DNA of 42,319 bases from Candidatus Dormiibacterota bacterium (GTDB taxonomy: Bacteria; Chloroflexota; Dormibacteria; Aeolococcales; Bog-877): NCBI GenBank assembly GCA_027306655.1, contig DAHUZL010000185.1, positions 1-42,319 on the forward strand. Direction: 5' to 3'. Below the pieces are notes generated by a model. That model was given only the letters and a program-made list of their open reading frames with translations. It made no database searches and was not told the DNA's origin. Below are positions 1 through 42,319 of this stretch, piece by piece (position 1 is the first letter of the stretch; every line of letters begins with the position of its first letter). Position numbers and translations under genes: made by a program.

Positions 1-97
1 CCGCCGGCTGACCTCAGCCGCGCGCCCGACCCCGCCCGCGCCGCCGCCCCGTCCCGGGGGCGGGGCGCCCCCGGGCGGCCGCGGTTCCGCGCTCGCG

Positions 98-997
98 GTG
101 CTGGCACTCGCCAACGTGCTCTGGGCGGGCTCGTACGTCGCCGGCAAGGCCGTCCTCGCCAGCTGGCCGTTTGCCAGCCTCAACATGCTCCGCTTCACGA
201 TCGCCGCGGTGGTGCTCTCTCCCGTGCTCTGGCGCGGCCGCCACCAGCTCCCCCGCACCGCCCCCGACCGCTGGCGGATCGTCGCCATGTGCGGGCTCGG
301 GTTCGGCGCCACCAAGGCCCTGGAGTACCTCGGCCTCAGCCTCACCTCGGCGACCGACACCGCGCTCCTGATCGCGGCGGAGGGGCTGGCCACGGTCGGG
401 CTCAGCTGGCTGTTCCTGCGGGAGCGGATCGGGCGGGTGCAGGCGCTGGGGTTGGCCGCCGGGCTGGTCGGCGTGTACCTGGTGGTGGAGGGCGGCGTGC
501 GGCTCCCCACCGGCCTCGCCGGGCCGGGGACGCTCGGCAACGTCCTGGTGGTGCTGGCGCTGGTGTTCGAGGCCGGCTTCACGATCGTCGGCGCGACCAT
601 CGCCGCGCGCTACCCGCCGCTGCTGATCACCGCCGCGGTCGTGACCGGCAGCCTGGTCGTGTGGTGGCCGGCCGGTCTTGCCTCCCTTGCCCTTCGCGGC
701 TGGCCGGGGCTCACCCCGGCGGGGGTCCTGGGCGCCGTCTACATGGGCCTGATCAGCACCGCCGTCTGCTATTGGGCCTGGTTCTTCGGCCTCCGCCGTG
801 TCCGTCCGGGATCGCTCGCCCCCCTGCTCTTCATCCAGCCGGTGGTGGGGACCCTGCTCGCGGTCTGGATCCGAGGGGAGCGTCCGGGGGCGGCGACCCT
901 GCTCGGCGGCGCGCTCGTCCTCGGCGGGGTGGCGACGGTGGTGCGGGAGCGGCGCCCGGGGCCGCGGGTGGTTCCGGCCGGCGCCGGTCCCGCCTGA
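98..997 (+). CDS. EamA/DMT-superfamily membrane transporter
   Basis: This is a hydrophobic protein of about 299 residues with the two-fold EamA (drug/metabolite transporter) repeat and about ten membrane helices. The opening helix reads NVLWAGSYVAGKA, typical of EamA proteins. The second repeat starts near residue 150 (NVLVVLALVFEAGF) and contains the usual conserved GLISTAVCYWAWFFGLRRV stretch. The substrate cannot be deduced; relatives export amino acids or metabolites. The GTG at 98 is a provisional start, because the frame stays open to base 1 and the first helix probably begins a few residues earlier, so the true start may lie outside the window. It stops at a TGA at 995-997, and nothing upstream is visible. 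Confidence 0.85.
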   Translation: MLALANVLWAGSYVAGKAVLASWPFASLNMLRFTIAAVVLSPVLWRGRHQLPRTAPDRWRIVAMCGLGFGATKALEYLGLSLTSATDTALLIAAEGLATVGLSWLFLRERIGRVQALGLAAGLVGVYLVVEGGVRLPTGLAGPGTLGNVLVVLALVFEAGFTIVGATIAARYPPLLITAAVVTGSLVVWWPAGLASLALRGWPGLTPAGVLGAVYMGLISTAVCYWAWFFGLRRVRPGSLAPLLFIQPVVGTLLAVWIRGERPGAATLLGGALVLGGVATVVRERRPGPRVVPAGAGPA

Positions 998-1062
998 CCG
1001 CCGTCCGCGCGCGCCACGGCCGTTGCCACGGCGGTGTCGCGCGGCCTTCACAGTACGGTGAA

Positions 1063-1086
1063 GGCGCCCCCAACCGGGGGGGTGCC
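1063..1086. terminator. GC-rich hairpin between convergent genes
   Basis: GGCGCCCCC at 1063-1071 pairs with GGGGGTGCC at 1078-1086 (9 bp, one G-T pair, 6-nt loop). It lies between the ends of the DMT transporter and glutamine synthetase genes, which converge. There is no T-tract, so it is a candidate bidirectional terminator only by position. Confidence 0.35.
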
Positions 1087-1260
1087 GCCTATCCTCTGCT
1101 GGTCGGGCGCCCCGCGATCCCCCGCTTCCCTCGGGTGCTCGGCAGTCCCTCCCTCTCGCGCCGGGCCCCCTCCCGGCGCCCCACCGCCGCCCCGGAATCG
1201 CTCCGGAGCGGCGGTTGGTGTGTCTGGGGGGTCCCGCCCTGGCCCCCTGGCGCCGTCGGG

Positions 1261-2712
1261 TCAGGCGTCGCTATAGAGGAAGAACTCGTAGGGATGGGGG
1301 CGGAGCCGGACCGGGTCCACCTCGCGGCTGCGCTTGTAGGCGATCCAGGTGTCGATCACGTCCGGGGTGAAGACGTCGCCCCTGAGGAGGAAGTCGTGGT
1401 CGCCCGCGAGCGCGTCCAGCACCTCGCCGAGGCTGCCGGGGAGGTCTCTGACTCGGGCCGCCTCGGGGCCCTGGAGCTCGTAGAGGTCGGCCTCCACCGG
1501 GGCCGGCGGCTCGATCCGATGGGCGATCCCGTCGAGGCCGGCCATCAGCATCGACGCGAAGGCCAAGTAGGGATTGCAGGTGGGGTCGGGGGAGCGGAAC
1601 TCCAGCCGGCGCGCCTCGGGCTTCTCGCTGTAGGTGGGGATCCGGATGCAGGCGGAGCGGTTGCGGGCCGAGTAGGCGAGCTTGATCGGCGCCTCGTAGC
1701 CCGGCACCAGGCGGCGGTAGCTGTTGGTGGTGGGCGCGGCGAAGGCGAGCAGCGCCGGCGCATGGGCGAGCAGGCCGCCGATGTACCAGCGAGCGAGGTC
1801 GCTGAGGCGGGCGTAGCCGTTCTCGTCGTAGAACAGGGGCGTCCCCTCGCGCCAGAGCGACTGGTGGGTGTGCATGCCGCTGCCGTTGTCGCCGAAGAGA
1901 GGCTTGGGCATGAAGGTGGCGACGAAACCGTGCTGCTGGCAGACGTTCCTCACCACGTACTTGAAGATCTGCACCTTGTCGGCCATCGTCACCAGGGTGT
2001 CGTAGCGCATGTCGATCTCGGTCTGGCCGGCGGTGCCCACCTCGTGGTGGTGGACCTCGACGTCGATCCCGGCCGCGATCAGGGCCAGCGTGATCCGGCT
2101 GCGCAGGTCCTGGAGCTTGTCGGTCGGCGGCAGCGGGAAGTAGCCCTCCTTCAGCCGCGGCCGGTAGCCCAGGTTGGGGCTGCCGTTCTGGCCGCTGTTC
2201 CAGATCCCCTCGATGGAGTCGATGTGGTAGTAGCCCTCGTGCAGGTTCTGGTCGAACCGGATTGAGTTGAAGATGTAGAACTCGCACTCCGGGCCCCAGT
2301 AGCTGGTGTCGGCGACCCCGCTGCGACGGAGGTGCTCCTCCGCCTTGCCGGCGATGTAGCGAGGGTCACGGGAGTAGCGCCCGTGGGTGATGGGATCGAC
2401 GACGTCGCAGGTGAGCGAGAGGGTGGGCACCTCCAGCACCGGGTCCACGAAGGCGGTGCGGGGGTCGGGGTGGAGGAGGAGGTCGCTCTCGTGGATCGCC
2501 TGGAAACCCCGGATGCTGCTGCCGTCGAACCCGATCCCGTCCCGGAATAGGTCCTCGGTCAGCTCGCTGATCGGGACGCTGAAGTGCTGCCAGCTCCCGA
2601 TCAGGTCGGTGAAGCGGACGTCGACGATCCTCACCCCCTGGTCCCGGGCGAATGCGATCACCGCCCCGGGGTCGGTGGTGGTCCCCCTCGCCACGTACTC
2701 GTCGATGGCCAC
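1261..2712 (-). CDS. glnA: Glutamine synthetase type I
   Basis: Glutamine synthetase condenses ammonia and glutamate to glutamine with ATP in the cytoplasm. The 483-residue length fits GSI. Family motifs run in order: FDGSSI (62-67), ECEFYIF (142-148), HHHEVGTAGQTEID (221-234), MPKPLFGDNGSGMHTHQSLW (268-287), NSYRRLVPGYEAP (330-342), RSACIRIP (352-359) and RRLEFRSPDPTCNPYLA (368-384). Residues around Tyr411 (DLYEL) resemble the adenylylation loop (NLYDL) of GSI-beta enzymes, so control by adenylylation is possible but inferred. The GTG start has GAGGAG six bases upstream. It is the last of three minus-strand genes after the Flp pilin and ferredoxin, with a 186-bp gap that probably carries its own promoter. 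Confidence 0.97.
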   Translation of the reverse strand: MAIDEYVARGTTTDPGAVIAFARDQGVRIVDVRFTDLIGSWQHFSVPISELTEDLFRDGIGFDGSSIRGFQAIHESDLLLHPDPRTAFVDPVLEVPTLSLTCDVVDPITHGRYSRDPRYIAGKAEEHLRRSGVADTSYWGPECEFYIFNSIRFDQNLHEGYYHIDSIEGIWNSGQNGSPNLGYRPRLKEGYFPLPPTDKLQDLRSRITLALIAAGIDVEVHHHEVGTAGQTEIDMRYDTLVTMADKVQIFKYVVRNVCQQHGFVATFMPKPLFGDNGSGMHTHQSLWREGTPLFYDENGYARLSDLARWYIGGLLAHAPALLAFAAPTTNSYRRLVPGYEAPIKLAYSARNRSACIRIPTYSEKPEARRLEFRSPDPTCNPYLAFASMLMAGLDGIAHRIEPPAPVEADLYELQGPEAARVRDLPGSLGEVLDALAGDHDFLLRGDVFTPDVIDTWIAYKRSREVDPVRLRPHPYEFFLYSDA

Positions 2713-2898
2713 GGCGTCTCCTCACGGGCGTCGCGCCGCCGCCCCGCCGGGGAGCGCGGGCTCCTGGTCCCCGGTGCGAGGACCGTAGCACCCAGGGGAT
2801 CCGGCCCGCCTCGTGCCTTACGCACAATACGACCCGGGCCTATCCTGTGGCCCCCAACCAATGCTCGCCGCCAGCCCCGGCGCCGGGGGCCGCCCCCA

Positions 2899-3186
<288 letters not shown>

Positions 3187-3341
3187 CGGGCCCTATCCCA
3201 CCGGGAGGCGGCCGGGTGCCGGCCGCGGTCTCCCCTCGGTCGCCCCGCCAAGCATCGATTCGATGGTAGCAGAGGGCGGCGGGCGCCCCGCTGCAGGGGA
3301 CGCCGGTCGTCGGCGGCCCGCGACCGGGCCCAGCCCCGCGG

Positions 3342-3560
3342 TCAGCTGGCCTGGGCGATCCCGTTGGAGATGTTGGTGTAGGTCGAGGTGAGGTGCTGGC
3401 CGAAGAACTGGAGCGCGACCAGGACCGCGATCGCCACGAACGTGAGGATGAGCGCGTACTCGACCAGGCCCTGCCCGTCGTCGGACCGCCCGCCCCTCAG
3501 CCAGTCGACGAGGGCCCGTCCCCGGATGCCGATCGTGGTCACCGCTCCAACCAGCTGCAT
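3342..3560 (-). CDS. Flp/Fap-type pilin subunit
   Basis: This 72-residue protein has a positively charged leader of 29 residues. It is followed by QGLVEYALILTFVAIAVLVAL, the signature of Flp (type IVb) pilins. Prepilin peptidase should cut after Gly29, leaving Glu at mature position 5 (Glu34), then one hydrophobic helix. The C-terminal part is short (FFGQHLTSTYTNISNGIAQAS). Flp pilins polymerise outside the membrane into thin adhesive pili made by the Tad apparatus. No tad genes are in this window, so assembly proteins must be encoded elsewhere if the pilin is used. The leader is longer than usual; a start at 3560 is the only ATG available. Confidence 0.9.
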   Translation of the reverse strand: MQLVGAVTTIGIRGRALVDWLRGGRSDDGQGLVEYALILTFVAIAVLVALQFFGQHLTSTYTNISNGIAQAS

Positions 3561-3760
3561 GGCGCCATCCTAGCCACCCGAAAGGACTTCCACCCCGGCG
3601 GCAGAGGGTCGTTACCCACTCGTCGCGGATCGGTGCGGCCGCCGTCATCGAAGGGGCGGGGTCGGTCGCCGACTCCCGACTGCACGCCGCCTCCTCGCCG
3701 CTTCCATAGAATTGCCCAGACGCCGGGCCGGCCCCGGACCGACCGCTGGAGCTTGTCGCC

Positions 3761-4495
3761 GTGTGGAACCCCGTGCCCGTCTCCGCCCTGCCGCGCCTGG
3801 AGCGCCTGGGCGCGGCGGTGATCGACTTCCTGATCCTGCTGGTCCCCGAGTTCGTCTGCTTCGACCTGCTCGCGGGCGGTGTCTTCGCGCGCTACGCCCG
3901 GTACCTGCGCCTCCACCCTCACGCCACCGTCACCCAGGCGCTCCATGCCGCGCCCGGGCTCCCGGTCGACCTCGCCCGCGTGGTGGTCCTCTCCGAGCTG
4001 GTGACGGCCGTCTACCTCATCGGCTGCGTGCTCGCCTTCGGGGGGACCGCGGGCAAGCTCCTGCTCGGCCTCCGGGTCACCTCGGTGTCGGGACGGCCGC
4101 TCTCCGCCCGCGACGCCGTGCTGCGGTCGTCGGCCTTCTGGCTGCCGGCGCTGCTCACCTACCTGGTGCCGTTCCTGGGGTTCGTCCTCTGGGTCGCGGT
4201 GTACGTCGGCGGCACCGGGATGATCGTCTCGCGGCCCGACCGGCGCGGGCTCGAGGACTTCCTCGGGCGGTCGATCGTCGTCTACCGGGCCCAGGCCGGA
4301 ACCCCCTTGAGCGCCCTCGTCGGGATCGACCGCGGGCTCCCGCCGGCCGGGGGCGCGGGGGGCCGCCGGGGGCGCGCGGCGACCGGCGGCCATCTGCCCG
4401 GGTGGGGCCCGACCGCCGCCGATCCGGCAGCGCCGGAGCCGCCGGCACCGCCGCCCGCGCCGGGAGCGCCGCCGGGGGACGCCTCCCGGCGCTGA
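3761..4495 (+). CDS. RDD-family membrane protein
   Basis: This is a 244-residue RDD-domain protein. The N-terminal part (LPRLERLGAAVIDFLILLVPE) carries the R..D pattern of the first helix. A second helix spans about residues 77-95, followed by GGTAGKLLLGLRVTSVSGRPLS, the conserved RDD loop. A third hydrophobic stretch runs at about 128-155. Residues from about 185 are Pro/Ala/Gly-rich and probably disordered. RDD proteins have no single known function; some are Na+/H+ antiporters, and others accompany secretion or signalling genes. The start is a GTG; an A/T-rich TAGAAT about 50 bp upstream may be a -10 element. A 218-residue SRPBCC-like gene follows on the same strand. Confidence 0.85.
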   Translation: MWNPVPVSALPRLERLGAAVIDFLILLVPEFVCFDLLAGGVFARYARYLRLHPHATVTQALHAAPGLPVDLARVVVLSELVTAVYLIGCVLAFGGTAGKLLLGLRVTSVSGRPLSARDAVLRSSAFWLPALLTYLVPFLGFVLWVAVYVGGTGMIVSRPDRRGLEDFLGRSIVVYRAQAGTPLSALVGIDRGLPPAGGAGGRRGRAATGGHLPGWGPTAADPAAPEPPAPPPAPGAPPGDASRR

Positions 4496-4577
4496 CGGTC
4501 CGCCCAGCGCCCGATGGCTCGCCCCGTGAGCGGCGGGTGTATGGTCGCCGCGGCAGGATCGTGGAGGAGGGCTCGGG

Positions 4578-5234
4578 GTGGTGACCGTCCAGGAGGAGTG
4601 GCGGCTCCCCCACCCCCCTGAGCGCGTGCTGGCCCGGCTGACGGGGCGGATGCCGCTCGGCGGGAGGGTCCCCGGGCTGGAGCCGTCGTCGGCGCCCGGT
4701 GCGCCGGGACGCCTTCGGGTCCGGCTCGGCGCCGGCCAGGTCACGCTCCTCGGGCGCGGCACCCTCCGGACGCTCGCGGACCAAGCCGGGGAGCGGCACC
4801 TGCGGTGGGAGGCGGAGGGCCGGCGCGCCCGCGGCGCCGGCACCGCCCGGGTTCACGCGGACCTCCGACTCCAGCCCCACGGTCGTGGGACCCTGGTGCG
4901 GCTATCGGCCGACGCCGAGCTCCTCGACTGGCCCGATCCCCCCGACGAGGGGGCCGTGGAGGCAGCCCTCCGCCACCTGCTCACGGCGGCCCGGCGGGCG
5001 GCGGTCCGCGCGCTCGCCGCCGACGACGTCGCGGCCACGCCGCGCCTCGCCGTCGTCCCCCCGGCCGAGGTGGTCCCGGCGGCCGCCCCCTCCCGGGCTG
5101 ACGGGCTCGCCCCCCCGGGCGCCCGACTCTGGCGGGCGGCACGCGACAACTGGCCGGTCGGGGTGCTCCTGGTGGGGGCCGGGGCGGCGATGGCGGTCTG
5201 GCGCGGCGCGAGCGGCCGGCGCGGACACCGTTGA
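4578..5234 (+). CDS. CoxG/SRPBCC-like protein with C-terminal membrane anchor
   Basis: This 218-residue protein has an N-terminal part (about 1-145) that resembles the CoxG (CO dehydrogenase subunit G) branch of the SRPBCC fold. The pattern is EEWRLPHPPERVLARLTG at the start, then alternating strands (LRVRLGAGQVTLLGRGTL, GTARVHADLRLQPHGRGTLVRLSADAEL), then a C-terminal amphipathic helix. A Pro/Ala linker follows, and a single hydrophobic segment (VGVLLVGAGAAMAVW, about 195-210) would anchor it to the membrane. No CO dehydrogenase genes are nearby, so the role is open; ligand or lipid binding is the family theme. The GTG at 4578 follows GGAGGAGGG at 4562-4570; a GTG at 4581 is an alternative. 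Confidence 0.6.
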   Translation: MVTVQEEWRLPHPPERVLARLTGRMPLGGRVPGLEPSSAPGAPGRLRVRLGAGQVTLLGRGTLRTLADQAGERHLRWEAEGRRARGAGTARVHADLRLQPHGRGTLVRLSADAELLDWPDPPDEGAVEAALRHLLTAARRAAVRALAADDVAATPRLAVVPPAEVVPAAAPSRADGLAPPGARLWRAARDNWPVGVLLVGAGAAMAVWRGASGRRGHR

Positions 5235-5271
5235 GCCCCCGCCGGGACGAGGCTCCGCCGGGACGGGGCTC
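5233..5271. terminator. Hairpin and near-repeat between convergent genes
   Basis: GAGCCCC (5233-5239) pairs with GGGGCTC (5265-5271), overlapping the stops of the SRPBCC gene and ricT, which converge here. Inside is a near-perfect tandem repeat of CGCCGGGACG followed by AGGCTC or GGGCTC. It is a candidate bidirectional terminator without a T-tract. Confidence 0.35.
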
Positions 5272-6124
5272 AGGCGCGCCGCGGGCGGCGGCGCGGCCCC
5301 GGGGCCGGACGTGCCGGCGCCCGCGGCTCGGTGGCGAGGGTCGCCGCCGGGACGGCCACCACGGTCCCGCTCTCGGTGAGGGTGACCAGCACCTGCTCGC
5401 GGACCATGTTCAGGTCGGCGACGGTCCCGGCCGCCCCCTCCACCTCCACCTGCGCCCCCACCGGCGGCAGCCGTCGGCGCAGGTCCACGTACTGCTCGTT
5501 CTCGTACTGGAGGCAGCACTTCAGCTTGCCGCACATCCCGTTGAGGCGTGAGGGGTTGAGGGGCAGGCCCTGCTCCTTCGCCATCTTGATCGTGACCGGG
5601 ACGAACTCCTTGAGCCAGCTGGAACAGCAGAGTCGCCGGCCGCACGGCCCGTAGCCGTCCTGGAGGCGGGCCTCGTCGCGCGCCCCGACCTGGCGCAGCT
5701 CCACGCGGCAGCGCAGGCGGGTGGCGAGCTCCTGGGCCAGGTCCCGCGATTCCACCCGCCGCTCGGTGGTGAAGTCGAAGAGGATGCGGGTGCCGTCGAA
5801 GCTCAGCTCCGCCCGCGCCATCTTCACCGCCAGACCCTGCGCCCGCACCAGCTCGCGGGCGGCGCGCATCACCTCGGGGATGCGGGCGTCCAGCTCGGCC
5901 CGTCGCCCCCTGTCCTCGTCGGTGGCACGGCGCCGGATCGGTGGGAGCGGGCTGGGGCAGAGCCCGGCATCGACCTCGACCTCGGCCATGACGACCTCGC
6001 CGATCTCGGGCCCGCGGGCGGTGTCGGCCACCACCAGCTCCCCGGGAGCGAAGGACTGGCCCTCGGGGTCGTAGTAGTTGAGCGGGCCGTGGCGGCGGAA
6101 CTTGACGCCGACGACGAGGGGCAC
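5270..6124 (-). CDS. ricT: PSP1-domain protein, RicT/YaaT family
   Basis: This 284-residue PSP1/RicT (YaaT) protein has an N-terminal VVGVKFRRHGPLNYYD segment and the two family cysteine motifs GPCGRRLCCSSWL (Cys161, 166, 167) and GMCGKLKCCLQYE (Cys198, 203, 204). In Bacillus, RicT with RicA and RicF carries iron-sulfur clusters and steers RNase Y mRNA processing. Whether RicA/F exist here is unknown. The GTG at 6124 is chosen because it lies 8 nt after the holB stop with GAGGT overlapping that stop. An in-frame ATG at 6196 would overlap holB by 64 nt and adds a low-complexity Arg/Ala leader. The holB-ricT order is a classic conserved pair in Gram-positive bacteria. The C-terminal 25 residues are basic and Pro-rich. 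Confidence 0.92.
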   Translation of the reverse strand: MPLVVGVKFRRHGPLNYYDPEGQSFAPGELVVADTARGPEIGEVVMAEVEVDAGLCPSPLPPIRRRATDEDRGRRAELDARIPEVMRAARELVRAQGLAVKMARAELSFDGTRILFDFTTERRVESRDLAQELATRLRCRVELRQVGARDEARLQDGYGPCGRRLCCSSWLKEFVPVTIKMAKEQGLPLNPSRLNGMCGKLKCCLQYENEQYVDLRRRLPPVGAQVEVEGAAGTVADLNMVREQVLVTLTESGTVVAVPAATLATEPRAPARPAPGPRRRPRRA

Positions 6125-6132
6125 CGCGGACC

Positions 6133-7158
6133 TCAGGCCCCGCCCGGCGCGGCGGCCGGCGCCAGCGCGGGCGGCGCCGGGGCCCGTCCGAAGCACCGCA
6201 GCAGGAGGCGGTCGAGCACCAGGCGGGGGCTGGCGTTCCCGGCCAGCCGCTGCTGGCTCTGGTGGAGGTCGTCCAGCCGGGCCAGGCTGCCCTCAAGCCC
6301 GATCGCGCCGGCCCAGGTGGCGGCCGGGGCCCGGAACCGGCCCCACCGCACGAGCTCGGGCGCCCCCGCCGCGATACGGCACACGTCCCGGAGGAACGCC
6401 GTCCAGCTCCTGGCCGCCTCGCGCGCGCCCTCGGCGTCGGTCCCGAGCTCGGCGGCCAGGTCGAGCCACCCGTCCGGGCCCTGGCCCGCCCCGCCCAGCA
6501 GACGCTCCACCGACGCCTCGGCCCGGGCGGCGCACGCCGGGTCGGCGGCCAGGGCCAGCGCGCGCCCCGGCCGGCCGTCGGCGAGGGTCACCGCGGTCTC
6601 GACCGCCCGTGGGTCGGCCCCGGGTCGGGCCCGGAGCCAGTCGCCGATCGCCGCCGCGGGGACGGCCCCGAGCCCCAGGGGCTGGCAGCGGCTCGGCAGC
6701 GTCGGGGGCAGGTGCTCGTGCTGCGGCCGGGCGGTCGTGAGAAGCAGGACCGTGCCGGGCGGTGGCTCCTCCAGCAGTCGCAGCAGGCTGTTGGCGGCCT
6801 CGTCGGTGAGCCGCTCGGCGTTGGCGATCAGGACGGCCCGGCGCCCCCCGGCATAGGGGGTGCGGCTGAGGACGTGCTGGAGGGAGGGCCCGAGCGGTCC
6901 CACCTCGCCGCCGCAGATGCGCTCCACCCGGCAGCTCCCCGGCTCGTCGTCCGCCCAGAAGTCGGGGTGGGCATCCACCCCGCCCGGGGTGTCAACCGCC
7001 TCCAGGCACTCCGCCGCCAGCGCCCGCGCGAGGGTGGTCTTGCCGACCTGGTCGGGGCCGGTGATCCAGTAGGCGTGGGCCAGACGGTCCCGCTCCAGCT
7101 GGCGGCGCAGGAGCGCCACCGCTCGTTGGTGGCCGACGAGGTCGTCGAACGTCGGCAT
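6133..7158 (-). CDS. holB: DNA polymerase III delta-prime subunit
   Basis: This is a 341-residue clamp-loader subunit. The N-terminus MPTFDDLVGHQRAVALL is the delta-prime/DnaX opening. The P-loop GPDQVGKTT spans 34-42, and NSLLRLLEEPPPGTVLLLTT and the SRC motif (LPSRCQPL) follow in the usual order. The zinc-binding cysteines typical of many delta-prime proteins are reduced to an SCRVERICGG segment. It works with the gamma/tau and delta subunits to load the sliding clamp. It lies directly upstream of ricT; the thymidylate kinase gene often found before holB is absent, and livF precedes it instead by 52 bp. The C-terminus ends in a low-complexity Ala/Pro tail. Confidence 0.93.
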   Translation of the reverse strand: MPTFDDLVGHQRAVALLRRQLERDRLAHAYWITGPDQVGKTTLARALAAECLEAVDTPGGVDAHPDFWADDEPGSCRVERICGGEVGPLGPSLQHVLSRTPYAGGRRAVLIANAERLTDEAANSLLRLLEEPPPGTVLLLTTARPQHEHLPPTLPSRCQPLGLGAVPAAAIGDWLRARPGADPRAVETAVTLADGRPGRALALAADPACAARAEASVERLLGGAGQGPDGWLDLAAELGTDAEGAREAARSWTAFLRDVCRIAAGAPELVRWGRFRAPAATWAGAIGLEGSLARLDDLHQSQQRLAGNASPRLVLDRLLLRCFGRAPAPPALAPAAAPGGA

Positions 7159-7210
7159 CGGCCGATTCTACGGGACGGGGTTCGGCACCGCGCCGGCCGA
7201 GGCGGCGCCC

Positions 7211-8005
7211 TCATTCGTCGCCGACCAGGGCCGGTCGGGCCCGACCGCCGCCGAGGAAGGTCTCCACGAACTCCGGGCTGGAGATCAGCTCGGCCGGGGT
7301 GCCCTCCAGCTGACACCGGCCCCCGGTCATCACATACGTGCGGTCCGAGACCGCGAGGACCGCTCGGGCCCGCTGCTCGACCACCAGCACCGAGGCCCCG
7401 GTGCGGCTGAGCTGGCGCACGTGCTCGTCGAGCATGGCGCGGGCCAGGGCGGGGGCGAGGTTGGCGGTCGGCTCGTCGAGGATGAACGCCCGCGGCTCCA
7501 GCATGAGGACCCGGCCGATCGCCAGCATCTTGCGCTCGCCGCCGGAGAGGCGGCTGGCCCGGCGGCCCAGCATCTGGCCCAGTCGGGGGAACACCTCCAG
7601 CACCCGGGCCATCCGCCCCGGGACCACCCGGGTGGGCAGCAGATACCCGCCCATCTCCAGGTTCTCCCGCACCGTCAGGGGCGCGAAGACGTCGTCGACC
7701 TGGGGGACATAGCCCACCCCGGACCGGGCGGCGACCTCGGGGGACCAGTTGGTCACGTCGCGCCCGTCCAGGAGCACCCGGCCGCTGAGCGCGGTGACCA
7801 CGCCCACCAGGGCCTTGAGCAGGGTGCTCTTGCCCGATCCGTTCGGCCCCACCACCGACACCACCTCGCCGGGGTCGACATGCACCGACACCGCGTGGAC
7901 GACGGCGCGCCCACCGTAGCCGGCGGAGACGGCGTCGGCGGCCAGCGCGGCTCCCCGCGGCGCCGCGGCGACGCCGGAGTCGGGGGCGGCAGCCTCACCC
8001 GACAA
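7211..8005 (-). CDS. livF: Branched-chain amino-acid ABC transporter, LivF-type ATPase
   Basis: This 264-residue ABC ATPase has Walker A GPNGSGKST (53-61), a Q-loop at YVPQVDDVFAPLTVREN (99-115), the signature LSGGE (153-157) and Walker B FILDEP (174-179). The VVEQRA sequence at the switch is typical of LivF, where Gln replaces the usual His. It powers import of branched-chain amino acids, or a related solute such as urea, with LivG, LivH and LivM on the inner face of the membrane. The start is TTG, supported by GGAGG six bases upstream. It overlaps the end of the livM-livG gene by 11 nt, indicating translational coupling. About 20 variable residues precede the ABC domain. Confidence 0.93.
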   Translation of the reverse strand: MSGEAAAPDSGVAAAPRGAALAADAVSAGYGGRAVVHAVSVHVDPGEVVSVVGPNGSGKSTLLKALVGVVTALSGRVLLDGRDVTNWSPEVAARSGVGYVPQVDDVFAPLTVRENLEMGGYLLPTRVVPGRMARVLEVFPRLGQMLGRRASRLSGGERKMLAIGRVLMLEPRAFILDEPTANLAPALARAMLDEHVRQLSRTGASVLVVEQRARAVLAVSDRTYVMTGGRCQLEGTPAELISSPEFVETFLGGGRARPALVGDE

Positions 8006-9821
8006 GGTACGCCTCCACCACCGCCGCCTTCTCGCGGAGGGCGGCCATCGTCCCCTGGTCGAGCACCCGCCCCTCCGCCATCACGATCACGGGATCGCAG
8101 AATTCATCCATGAACGCGAGCTCATGCTCGACCAGGAGGATGGTCAGCCCGCCCGCGCAGAGGGACTGCAGTCGGCGGCCGATGCGGCGCGCGAGGGTGG
8201 GATGGACCCCGGCCATCGGCTCGTCGAGGAGGAGCAGCGACGGACGGGCCATCAGCGCCCGCATGATCTCGACCAGCCGACGCTGACCCCCCGACAGGTC
8301 TCCAGCGTAGGAATCGCCTTCGGCCTCCAGACCGAAGTCGGCGAGGATCCCGCGCGCCTCCTCGACGGCGAGCGCCTCGTCACGGCGCCAGTAGCGGCGC
8401 CCCCGCACCGCCCCCCGGAACGAATCGCCGCGCTGGTCCGGGACCGCGGCGAGCAGGTTCTCCATCACCGTCAGCCGCTTGAACTCACTGGCGAGTTGGA
8501 AGGTCCGCACCAGCCCCTGGCGGGCCCGTCGGTACGCGGGGAGGTCGGTGATGTCGCGCCCCTCGTAGGTGATCCGGCCCTCGGTGGGGGCGAGGGTGCC
8601 GGCGAGGATCGACAGCAGGGTGGACTTTCCGGCCCCGTTCGGTCCGATCAGCCCGGTCAGACCCCCGCGCTGCACGGCGATGCTCACCCCGTCCACCGCG
8701 CGCACCCCATCGAAGCTGCAGACGATGGCCTCGGTGGCGAGGATCGGAGCGGGAGCCCCGGGCCCAGGGGTCGCCGTCCCGGCGGGGGGGGGAGCGGCGC
8801 CGCGCGCCGGGCGCGCCGCCAGCAGGGCCGCGCCGCCGCCGCCGCCGGCCGTCGCCACCGCCCGGGACAGGATCCGCCGGCGCGGCTCTGGGATCACGCC
8901 CTGCGGTCGGAACCAGAGGAAGCCGACGATGAGGAGGCCGATCGCCACCCACTGGAGGGCGGGGATCAGTCCGGGGGTGCCGAACGACGAGGGGATGAAG
9001 CGGGTGGCCTCCTCGAACCCGAGGGGGACCAGAAGGGCGCCCAGCACCGCCCCCTTGTGATTGCCGAGGCCGCCGATGATCACGGCCGCGAACAGCACGA
9101 TGGTCTCCGCGTAGCCCCAGGCGGCGGGGGACCAGAGCGTGATGAAGCCGACCAAGATACCCCCGGACAGGCCCGCCAGGGCGCCCCCCAGCACCAGCAT
9201 CGCGGTGCGCAGGGAGAGCAGGTTCTTGCCCAGGGCATCGGCCACCGGCCCGTTGTCCCGCATCGCCCGCAAGCTGCGTCCATAGGGCGATTCGGTGATC
9301 CGGCGGCAGAGCAGATAGGCGGCGAGGGCGATCAGCAGAGCGGCGATCCCGTACCCCAGCTGGTAGGGGGCGCCGTTGGGGTTGGCCTGGTTCTGGAGCG
9401 GCTGGGGCACCACCGAGACCCCGGCGGCGCCATTCAGGAAGGGCACGAAGTTCGTCACCAGGAGATTGGCCATCACCGCCGTGACCAGGAGCCCGATCGC
9501 CGCCACGTGCCCGGTGAGCCGGCGCCCGACCAGGATCGCGAAGGGCACGGCGATCAGACCGCCCACCAAGGCGGACCCCACCCAGGGGAGGGGGAACGGC
9601 AGTCCGAGGCCACCCACGTACGACTGGAAGCCGCCGTTGGCGGTGTCCCGGGGCAGGGCCAGCACCGCGGCGGTGTACGCACCTGCCGCCTGGAAGACGA
9701 TGAACCCGAAGTTGCTCACCCCGGCCACCCCGAACTGCATCGAGAGCCCGAGACAGGCGATGGCGTCGACGCCGCCGTAGACGAGCAGGTTGGCGACGTA
9801 GAAGAGGGTGGCCTGGCTCAC
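7995..9821 (-). CDS. Fused LivM permease - LivG ATPase
   Basis: This single 608-residue protein joins two liv subunits. Residues 1-310 are a LivM permease with eight or so helices and the conserved ITESPYGRSLRAMRDN loop (175-190). An Ala/Gly/Pro-rich linker (about 325-358) follows. Residues 360-608 are a LivG ATPase with Walker A GPNGAGKST (393-401), FQ at 441-442, signature LSGGQ (509-513), Walker B LLLLDEP (529-535) and switch His565 (VEHE). The start is a GTG. No stop or start signal is needed between the halves, so the fusion is real unless the assembly has lost bases. It sits between livH and livF in the same direction. Fused LivM-LivG proteins are known in some actinobacteria and proteobacteria. 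Confidence 0.93.
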   Translation of the reverse strand: MSQATLFYVANLLVYGGVDAIACLGLSMQFGVAGVSNFGFIVFQAAGAYTAAVLALPRDTANGGFQSYVGGLGLPFPLPWVGSALVGGLIAVPFAILVGRRLTGHVAAIGLLVTAVMANLLVTNFVPFLNGAAGVSVVPQPLQNQANPNGAPYQLGYGIAALLIALAAYLLCRRITESPYGRSLRAMRDNGPVADALGKNLLSLRTAMLVLGGALAGLSGGILVGFITLWSPAAWGYAETIVLFAAVIIGGLGNHKGAVLGALLVPLGFEEATRFIPSSFGTPGLIPALQWVAIGLLIVGFLWFRPQGVIPEPRRRILSRAVATAGGGGGAALLAARPARGAAPPPAGTATPGPGAPAPILATEAIVCSFDGVRAVDGVSIAVQRGGLTGLIGPNGAGKSTLLSILAGTLAPTEGRITYEGRDITDLPAYRRARQGLVRTFQLASEFKRLTVMENLLAAVPDQRGDSFRGAVRGRRYWRRDEALAVEEARGILADFGLEAEGDSYAGDLSGGQRRLVEIMRALMARPSLLLLDEPMAGVHPTLARRIGRRLQSLCAGGLTILLVEHELAFMDEFCDPVIVMAEGRVLDQGTMAALREKAAVVEAYLVG

Positions 9822-9908
9822 CGGCGGCCGCCCCCACTCGCCGCCTCGGGTGAGCGCGCGCCGTCGCGGGCCGGGCGCCCGTCCCCAATCGGCTCCCGCG
9901 GCACGGCG

Positions 9909-10781
9909 CTAGCTTCGAGCCCCGGCGGTGAACAGGCCGCCCGGTCGGAACGCCAGCACCACCAGCAGGATCACGAATGCCACCACGTACTTGTAGTCGG
10001 CGGTGATGAGCGCGGCGCTGGCCTCGGTGGCGACTCCGATCACCACCGCCCCGACCATGGCCCCGTACGGCTGGCCCGGCCCCCCCAGGAACACGGCGGC
10101 CAGGATCATCACCAGGAAGAGGTCCGCGCTGGTGGCGGCGAAGGTGCCGGCGTTGATCGCGAACACCGTGCCCGCGACCCCGCAGAGGGCGCCGGTGATG
10201 AGGCAGGCGAGCAGCACCACCCGGCCGGTTCGGATGCCGCAGTTGCGGGCCAGTGTGCGATCGGCCGCGGTGGCGCGCAGGGCCTTGCCGAAGCGGGTGT
10301 ACCGCAGCAGCAGGTGCAGTCCGACCATGAAGGCCACGCTGAGGCCGATGATGACGAATTGGACCACCGTGAAGTTGAAGTCGCCGACGATGACGGTGGC
10401 ACCCTGGCTCATCGTGTACGAGACGTTGACCGGGCCCTCCAGCGCCTGCACCAGGTACTCGATGATCAGGAGGAGCCCGAGCGAGACGATGACCAGGCCG
10501 ATCGGGGAGGTGCCGCGGCGCTGGAAGGGCGCGTAGATGAACTGGTTCACGACCATTGAGATGACCGCGCCGGCGGCGGCGGCGGCCACCAGAGCGACCC
10601 AGACCGAGACCCCGGCCTGGTTGACGGCGTAGGCGACGAAGGCCGACGCGATCATGATCGAGGCATAGGCCAGGTTGAGGACGTTGGTGACGGCGAACTG
10701 GACGGTGAAGCCGACCGCGGCGATCGCCAGCACCGACGCGGTGACCAGCCCGAACCCGATCGACTCGATGAACACGCTCAT
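9909..10781 (-). CDS. livH: Branched-chain amino-acid ABC transporter permease, LivH type
   Basis: This 290-residue inner-membrane permease has about eight helices. The N-terminus runs FIESIGFGLVTASVLAIAAVGFTVQFAVTNVLNLAYA, the family opening. The cytoplasmic loop RYTRFGKALRATAADRTLARNCGI contacts the ATPases, and the C-terminus ends LAFRPGGLFT. It pairs with the LivM half of the fused downstream protein. An ATG start at 10781 follows a GGAG-containing stretch. A 16-bp hairpin lies just upstream, between this gene and livK, so it may be translated from a read-through transcript at a lower level than livK. Confidence 0.94.
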   Translation of the reverse strand: MSVFIESIGFGLVTASVLAIAAVGFTVQFAVTNVLNLAYASIMIASAFVAYAVNQAGVSVWVALVAAAAAGAVISMVVNQFIYAPFQRRGTSPIGLVIVSLGLLLIIEYLVQALEGPVNVSYTMSQGATVIVGDFNFTVVQFVIIGLSVAFMVGLHLLLRYTRFGKALRATAADRTLARNCGIRTGRVVLLACLITGALCGVAGTVFAINAGTFAATSADLFLVMILAAVFLGGPGQPYGAMVGAVVIGVATEASAALITADYKYVVAFVILLVVLAFRPGGLFTAGARS

Positions 10782-10853
10782 GGGGTCGTGCTGTCCTCCG
10801 GAGAGTCTCCTGGCTCAGGGGTCGGCGGATGGGCGGCGGCTTGGGCCCCGACG

Positions 10854-10888
10854 GAGCAGCCGGCCTCCCGCGGGGAGGCCGGCTGCTC
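10854..10888 (-). terminator. 16-bp perfect hairpin between livK and livH
   Basis: Bases 10854-10869 and 10873-10888 are perfect inverse complements (16 bp) around a GCG loop. In the direction of the liv transcript it starts 15 nt after the livK stop and 73 nt before livH. No run of T follows, so it is more likely a stabilising or partially terminating stem. Such stems after binding-protein genes typically keep the binding protein in excess over the membrane parts. Confidence 0.7.
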
Positions 10889-10902
10889 GAGCCCCGGGTC
10901 GG

Positions 10903-12309
10903 CTAGGAGACCGCCCGGAGCTGCGAGGTCGGGATGTCGGCGGCGACCAGCACCGACCCGTTGGGCCGGTAGCGGTCGATCTGGAAGATACCGGGCGAGT
11001 CGTGGTAGCTGTCGAAGCTGGTCGGGCCACCCGGGCCCACGTAGCGGATCGCCTTGCCCCGCTTGAGCGCGGCCACGCCCTCGGCGAAGGTGTTGACCAC
11101 CACCGCTCCGGGGACCCCGTCGCCGATCTTGATGAGGTCGGCCTTGTAGGCGCTGGGGGTGGTGCTCTTGGCTTCGATCATGGCCAGCGCGGCCAGGTTC
11201 ATCCCGTCGTAGAGGTGGACGGCGCCCGGCGCCGAGAGCAGGGTGCTGAAGCTGCCATCGCCCTTGGTCTGCGACTTGACCGCGGCCATGGCCGCCTCGA
11301 AGCCCTTGAACGCCGCCCCGGCGGTGTTCACCACCAGGTTGTCGGCCCAGAAGTTGTTGGCGAGGGTCTTGGCGCCGATGGCGCGAGCCACCGACAGGAA
11401 CCAGGCCGGAGAGATGGTGGCGGAGGTGCCGATCACGGGGATCATCTTGCCGCCGTTGAGCTGCTTCAGCTCGGAGAGGAAGGTGGCATCAGCGGACCCC
11501 AGCGCCTCGGTCACCACCACCTGCGGGTGTCCGGCGAGGACCGTCGCCGCCTCGGTCCGGAAGGTGGTGGCGCTGAGGTCGAGCGTCTGGTTGGCCACCA
11601 GCTTGAGTCCCACCTTGTGGATCGCAGCGATCGCGGGCCCGACGAACGTCTGGGACCCGATGTCGTTGCCGAAGGCCAGCGCGATGCGGGTGAAGTGCTT
11701 GAAGAAGTGGGCGATATCGATCATCGCGTAGGCCTCTTCCAGGTCAGGCGGGACCAGCCGGAAGAAGTAGGGATAGTGGATGTGGTCGAACTCCGACTGC
11801 CCGGTCATGCAGAACATGACCATCTTGTTGGCATTGATGATGGGGACCACGGAGGCCGCCTCATCGGAGGTGCAACCGATGACCAGCGCCAGGTTGGGCG
11901 TGGTCGCGAACATCTGGTGCGCGGCCGGCACCGCGTCGGCGGGGTCACCTCGGGTGTCGAAGGTCTTGCAGGTGAGGTCATGGCCGAGCACGCCGCCCGC
12001 GAGGTTGATCTGGTGGGTGGCGGCCAGGCAGGAGGCGTCGTAGATCGGTCCGAGGGCCGCGTCGACCCCGGTGAAGGGGGCCAGGTCGGCGATCACGAGC
12101 GGGCTGCCGCTGGCCGCGCGGACGCCGGCGGCGGTCCTGCCGGCAGGGCTGGTCCGGGCCGCCACCGCTCCGCTGGCGGCGGTGAGGGCGATGGCGATCA
12201 CCGCGATGCCCAGGGCCAGGGCCGGGATGCGGCGGCGGGGCCGAGAGGGTCCCGCCCCGGGCGGGGAGGCGAAGTCGGAGCCTGGGTCTGCTGCACGATT
12301 CCACGTCAT
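10903..12309 (-). CDS. livK: Branched-chain amino-acid ABC transporter substrate-binding protein
   Basis: This 468-residue periplasmic-binding-protein type I (Peripla_BP_6) member has an Arg-rich start (PSRPRRRIP) followed by a hydrophobic core (ALALGIAVIAIALTAASGAVA), which forms a signal peptide. No lipobox cysteine is visible, so anchoring by lipid is not supported. Mature-domain landmarks are SPLVIADLAPFTGVDAALGP, ALVIGCTSDEAASVVPIINANKM and the later AFGNDIGSQTFVGPAIAAI. It captures the solute outside the cell and delivers it to LivH/LivM. The start at 12309 is chosen over an ATG 123 nt upstream because GGAGGAG lies seven bases before it and the extension is unlike a signal peptide. It is the first gene of the liv cluster. 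Confidence 0.92.
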   Translation of the reverse strand: MTWNRAADPGSDFASPPGAGPSRPRRRIPALALGIAVIAIALTAASGAVAARTSPAGRTAAGVRAASGSPLVIADLAPFTGVDAALGPIYDASCLAATHQINLAGGVLGHDLTCKTFDTRGDPADAVPAAHQMFATTPNLALVIGCTSDEAASVVPIINANKMVMFCMTGQSEFDHIHYPYFFRLVPPDLEEAYAMIDIAHFFKHFTRIALAFGNDIGSQTFVGPAIAAIHKVGLKLVANQTLDLSATTFRTEAATVLAGHPQVVVTEALGSADATFLSELKQLNGGKMIPVIGTSATISPAWFLSVARAIGAKTLANNFWADNLVVNTAGAAFKGFEAAMAAVKSQTKGDGSFSTLLSAPGAVHLYDGMNLAALAMIEAKSTTPSAYKADLIKIGDGVPGAVVVNTFAEGVAALKRGKAIRYVGPGGPTSFDSYHDSPGIFQIDRYRPNGSVLVAADIPTSQLRAVS

Positions 12310-12763
12310 GCCGTCTCCTCCATGTGCTCTGCGTGCTGTGCCGTCTTCACATCGGCGGGGTGCGGTCACTGGACCCGATCCGTCTCCGGCGGTCGGCGAC
12401 GACCGCGCTCGGCGCGCTCCGACCCCGGGCACCGGTCCGCGAGGAGAGCCACCGGGAGGCCCGCGAGGACGGCCGAGCCCGCCGGAGGGCCATCGTCAGC
12501 CGACCCCCGGATGCCGCTCTGGGAGGACCCCGCCCGTCATGCTGTCCCTCTCTGCCCCCGCCCGTCGCCGCCGTCCCGCCGGCCCGGCGGGTCAGCGCCG
12601 GCCACCCTACCGCGGTGGGAAGCCTACACGAAATGGGCGGACCGGTCAAAAACACGGTCGCCGCGGTCGCCCCGGGGATCGCCACCCCGGGCGGACGGCC
12701 TCGCTCCGACGGGTGGCGCGGCGCCGGCGCGCGGCCGGGGCTCCACGCCGCCCGGTTGACCGG
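12310..12763. other. 454-bp gap: livK leader and promoter
   Basis: No gene is supported here. The stretch separates the end of purK from livK and holds the promoter at 12621-12649 plus about 300 nt of leader before livK. Several GC-rich inverted repeats can fold, including CCGCCGGCCCGGCGGG at about 12575-12590 and CCACC...GGTGG at about 12603-12618. No recognised riboswitch core was found. Confidence 0.5.
12621..12649 (-). promoter_or_regulatory. Putative sigma70-type promoter of the liv operon
   Basis: On the minus strand, TTGACC (12644-12649) is followed after exactly 17 bp by TAGGCT (12621-12626). Transcription would start near 12614 and leave about 305 nt of untranslated leader before livK. 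Confidence 0.55.
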
Positions 12764-13921
12764 TCAGGCCGTTGGTTCCGACAGCGAGCCCGGGACGAGC
12801 CCCGCCCAGACCTCGGCCGGGACCGGGATGACGGCGGCCAGGGACCGGAGCCGGGCCGCCAGGGCCCCGGGGTCCGCCGCCACCACCGTGACGTGGCCCA
12901 GCTTGCGGCCGGGCCGGGGCTCCTTCCCGTAGGCGTGGAGATGGCAGCCCGGGACCCCCTGGACGCGGCGGCGGTCGGGGACCGTGCCGAGGCAGTTCAG
13001 CATCGCCGCCCACCCGGGCACGGCGGCGGGACCGAGAGCCCACCCGAGGCCGGCCCGGAGATGGTTGGCGAACTGGCTGGTCTCGGCCGCCTCGATCGTC
13101 CAGTGGCCGGAGTTGTGGACGCGCGGCGCGAGCTCGTTGACGAGGAGGCCGTCCTCGACCTCGAAGCACTCGACCGCGAGCACGCCGACGTAGTCCAGCT
13201 CGTCGAGGAGCCGGCGGGCGATGGACTCCCCCATCTCCTGCGTCGCCGGGGTCAGCCCGGGGGCGGGGGCGAGGCTCCAGCGCAGCACCCCGTCGTGGTG
13301 GCGGTTCTCCACCAGCGGGTAGCACACCGTGCTCCCGTCCACCCCCCGCGCGGCCAGGACCGAGAGCTCCCGCCGGAAGGGCACCTCCCGCTCCAGGATC
13401 GCCGGCACCGCCCCGACGGCGGCCCAGGCGGGAGCGACATCGGGCCGCCCGCACAGCCGCGCCTGGCCCTTGCCGTCATATCCGAGCCGCCGCGCCTTCA
13501 GCCGGGCGGGCAGCCCCACCCGCTCGATCGCGGCGACGAGGTCCGCCGCGCTGTCCACCACCGCGTAGGCGGCGGCGGGGATGCCGAGCGCCTCCAGGAG
13601 GCGCTTCTCGGCGAGGCGGTCCTGGGCCGCGGCGAGAGCCCCGACCGAGGGGAAGACAGGGCGCCGCTCAGCGAGCCACCTGGCGGTCGCGGCGGGCACC
13701 GACTCGAACTCGTAGGTGACCAGGTCCACGCGGGCCGCCAGCCGGGCGGCGGCGGCCAGGTCGTCGAAGCGCCCGATGACCTGGGCCGCCACCTGGCCGC
13801 AGCTGGCGTCGGGGTCGGGGTCGAGGCACACCGACTCGACCCCCAGACCGTGACCGGCGAGCGCCAGCATCCGTCCCAGCTGCCCGCCTCCGAGGATCCC
13901 GAGCCGCCGCCCCTTGCTCAC
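12764..13921 (-). CDS. purK: 5-(carboxyamino)imidazole ribonucleotide synthase
   Basis: PurK makes N5-CAIR from AIR, bicarbonate and ATP in purine synthesis. The 385-residue ATP-grasp protein opens with [20 protein letters not shown] and has the family stretches [42 protein letters not shown] and [18 protein letters not shown]. The GTG start at 13921 overlaps the purE stop in a GTGA 4-nt junction, so the two are co-translated. PurK feeds its product directly to PurE. It ends 455 bp before livK. Confidence 0.96.
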
Positions 13922-14439
13922 CGCGCCGGCGCCGAGCCCGTCCCGGCACGGGGGTCGGGCAAGGCCAGCACCGCCGCCGTCTGGCGGGCCCGGCGCTCGG
14001 TGAGCGCCGCCGCCAGGTCGGGATCGCTGAGCGCGAGGATGGCGACGGCGAGGAGGGCGGCGTTCACCGCGCCGGGAGGGCCGATCGCGAGCGCCCCGAC
14101 GGGGACCCCCGCCGGCATCTGGACGATCGACAGGAGGGAGTCGAGCCCGCTCAGGGCGGTGGTGCGGACCGGCACGCCCAGCACCGGCAGCCGCGTCTTC
14201 GCCGCCAGCATCCCGGGCAGGTGGGCGGCCCCCCCGGCGCCGGCGATGAGGACCCGCAGGCCCCGGTCCTCGGCCCCTTCCGCGTAGGCGAAGAGACGGT
14301 CCGGGGTCCGGTGCGCCGAGACCACCGCGACGTCGTGCGCCACCCCGAGCTCCGTCAGCGTCTCCGCCGCATGGCGGAGCGTCTCCCAGTCGGACGCCGA
14401 TCCCATCGCGATCCCGACCAGCGGGCGTGCCGTCTCCAC
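13918..14439 (-). CDS. purE: N5-carboxyaminoimidazole ribonucleotide mutase
   Basis: PurE (class I) converts N5-CAIR to CAIR. The 173-residue protein has the signature [52 protein letters not shown] and [17 protein letters not shown]. The GTG at 14439 is preferred because GGGAGGT lies six bases upstream; the longer reading from 14475 adds only 12 Gly/Arg-rich residues. It is coupled to purK through a GTGA overlap. Confidence 0.96.
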
Positions 14440-14522
14440 CCGCGCACCTCCCTGGCGATGGCCGCCGGTCGGCACGATAGCGGATCACGGGGCGGAGGCC
14501 GGGCGCCCGCCCGGCGGCCCGG

Positions 14523-14768
14523 CTACTGCCGGTAGTGCTCGACGACGTCCACCGGCCGCACCGCCGCCTGGTCCGGGTCCTCGCCGAACTCCCGGCGCGC
14601 CCGTCGTTGGCGGAGCAGGTCCCAGCACTGGTCGAGGTGCGCCTGGAGCGCCTGCATCCGCTCACGCTCCTCGGCGGTGAGTCCGTGGCCGCCCTCGGCG
14701 CGCTGGTAGAGCTGGTCCTCCTCGGCCATCACCGCCTCGATCTCGTGGATCACCTCCACGTCCCGCAT
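14523..14768 (-). CDS. DUF2630 family protein
   Basis: This is a small acidic helical protein of 81 residues. It has the conserved DUF2630 pattern EIEAVMAEEDQLYQ, LTAEERERMQALQAHLDQCWDLLRQRRARREFGEDPD and AAVRPVDVVEHY. The family is widespread in actinobacteria and related phyla and has no established function. The start at 14768 is chosen over an ATG 18 nt upstream because GGAGGGG lies seven bases before it and because the result is the usual family length. It lies 83 bp upstream of purE on the same strand and may share its transcript. Confidence 0.88.
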   Translation of the reverse strand: MRDVEVIHEIEAVMAEEDQLYQRAEGGHGLTAEERERMQALQAHLDQCWDLLRQRRARREFGEDPDQAAVRPVDVVEHYRQ

Positions 14769-14907
14769 CGTGGTGCCCCTCCGCATGCGCCGCCCCCCGC
14801 CGACCTCGCCATCCTACCCGGCGCCGCCCGGGTGGGCCGCTCCCGGTGTAACCGGGGGGGGAATGCCCAGGTGAATGGGTCGCCCCAGGGAATCGCGGAG
14901 GATGCGC

Positions 14908-15531
14908 ATGCACCACGACCGTCAGGAATCGGACCGTCTCCCCCTCGCCGCCGAACCGCTCCGGCCCTCCCGGCGCTCCCGGCGGACGCTGCGGCGCCGG
15001 GTATTGGTGCCGCTCGGGCTGGCCGCCCTGACCGCCGGCCTCGCCGCCACCAGCGTCGCCGCCCAGCCGATGACGCCCGGTCGGGCCGCGCCCCGGGCGC
15101 GCGCGACCGCACCGCTGGCGGTCCGCACCGCGATGGTGACCGTGCACGGCCACCTGGAGCTGGTCCTCACCAACGCCGCCGGCCGCACCCTCTACTACCT
15201 CACGTCCGACACCGCGACCCACTACGCCTGCTCGGGCGCGTGCCTCAAGTTCTGGCCGCCGCTGCGCGGGGCCGCGACCAGCGTGAGCCACCCGGCCACC
15301 GTCCACGGACGGTTCACCTTCCACCAGGGGCCCAACGGGCACCAGGTTGAGTACAACGGCCATCCCCTCTACACCTTCAGCGGCGACAAGGGCCCGCGCC
15401 AGGACCACGGCGAGGGCATCCACGCCTTCGGAGGCACCTGGTGGGTCGCCACCCCGGGGCTCCGCCCGGCAGCTCCCACCACGGGCAAGCCCAAGCCCAC
15501 CCCCACCAAGAGCGGCGGGTACGGGTACTGA
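14908..15531 (+). CDS. Secreted COG4315-type protein (Lipoprotein_15 repeats)
   Basis: This 207-residue exported protein has a basic N-terminus (RRSRRTLRRR) followed by LVPLGLAALTAGLAATSVAA, a signal peptide that should be cut before Gln. The mature part contains the COG4315 repeats: GRTLYYLTSDTATHYACSGACLKFWPPL with two cysteines that could form a disulfide, then VEYNGHPLYTFSGDKGP. No lipobox cysteine follows the signal, unlike most relatives annotated as lipoproteins. The function is unknown; the family is found outside the membrane. The tail is Lys/Pro-rich and ends GGYGY. The ATG at 14908 follows GGAGG by six bases. Confidence 0.85.
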   Translation: MHHDRQESDRLPLAAEPLRPSRRSRRTLRRRVLVPLGLAALTAGLAATSVAAQPMTPGRAAPRARATAPLAVRTAMVTVHGHLELVLTNAAGRTLYYLTSDTATHYACSGACLKFWPPLRGAATSVSHPATVHGRFTFHQGPNGHQVEYNGHPLYTFSGDKGPRQDHGEGIHAFGGTWWVATPGLRPAAPTTGKPKPTPTKSGGYGY

Positions 15532-15585
15532 CCCCGACCCGGACCGGGCGACGGGAGGCCGCTCCAGCGCCTCCCCGATCGGCGC

Positions 15586-15611
15586 GGGGCCGCGACCCGG
15601 GTCGCGGCCCC
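15586..15611. terminator. 26-nt perfect palindrome, candidate bidirectional terminator
   Basis: GGGGCCGCGACCC (15586-15598) is followed immediately by its exact complement (15599-15611). It lies 54 nt after the COG4315 gene and 48 nt before the end of the convergent vapC gene. It has no T-tract. Confidence 0.55.
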
Positions 15612-15659
15612 ATCCCGGTCCGGTGGTGGTGACCGCGGAGACCGCCGTCGTCGGGTGAT

Positions 15660-16049
15660 TCACGGAGGTGACCCGGGGGAAGCCGGAGGCCGAACACCGA
15701 TCCCCAATCGTGCGGCGAGCGTGGACAGGCGCTCGTCCCGGGTCCACAGCCTGGCGCCAGGGGTGAGCCTGGCTGCGGCGAGAAGCTGGGCGTCGACGTA
15801 GCCGATCCCGGCCCCGTGGAGACGTTCGCCCTCGATGAGCGTCAGGACCTCGACGTCGTCGGCCACCGTCGCCTGGGGGAGACCTCGGAGCAGCCCGATG
15901 ACCTCGTCACGGCGGCGGAGCGTGCCCAGGGCGAGCTCGCCGGTGACCCAGGGGTGGGCCAGGACCAGGCTGGCGTCGAGCAGCCGGGCCAGGGGCACGT
16001 TCCCGGAGCCGAAGTGGTCGATCCAGATCGAGGTGTCGACCAGGATCAC
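15660..16049 (-). CDS. vapC: PIN-domain ribonuclease toxin, VapC family
   Basis: This 129-residue PIN-domain protein opens ILVDTSIWIDHF. The four metal-binding acids are all visible: Asp5, Glu38 (TGELALG), Asp86 (GYVDAQLLAAA) and Asp105 (WTRDERL). VapC toxins cut RNA, often tRNA or rRNA, when freed from VapB. The GTG start at 16049 overlaps the vapB stop (GTGA). Longer readings of the frame run into vapB and add non-homologous residues, so they are rejected. Confidence 0.93.
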   Translation of the reverse strand: MILVDTSIWIDHFGSGNVPLARLLDASLVLAHPWVTGELALGTLRRRDEVIGLLRGLPQATVADDVEVLTLIEGERLHGAGIGYVDAQLLAAARLTPGARLWTRDERLSTLAARLGIGVRPPASPGSPP

Positions 16050-16243
16050 CGCGGCTCCGCCCGGCGCCGGGGCACCTCGCAGAGGCCGGGCTCGGTCCCG
16101 CCCAGCCGGGCCAGCCGGCGGGCGCTCTCCCGTTCGATCAGGGCGCCGAGCGCCTGGCGCACGAGAGCGGTCTTCTCGGTCGTGCCGGTGAGGCGCTGCG
16201 CCTCCGCGATCAGGTGATCGTCCAGGGCGAGCGTCGTCCGCAT
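16046..16243 (-). CDS. vapB: VapB-type antitoxin
   Basis: This 65-residue antitoxin opens MRTTLALDDHLIAEAQRLTG, the ribbon-helix-helix start of type II VapB (DUF2191-like) proteins. The C-terminal part (RRLARLGGTEPGL) would wrap the toxin. The ATG at 16243 has AGGTG five bases before it; an upstream ATG cluster at 16264-16279 falls in the presumed operator. It is co-translated with vapC and should repress its own operon. Confidence 0.9.
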   Translation of the reverse strand: MRTTLALDDHLIAEAQRLTGTTEKTALVRQALGALIERESARRLARLGGTEPGLCEVPRRRAEPR

Positions 16244-16260
16244 GGCCCACCTCGTTCTAA

Positions 16261-16286
16261 GCATCATATCAACCATCAAATGATGC
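16261..16286 (-). promoter_or_regulatory. Putative vapBC operator/promoter
   Basis: GCATCAT (16261-16267) and ATGATGC (16280-16286) form a perfect 7-bp inverted repeat with a 12-nt gap, just upstream of vapB. TATGAT (minus strand, 16263-16268) resembles a -10 element inside the left arm. The surroundings are A/T-rich compared with the rest of the window, as expected for an autoregulated toxin-antitoxin promoter. Confidence 0.5.
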
Positions 16287-16401
16287 CATAAGGAGTGCCC
16301 ACGGGGACCGCGGCAGCGGCCTCGCCGACCGTCCAGAGGCGGATGGCTGCCGGGGCGCCGGGGTGGTCCCGCCGCGCCGGCGAAAGGCCGCCGGCGCCGC
16401 C

Positions 16402-17118
16402 CTACAGCCCGCGCGGCTCCGGGAGCTTGGGCTTGGCCGGCCCGCGTCCGGGCGGTCGCGGCGAGGGCTCGGCCTCCGGGCGCTCCGCGGGCGCGGCCCG
16501 GCCCTCGGCCCCGTCGCCGGCCCCGCCCTGGCGGAGCTGGGCGCGGTACTGCCGCCAGACCGTGAGCACCCGCTGTCCGGCGGTGACGTTGGTGAGGACG
16601 GCGAGGATCCAGAGCACGATCGTGAGCTGCCCGGTCAGGAGCCCGATCGCGGTGACCACCACCCGCTCCGGGCGTGCGAACCAGCCTCCATCGCAGGTGA
16701 AGCCGAGCGACTGGGCCCGGGCCCGCACATAGGAGACGAGGAAGGACCCGGCCAGCGCCGCCGCGATCAGGAACGGCTGCAGCTCGTGGTGCTCGCGGAC
16801 CAGGAAGAGGTAGAGGAGGCCGAGGTAGGTGGCCCCCTCGCCGTAGCGGTCGGCGGTGCTGTCGAGGAAGGCCCCGTAGCGGTGCACCTTGCCGGTGACG
16901 CGCGCCACGGCGCCGTCGAGCAGGTCGAAGGAGCCCGCCACCAGGAGGACGATCCCGGCCGGCACCAGCAGGTCGAGCGCGATCAGCACCGCGGCGGCGA
17001 GGGTGATCCCCAGCCCGATCACGGTGAGCACGTTGGGGCTGAGGCGCTGGACCCGGGCGGCGGCGACCGCCCGCCCGACGCCCGCCCTAACGAAGCTCTG
17101 GAACCGGCTGCTTAGCAA
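16402..17118 (-). CDS. pgsA: CDP-alcohol phosphatidyltransferase, probable phosphatidylinositol-phosphate synthase
   Basis: This 238-residue integral membrane enzyme carries the full family motif D-x2-D-G-x2-A-R-x8-G-x3-D-x3-D: Asp65, Asp68, Gly69, Ala72, Arg73, Gly82, Asp86 and Asp90. Six helices are visible, and the last 45 residues are a Pro/Arg-rich tail. The reaction joins CDP-diacylglycerol and an alcohol. With inositol-phosphate synthase and a PimA homologue in the same gene run, the alcohol is probably inositol-3-phosphate, giving phosphatidylinositol phosphate as in mycobacteria. The substrate is inferred from context only. The TTG start at 17118 has GAGGTG seven bases upstream and overlaps pimA by 32 nt. 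Confidence 0.85.
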   Translation of the reverse strand: MLSSRFQSFVRAGVGRAVAAARVQRLSPNVLTVIGLGITLAAAVLIALDLLVPAGIVLLVAGSFDLLDGAVARVTGKVHRYGAFLDSTADRYGEGATYLGLLYLFLVREHHELQPFLIAAALAGSFLVSYVRARAQSLGFTCDGGWFARPERVVVTAIGLLTGQLTIVLWILAVLTNVTAGQRVLTVWRQYRAQLRQGGAGDGAEGRAAPAERPEAEPSPRPPGRGPAKPKLPEPRGL

Positions 17119-18277
17119 CGCTGGTCACCTCGGAGGGGCGGATGGTGGCGCGTGCCTGCCGGTAGACCGCGAGGACCTCATCGGTCACCCGGCTCCAGCT
17201 GTAGCGCTGCGCCGTGTCACGGCCGGCCGCCCCCATGCGGCGACGGGCGGCCGGGTCGTCGAGGAGCCGGCCCAGCGCCGCCGCCAGGCTGGCTGCGTCG
17301 TGGGGCGGCACCAGGCGGCCCTCCACGCCGTCGTGGAGGACGTGGCGGAAGCCGTCGATGGCGGTGGCGACGATCGCGCGACCGCTCGCCATCGCTTCGA
17401 GCAGGATCACCCCGAATGACTCCTTGCCGAAGTTGGGAGCACAGAAGATGTCGCAGCTGGCGAGCAGCGCCCGCTTCACCGGCTCCTCCACATAGCCGGC
17501 GAAGGTCACATCGGGGATCGCCTCCTCCTCCACCCAGCGCTCGAACCCGAGCCGGAGCGGCCCGTCGCCGACCGCGACCAGGCGGCAGTCGGCTCGCACC
17601 TGGCGCAGCAGCCCGTACGCCTCGAGCAGGCCGGCCAGGCCCTTGCGCTCCTCCATCCGGCCGACGTACAGGATCGTCGCCACCTGCGGCTGGGGGAGGA
17701 GCGCCTCCGGCAGCATCGAGCGCAGCTCCGCCTCGTCGTGCGGGCGGAAGAGGCCGAGGTCGATCCCATTGGGGACGACGTGGTAGGCCGCGGGAAAGTA
17801 CCGGCTCACGAAGGTGCGGGCGGGCTCGGAGACGGCGATGCACGCATCGAGGCGGCGGAACAGGCGGCGCAGGATCGGGCGGCCGTAGTAGTAGCCGAGG
17901 TTCTGGCGCGCGAAGGCGTGGAAGGTGCCCACGTTGACCCCGTGGCGATTGAGCCGGAGCGCGGTCACCGGCAGGGCCGGCATCAGCGGCTCGTGGAAGT
18001 GGAGAACGTCGAACGCCTCCTGGTCGAGGATCTGGCGGATCCGGCGGGCGAGGTGGAAGGAGAGCGAGATCCGGGCGACCGAGCCGTTGGCCGGCACCGG
18101 GATCGGCCGGCCGAGGGGGTGGAGACCCTCGATCGTCTCCCGGGCGTCTCCGCCCGCCGGCGCCAGGATGCGGACGGCGTGGTCGCGGCTGCGCAGCTCG
18201 GTGGCGAGGTGGCGGATGTGCTCGCCCACGCCGCCGGGACGGGTGTAGTCATAGGGCGAGACGAGCCCGATCTTCAT
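17087..18277 (-). CDS. pimA: GT4 glycosyltransferase, PimA-like (phosphatidylinositol alpha-mannosyltransferase)
   Basis: This 396-residue GT-B glycosyltransferase closely follows mycobacterial PimA landmarks: MKIGLVSPYDYTRPGGVGEH, IPVPANGSVARI, FDVLHFHEPLMPALP, GTFHAF (with the His that matches PimA His118), VVPNGIDLGLF, GRMEERKGL and DIFCAPNFGKESFGVILLEAMASG with the sugar-nucleotide-binding Glu. PimA moves mannose from GDP-mannose to inositol position 2 of phosphatidylinositol on the inner leaflet. The ATG at 18277 gives the family start; a GTG four codons upstream at 18289 overlaps the acyltransferase stop as GTGA and could be the true start. It lies between the acyltransferase and pgsA genes. 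Confidence 0.85.
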   Translation of the reverse strand: MKIGLVSPYDYTRPGGVGEHIRHLATELRSRDHAVRILAPAGGDARETIEGLHPLGRPIPVPANGSVARISLSFHLARRIRQILDQEAFDVLHFHEPLMPALPVTALRLNRHGVNVGTFHAFARQNLGYYYGRPILRRLFRRLDACIAVSEPARTFVSRYFPAAYHVVPNGIDLGLFRPHDEAELRSMLPEALLPQPQVATILYVGRMEERKGLAGLLEAYGLLRQVRADCRLVAVGDGPLRLGFERWVEEEAIPDVTFAGYVEEPVKRALLASCDIFCAPNFGKESFGVILLEAMASGRAIVATAIDGFRHVLHDGVEGRLVPPHDAASLAAALGRLLDDPAARRRMGAAGRDTAQRYSWSRVTDEVLAVYRQARATIRPSEVTSVAKQPVPELR

Positions 18278-18285
18278 CCCCGGGG

Positions 18286-19365
18286 TCACCCCGCCGCCGG
18301 CCCGACCCGGGCGGGGGTGGTCCTCGCGGCGGCCCGGGCGGCGGGGACCGCTCCCCCCTCGGAGTCCAGCGGCGGTCCGAAGATGGGGGTCAGCACATGC
18401 CACTGCTCGGGATGGGCAGCGACCACCGACTCCAGGAGCCCGAGCAGCCCGCGGGTCACCGCCCGCACCGTCTCGGGGTCGGTCCCCCCCGCGGGGACCG
18501 TCACCGGCGGGTAGGCGCGCGCGTGGTACACATCGCCCGGGCCGCGCAGGATCGTCACCGGCAGGATGGCAGCCCCGGTCCGGGCCGCGATCTCCACCGC
18601 GCCCATCGGGATCGAGGCGCGGTGGCCGAAGAGCGGCAGGATTTCGCCGGTGCCGAGGAGGTCGCGGTCGATGGCGATCACCACCACGCCCTGCTGGCGC
18701 AGGACCCGGTAGACGGCGCGGGCCGCCGCGGCGCCCGAGCGCTGGGCGGCGGCGACGTCGCCGGCCCGGGCCGCGTCGCAATCGAGCGGGATGACCCGGC
18801 AGCCGGCCCGCGAGCGGGTTCGCTCGAACCAGTTGAAGCAGCGGATCGGCCGCACCCGCTCGGCGAGGAGGGCCAGCCCCGGGAAGACGTCGTTGAGCGA
18901 GGCGATCACCGATTCCCAGGCTCCGAGGTGGAAGCTCACGATGATGACCCCGCGTCCCCGCGCGCGGGCCGCGGTGAGGTGCTCGTGGCCCTCGGTCCGC
19001 AGCCACTCCTGCCAGGCCTGGGTCGGGCGGTGCGGCATCTGGAGGACGTCGATCCAGGCCTTGAGGAAGTTGCGCACGTTGGCACGGAGCAGACGACGCC
19101 GGCCGGCCCGGTCCAGGCCCGGGGAGACCACCTCGAGGTTCGCCGCGAGCCCGTCGAAGTGGGAGCGCCAGCCCACGGTGAGGGCCGCCGCCAGCGGGCG
19201 GGTGAGCCGGTACGCCCCCCGGCGGGTGAGCCCCCGCAGGCCCAGCTCGGCGCAGCGCAGCCCGAGGTAGGGCGCCCACGGCTCGCGGACCGGGTCGGTC
19301 ACGGTCACGGCAGGACTCCCCGGGGCGCGCCCCCGCATCGGCCGGGCCCCGGGCGCAACGCTCAT
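18286..19365 (-). CDS. Lysophospholipid/HtrB-like acyltransferase, probable PatA-type
   Basis: This 359-residue protein belongs to the HtrB/LpxL-like acyltransferase family. The catalytic H-x4-E appears as FHLGAWESV (His146, Glu151). Family stretches include NFLKAWIDVLQM, IDRDLLGTGEILPLFGHRASIPMGAVEIAARTGAAILPV and WHVLTPIFGPP. In mycobacteria the neighbouring PatA acylates the mannose of PIM1; this enzyme sits in the same company (PimA, CDP-alcohol transferase) and is inferred to do the same here. The ATG at 19365 has GAGGAG close upstream; about 25 variable residues precede the conserved part, and a later start is possible. It ends in an overlap with the PimA gene. Confidence 0.82.
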   Translation of the reverse strand: MSVAPGARPMRGRAPGSPAVTVTDPVREPWAPYLGLRCAELGLRGLTRRGAYRLTRPLAAALTVGWRSHFDGLAANLEVVSPGLDRAGRRRLLRANVRNFLKAWIDVLQMPHRPTQAWQEWLRTEGHEHLTAARARGRGVIIVSFHLGAWESVIASLNDVFPGLALLAERVRPIRCFNWFERTRSRAGCRVIPLDCDAARAGDVAAAQRSGAAAARAVYRVLRQQGVVVIAIDRDLLGTGEILPLFGHRASIPMGAVEIAARTGAAILPVTILRGPGDVYHARAYPPVTVPAGGTDPETVRAVTRGLLGLLESVVAAHPEQWHVLTPIFGPPLDSEGGAVPAARAAARTTPARVGPAAG

Positions 19366-19415
19366 CTGCTCCTCACTCTGGTCGGCGCCGGCCGGGCGCC
19401 ATCGCGGCCCGTCCC

Positions 19416-20591
19416 TCAGCCCACCTCGGCCCCGGCGGCCCCGCCGGCGCCCGCCGCCGACCGATCGCCCGTGGCCGAGCGCGCCGACTCCGGCGCGTCG
19501 CTGATCGACGCCGCCCCCGCCTCGCCGGCGATGAAGGCCTCGGTGAGCTGGCGGGCCTGGTCGTCGGAGACCTGGAAGGGCGGCGACTTCATGAAGTAGG
19601 CCGACGGGCCTTCCAACGCCCCCTCCAGGCCGCGGTCGAGCGCCAGCTTGCAGCAGCGGACCGCATCGATGACGATCCCGGCCGAGTTGGGCGAGTCGTG
19701 GACCTCCAGCTTGAGGTCGACGGTCAAGGGGACGTCGCCGAAGGACCGCCCCTCCAGCCGGATGTGCGCCCACTTGCGGTCGCGCAGCCAGGGGACGTAG
19801 TCGGACGGTCCGATGTGGACATCGTCCTTGTCCATGGCGAAGTCCAGCTGGGAGAGCACTGAGTTGGTCTTGCTGATCTTCTTGCTGGTGAGGCGCTCCC
19901 GCTCCAGCATGTTGAGGAAGTCGGTGTTGCCCCCGAAGTTGAGCTGGTAGGTGTGCTCCAGCTTCACCCCGCGCTCGCGGAAGAGGCGGGTGAGGACGCG
20001 GTGGATGATGGTGGCGCCCACCTGCGATTTGATGTCGTCCCCGATGATGGGGAGGTGACGCTGGGCGAAGCGGCCGCGCCAGTACTCCTCACGGGCGAGG
20101 AAGACCGGCATGCAGTTGACCAGGGCGCAGCCCGCCTCCAGGACCTGCTCGGCGTACCACTTGGTGGCCATCTCCGATCCCACCGGGAGATAGTTGACGA
20201 CCACGTCGGTCCCGGTGTCGCGCAGGATGGAGACGATGTCGGCCGTCTTGCCGGGGGCCTTCTCGATCACCTCGGAGAGGTACTTGCCGAGGCCGTCGTG
20301 GGTCATCCCGCGCTGCACCGGCACCCCCAGCCGGCCCACCTCGGCGAAGACCACGGTGTTGTTCTGGCCGCGCCGGATCGCCTCGCCGAGGTCGAACCCC
20401 ACCTTCTCCTTGTCGATGTCGAAGGCGCAGGCGAACTCGATGTCGGAGATGTGGTACCCGCCCAGGTCGACGTGCATCAGCCCGGGGACGAAGTCCTCGG
20501 GGGCCGCGTGGCGGTAGTACTCCACCCCCTGGATCAATGAGGAGGCACAGTTGCCGACCCCGACGATGCCGACGCGGACCTTCCTGTTCAT
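19416..20591 (-). CDS. ino1: Inositol-3-phosphate synthase
   Basis: This 391-residue NAD-dependent enzyme turns glucose-6-phosphate into inositol-3-phosphate. The Rossmann signature [12 protein letters not shown] (8-19) is clear. Also present are [60 protein letters not shown] and [19 protein letters not shown]. The short bacterial/archaeal form matches mycobacterial Ino1. The last 35 residues are Ala/Gly/Ser-rich and variable. The ATG start overlaps the arsR stop as ATGA, so an ArsR-type regulator and the enzyme are co-translated. It provides the inositol head group for the downstream lipid genes, which begin 50 bp later. Confidence 0.96.
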
Positions 20592-21007
20592 CGCGATCCC
20601 TCCGACAGCGGGCGCTCGGGCCCGCCCAGCGCCCGGGGACGTGCCGGGACGGCATCCCCGAGGGTTGGACCCGCCGACCCGCGGCCGGCGAGGAGCTCGC
20701 TGAACCGATGCAGGTGCTGCTCGATCGCCTCGCGGTCGAGCCGGCAGAGCACCTCGCGACCGTCGCGCCGGGTGGTGACGACCCGGGCCCGGCGAAGCGA
20801 GCGCAGGTGCCAGGACATGCGCGGCTGGCTCACCCCCAGCTCGAGGGCGAGATCGGAGACCCGCATCTCGACGGTGCGGGAGAGCCGCTCGACGATGGAC
20901 AGGCGGGTGGGATTGCCGAGGCCCTCGAAGTGGCCGGCGAGGTCGCCTGCCGGGACCGGAGTGAGGGCCCGAGGCAGGACGCGGCGCCGGGGACGGGGCG
21001 CGATCAT
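20588..21007 (-). CDS. ArsR-family transcriptional regulator
   Basis: This 139-residue winged-helix protein has [23 protein letters not shown], then the recognition region [28 protein letters not shown] and the wing [14 protein letters not shown]. No metal-binding ELCVCD-type motif is seen, so it probably senses something other than the classic metals. The ATG at 21007 is preferred over one at 21034, because the latter lies inside an inverted repeat that looks like its operator. It overlaps ino1 by 4 nt and is transcribed first, so control of inositol synthesis through this regulator is inferred. Confidence 0.85.
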
Positions 21008-21025
21008 GCTGGCGGCTCCACTCAG

Positions 21026-21056
21026 ATAACGCATCGTTTGATAAAGGATCGGTTAT
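21026..21056 (-). promoter_or_regulatory. Putative ArsR operator upstream of arsR-ino1
   Basis: ATAACGCAT (21026-21034) and ATCGGTTAT (21048-21056) form an imperfect inverted repeat (7 of 9) with 13 bp between, in an unusually A/T-rich patch just before the arsR start. ArsR-type operators often have this ATAAC...GTTAT form. Confidence 0.5.
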
Positions 21057-21266
21057 GCATGATAGCCCCCGACCATGGTGGGGTCAAGTCCCTACGGGGT
21101 CGACCCGCCGCCGGCCGGTGGTACCCTGCGGCCGTCGGAGGGCGGGGGCCGGCCCGGCGGCTGGGACCGGCCGGTCCGCGGTCGAAGTCCCGCCCGTGAC
21201 CACCGAGGAGCCGCGATCCATGCCGACCGGACCCGAATCCAGGGCGACCGGTGGGGGCCCGCGCTG

Positions 21267-21674
21267 GTGAGCGGCCGCCAGCGGGTCAGCTCCGGGTCGC
21301 CGTACGAGGCCACCATCGGCTTCAGCCGGGCCGTCAGGCTGGGCAACCGGGTCGTGGTGTCGGGGACCGCGCCGGTGTTCCCCGACGGGTCCTGCCCGGA
21401 CGACGCGGCCCTCCAGGCGCGACGATGCCTGGCGATCATCACCAGTGCCCTCGCCGAGGCCGGCGCCACGCCCGCCGACGTCCTGCGCACCCGCACGTTC
21501 CTCACCGACCGCGACGACGCGGAGGCCGTCGGGCGGGTGCACGGCGAGGTGTTCGGCGCCGCACGTCCCGCGGCCACCAGGGTGGTGGTGGCCGCGCTCC
21601 TCGATCCCCGCTGGCGGGTCGAGATCGAGGCGGAGGCGATGGTGGGCCCGGACGGGGGCGGCCCCTCGCGCTGA
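21267..21674 (+). CDS. RidA (YjgF/YER057c/UK114) family protein
   Basis: This 135-residue RidA-family protein has SSGSPYEATIGFSRAVRLGNRVVVSGTAPVFPDG near the start and TRVVVAALLDPRWRVEIEAEA at the end, where the Arg (about 108) and Glu match the ligand-binding pair of the family. RidA proteins hydrolyse reactive imine/enamine intermediates from PLP enzymes. This one belongs to the actinobacterial branch with a LLDPRWRVEIE ending, so deaminase activity is not certain. The GTG at 21267 gives the family start; the frame is open upstream to 21075 but the extra residues look non-coding. It is divergent from arsR and followed by an ABC transporter gene. Confidence 0.85.
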   Translation: MSGRQRVSSGSPYEATIGFSRAVRLGNRVVVSGTAPVFPDGSCPDDAALQARRCLAIITSALAEAGATPADVLRTRTFLTDRDDAEAVGRVHGEVFGAARPAATRVVVAALLDPRWRVEIEAEAMVGPDGGGPSR

Positions 21675-21901
21675 CCGGCAGGCCCCTCGACTCGACCGGG
21701 TCCGCCGGCCGTCTCCGCCCGCCGCGGGCTGGCGGCCCCGGTACAGATCCGGTCGGCCTCTGGTGGCGAAGCAACCCGGGCAACGCCCCCGCGGTCGCGT
21801 GGAGCCGCCGATCACCGTCCATTGCGGTCTTGCTAGGGTGTTCGCTGTGGACAGTGGGCGGTGCCCGGGGTGGTGGAGGCGGCCGGCGGGCCGGGCCCAG
21901 C

Positions 21902-22256
21902 ATGGGTGATGAGCCGGGAGCGAGCCTCCCCGCGGCACCGGCGCCGCTCGCCGTCGACGTGCAGGGGCTGGTGAAGTCGTACGGCCCGGTGTCCGCGGTT
22001 CGGGGGATCGACCTCGCCGTCCGGCGGGGGGAGATCTTCGCCCTGCTAGGCCCCAACGGCGCCGGCAAGACCACCGTCGTCGAGATCCTCGAGGGGTACC
22101 GACGCCGGGACGCCGGGCGCGTCGCGGTGCTCGGATGCGATCCCGGACACCAGCGCCGCCAGCTTGCGCCTCGGATCGGGATCGTCCTCCAGTCGACCGG
22201 CGTCAATCCCTACCTCACGGTGGTGGAGACCATCACCATGTATGCGGGCTACTACC
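21902..22256 (+). pseudogene. ABC-2 transporter ATPase, 5' part (interrupted by IS607 element)
   Basis: These are the first 118 codons plus one base of a DrrA-type ABC ATPase. Walker A GPNGAGKTT (50-58) and the Q-loop IGIVLQSTGVNPYLTVVETITMYAGYY are intact. The reading then runs into the mobile element and stops at 22303 after unrelated residues. The signature and Walker B motifs are on the other side of the element (from 24243). The product as it stands lacks half of the nucleotide-binding domain and cannot work alone. ATG at 21902; a TAGGGT -10-like element lies at 21833-21838. The intact gene would have coded for about 324 residues. Confidence 0.9.
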
Positions 22257-22450
22257 GTTCCTACGCAACGGACAGAAGGGACACGCGGTCCCGCTGCCGC
22301 TGATGCGGACCACCGGTCGAGCCGGTGGGCTCCGGGGCGGTCCCGGTTCCTGCTTCGCAGCCACCTGCCAGCGAAACGCTGGACTTCCGGTCGGCTCCAC
22401 AGGCAGTTAACGTCTCCGCCGCACTGGCGGTGACGGGCGGGTGGGCGTCA
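22257..22450 (-). ncRNA. Predicted omega-RNA (reRNA) region at the tnpB 3' end
   Basis: TnpB proteins bind an RNA made from the 3' end of their own gene and the right end of the element; the guide is the flanking DNA. Here tnpB runs to within four bases of the right end, so the RNA scaffold must overlap the C-terminal codons (about residues 380-446, low-complexity and poorly protein-like). The guide would begin at base 22256 reading leftwards. The 5' limit is a guess. No structure was computed. Confidence 0.35.
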
Positions 22451-23601
22451 GCCCACCCCGCAAGATTGCGCGCCGCGTTGAGGTCCCGGTCGATGACCAG
22501 CCCGCAGGCGTCGCAGCGGAAGGTCCGCTCGGCGAGCGACAGCTGGGCCGTGACGGTGCCGCAGCGCGAGCAGCGCTTGCTCGAGGGGAACCAGCGGTCG
22601 GCGACGACCAGCCGGCTCCCGTACCAGCCGCATTTGTAAGCGAGCAGCCGCCGGACCTCGGCGAAGCCGGCGTCGGCCAGCGACCGCGCCAGCCGCCGAT
22701 TGCCGAGCATCCCACGGACGTTGAGGTCTTCAACCACCACCCGGCCGTGGCTCTTGGCCAGCGCGGTGGTGAGCTTGTGCAGGTGGTCCCGCCGCAGCGC
22801 CGCGATGCGAGCGTGGTGGTGCGCCAGCCGGCGGGCGGACTTCGCCCGGCGGCGAGAGCCGCGCCGCTTGCGGCTGTGGGCGCGCGCGAGGCGGCGGAGC
22901 GTGCGCAGGCCCCGGCGCAGCGCCTTCGGGCCGGGGATGACCGTGCCGTCGGACAGCGTGGCGAGCGCCAGCACGCCCAGGTCGACGCCGATGGTGTCGG
23001 TCGCGCCGCTGGTCACGGGAATCACGCGCTCGGCCTCGACCGCCAGCGCCACGAACCACCGGTCCGCCTCGCGGCTGACGGTGGCGGCGGTCACGTGCAC
23101 CGAGCCGGCGGTGACCCGCGCGGCCCACCGGGACGCGTCCTCGCTGAGGCGGACGGGCCCGATCCGCGGCAGCGTCACCGCGCGTCGGTGCAGGGAGAGG
23201 GACCCGGTGAGGCGGAAGGCGTCGTGCGCGCGGCCCTTCTTCTTGAAGCGGGGGAAGTGGACGCGCGGACCCGGGCGCGCGCCTCGGCGGCTGGCCCCGT
23301 AGGCGTGCAGCCCGCGCTCCAGGTCGCGGAACGCCTCCTGCGGGGCGCACTTGCTCACCGCGCCCCACCACGGGATGCCCTCGGGGCTTCGCTTCCAGGC
23401 GTTCCACTCCCGGTGGAGCTGCATCGCCGAGGGCACCCGCACAGTCGGGTCTCCCGCGCGGCGGGCGTCGAGCGCCGCCCGCACGCGCGCGAGCCCCCAG
23501 TTGTAGGCGTACCGCGCCGTGCCGGCGTGGCAGGCCAGGTCCCGGCGCTGGGCCCCGGTCGGGTCGAGGGCGAACCGGAGCGCCTGGCGGACCCTCGCCA
23601 T
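22261..23601 (-). CDS. tnpB: TnpB RNA-guided nuclease of IS607-type element
   Basis: This 446-residue TnpB has the RuvC residues Asp207 (GVDLGVLALATL), Glu291 (VVVEDLNVRGM) and the Asp of DRDLNAARN (371-375). The zinc finger is complete: Cys344, Cys347, Cys363 and Cys366. The N-terminal recognition part (FALDPTGAQRRDLACHAGTARYAYNWGL) is typical. TnpB helps the element persist by cutting empty donor sites. The ATG at 23601 overlaps the tnpA stop (TGATG). The C-terminal 60 residues after NLAGW are Gly/Ser/Thr-rich and probably reflect the embedded RNA more than protein needs. All catalytic residues are intact. Confidence 0.95.
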   Translation of the reverse strand: MARVRQALRFALDPTGAQRRDLACHAGTARYAYNWGLARVRAALDARRAGDPTVRVPSAMQLHREWNAWKRSPEGIPWWGAVSKCAPQEAFRDLERGLHAYGASRRGARPGPRVHFPRFKKKGRAHDAFRLTGSLSLHRRAVTLPRIGPVRLSEDASRWAARVTAGSVHVTAATVSREADRWFVALAVEAERVIPVTSGATDTIGVDLGVLALATLSDGTVIPGPKALRRGLRTLRRLARAHSRKRRGSRRRAKSARRLAHHHARIAALRRDHLHKLTTALAKSHGRVVVEDLNVRGMLGNRRLARSLADAGFAEVRRLLAYKCGWYGSRLVVADRWFPSSKRCSRCGTVTAQLSLAERTFRCDACGLVIDRDLNAARNLAGWADAHPPVTASAAETLTACGADRKSSVSLAGGCEAGTGTAPEPTGSTGGPHQRQRDRVSLLSVA

Positions 23602-24179
23602 CAGGCGGCCTCGACGGGCTGGGCCGCGCACCGCAGGGCCCGGTTGGCCCGGGTCCGCGCCGACCGCCGCCCGTAGAGCCGGGCGCAGAGCCTGGTCACC
23701 ACCTCGGTCATGTCCCCCACGAGGTCATCGGCGACCTCGGCCGGGTCGACCACGACGAGGCGCCGGCCTGCGCCGAGCAGAGCGGCCTCGATGTACTCCG
23801 AGCCCAGGCGGGCCAGCCGGTCGCGGTGTTCGACCACGATCGTGGAGACGCTCGCATCCGCCAGGAGCCGGCGGAGCTCGGGCCGCGCCCCGGTCAGGCC
23901 CGAGCCCCCCTCCGTGACGGCGTGCGCCACCGTCAGATCGTGGGCCAATGCCCAGGCGACCAGGCGCCCGAGCTGGCGGTCGAGGTCCGCCCGCTGGTCA
24001 TGAGAGGACACGCGGGCGTAGCGAGCCACCGCCGGCGCCCCGCCGGCCGGCGCGTGGTCCACCAGGATCGTTCGCGGCCCCACCTTTCGCGCCGGCACCG
24101 GGAGCGTGCCCTCGCGCCACCAGCGCAGTGCGGTCTTGGGGTGAATGCCATTGGCCCGGGCCCAGGCGGCGAGCTTCAC
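23601..24179 (-). CDS. tnpA: IS607-type serine recombinase transposase
   Basis: This 192-residue IS607-type TnpA has an N-terminal MerR-like helix-turn-helix (LAAWARANGIHPKTALRWWREGTL), a linker, then the serine-recombinase domain ARYARVSSHDQRADLDRQL with catalytic Ser58 (Ser59 adjacent). The later helix VVEHRDRLARLGSEYIEAALL is typical of the IS607 group. It moves the element as a circular double-stranded intermediate with little site preference. The start is GTG, about 60 bp from the element end. It is co-translated with tnpB. Confidence 0.95.
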   Translation of the reverse strand: MKLAAWARANGIHPKTALRWWREGTLPVPARKVGPRTILVDHAPAGGAPAVARYARVSSHDQRADLDRQLGRLVAWALAHDLTVAHAVTEGGSGLTGARPELRRLLADASVSTIVVEHRDRLARLGSEYIEAALLGAGRRLVVVDPAEVADDLVGDMTEVVTRLCARLYGRRSARTRANRALRCAAQPVEAA

Positions 24180-24242
24180 GGAGCCAGGATAGCATAACGT
24201 GCACCCGTACGCTACCTGTCATCCGTTATTACTGAACAGGTC

Positions 24243-24862
24243 CCAACCCCCACCCCCGGCCGGCAGCTGAGGTCATCCGGCTGGTCGGGCTCGACGCCAA
24301 GCGGGACACGCGCGTCCTCAAGCTCTCCGGCGGCCAGCAGCGCCGGCTCGACGTCGCGATCGCCCTGGCGGGGGACCCCGAGCTGCTGTTCCTCGACGAG
24401 CCGACCACCGGGTTCGATCCGTCCGGCCGGCGGGAGGCCTGGGACGTGGTCAAGCGCCGGGCCGAGCTCGGCAAGACGGTCCTGCTCACCACTCATTACA
24501 TGGAGGAGGCGCAGTACCTGGCCGATCGGGTGGCGATCATCGCCGACGGTCGCATCGTGGCGGAGGGGCCGCCGGGGACGCTCGGCGGCCGGGACCGGGC
24601 CCTGGCGCGGATTCGCCTCCGTCTGCCGAGCGGGCTCGCGCCTCCGGACCAGATGGGCATCACGATCACACCCGAGGGACTGGCCGAGCTCACGGCCGAC
24701 GACCTCACCGGGGCGCTCCACCGCCTCACCGGCTGGGCCATCGACCAGGGCGTCGCCCTGGAGCGGCTCGAGGTCATCCGGCCGTCGCTCGAGGATACCT
24801 ACCTGACGCTCACCGGCGCGACCGGGGCCGGGACGTCCGCAGCCGAGAGGAGCCTCTCGTGA
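24243..24862 (+). pseudogene. ABC-2 transporter ATPase, 3' part
   Basis: This is the downstream remainder of the interrupted DrrA-type ATPase, in the same frame as the 5' part. It contains KLSGGQQRRLDVAIAL (signature), LLFLDEPTTGFDPSGRR (Walker B and D-loop), LLTTHYMEEAQYLADRV (switch His) and a C-terminal regulatory tail ending ERLEVIRPSLEDTYLTLTG. An in-frame TGA at 24233-24235 inside the element blocks readthrough. An internal ATG at 24446 could start a fragment after Walker B, which would not be functional. The stop overlaps the permease start as GTGA, so loss of upstream translation may also lower permease expression. Confidence 0.9.
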
Positions 24863-25626
24863 ATGCGATCGGGTTGACCCTGGTTCAGGTGCGGTACGTC
24901 AACAAGGCCTTCTGGCGCAACCCCACCTCGGTCTTCTTCACCTTCGCCTTCCCGCTCATGTTCCTCGTCATCTTCACCGCCCTGCTGGGGCACGGGAGCG
25001 TGCGGATCGGTGCCCGGGTGGTGTCCGAATCCACGTACTACGTGGCCGCCATGGCGAGCTTCGCCGTCATCTCCGCCAGCTATACCAACATCGCCATGGG
25101 GATCACCTTCCAACGTGACGCCGGGATCCTGAAGCGGACCAACGGCACCCCGCTGCCGAGCGCCTCCTTCCTGGGCGCTCGGGTGGCGCACACGCTGCTG
25201 GTGGCGGTCCTGCTGGTGCTCATCACCGCGGCGTTCGGCCACGTCCTGTACCGGGCCGACCTCCCCTCCGGCGCGGACCTGCTGCCGTTCCTGGTGATGC
25301 TGGGAGTGGGATCGGCCAGCTTCGCCGCGCTCGGGTTCGCCGTCACCGCGGTCATCCCCAACGCGGACGCGGCGCCGGCCATTGTCAACGCCACCATCCT
25401 GCCCCTGCTCTTCCTCTCCGGCATCTTCATCCCCCTCGGCAACGGCTCGCCCGCCTGGATCCAATGGGTCGCCCGCGTCTTTCCGGTGAGGCATTTCGCC
25501 CGTGGGATGCAGGCCGGCTTCCTGGGGACGGCGTTCTCCTGGAGCGACGTCGCCGTCGTCGCGGCCTGGGGTGCAGGCGGGCTGCTGCTGGCGGTGCGCT
25601 TCTTCAGCTGGGAGCCGCGCACCTGA
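24859..25626 (+). CDS. ABC-2 type transporter permease (DrrB-like)
   Basis: This 255-residue ABC-2 permease has six helices. Typical features are YVNKAFWRNPTSVFFTFAFPLMFLVIFTALL at the start, ITFQRDAGILKRTNGTPLPSASFLGARV in the middle and LPLLFLSGIFIPLGNGSPAWIQWVARVFPVRHFARGMQAGF near the end. With its ATPase it would export a drug or lipid. The ATPase gene just upstream is split by an IS element, so the transporter is probably inactive unless another ATPase substitutes. The GTG start overlaps the ATPase stop by 4 nt. Confidence 0.92.
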   Translation: MNAIGLTLVQVRYVNKAFWRNPTSVFFTFAFPLMFLVIFTALLGHGSVRIGARVVSESTYYVAAMASFAVISASYTNIAMGITFQRDAGILKRTNGTPLPSASFLGARVAHTLLVAVLLVLITAAFGHVLYRADLPSGADLLPFLVMLGVGSASFAALGFAVTAVIPNADAAPAIVNATILPLLFLSGIFIPLGNGSPAWIQWVARVFPVRHFARGMQAGFLGTAFSWSDVAVVAAWGAGGLLLAVRFFSWEPRT

Positions 25627-25716
25627 CCGGACGGGGCGGGGCGGCGCGGGCACGGGACGCTATCCGCACGGCGGCGGATGGAAGTGCGAGCCCGGCGCGC
25701 CAGGGTCGCGGGCGGG

Positions 25717-26769
25717 TCAGGCCGACCCGTCCACCTCGAGGACCAGCTTGCCGGTGACCTGGCCGGCGGCCAGCCGGCGGAACGCCTCCGGCGCCTCCGA
25801 CAGTGGCAGGACAGTATCCACCAGGGGAACCAGCCCGGTCGACTCGGTGAAGGCCAGCAGCGACTGGAACTCAGCGCGGGTTCCCATCGTCGAACCCCGG
25901 ATCGTGAGCTGGCGCCAGAACACCCGGGCCAGGTCGGCCGGGGGATTGGGGCCGGTCGTGGCACCGGCGACCACCACCGTCCCCCCGGGCCGCACCGCCC
26001 GGAGGCTGGTGGCCCAGGTCGCGTCGCCCACCGTTTCGATCACCGCGTCGACGCCGCGGCCGGCGGTGAGGCCGATGATGGCGGCGGCGGCGGCGCGACC
26101 CGGCTCGACCGCGTGCTGGGCGCCTCGCGCGAGCGCCTGGGCGCGGCGCTCCTCGCTCCGGCTGACCACGATGACGCGCAGGCCGGCGGCCAGAGCCAGC
26201 GCCTCGGCGGCGGTGGCCACCCCGCCGCCCGCCCCCTGGATGCACACGGTGTCGCCGGGGCGGCAGGCCGCGCGCGTGAACAGCATCCGGTAGGCGGTGA
26301 GGAACGTGGTCGGCAGGCAGGCGGCGTGGCGCAGGTCGAGGTGGCGCGGGAGCGGGAAGCAGTTGGCGGCCGGCACCACGCAGGCCTCCGCCAGGGTGCC
26401 CTCGTAGGGCCCGTCGCTGAGCATGGCGAAGGTGCGGCAGAGGGTCTCGTCCGGCCCCAGGCACGAATCGCACCGCCCGCAGGTGATGACGCTGTGGCAG
26501 ACGACGGCGGTGCCGGGAGCCAGCATCTCGGGCGTGTCCGGCCCGTAGGCATCGACGATCCCGGCGACGTCGCAGCCGAGGGTCCGGGGATAGGTGATGG
26601 CGCCGCCGCCGACCCCGCGCAGGGTCCAGAGGTCATGATGGTTGAGGCTGGCCGCCCGCACCCGGATGCGAACGAACCCAGGGGGCGGAGCGGGCATGTC
26701 CCTCTCGCCGACGACGAGGTTGACGAGCGGGTCCTCTCCGCCGCCGGCGGCGGCGTACACGCAGAGCAT
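25717..26769 (-). CDS. Zinc-type medium-chain alcohol dehydrogenase/quinone oxidoreductase
   Basis: This 350-residue MDR-superfamily protein has the GroES-like half with NHHDLWTLRGVGG and YPRTLGCDVAGIVDAYG, and a structural-zinc loop CGRCDSCLGPDETLC. The Rossmann half has CIQGAGGGVATAAEALALAAG and GTVVVAGATTGPNPPADLARVFWRQLTIRGSTMGTRAEF. Close relatives are annotated as zinc-binding dehydrogenases with unknown substrates; reduction of an enone or alcohol oxidation with NAD(P) is the family reaction. The ATG at 26769 has GGAGG seven bases upstream; longer frames upstream are rejected. It is divergent from the sigma-factor gene with 113 bp between. Confidence 0.9.
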   Translation of the reverse strand: MLCVYAAAGGGEDPLVNLVVGERDMPAPPPGFVRIRVRAASLNHHDLWTLRGVGGGAITYPRTLGCDVAGIVDAYGPDTPEMLAPGTAVVCHSVITCGRCDSCLGPDETLCRTFAMLSDGPYEGTLAEACVVPAANCFPLPRHLDLRHAACLPTTFLTAYRMLFTRAACRPGDTVCIQGAGGGVATAAEALALAAGLRVIVVSRSEERRAQALARGAQHAVEPGRAAAAAIIGLTAGRGVDAVIETVGDATWATSLRAVRPGGTVVVAGATTGPNPPADLARVFWRQLTIRGSTMGTRAEFQSLLAFTESTGLVPLVDTVLPLSEAPEAFRRLAAGQVTGKLVLEVDGSA

Positions 26770-26882
26770 CGGGCATCCTCCTCGGGCCGGTCGCCGTCGC
26801 CGGGCGCGGCCCCACCGGAGCTGGAGTGTACCGGGGCGCGGAATCGGCTCCCGGAGGCGCGGCCGGCGTAACCTCGGAGCGA

Positions 26883-27527
26883 ATGCCCGATGGGATGCCC
26901 CCCGACCATGGCCAGCCGGCCCCTCCCGCCTCGGTCGCGCCCGCCGGGGCGGAACCGGTCGCGGGAGAGCGCGCGCCGGCGGCGGTCGGGCCCGAGCGCC
27001 AGCGCATCCTCGCCGCCGCTTACCTGGCCGACGCCGGCGTGATCTACCGGTACGTGGTGCGTCGGCTGGGCAGCCCGGCCGACGCCGAGGACGCCACCGC
27101 CGAGACCTTCCTGCGGGCGCTGCGCGGTCGCCAGGCACTCGACCCGTCGCGGGTTCGCGGCCTGCTCTTCACGATCGCCCGGGCGGTGATCGCCGAGCAT
27201 TGGGCCCGCCTCTACAGCGAGGCGCCGGGCCCGGTGGAGGGCCTGGAGGCCGGCGGCCGAGCGCTCGCCGACCCCGGAGCGGGGGTGGACGCCCCCCCCG
27301 ACGGCGCGGCCGGGCTGCCGCTCGCCGAGGAGGCGCTCGACCGGCGGGTGGCCGCCCTGCTCGAGAGCCTGCCTGCCAACTACCGTCGGGTGCTGCAGCT
27401 GCGCTTCCTGGAGGGCTGCTCGGTCCGGGAGGCGGCGGAGCGGATGGGGGTGCGGCCCGGGAACGTCCGGGTCCTCCAGCTCCGCGCCCTGCGACGGGCC
27501 GCCGGGTTGGGGAGTCTCCTGCCGTGA
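26883..27527 (+). CDS. ECF-type RNA polymerase sigma factor
   Basis: This is a 214-residue sigma-70 family protein. Region 2 is YRYVVRRLGSPADAEDATAETFLRALRG (55-82) and region 4 is LPANYRRVLQLRFLEGCSVREAAERMGVRPGNVRVLQLRALRRAAG (163-208). The 45-residue N-terminal leader and the linker between the two regions (about 113-148) are Ala/Gly/Pro-rich. It would direct polymerase to a small regulon. The ATG at 26883 has GGAG just upstream; ATG 26895 is an alternative. The stop overlaps the start of the Rieske gene (GTGA), the arrangement usual for ECF factors and their anti-sigma partners. Confidence 0.92.
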   Translation: MPDGMPPDHGQPAPPASVAPAGAEPVAGERAPAAVGPERQRILAAAYLADAGVIYRYVVRRLGSPADAEDATAETFLRALRGRQALDPSRVRGLLFTIARAVIAEHWARLYSEAPGPVEGLEAGGRALADPGAGVDAPPDGAAGLPLAEEALDRRVAALLESLPANYRRVLQLRFLEGCSVREAAERMGVRPGNVRVLQLRALRRAAGLGSLLP

Positions 27528-28264
27528 CCGACTCGGACGCGGACCGCGAGCTGGAGGAGGCCGCCGACCGGCTGGTGCGGGGTCGCGCCGCCCGGCCGGC
27601 CCGCCCCGGGACCGCGGGCGACCCGCTCGCCCACCAGGTGGCGAGCGCGCTGGTGGGACGTCGCCTCGGCGCCGCCGCGATGCCGGCCCGGCTCCAGCGC
27701 CGGCTCGCCGACCTCGTCGCCCGGGAGCTCGGGTTGGGACCGGCGCCGGACGGGGCGCTGCCGGTCCCAGCCGGGGGGCCGGGGCGCGGCGTCACCCGCC
27801 GCCAGTGGCTCGCCGGCACCGGCGCCGCGCTGGCGGCCGGGATGGCCGGGCTCGCGGTCGGGGAGCTGGGCCCCCACCTCGTCGGCGCCGCCCCCGCTCC
27901 GGAGGCCCCCGACACCCTGGTCCCCGACCAGGGGAGCTGGCGGGCCGTGGCGCCCGCGGCGGCGGTGCGGGTCGACCGTCCGGTCGCGTTCGTCGCCGGC
28001 GCCGTCACCGGGGTCCTCGTCCGCGACCCGACCGGGGCGATCCTCGCGCTGTCCGCCATCTGCACCCACCTCGGCTGCCGGGTGGCCTGGGCCGCCCGCG
28101 ACCAGGGCTTCCTCTGCCCCTGCCACGGGGCGCGCTTCACGCCGACCGGCCAGTTCGCCGGGGGGCCCTGGGGCTCCGCATACCCACGGGGACTGCCTCC
28201 CCTGCCCCGACTGCGCAGCCGGGTCAACGCCCACGGCACGGTCGAGGTCCTCACCACCGTCTGA
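27524..28264 (+). CDS. Rieske [2Fe-2S] protein with cytoplasmic N-terminal domain
   Basis: This 246-residue protein has three parts. Residues 1-90 are charged and helical (DADRELEEAADRLVRGR, PARLQRRLADLVARELG), with no recognised domain. Residues 91-116 (TRRQWLAGTGAALAAGMAGLAVGELG) are a membrane segment with a Tat-like twin arginine. Residues 125-246 are a Rieske domain with Cys180, His182, Cys198 and His201 as cluster ligands and Cys185/Cys200 as the disulfide pair. Rieske proteins carry electrons, usually in cytochrome bc complexes, but no bc genes are nearby. Overlap with the sigma gene suggests it may be a redox-sensing partner of that factor; this is inference. GTG start, GTGA overlap. 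Confidence 0.9.
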   Translation: MTDSDADRELEEAADRLVRGRAARPARPGTAGDPLAHQVASALVGRRLGAAAMPARLQRRLADLVARELGLGPAPDGALPVPAGGPGRGVTRRQWLAGTGAALAAGMAGLAVGELGPHLVGAAPAPEAPDTLVPDQGSWRAVAPAAAVRVDRPVAFVAGAVTGVLVRDPTGAILALSAICTHLGCRVAWAARDQGFLCPCHGARFTPTGQFAGGPWGSAYPRGLPPLPRLRSRVNAHGTVEVLTTV

Positions 28265-28334
28265 GCCCGCCCGGGCGGCCGGTGTCCGCTTCGCCCCCGG
28301 TCAGCCGTGCCGGGAGGGCCTATTGTGGTGCACC

Positions 28335-29666
28335 ATGGGACGTGGTGTCGAAATCGGCGGCGCCCCGGCGCGTCCACCGCGCCGCCATGCGGACATGCCG
28401 TCCGTCAGCCCGATCATCATCGAGTCCCTGCGGCGGCGCGTGGACCGGGTCGCCCGGCTGATGGCGATCGGGATGGGGCGAGCGATCCCGCTCGGGGACA
28501 CCGTGCCCGACGCGGGGGGCTCGGCATTCGGGAGCGAGGTCCTGGCGGCCTGCCGCGACGGGCTCCGGACCCTGCTCGCCCTCTGGGCGGAGGAACGCCC
28601 ACCGTCCACCACCGAGCTGCGCCAGCTCGCCCGGATGGGCGGCCGGCTCGCCAGCACCGGGATGCCCCTGGACTCCATCCTGCGCGCCTACCGGGTGGCG
28701 GCCCTGGTCATCTGGCAGCACGTGGTCGAGATGGTGCGGGTCCACCCGGAGGTCGCGCCCCAGTCGGTGCTCACCGCTGTCGGACCGCTCTTCGACTACC
28801 TCGACGCCATCAGCGTCGCGGTCAGCACCAGCTACCTGGAGACTCGGGAGCGGATCCGGCGGGAGCAGGACCGCCACCACGACCGGATCTTCGCCGAGAT
28901 CCTGGCCGGCGGCGGCGGGCCCGAGCTGACGGCCCAGGCGCTCGCCGCCGGGATCGTGCTCGACTTCCCGTACCGGGTGCTGGCGATCGAGGCCTCGGGG
29001 CCGGATGCCGAAGCCGCGATCGCCACCGCCTGGCGGACCCAGCGGGTCCACCTGGTGCTGGAGCAGGGGTCCGTGCTCGCGCTCGCCCCGGCGGCGACCA
29101 AGCCGGAGACCCTGGTCCGGCTGCTCGGGTCGGCAGGGCCTGAGCCAACCACCCGGGGCGGCCCGGCCACCTGGCGGATCGCGATCGGCGGGGTCGCCTC
29201 CTCCCTCGACACCGTGGCGCCGGCCGCGCGTGGGGCCCGCGACGCCCTCACCGTGGGTCGCATCCTGTGGCCGGCCGAGCGGGTGCACCGGGCGTCCGAG
29301 CTTCACCTCTACCGGGTCTGGCTTCAGGATCTGCCCGGCTTGCGGGAGTTCGTCGAGGCCACGATCGGGACGCTCCTGGAGCGTCAGCGCGCCCGCCGGC
29401 TGCCGCTGCGGGAGACCCTGGAGGCACTGCTCACCCATGAGGGACCGAGCGCCGCCGCGCGGGCGCTCGGCATCCACCGCCACACGCTCCTCTATCGCAT
29501 GGAGAGGATCGAGCGCCTGGTCGGAACCTGGGAGCGGGCCGACCACCGGCTCCGGCTCACCCTCGCCCTCCAGGGAGCACGCCTGCTGGAGGCGCTGTCC
29601 GAGGCCGCCCCCGCCGCGGAGCCAGCGGCGGTGCTTCCGGCACGACCGCTCGTGCCCGTGCGCTGA
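28335..29666 (+). CDS. PucR/CdaR-family transcriptional regulator
   Basis: This protein of about 443 residues ends in the PucR C-terminal helix-turn-helix: LPLRETLEALLTHEGPSAAARALGIHRHTLLYRMERIERLVG. The N-terminal 180 residues are helical (SPIIIESLRRRVDRVARLM, RMGGRLASTGMPLDSILRAYRVAALVIWQHVVEMVR), resembling the RsbR-like N-terminal part seen in CdaR-type regulators. The middle resembles the degenerate GGDEF-like domain of CdaR. Family members respond to metabolites such as purines or sugar acids; the signal here is unknown. The ATG at 28335 lacks a clear ribosome site; ATG 28395 or a TTG at 28323 are alternatives. It stands alone after the Rieske gene. Confidence 0.85.
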   Translation: MGRGVEIGGAPARPPRRHADMPSVSPIIIESLRRRVDRVARLMAIGMGRAIPLGDTVPDAGGSAFGSEVLAACRDGLRTLLALWAEERPPSTTELRQLARMGGRLASTGMPLDSILRAYRVAALVIWQHVVEMVRVHPEVAPQSVLTAVGPLFDYLDAISVAVSTSYLETRERIRREQDRHHDRIFAEILAGGGGPELTAQALAAGIVLDFPYRVLAIEASGPDAEAAIATAWRTQRVHLVLEQGSVLALAPAATKPETLVRLLGSAGPEPTTRGGPATWRIAIGGVASSLDTVAPAARGARDALTVGRILWPAERVHRASELHLYRVWLQDLPGLREFVEATIGTLLERQRARRLPLRETLEALLTHEGPSAAARALGIHRHTLLYRMERIERLVGTWERADHRLRLTLALQGARLLEALSEAAPAAEPAAVLPARPLVPVR

Positions 29667-29796
29667 CCGCGTCGCGGGCGCCCCCGGGGGGAGGCGCGCC
29701 GTGCCGGGGTCATTCCGGGACGAAGTCGGCAGGGTGGAATTGGTAGTCGGGTCTGCAGGATCTTGGTACCACGAGCTGCGTGATGTTGGTAGTGGA

Positions 29797-30195
29797 ATGG
29801 ATCCCGGGACCAAACCCGAGATGATCTCGATCGGGGCCTATCGGCCCCGCCCGGCGGACGTCCACCTCGCCGAGCTGCTCGCCGAGTTCCCCGCTGTCAT
29901 GATCACCGGAGCGCGCGCGACCGGCAAGACGACGACCGCTGCCCGGCACGCCGCCGAGGTCGCCCGCCTCGACGAGCCCGGCATCGCCGCCCTGTACCGC
30001 ACCGACCCCGATGCGGCGCTCCGCCGTGCAAGCCGCACGCTCCTGCTCGACGAATGGCGGGAGGTGCCGACCGTGCTGGCGGCCGTGAAGCGGGCCGACG
30101 ACCGCGACCGGACTCCCGGGCAATTCATCCTCACCGGCAGCGCCCGAGCCGAGCTCGGCCACGAGATGTGGGCCGGCACGGGACGCATGGTTGCA
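29797..30195 (+). pseudogene. Truncated AAA_14/DUF4143-type ATPase
   Basis: The first 130 residues of an AAA_14 ATPase are visible: YRPRPADVHLAELLAEFPAVMITGARATGKTTTAARHAAEVARLDEP (Walker A GARATGKTT), RTLLLDEWREVPTVLAAVKRA (Walker B) and GQFILTGSARAELGHEMWAGTGRM. Intact relatives continue for another 270 or so residues with the DUF4143 domain. Here homology ends near 30195 and the frame runs on, without the family sequence, into a toxin-antitoxin locus. The start may be ATG 29797 or 29821. It looks like a remnant cut by insertion or deletion when the adjacent RelB/RelE-like pair arrived. Confidence 0.8.
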
Positions 30196-30286
30196 AGAGC
30201 CTTTACCCCCTGGTGGAACGAGAGTTGCACAAAGTCCACAAACACCCGACCCATGGTTTGGCCCCGGAGCGCCTACGATAGGGGCG

Positions 30287-30544
30287 ATGGCCACCGCCAC
30301 CCGCGCCCTGCTCCACCGGCTGGTCGACGAGCTGCCCGAGGCGTCCGTCGTCCCCGCAGCGGCCTACCTCGAACGGGCCGCCGACCCGATGGTCGCCGTC
30401 CTCGACGCCGCACCCCGGGACGACGAGCCCCTGTCCCCCGAGGAGCGGCGGCAGATCGAGGAGTCAGAGCGCGGCATCGCCGAAGGGGCGCCGCTCCTGA
30501 CGGCAGACGAGCTAGAAGCCGAGATCGACGCTGCCCGCGCGTGA
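30287..30544 (+). CDS. Putative antitoxin of a RelBE/ParDE-type pair
   Basis: This 85-residue acidic protein reads RALLHRLVDELPEASVVPAAAYLERAADP, then DDEPLSPEERRQIEESERGIAEGAPLLTADELEAEIDAARA. The second half is typical of small antitoxins whose C-terminus wraps a RelE/ParE toxin. A clear DNA-binding domain is not seen. The ATG at 30287 follows a GGGG tract. The toxin frame begins before this gene ends, so the two are coupled. Confidence 0.8.
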   Translation: MATATRALLHRLVDELPEASVVPAAAYLERAADPMVAVLDAAPRDDEPLSPEERRQIEESERGIAEGAPLLTADELEAEIDAARA

Positions 30545-30830
30545 GCCGTGGCGGATCGTCTACGCGCCGGGGGCGCAGGGCGGTCTCAAACCGCTGCGGA
30601 AGGCTCAGCGCCGACAGATTGAGGAAGCCATCGCGCGCCTGCCCTACGGCAACGTGGCTGAACTCGACGATTGGCCGGGGTACTGGCGGCTGAAGCCGCG
30701 CCCCGCCGGGTGGCGGGTCGTCTTCCGTCGCGACCGGACGAATCGGACGGTGGTCGTGGTCGCCGTGTCGCCCCGGGCCACCGCCTACGACCGTCCGCCG
30801 GAGCCAGGCTCCGAACGAGGAGTCGGATAG
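30531..30830 (+). CDS. RelE/ParE-family toxin, probable CTG start
   Basis: This reading frame of about 99 residues encodes EPWRIVYAPGAQGGLKPL, RRQIEEAIARLPYG, then DDWPGYWRLKPRPAGWRVVFRRD and TVVVVAVSPRATAYDR. This is the RelE/ParE fold pattern with the GxWRL...WRVVFR core. RelE cuts mRNA in the ribosome; ParE poisons gyrase; which applies is unclear. The frame has a TAG at 30513-30515 and no ATG, GTG or TTG before the conserved start. The only plausible initiator is CTG at 30531, overlapping the antitoxin by 14 nt. Standard gene callers would miss it. It could also be translated by ribosomes re-entering from the antitoxin stop. Confidence 0.75.
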   Translation: MPAREPWRIVYAPGAQGGLKPLRKAQRRQIEEAIARLPYGNVAELDDWPGYWRLKPRPAGWRVVFRRDRTNRTVVVVAVSPRATAYDRPPEPGSERGVG

Positions 30831-31021
30831 GCGGTCTCGACGGCTCCGCCGCCCGACCCCATCGCCCGGGCCCCGCTTGCTCTCCCCCTCCGCCCCGGTC
30901 GGGGGTCCGGACCCGGCGATCGGCGGCGCTGACGGTCACGGGGTGGACCGCGGGGTGGACCTCTATGCGCCCGCCTAACGCCTCTGCGCAGAATCCCACT
31001 TGATTGCTGATGATTCAGCCC

Positions 31022-31093
31022 TACCCGCACGGGGAGTCGAACCCCGGTTCCCACCTTGAAAGGGTGATGTCCTGACCGCTAGACGATGCGGGC
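31022..31093 (-). tRNA. tRNA-Glu (anticodon UUC)
   Basis: A full cloverleaf can be read on the minus strand: acceptor GCCCGCA / TGCGGGT (one G-T pair), D-arm TCGTCTAGCGGTCAGGAC, anticodon loop CTTTCAA giving UUC, and T-arm GGGGTTCGACTCCCC. It is 72 nt long with no encoded CCA. It lies 440 bp from gltX, on the opposite strand. Confidence 0.96.
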
Positions 31094-31273
31094 GAGCTGG
31101 GTCATCGTACGCAGGCGACGGACGGAGCGGCCGGCGGGTGGCCAGCACGCCGTCGACCCTTCCGGGGCCGGGGCCAGGCACGGGTGGCCCCTCGCGGCCC
31201 TCTTCTATACTTCATACCTGACCAGCCGCTCCACCGTCGATGGTCGCGGCCAAGCCGACCCATCAGGAGCCTC

Positions 31274-31510
31274 ATGCCGGATTCCGCCGACGCTGCGCCG
31301 GGCGAGGCCACGGCCGGGCCCGCGCCGTCGGGAGCCCGGATCGCCGACCGGTACCCCAATCTCGGCACCCGCGGGGTCACGGTCAGCAGCAGCCCCGGCG
31401 CCGACGTCTCGGTCCTGACCTCGCGCCTGGAGGGGTGGCTGGTCGCCGTCGGGCTGCTCGCGATGGGCGCGCTGGCCATGGGAATCTACGTCGTCGTCCT
31501 CCACCACTGA
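31274..31510 (+). CDS. Small single-span membrane protein
   Basis: This 78-residue protein has a disordered, Ala/Pro-rich first half (PDSADAAPGEATAG), a conserved-looking middle (IADRYPNLGTRGVTVSSSPGADVS) and a C-terminal helix (GWLVAVGLLAMGALAMGIYVVVL) ending in HH. I do not recognise the family. The ATG has AGGAG five bases upstream, and codon usage matches the neighbours. It ends 22 nt before the gltX start, so it probably shares a transcript with gltX. Confidence 0.65.
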   Translation: MPDSADAAPGEATAGPAPSGARIADRYPNLGTRGVTVSSSPGADVSVLTSRLEGWLVAVGLLAMGALAMGIYVVVLHH

Positions 31511-31532
31511 GCCGGGGCCGGGAGGCGACGCG

Positions 31533-33008
31533 CTGGCCCCGCCGCCGGGGCTGGCGGGTGATCGGCGCCTGCGCTTCGCGCCCAGCCCCACCGGCCCCTT
31601 GCACATCGGCAACGTCCGCACGGCGCTCTTCAGCTACTGCCTGGCCGGCCCCGAGGGGCGATTCCTGCTGCGGATCGAGGACACCGACCGGGCCCGCTAC
31701 GACCCGGACAGCGTCGCCTCGATCGAGGAGAGCCTGAGCTGGCTCGGCCTGACCTGGGACGAGGGGCCAGAGGTGGGCGGTCCCTGCGCCCCGTATGTCG
31801 AGTCGGAGCGCCTCAGCCTCTACCGGGTCGCGTCCGACCGGCTGCTGGCGAACGGCGCCGCCTACCACTGCTTCTGCGCCCCCGAGCGGTTGGAGACCCT
31901 GCGCCTCGCGCAGCGGGCGGCCGGCCTCCCCTCCCGCTACGACGGCCGCTGCCGGACGCTCAGAACCGCCGAGGCGGGCGAGCGCGCGGCCGCCGGTGAG
32001 CCGCACGTGGTCCGGCTCCGGGTCCCGCCCGGGGAGACGCGCTGGGACGACCTGGTGCAGGGGCCGCGGCGCTTCGACAACGACGCCATCGACGACCAGG
32101 TGCTGCTGAAGTCGGACGGGTTCCCCACCTACCACCTCGGCCACGTCGTCGACGACCACCAGATGGGGATCACCTGGGTGATCCGCGCCGACGAGTGGCT
32201 GCCGTCCACCCCCAAGCACCTTCTGCTCTACGCGGCCCTGGACTGGGCCCCCCCCGGCTTCGGCCACGTCTCCCGGGTGCTGGCGCCGGACGGCACCAAG
32301 CTGAGCAAGCGCCATGGCGCGACCGCGGTCCTGGAGTACCGCGACCAGGGCTACCTGGCGGAGGCGGTGGTGAACTTCCTCGCCTTCCAGGGCTGGTCCC
32401 CCGGCACCGAGGAGGAGATCTTCTCGCTCGCCGAGCTGCGCCAGCGGATGACGGTCGACCGCCTGCAGGCGAGCCCCTCGATCTTCGACCGGCAGCGCCT
32501 CGAGCACCTCAACGGGGTGTGGATCCGGCGCCTCGACCCGGACGTGCTCGCCCATCGACTCACCGAGTGGCTTCCGCAGGCGACGCCAGCGCAGCGGCAC
32601 GCGATCGCGCAGATGGTGCGGGAGCGCATCCGCCGGCTGGACGAGGTGCCGAAGCTGGTGGCGTTCGCCTTCGGTGACCCGACCCCCGACGCCGACCACA
32701 TCCGCGGCCAGGTCGATGCCGAGGACGCGGTCCGCTTCCTGGACCGCGCGTCGGAGGCGCTGTCGGGAGACCTGGCCGACCTCATGGAGCGGCTGCGGGG
32801 GGCGGCCGCCGACCTCTCCTCGGAGGGGGATGGCACCGACGGCCCAGCCCCTGGGAAGGAGCAGGTGAGGGACCTCATGCGGGTCCTGCGGGTGGCGGTC
32901 ACCGGCGAGACCGTGTCCCCGCCGCTCCCGGAATCGATCGCCCTGCTGGGCCGGGAACGGGCCCTCTCCCGGGTGGCGCGGGCCCGGGCCCTGCTGTCGG
33001 CGCCGTAG
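31533..33008 (+). CDS. gltX: Glutamyl-tRNA synthetase
   Basis: This class I synthetase charges tRNA-Glu (and, in many bacteria, tRNA-Gln before amidation). RFAPSPTGPLHIGNVRTALFSY holds the HIGH motif, RIEDTDRARYDPDS follows, and LSKRHG is the KMSKS motif. The length of about 491 residues fits GltX. The frame offers a TTG at 31599, but that lies inside the HIGH motif and would delete RFAPSPTG. The only start that keeps the active site is CTG at 31533, which has GGAGG exactly seven bases upstream (31521-31525). No ATG, GTG or TTG occurs in frame between. The C-terminal anticodon-binding part ends ALLSAP. Confidence 0.95.
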   Translation: MAPPPGLAGDRRLRFAPSPTGPLHIGNVRTALFSYCLAGPEGRFLLRIEDTDRARYDPDSVASIEESLSWLGLTWDEGPEVGGPCAPYVESERLSLYRVASDRLLANGAAYHCFCAPERLETLRLAQRAAGLPSRYDGRCRTLRTAEAGERAAAGEPHVVRLRVPPGETRWDDLVQGPRRFDNDAIDDQVLLKSDGFPTYHLGHVVDDHQMGITWVIRADEWLPSTPKHLLLYAALDWAPPGFGHVSRVLAPDGTKLSKRHGATAVLEYRDQGYLAEAVVNFLAFQGWSPGTEEEIFSLAELRQRMTVDRLQASPSIFDRQRLEHLNGVWIRRLDPDVLAHRLTEWLPQATPAQRHAIAQMVRERIRRLDEVPKLVAFAFGDPTPDADHIRGQVDAEDAVRFLDRASEALSGDLADLMERLRGAAADLSSEGDGTDGPAPGKEQVRDLMRVLRVAVTGETVSPPLPESIALLGRERALSRVARARALLSAP

Positions 33009-33022
33009 CTCGGGCGCCGGCG

Positions 33023-33040
33023 GCCCGGCTCATGCCGGGC
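33023..33040. terminator. Hairpin between convergent gltX and DinB genes
   Basis: GCCCGGC (33023-33029) and GCCGGGC (33034-33040) form a perfect 7-bp stem with a TCAT loop that contains the DinB stop codon. gltX ends 15 nt before it. There is no T-tract. Confidence 0.45.
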
Positions 33041-33611
33041 GCGCGGGGCGCACCCACGGCTTGACCCACGGCGTCTCCGGCCACCCCTCCGCGGCTGCCA
33101 TCAGCGGGAACGCCGTGGCCCCGTCGATCGATTCGCGCACGATCTCGGCGTGGCCGACGTGGCGGGCCGTCTCCTCGATGAGGTGGAGGAGGACCCACCG
33201 CACCGACCAGGCCTCGACGTCCGCGGGGAACCAGGGCACGTCCTTGGGGACTGGCACCGCCTGACCGAGGTCCGCGATCCCGGCGATGGCCGCCTCGGTC
33301 CGCTCCGCCACCTCCGCGTACCGCCGGAGCACGCCCAGGAGCGTCTCCGTGGTGTCCAGCCGGAAGTTGCATTCGTAGTCGCGGTCGTCATGGGGGAGGG
33401 GGTGCTGGAGGGCGATGTCGATCCAGTAGCTCTCCACCGTGGCGACGTGCTTCAGGATCCCGCCCACGGAGAGCGAGCTGGCGCTGGGGGTGGCCCGGGC
33501 CTGCGCCTCGTCGAGGCCGAAGGCGGCGGTGGTGAGGAGGAGGCGTTGCTGGCGGAGGAAGGCGAGGAGGGCCTCGCGCTCGTCGGCGACCGGCGGAACG
33601 ATCCCTGGCAT
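33030..33611 (-). CDS. DinB/DUF664-family protein
   Basis: This 193-residue four-helix DinB-like protein shows DEREALLAFLRQQRLLLTTAAFGLDEAQARATPSASSLSVGGILKHVATVESYWID, then WSVRWVLLHLIEETARHVGHAEIVRESIDGA. The histidines in ILKHVAT and ARHVGHAE fit the metal-binding triad of the family (probably Zn or Ni). Relatives include mycothiol- or bacillithiol-dependent S-transferases and maleylpyruvate isomerase; the substrate here is unknown. The ATG is at 33611. It is divergent from a WYL-domain regulator, a common pairing, so the regulator may control it. Confidence 0.88.
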   Translation of the reverse strand: MPGIVPPVADEREALLAFLRQQRLLLTTAAFGLDEAQARATPSASSLSVGGILKHVATVESYWIDIALQHPLPHDDRDYECNFRLDTTETLLGVLRRYAEVAERTEAAIAGIADLGQAVPVPKDVPWFPADVEAWSVRWVLLHLIEETARHVGHAEIVRESIDGATAFPLMAAAEGWPETPWVKPWVRPARPA

Positions 33612-33680
33612 GTCTGTCTCTCCCGGGTGACGCGCTGGCCGGTGCTGGACCGGCGAGGGGACCAGCGTGGGCCTCCAACC

Positions 33681-33711
33681 TGGACATCCTGTGGCCACTT
33701 TTTTGGATAAC
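33681..33711 (+). promoter_or_regulatory. Putative promoter of the WYL regulator, near-leaderless
   Basis: TGGACA (33681-33686) and GATAAC (33706-33711), 19 bp apart, or TGGATA at 33704 with 17 bp, form a plausible -35/-10 pair with a T6 run between. Transcription would start at about 33718-33721, at or just before the GTG start, implying little or no leader. Confidence 0.4.
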
Positions 33712-33720
33712 CTGGCGACC

Positions 33721-34680
33721 GTGCGCGCCGACCGCCTCATCGCCACCCTCCTCCTCCTCCAGGCCCGCCCCCGCGTGACCGCGGCCGAGGTGGCGCGGGA
33801 GCTCGAGGTCTCCCAGCGCACCGCACGGCGCGACCTCGAGGCCCTGGGCATGGCCGGCATCCCCGTCGTGTCGTGGCCCGGCCGCGGTGGCGGGTGGGCG
33901 CTGCTCGGCGGCGGCCGGACCGATCTCAGCGGGCTGAGCGCCCCCGAGGCGCGGGCGCTCTTCCTCGTCGCCGGGATCGGCGCGACCCAGCCGGGCGGCG
34001 CCAGCCCGGAGCTGGCCCGAGCGCTGCGCAAGCTGGCGGGCGCGCTCCCGGAGACCTTGCGGACCGGGGCAGAGGCCGCCGCACGCGCGGTCGTGGTCGA
34101 CTCCCGCCCCTGGGACGTGCCCGCCGAACCGCCCCCGGGCCACCTGGAGCAGCTGAAGCGCGCCGTGATCGAGCGCGTCCAGGTCCGGATCGGCTACGCC
34201 AGCCGCGACCAGCCGGAGCGCGAGCGGACCGTGCACCCTCTGGGCCTGGTCAGCAAGGGGACGGCGTGGTACCTCGTCGCCGACACCGACGCGGGGCAGA
34301 GGACGTTCCGGGTGAGTCGCATCCGTTCGCTCCACGTCACCGAGACGCCGGCGGTGCGGCCAGTGGGGTTCGACCTCGAGGGGGTGTGGCAGGAGACGCT
34401 GGCTCGGCTGGCGGAGCGGCGCCTCCCGGTGGCGGCGACGGTCCGGGTCGCCCCCGACCTGGTGCCGACGCTGAGGGCCGTGCTCGGCACCCGTGTCGGC
34501 GCCGGGCGTCGATCACCCGGCGGTCGGATGGACCTGGACGTGCAGGGCCCGTCGTCCGAGATCGTGGCGGCCCAGCTTGCCGGGTTCGGGGGCGCGTTGG
34601 AGGTGCTCGGCCCGCCGGCGGTGCGCGGCCGGCTGGCACAGATCGGTGCCGAGCTGACGGAGGCCTACGGGGCGGCGTAG
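33721..34680 (+). CDS. YafY-type HTH + WYL-domain transcriptional regulator
   Basis: This 319-residue regulator has an N-terminal helix-turn-helix (RADRLIATLLLLQARPRVTAAEVARELEVSQRTARRDLEALGMAGIPVVSWPGRGGGWAL), typical of the DeoR/YafY group. It is followed by a WYL domain with RIGYASRDQPERERTVHPLGLVSKGTAWYLVADTDAGQRTFRVSRIRSLHVTETP, and a C-terminal WCX-like extension. WYL domains bind nucleic acids or small ligands. The GTG at 33721 begins the conserved part; an ATG/GTG reading from 33667 would cover the promoter. It is divergent from the DinB gene. Confidence 0.9.
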   Translation: MRADRLIATLLLLQARPRVTAAEVARELEVSQRTARRDLEALGMAGIPVVSWPGRGGGWALLGGGRTDLSGLSAPEARALFLVAGIGATQPGGASPELARALRKLAGALPETLRTGAEAAARAVVVDSRPWDVPAEPPPGHLEQLKRAVIERVQVRIGYASRDQPERERTVHPLGLVSKGTAWYLVADTDAGQRTFRVSRIRSLHVTETPAVRPVGFDLEGVWQETLARLAERRLPVAATVRVAPDLVPTLRAVLGTRVGAGRRSPGGRMDLDVQGPSSEIVAAQLAGFGGALEVLGPPAVRGRLAQIGAELTEAYGAA

Positions 34681-34840
34681 GGGGGGGCGCCCAGTCGCGC
34701 CGCCGCCCCCAGCACGCGCCGCCAGCCCTCGCCCCTGCCGCTCAGCTCGGCCGGGTTCGCCGGGCCGTCGCCTACAATGCGATCCTCCCCCGGAGCCGCC
34801 GGGCGACCCTGGTCGACCGGCCGCCGCTCCATCGGAACCC

Positions 34841-34915
34841 TGGGGCGTCGCCAAGTGGTAAGGCGCCTGACTCTGGATCAGGTTATCGGAGGTTCGAATC
34901 CTCCCGCCCCAGCCA
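34841..34915 (+). tRNA. tRNA-Gln (anticodon CUG), CCA encoded
   Basis: The cloverleaf reads TGGGGCG / CGCCCCA acceptor, D-arm with AAGTGGTAAGGC, anticodon loop ACTCTGGA giving CUG, and T-arm GGAGGTTCGAATCCTCC. The discriminator G is followed by CCA at 34913-34915. The sequence after it changes character (lower GC, sparse genes), so this may be an integration site. Confidence 0.96.
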
Positions 34916-35136
34916 GGGACCGACTACAGGGCCGGCGGTGGGTGTGCGGTCGTCGCGGCAGCTTGCCGCGCAACAGCAGCCCCGGGCCGCACCCGTGTCT
35001 ATAGCGGGCGGCCGTTCAGCCTCGGCCGCGCAGGGGCGAGCCTGCCGACGCTTTCGTGGGCGCGTGCCAGTCCCACGAGCACATCGCGGATCTCGGCCAC
35101 AAGGCTGCGTGTTGATCGACGTGCTATCGTACTGGC

Positions 35137-35391
35137 ATGGAGTTCAAGCCAACGGACCGCCGGCCAGACGCACCAGTTGAGGCGGTTCGCGAGCTGGTCG
35201 AGAACCGCAGTCTGGCAACGACCCAGGACGGCCTCCCTGACATGGCCATCCACGACCCAGTCATGGCTGCGCGTCACGCCGTCGACGCCCGCTTGTTCGC
35301 TGGATCTCGCGAAGACGTCGAACTGCGCACCGAGACCGAATGGCTCGAGCGAGACTTCGGGCCGCTGGATGCTGAGAGCTGGCCCGACTGA
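35137..35391 (+). CDS. Hypothetical acidic protein
   Basis: An 84-residue frame, rich in Asp and Glu, contains VEAVRELVENRSLATTQDGLPDMAIHDPVMAARHAVDARLFAGSREDVELRTETEWLERDFGPLDAESWPD spread over its length. It has no recognised domain. The ATG follows TATCGT by six bases, which would suit a leaderless message. A frame on the other strand (34999-35277) overlaps but reads less like a protein. It may be a small cargo gene of the island after tRNA-Gln. Confidence 0.4.
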   Translation: MEFKPTDRRPDAPVEAVRELVENRSLATTQDGLPDMAIHDPVMAARHAVDARLFAGSREDVELRTETEWLERDFGPLDAESWPD

Positions 35392-36150
35392 CGACAGTCC
35401 GTTGCCGCTGGGTCGTCGTCTGGGCTGCGCTCGATCCAGCGGCTGGACATCAGCAGGCGGGACAGCGCCGAGCGCTCGCTGTGTAGTTCGAGCCGTTCCA
35501 CAGTACGGAATTGGTCACTGTCCTACTCATCACCTCGGCGCGACCCGCCGAGCGGTTCCCCGCCGACGTCGCCTTCCCCGCAGGCACCGCCGGACCGCCT
35601 CGTCCCGGCGTGGTCATCTGCCAGCCACGCACCATCAGTACACGCCGCATTCACAGGTCCAGAGCAAGCGGGCTGGCAAAAGCCGGGACTCTCCGCCACT
35701 CCGAGCTCCGGCGCCGGGTTCGAGACGCACTCGCCCACCGCTTTGCACTCGACGTCCGCCCGGCACGTGACGGAGCGAGTGGCTCCACACGCTACGGTCA
35801 GTGACCGCTCGAGCGCAAGCACCGGACGGTGGCGGAGCACGAGAAGGAGCGCCTACCTCTCATGCGAGCTCCTCCCAGCCGATCCCCGAGGGCGTGGCCC
35901 CGCGACTGGGCCCCACACGTCGTAGGCCCCGGCCGCGCTCGCTGACTGGATGAGGCCGTCCGCGTAACGGCCGCTCGGGAGACCGCCGCAGGCCGCGGTC
36001 ATCGTAGACGACCCACGCGTAACCAGCGAGATGCGCAGGCGGCAGCCCGCAGCGCGGCGAGTGCGGCAGTACGCGGGGATGACGAGCGGCACGCGCGCCA
36101 ACCAGTTCACCGGTCGCCTGTCCAGCCTAGGGCTGGCGACGGATCGCAGC
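35392..36150. other. About 760 bp without a supported gene
   Basis: Open frames here are short, overlap each other and have skewed composition. The region lies between a small hypothetical gene and the end of a broken BNR-repeat gene, and is probably decayed island DNA. No repeat or RNA gene was recognised. Confidence 0.5.
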
Positions 36151-37109
36151 TCACCGCCGAGGTCCCAAACGGACGGTGTTCACGTGCCAGACCTGTCTGC
36201 CGTCACTCGAATCGTACAGCAGGTTCCCACCGGGCGTCACCCATCCGTATGTCCTATCGGGGAATGCCTGGGCGATGATCCCGTCGCCGACCGTCGGGCC
36301 TGGGAGGGGGACGGGTGCCCACCGCCGACCGCCGTCGTGGCTGACCAGGAACAGACCTGGGCACTGCCCAGCCAGAGCGCCCGTCGGGTCGCGGTCAGGT
36401 CGAGGATGTCCCCGCCCACGAGGAGACTCCGGGAGCCTATGCGGCCGCGGCAGATGGCTTTGAGCACGAGCCACCACGTCCGCCCCCCGTCGGCAGAGCC
36501 GGAGACGCCCTTGGAGGTCTCGCCGGCCCCGCCGCTTCCGCCGCCGCAGACCGCCGCCAGCGTGGCGCGATCGGACGCCGCCAGCAGGCCGGCCGCCACC
36601 GCGCCGATCGGGTAGATGGTCGACGGCAGCACCCGGCACGGTGGCATCAACTTCTCCCAAGTGCGCCCACCGTCAACCGTCCCAACCAGGGCCGTCGCGG
36701 GGGTCGGATTGCCTGGAGGCGTGAGCCGGGTACAGCCGGTCCACATCCACAGGCTGGAGGGTGGCGAGGCCACCCGCTCGGCGGAGGTCCCAGCTGGCGG
36801 GGCATCCGCTGCGAGGGGGTGCCACGCAGTCGTCGCCATCCGGACGCGCTCCAGGTGGATCTGGCAGGTTCTGTCGGTCCGCACCGGCCGGCAGACGCGG
36901 ACCGCGCCATATGCCCAACCGTCCAGGGTCGCCATCGCAGCTACCGATCCGCCCTCGTCCTCGTACGTCCACCGCCGACCGCCGTCAACCGTCTCGGAGA
37001 GGCGCGGGCCAAATGCCCACCCGTCGCGTGCATTCGCGAACATCACCCGGGAGACGGTCGGCTCCGCCGTCACGTCGACAGCGCCTGAGCAGGTCGGGGA
37101 GAGGGCCAC
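36151..37109 (-). pseudogene. BNR-repeat (sialidase/Ycf48-like beta-propeller) gene, truncated and frameshifted
   Basis: Four Asp-box style motifs appear on the minus strand: ETVDGGRRWTYE, GTVDGGRTWEKL, GSADGGRTWWLV and VSHDGGRRWAPV, with DGWAFGP, GAVAAGLLAASDRATLAAVCGG and YGWVTPGGNLLYDSSDGRQVWH between and after. These mark a secreted beta-propeller of the BNR/Ycf48 kind. The first three motifs read in one frame (37109 to about 36360) and the last in another (to 36151), so there is a frameshift near 36355-36362. No signal peptide precedes the first motif; an in-frame TGA is immediately upstream and the IS256 end lies there, so the 5' end has been lost. Confidence 0.7.
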
Positions 37110-37209
37110 GTCCCGTCAAGTGGTGTACGGCACAAAAGGCAACCGGCCCTCCTGAGACGATCGACCGGAGTGTTGGTCGGCGGCAGTCCCTCCTCGAGGG
37201 TGGGCGGAT

Positions 37210-37578
37210 TCATGCTGGGGCCGGGGTGAGGAGCTCAGCGAGCACAACGGCCTCGTCGCAGTGGGGGCAGGGGCCCCCGGGGCCGAGCGTGCGGCACCAG
37301 CGGTTGCAGTCGGGACAGCGGCGCTCGCCGCAGGAGCGCTGCTCGCACTCCGGGCATTCGTAGACCTGCGGCCACCGGGGCGGGGATATAGCGTCGGGGG
37401 CGGAAAGCACCGGCGGGGCATGGCGGTAGCGGTGAGCCCGCATGCGACAGGCGCCCGAGCAGAAGCGGGCGCGGGAGCCGAGGACCTGTGTGTCGCAGAC
37501 AGGGCACCGGCGGCCTCCAGGGCCGGCGGAGCCGTCACGCGACCCGTCACCGACGGGGGCGGGCACCGGGACCGACAC
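37210..37578 (-). CDS. Zinc-ribbon protein associated with the transposase
   Basis: This 122-residue protein is packed with cysteine pairs: CPVC (25-28), FCSGAC (39-44), CPEC (75-78), CGERRCPDC (83-91), Cys95 (NRWC) and CPHC (104-107). Three treble-clef or ribbon zinc sites are plausible. The first unit with RFCSGACRMRAHRYR resembles the short DNA-binding zinc finger of CGNR/MYND-like bacterial proteins. The GTG start has GAGGGG upstream and follows the transposase stop by 10 nt, so it is probably co-transcribed as an accessory gene of the element or passenger DNA. No function is known. Confidence 0.65.
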   Translation of the reverse strand: MSVPVPAPVGDGSRDGSAGPGGRRCPVCDTQVLGSRARFCSGACRMRAHRYRHAPPVLSAPDAISPPRWPQVYECPECEQRSCGERRCPDCNRWCRTLGPGGPCPHCDEAVVLAELLTPAPA

Positions 37579-37588
37579 GGCCCGCCCC

Positions 37589-38812
37589 TCAGCTGGCGGC
37601 CGCGAGGACCGGCGGGTCCGCCAGCCTCCCCGGGTCCAGCTTGGCCAGCGACTCCAGGCTGAGGTAGCGGCGGGTGGCCTCCGCCCACTTGTCGTGGTAC
37701 TCGGCGAGCACAGCCCCGACCAACCGGATCACGGCCGCGCGGTTGGGGAAGATCCCCACCACGTCGGTGCGCCGGCGGACTTCGCGGTTCAACCGTTCCT
37801 GGGGGTTGTTGGACCAGATCTGGCGCCAGTGCTCCTTGGGGAAACTGCGGTAGGCGAGGATCTCCGGACCGGCCTCGGCGAGCAGCGCGGCGGCCCGGGG
37901 GAAGCGCGCCTGCAGCTGCTCCACCACCCGCTCATGCTGGGCCACCGCCGACGCCGAGTCGGGCTGGGCGAAGATCGAGCGCACCAGCGAGGCGACCAGG
38001 TCCTGCGCCGACTTGGGCACCCGGGTCATGCAATTGCGGACGAAGTGGACCCGACACCGCTGCCAGGCGGCCCCCGGCAGGATGGCGCCGATCGCCGCCT
38101 TGAGGCCCTCGTGCGCGTCGGAGATGACCAGCTGGACCCCGGTCAGCCCTCGTGCCACCAGCCCCCGCAGGAAGGCCGTCCACGCCGCCCCGTCCTCCGC
38201 CGTGAAGACGTCCCCGCCCAGGATCTCCCGGTGCCCCTCGGCGTTGACCCCGGTGGCGATCGCCGTCGCCACGTTGACGATCCGCCCCTCCTCCCGGCAG
38301 CGCTGGGTGAGGGCGTCGACCCAGACGTAGCGGTAGGGGCCCCGGTCCAGGGGCCGGTCGCGGAAGGCGCTCACCAGCTGGTCCAGACTGCCGGCCATCG
38401 CCGAGACCTGGGACTTCGAGATCGCGGTGATGCCCATCGCCTCGACCAGCCCTTCCACCCGCCGGGTCGACACCCCCAGCAGATAGGCCTCGGCGACCAC
38501 CGCCACCAACGCCCGCTCCGCCCGCCGCCGCGGCTGCAGCAGCCAGGTGGGGAAGTAGCTCCCCTCCCGCAGCTTGGGGATCGGCAGCTCGATGCTGCCC
38601 GCCCGGGTGTCCCAGGGCCGGAGCCGGTAGCCGTTGCGGGAGTTGACCCGCTCCGAGCTGATCTCCCCATAGCCGGCGCCGCAGATCCCGTCCACCTCCG
38701 CCGCCATCAGCGCCTGCACCATGGTGGCGATCAACTCGCGGAGCAGGTCCGGGTCGGTCTCCGCCAGCCGCTTGCGCAGCCCGGCCGCAACATCCATGCT
38801 GGTAGGCGCCAT
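37589..38812 (-). CDS. IS256-family (Mutator-type) transposase
   Basis: This 407-residue DDE transposase has VDGICGAGYGEISSERVNSRNGYRLRPWDTRAGSIELPIPKLREGSYFP at the start, the first Asp in YRYVWVDAL, the second in LVISDAHEGLKAAI, and the catalytic Glu in SNNPQERLNREVRRRTDVVGIFPN. Also visible is WQRCRVHFVRNCMTRVPK. It looks complete. The ATG at 38812 is chosen because GGAGG lies seven bases upstream; a longer reading to 38875 is not needed. Confidence 0.95.
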   Translation of the reverse strand: MAPTSMDVAAGLRKRLAETDPDLLRELIATMVQALMAAEVDGICGAGYGEISSERVNSRNGYRLRPWDTRAGSIELPIPKLREGSYFPTWLLQPRRRAERALVAVVAEAYLLGVSTRRVEGLVEAMGITAISKSQVSAMAGSLDQLVSAFRDRPLDRGPYRYVWVDALTQRCREEGRIVNVATAIATGVNAEGHREILGGDVFTAEDGAAWTAFLRGLVARGLTGVQLVISDAHEGLKAAIGAILPGAAWQRCRVHFVRNCMTRVPKSAQDLVASLVRSIFAQPDSASAVAQHERVVEQLQARFPRAAALLAEAGPEILAYRSFPKEHWRQIWSNNPQERLNREVRRRTDVVGIFPNRAAVIRLVGAVLAEYHDKWAEATRRYLSLESLAKLDPGRLADPPVLAAAS

Positions 38813-39073
38813 CGTTGTTCCTCCCGAGGTTGGTGAAGCTTCCTCAGGATGGCGCGGTGGCCTTCTTCGTGACAAGCGTCGCGGCCGGTAGGGGCGGCCC
38901 AGGGGTTTCCCCAGGAGAGCCCGGCTATCCAGCCCCTCTCCCGGACCCTCACCCCACGACGACGACTACGACTCCCTCCATACACCACGATCGTGGACGC
39001 TAACGGGCTGGTCAGGCCACCCGGCCGCGGCAGGGGTCGACCATGGGGCGGAGGTGCCGCCCCCCAGCCCAAT

Positions 39074-39119
39074 TACTTTCACTTGGCCATAACTGCCTAC
39101 TTTCACTTGGCCATTGACA
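39074..39119. repeat. Direct repeats resembling an IS21-family terminus
   Basis: A 17-nt sequence, TACTTTCACTTGGCCAT, occurs at 39074-39090 and again at 39098-39114, a 24-bp period. The second copy is followed by TGACA, so on the minus strand the edge reads TGTCAATGGCC. IS21 elements carry such repeated sites inside a TG...CA end. No istA/istB genes are nearby, so this looks like an orphan end. Confidence 0.5.
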
Positions 39120-39146
39120 GGCCCTCCGCGACCCGTTGAGATGAGG

Positions 39147-39320
39147 TCAAGCGTGCGACCCCGGACGGTCACGGCGTTCCCACCTGGGACGCGAAGCGCG
39201 CATGGCGCACCATCGCCAGCGCTCGTGGGCGACGGGCGACCCGTAGAGACGCCAGGGGTGGGAACCGTCCGGCTGCACGAGGGCGTAGGCCATCCGTGCC
39301 CCGGTCTCGACGTCGATCAC
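39147..39320 (-). CDS. Hypothetical small protein (doubtful)
   Basis: A 57-residue frame from a GTG reads VIDVETGARMAYALVQPDGSHPWRLYGSPVAHERW, which looks protein-like, then turns Arg-rich towards the orphan IS21-type end. The same frame extends protein-like upstream (SDWHWHAIRLPES) to a TAG. It is probably a fragment of an older gene. No family was recognised. Confidence 0.25.
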   Translation of the reverse strand: MIDVETGARMAYALVQPDGSHPWRLYGSPVAHERWRWCAMRASRPRWERRDRPGSHA

Positions 39321-39423
39321 GGATTCTGGGAGCCGAATGGCGTGCCAGTGCCAATCGGAAGAGCCGGCCTACGTCGGGGTCGGCGACGGGCGCGGGCGGC
39401 GGCGGTGGTGGTCACGGGGTTGG

Positions 39424-40224
39424 TCACCGCTCCGACGCGATGAACCTGCGAACAGCCGCCAGATCGATGGCCGTGAGGTTCGAGTCCAGCCCCCAGGCGA
39501 CTGGAGCGCTCGGGTGCGTCAGTCGGAGCACCCAGCGTTGGCGGCCGGAAATCGCTACTGGCCCCCACGCCTTTCCGGCGACGTCGATCCCGTAGCGTTC
39601 GCGGAGCGCTCGATTGGCCATCACGCCGACCGCTACCACGACTCGCGCCGGGGATGAACCAAGGACGCCGTCCAGGTATAGGGACGTGCAGGTTTCGAGG
39701 GCCGCCCCTACACCCTCCTGAAACCTTGATCCGCAGTGGACGACCTCGGCTAGGGCGTAGTCGCGGCCAGGCACAACATGTGAGGCGAGTAACTCTGAAG
39801 CAATCCGCTTGGCCCATCGCCAGTAGCGGACCGATGAGCCGACCCGCTCCCCCAGGCCGTTGATGAGGATCTCGCCTTCAAACACCCCAGGCTGTTGGCC
39901 TAGCTCAAACGCACTGTCGGCTGCGGCGAGGATCTCGTCGTCTGAAGACGCACTGGTCGTCCAGACGCCAGGCACAAGCGCCTCATCGCGCTCGCCGGCA
40001 CCAGGGTTTGAGGCGAGGAAGAGGATTGGCGCGACGTTGAGATGTCCGTACCACGGCTCAGGATGGTATCGGGGGCCGACCGCGGGCTGCGCCCGGTACC
40101 ACCCAGCGACCCGGCCGCATGGGTGATCTGGGTCTTGCAGGGCCCTTGCTACCTCGGGGCACCGGGCGATTCGGATCGCGAGTGCGCGAGCGGCGGCGGG
40201 ATTGGCGACAGTCTCTTCGGCCAC
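39424..40224 (-). CDS. Uracil-DNA-glycosylase-superfamily-like protein
   Basis: This 266-residue protein has the layout of the UDG fold: APILFLASNPGAGERD (65-80, with the NPG motif), then YALAEVVHCGSRFQEGV (156-171), ARVVVAVGVMANRAL (193-207) and WVLRLTHPSAPVAWGLDSN (231-249, with HPSA). These match the order of motifs in COG1573-like proteins, although the catalytic residues of known UDG classes cannot be assigned with confidence. It may act in base excision or bind modified DNA. The GTG at 40224 has GAGAGGA upstream; a TTG reading from 40257 is rejected. It sits in the island after tRNA-Gln, 718 bp downstream of another glycosylase-like gene on the same strand. Confidence 0.6.
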   Translation of the reverse strand: MAEETVANPAAARALAIRIARCPEVARALQDPDHPCGRVAGWYRAQPAVGPRYHPEPWYGHLNVAPILFLASNPGAGERDEALVPGVWTTSASSDDEILAAADSAFELGQQPGVFEGEILINGLGERVGSSVRYWRWAKRIASELLASHVVPGRDYALAEVVHCGSRFQEGVGAALETCTSLYLDGVLGSSPARVVVAVGVMANRALRERYGIDVAGKAWGPVAISGRQRWVLRLTHPSAPVAWGLDSNLTAIDLAAVRRFIASER

Positions 40225-40941
40225 AGTTGGTTCCTCTCTGCTCGGATGCAGCCCCAAAGGTACTCGGCCCCTCTCATGCCCGGCAACCGTTTGCCGCTCA
40301 CGGTTCGGGAGCGCGGCGGTAAGAGGTCAGAGTCCGTCCCGCGACTCGGCGGCGGCCATCGCCGCACCGCCGAGTACCGCTCGGCCACTCGGTCCACTGA
40401 GGCGCCAAGCCGGAGTGGCCATGGTTCCGCCGGGGTCGCCGGCATCGGTGCCGGACTGGGTGAGGGTGGAGAAGCGCAGGCTGAAGGGCTCCGCGAGTTC
40501 GTCTTGCTACTGAGCCACCAGCCCCCCGGGCCGACCACCGGGCCGCTCCAGCTTATCCGGCTGGCCAGCCCCCCCGGCGCCGCAGTGTGCCAGGCCGCCG
40601 CGATCACCGGGCAGCGTTCGGCCGCGGTGATGCGGCGGGGCCGGCCATCCTGTGGAGCGTGCGGAACTCGACGTCGGCGAGCACGAGGGCAGTAGGATGC
40701 TTGGGGGGATGCCACTTGGACCTCGACCAGCTTCGGCCGCTCTGCCGACACCGGGCCGCCAGCTTTCACTCCAGCGAGTCCTTGGTGCTCGCGGAGATCT
40801 GCAACGGGACACCCACGGGCGGGCACGATCGCTTGGCTGGGTGACAGTATCCCCGTCACGAGGCTGCTCCGAGGGACTCCCACCGTTGCCACGCCACGGC
40901 GCGGGAAGGCGCACTCAGAGGCATACCCAACTCCGCGGGAC
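40225..40941. other. About 720 bp without a supported gene
   Basis: Six-frame reading gives only overlapping, low-complexity frames. One minus-strand stretch near 40640-40740 (KHPTALVLADVEFRTLHRMAG) looks briefly protein-like but has stops on either side, so it may be a decayed gene fragment. No RNA gene or repeat was recognised. Confidence 0.45.
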
Positions 40942-41811
40942 CTACTTCGGCAGGCGGCAGGCATGACACGCTGGGGAAATGCAGAGTTGATGCTCAGCTA
41001 TCACACATTCGCTGCACCCGACCCGGCCGAAGTACCAGAGTGCCGGATCGAGTGCTGCACATGTTCCGCGCAGGCCCACGGGTCCGTCACTCCCCTCCTT
41101 TGCCACGCGAATGCGCCAAGCTTGTTGTATGGCGGCCCGCGCCGCATCTTCGTGGAGACCGGCTGTCTCGGCGACACCTAAGCACTCCGTCGCTCGACGA
41201 ACCTGAACGTCCACGGCGACCGGCGTCCTCTCGATTCCGGACACCTTCGCCTCTCCCGGATAAACCATCATACGGACCCACATCGGGCCGATCTTTGGGC
41301 CCCGGAGCATCGGATACGGATTCGTACCGGGAGCGGACCCAGTCGCTCCGAGTGTGGCCATCAGCTCGTCAGCCTCTCCCACTCCGTCGGTTATCACTCG
41401 CGCGATGGCCGATGCGGGCTCATCGATAAGTGATTGCGCTATCCGGCACCACGCCTTTGAGTCCGGCCCGTGCCTCTGACTGACGCCTGACTCCTTGAGC
41501 ACTTTGGCAAGCTGATCAAACGGGCGGTTTGCGGCTTGAGATGGAACAAAGGCCCAGCGATTCGTTCCGTAGAGTTTCAGTGCGGCAGCGCAAAGCTGAG
41601 AGGCGAGCCGCATTCGGTCCATGGCACACACGAACGTCAGCGCCGCTCGTACATACTCCGCAGTTTCGCCGGAGCTCCGCAGGGTGGTCGCAAACCGCGA
41701 TTCGGGCAATACATCCCACCCAGGTGGCTCTGCCCCTGGGCGTTCTGATAGATCAAACAAGTGGTCGGTGAATCCTCGAGTAATCTCCAGAGCGAGCGCA
41801 GGGGCTGTCAT
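40942..41811 (-). CDS. HhH-GPD-like DNA glycosylase with C-terminal cysteine cluster
   Basis: This 289-residue protein has a region that reads like a helix-hairpin-helix and GPD: MLRGPKIGPMWVRMM (168-182, Lys173), then PVAVDVQVRRATECLGV (197-213), comparable to VDTHVRR of EndoIII-type enzymes, with Asp201 in the place of the catalytic Asp. The C-terminus has Cys266, Cys269, Cys277, Cys282 and Cys285, which could hold a [4Fe-4S] cluster as in EndoIII/MutY, although the spacing differs. The N-terminal 160 residues (with FDQLAKVLKESGVSQRHGPDSKAWCRIAQSL) are not recognised. The ATG at 41811 has TAGGAGA seven to eight bases upstream; longer starts at 41901, 41961 and 42045 lack a ribosome site. 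The family call is an inference. Confidence 0.55.
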   Translation of the reverse strand: MTAPALALEITRGFTDHLFDLSERPGAEPPGWDVLPESRFATTLRSSGETAEYVRAALTFVCAMDRMRLASQLCAAALKLYGTNRWAFVPSQAANRPFDQLAKVLKESGVSQRHGPDSKAWCRIAQSLIDEPASAIARVITDGVGEADELMATLGATGSAPGTNPYPMLRGPKIGPMWVRMMVYPGEAKVSGIERTPVAVDVQVRRATECLGVAETAGLHEDAARAAIQQAWRIRVAKEGSDGPVGLRGTCAALDPALWYFGRVGCSECVIAEHQLCISPACHACRLPK

Positions 41812-42319
41812 CAGACTATCTCCTACTTGGGTCGTCACAACCAGCGCCAAAGCAAGCGTCAGTGGAAGCTGACTTCGACGTTGGCCGGGAGCCGATCTCA
41901 TATTGTGCAAGGGTTTGCAAGCAGGTCTTAGGGCTCCAACAACCTGACGACGAAGTGCCATCGATGCGCCGCCGGGTGAGCGGAATCGCGGAGTCCACCC
42001 CCCGGCGACGAGTAAGCGTTGTTCCGCACTGACCTCCGCTATCATAGCGCCCAAGGTTCTGAGCTAGTCGACCCCAGCCTGGCCGTTCCTGTCAACGTTT
42101 CCCCCCGTGCTGCGCAGAACCTACCCCAGCCGCCCACGTCCACCGCCATTCGCTGAATCCGGGATGGGGCAGTACTCCAAATGCCAATGCAAGAGGATCC
42201 CATGCGAATTGGGGTTGCGGTACCCGCGCCTACCACGGTGGGTACCGGCCGACGTCCGGCGACGTGCCGGACGGATCAGCGCCCACCCGGACCAGGTCGA
42301 GGGCGACGCGTTCGATCAC
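41812..42319. other. About 500 bp upstream of the glycosylase-like gene, no gene supported
   Basis: The glycosylase frame stays open to 42054 but the extension has no start signal or family character. The rest to the window end holds only short overlapping frames. A promoter for the glycosylase-like gene must lie here; no convincing -35/-10 pair was picked out. Confidence 0.4.

Follow-up and report, generated by a model that had tools for sequence, protein, structure and literature searches.

An ECF sigma factor gene overlaps the gene for a membrane Rieske protein

We analysed a gene pair within a window of 42,319 nucleotides, by which we mean the whole stretch of DNA under study. The following features lie at the locus:

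26868–26883, forward strand: promoter-like element GTAACC-TCGGAG-CGAA upstream of the sigma gene, conserved across the phylum
26883–27527, forward strand: open reading frame of an ECF sigma factor gene (Pfam, NCBIfam), with the ATG at 26895 as the likelier start
27524–28264, forward strand: gene for a Rieske membrane protein, the proposed anti-sigma factor (GTG start; PF00355; conserved partner)

The sigma reading frame contains Sigma70_r2 (2e-10) and Sigma70_r4_2 (5e-13) domains, both above the Pfam cut-off, and also exceeds the NCBIfam cut-off for TIGR02937. It has region 2 and region 4 only and adjoins a conserved partner gene, as is characteristic of ECF sigma factors. The partner contains a Rieske domain (PF00355, E 1.4e-11, residues 138–215). 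A preliminary description of this DNA had noted that the sigma stop and the Rieske start share the letters GTGA, which is borne out by the coordinates of the two frames (27527 and 27524), and that no bc or dioxygenase genes adjoin the pair, which also holds, the neighbours being a zinc-type dehydrogenase (25717–26772, reverse strand) and a PucR-type regulator (28335–29663, forward strand). It had placed the start of the sigma gene at 26883; as this codon overlaps the promoter-like element, the gene more probably begins at the in-frame ATG at 26895.

We identified at least seven further Rieske-domain genes elsewhere in the genome of the window, and six weaker relatives of the sigma factor. The list of open reading frames also points to a probable IS607-type element at 22261–24179 on the reverse strand, consisting of a TnpB-like frame (22261–23631) and a serine-recombinase-like frame (23601–24179), which apparently splits an ABC transporter ATPase gene into parts near 22303 and 24446.

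The sigma/Rieske pair recurs across the phylum

A protein search identified relatives of the Rieske protein in 34 of 61 related genomes, many of them aligning from the first residues, and in nearly all full-length relatives a sigma relative ends at the Rieske start. Across 301 genomes of the phylum, a profile search gave 99 with a match, many through the N-terminal segment, and a search of named genomes recovered the full-length protein in Chloroflexi and Dormiibacterota MAGs and in two strains of the actinomycete Kutzneria. Within 215 fetched loci, in which repeats of the same locus are counted, a sigma reading frame lies directly upstream and on the same strand in 142/142 Rieske frames that carry the N-terminal segment of about 70 residues, whereas this was true of only 1/72 Rieske-only frames, and that one is a frame-broken full-length copy.

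Removal of redundancy left 110 pairs. In most of them the two genes overlap or stand close together; the overlap places the Rieske start 3 nt before the end of the sigma gene in 48 pairs and 7 nt before it in 21. Conservation of the pair in other genomes, which the preliminary description had proposed to check, is therefore phylum-wide, and the presence of 110 non-redundant pairs in other genomes indicates that the pairing is not due to chance. Within the family to which the window belongs, most of the members sampled lack the pair.

A survey of the gene neighbourhoods found no conserved third gene near the pair, all other clusters being clade-specific and many of them shadow reading frames of GC-rich DNA. 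In particular, no separate anti-sigma gene, whose presence in relatives would have told against the earlier proposal, is conserved beside the pair: only the sigma and Rieske genes recur. The Rieske gene, which lies directly downstream of the sigma gene and encodes a membrane span, has the gene order typical of class I anti-sigma factors. By eye, some of the clade-specific genes resemble DUF4331 and PAP2/haloperoxidase proteins (L084, 9131–10510; L216, 7453–8766; L217, 8054–9493).

The Rieske domain retains its cluster ligands and follows a twin-arginine motif

Rieske clusters are electron carriers in respiration and in oxygenases. The outer part of the protein is laid out as follows:

27797–27865, forward strand: twin-arginine-type signal anchor, residues 92–114 (RRQWLAGTGAALAAGMAGLAVGE), assigned from R92/R93 conservation and from TIGR01409 in relatives
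27935–28261, forward strand: Rieske [2Fe-2S] domain, residues 138–246 (PF00355, Foldseek, conservation)
28061, 28067, 28115 and 28124, forward strand: codons of the cluster ligands C180, H182, C198 and H201
28076 and 28121, forward strand: codons of the disulfide cysteines C185 and C200

The four ligands and the disulfide pair reported in the preliminary description are all present, giving the two cysteines, two histidines and disulfide pair of the bc1/b6f Rieske subunits. All six residues are highly conserved among the 110 pairs, both as ligands (C180 in 110, H182 in 103, C198 in 109 and H201 in 109) and as disulfide cysteines (C185 in 110, C200 in 109). We noted a replacement of His182 by Asp in seven pairs (L024, L027, L066, L105, L110, L182 and L184), which look like four separate branches and keep the other ligands.

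The same description had credited the protein with one membrane span. A hydrophobic span is indeed present, and its nature can be refined: it is preceded by the arginine pair R92-R93, as in Tat substrates, with R92 conserved in 110/110 and R93 in 105/110 pairs, and two relatives score above the TIGR01409 cut-off. We read the span as a twin-arginine signal anchor on the strength of this conservation, and the protein is probably a Tat-type, signal-anchored export substrate.

In the predicted structure, confidence is high for the Rieske fold and low for the helices at residues 3–18, 34–47, 55–68 and 92–104. A Foldseek search with this model returned Rieske proteins only, the best being 8hn2, and the closest matches of the domain are models and structures of PetC, AioB and sulredoxin. 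The protein thus resembles the Rieske proteins of bc/b6f complexes and AioB, the small subunit of arsenite oxidase, in its fold, ligands and twin-arginine signal. It differs from them in its extra N-terminal segment, in having a sigma factor as partner instead of cytochrome b or AioA, and in scoring far below the cut-offs of the models for respiratory and arsenite-oxidase Rieske proteins (51 bits for the bc1/b6f subunit model, which has a cut-off of 250). No cytochrome b or other bc-type partner is conserved near the pair in the neighbourhood survey, in which the sigma gene is the sole conserved neighbour.

The N-terminal segment is linked to sigma factors with and without a Rieske domain

The remaining part of the protein precedes the signal anchor:

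27524–27730, forward strand: N-terminal cytoplasmic segment, residues 1–69, proposed anti-sigma domain (profile A4 match at 27542–27730, E 3e-12)

The segment has no match to any Pfam family, and comparison with PDB sequences gave chance matches only, with no convincing solved relative. Modelled alone, it forms three predicted helices (3–18, 34–47 and 55–68) at low confidence (pTM 0.28), and a search of this model against PDB folds likewise returned only chance matches. The NCBIfam model NF052375, annotated as "antisigma", is collinear with the segment and the span in several members, although the score of about 19 bits is far below its cut-off of 100.

The segment also occurs in further contexts. 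For a profile built from the segment only, the second-best place in the genome of the window (E 4e-4) lies directly 3' of the closest paralogue of the sigma factor, at C43, where the segment begins a protein with a membrane helix followed by Big_5 and PD40 domains outside. This second locus (L228, 2385–5743) thus comprises an ECF sigma gene and then a large membrane protein with the segment and Big_5/PD40 domains, which is likely to be a sibling anti-sigma factor. Two other genomes (G022 and G023) have the same layout, and in a third (G189) a sigma gene is followed by the N-terminal segment. Two more (G246 and G254) encode a degenerate sigma-like protein that lacks both the Rieske domain and the span and has the segment fused to its C-terminus. 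Natural fusions of this sigma-like/segment kind were seen at L058 (187–939, forward) and L059 (3–902, reverse), with larger regions in L217 and L216; those at L058 and L059 lie directly upstream of an ordinary sigma/Rieske pair.

The segment had previously been called unassigned, which remains accurate as regards Pfam; its recurrence in sigma-linked contexts without a Rieske domain (C43, G022, G023, G246 and G254) nevertheless gives it an association of its own. Distances between sigma factors also track distances between segments (partial r 0.58, compared with 0.38) more closely than the Rieske domain accounts for. Taken together, the sigma-linked contexts, the fusions, the collinearity with NF052375 and the distance correlation suggest, as their best reading, that the N-terminal 70 or so residues of the Rieske protein are a putative sigma-binding anti-sigma domain.

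We also considered that the Rieske protein might be a working electron carrier whose gene is under sigma control, with another role for the segment and regulation of the sigma factor elsewhere. The ligands are kept as in respiratory proteins, other genes behind the upstream element (see below) look like electron carriers, and a second, ordinary Rieske gene lies downstream in two relatives. However, every locus with the segment has the sigma gene, and the segment occurs in sigma-linked contexts that have no Rieske domain; moreover, the lack of a conserved cytochrome b or other partner nearby and the low scores against the respiratory models speak against such a role. We consider this explanation very unlikely.

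A short-spaced element lies upstream of the pair and of genes for exported proteins

We identified a common element, GTAACC-N6(7)-CGTA, in the regions upstream of the pairs. In an alignment of these regions, GTAAC occurs in 98/110 and GTAACC in 74/110, against 8/110 on the reverse strand. The exact arrangement GTAAC-Nk-CGTA was found in 15 of the 110 at k=6 and in 50 at k=7, with at most two at any other k, whereas the reverse strand gave one (k=6) and three (k=7) of 110 loci. We rejected a canonical GGAAC-N14..18-CGT autoregulation motif, which is present in only 1/95 upstream regions.

The two words of the element are equal to known ECF -35 and -10 elements. The promoters of the ECF16 group have been described as (T/C)GTAAC-N16/17-CGAA (PMC3420878) and those of EcfF as GTAAC-N14-15-CG(t/a) (PMC8315932); the SigD promoter of C. 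glutamicum is GTAAC-15 nt-CTCGAT. Relative to the ECF16 pattern, GTAAC-N16/17-CGAA, the element has the words with a spacer of 6–7, and its gap is about 10 bp shorter than the known gaps of about 14–17 bp. A normal sigma factor is therefore not expected to contact both words. In several genes the start codon lies about 9–12 nt after CGTA, a distance that would suit a -10 element with a leaderless mRNA. Either the sigma factor uses an unusual promoter geometry or another factor reads the element.

Total copies of the element per genome are not above a backward-read control, and the argument therefore rests on which genes lie downstream, and not on counts. A scan of the window identified a second copy:

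14848–14863, forward strand: element copy GTAACC-GGGGGG-GGAA upstream of a lipoprotein gene
14875–15531, forward strand: exported PF03640 (Lipoprotein_15) protein, proposed regulon member (PF03640 E 7e-19; element upstream)

GTAACC occurs a third time in the window, at 36019 (GTAACCAGCGAGATGC); this copy was not counted, since neither CGTA nor GAA stands where the second word would be expected. The Lipoprotein_15 gene is also preceded by the element in a genome of the same genus (G001).

Scans of 25 pair-bearing genomes placed the element ahead of sigma genes and also ahead of Lipoprotein_15 genes (seven genomes), cupredoxin-like genes (four genomes, Kutzneria among them) and genes for NHL-type and molybdopterin-type exported proteins. 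In Kutzneria buriramensis (L077 and L379), a gene for a cupredoxin-like lipoprotein directly follows the Rieske gene and has its own element 9 nt before the ATG. The element lies upstream of 20/33 PF03640 genes in pair-bearing genomes and of 0/12 in pair-lacking genomes (Fisher p 3e-4, on genes that are not phylogenetically independent). Export-like products, as judged by a rough measure of hydrophobicity on frames from a simple ORF caller, follow 26/47 copies of the element, with about ten of the rest preceding sigma genes, compared to 1/25 copies of the backward-read control.

These data bear on the identity of the factor that reads the element. The sigma/anti-sigma pairing could be correct while GTAACC-N6-CGTA serves a separate transcription factor as its operator, which would leave the lipoprotein and cupredoxin genes outside the sigma regulon. 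A gap unfit for sigma contacts to both words and the sharply fixed spacing are consistent with such an operator. Against this, the words are those of ECF promoters and the start codons of several genes are placed as noted above, no genes other than those of sigma and the Rieske protein are conserved around the sigma-upstream element, and PF03640 genes have the element in front of them in pair-bearing genomes alone. We regard a separate operator as rather unlikely, and favour GTAACC-N6(7)-CGTA as a candidate recognition sequence of the sigma factor itself.

The nature of the downstream genes is also informative about the signal. Cofactor proteins leave the cell through Tat in folded form. A protein without its cluster would accordingly not be exported but degraded, which would release the sigma factor; the same sigma/anti-sigma pair could then report cluster assembly or iron supply, and not the external redox state. 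The twin-arginine motif is almost invariant, which suggests that export is probably coupled to cluster insertion, and the disulfide cysteines are kept too. However, the genes linked to the element encode exported proteins, partly of copper or molybdenum type, and among the annotated part of the element-linked genes we recognised none for iron uptake or cluster assembly. A signal of this kind appears improbable to us, and we prefer the redox state or integrity of the external cluster as the putative input of the pair.

A proposed sigma/anti-sigma system with a Rieske sensor

The gene pairing, the linkage of the segment to sigma factors, the conservation of the ligands and the Tat motif and the common upstream element, all obtained by computation, lead us to propose an apparently undescribed ECF sigma/transmembrane anti-sigma system, with a Rieske [2Fe-2S] domain as outer sensor and an exported regulon transcribed from GTAACC-N6-CGTA promoters. 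We assign this reading a probability of roughly 0.7. Its putative parts are that the segment binds sigma, the assumed topology, a signal of redox type, the release of sigma and the reading of the element by this sigma factor. The N-terminal 70 or so residues of the Rieske protein would hold the sigma factor in the cytoplasm, and the Tat-type signal anchor would hold the cluster domain, already folded, at the outer surface of the membrane. If the cluster then changes in redox state or in integrity, the Rieske protein may be altered or destabilised and thereby free the sigma factor, which would use GTAACC-N6-CGTA promoters to transcribe both its own operon and the genes of a few exported proteins. 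The proposed regulon would include Lipoprotein_15 repeat proteins, cupredoxin-like proteins and, in some genomes, a molybdopterin oxidoreductase. That the Rieske cluster may report redox state to the sigma factor, as the preliminary description suggested, finds indirect support in the conservation of the ligands and in the exported and partly redox-type genes behind the element.

A close parallel in promoter words and gene layout is found in the ECF16 systems (Caulobacter SigF-NrsF, Bradyrhizobium EcfF-OsrA and Brucella BcrS-AbcS), in which a small ECF sigma factor forms an operon with a membrane anti-sigma factor. These systems respond to oxidants and control a small regulon, and the words of their promoters, (T/C)GTAAC followed by CGAA or CG(t/a), are shared with the element described here (PMC3420878, PMC8315932). 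They differ in that their anti-sigma factor, a DUF1109 protein, has six membrane helices as well as a reactive cysteine, in place of a one-span Rieske protein, and in that their promoter spacer is about 14–17 bp, compared to 6–7 here.

Class I transmembrane anti-sigma factors of the RseA, RskA and RsiW type (PMC7406223) are alike in possessing a short N-terminal cytoplasmic domain, for which helices are predicted here, one span and an outer sensor domain, and in being encoded directly after the sigma gene. Their N-terminal domain is a four-helix fold that contacts sigma2 and sigma4, compared to three low-confidence helices predicted for the segment. The Rieske protein, however, has no sequence match above any curated anti-sigma cut-off, and its outer domain is a Rieske cluster; the word "Rieske" is absent from the main text of the class I survey (PMC7406223). 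Literature searches combining Rieske with anti-sigma, ECF or redox sensor returned no described Rieske anti-sigma factor, although the 2021 re-classification of ECF sigma factors (10.1093/nar/gkaa1229) may list the group.

The occurrence of the GTAACC-N6(7)-CGTA element upstream of most of these sigma genes and of genes for exported proteins is an addition to the preliminary description. An anti-sigma factor with a [2Fe-2S] cluster, like that proposed here, has been reported in Streptomyces coelicolor: RsmA, which unlike the Rieske protein is soluble and cytoplasmic, belongs to a different family and is not known to have a Rieske domain or a membrane span. The full proposal, that an outer Rieske domain is the redox sensor of an ECF system whose sigma factor uses promoters spaced by 6–7 bp, with the -35-like and -10-like words nearer to each other by one helical turn than in known ECF promoters, to express a regulon of exported electron carriers, in Chloroflexota as in Kutzneria, is tentative, and we view it as somewhat doubtful in that complete form.

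A Rieske outer domain on a probable anti-sigma factor would provide a direct route from external electron flow or oxidants to transcription. Should the short-spaced element be the promoter, it would call into question the geometry usually ascribed to ECF promoters. The pair occurs widely among Chloroflexota lineages for which metagenomes are the main source of knowledge, with many soil Chloroflexota among the carriers; it has a testable set of target genes, and it is also present in Kutzneria, where such testing is possible.
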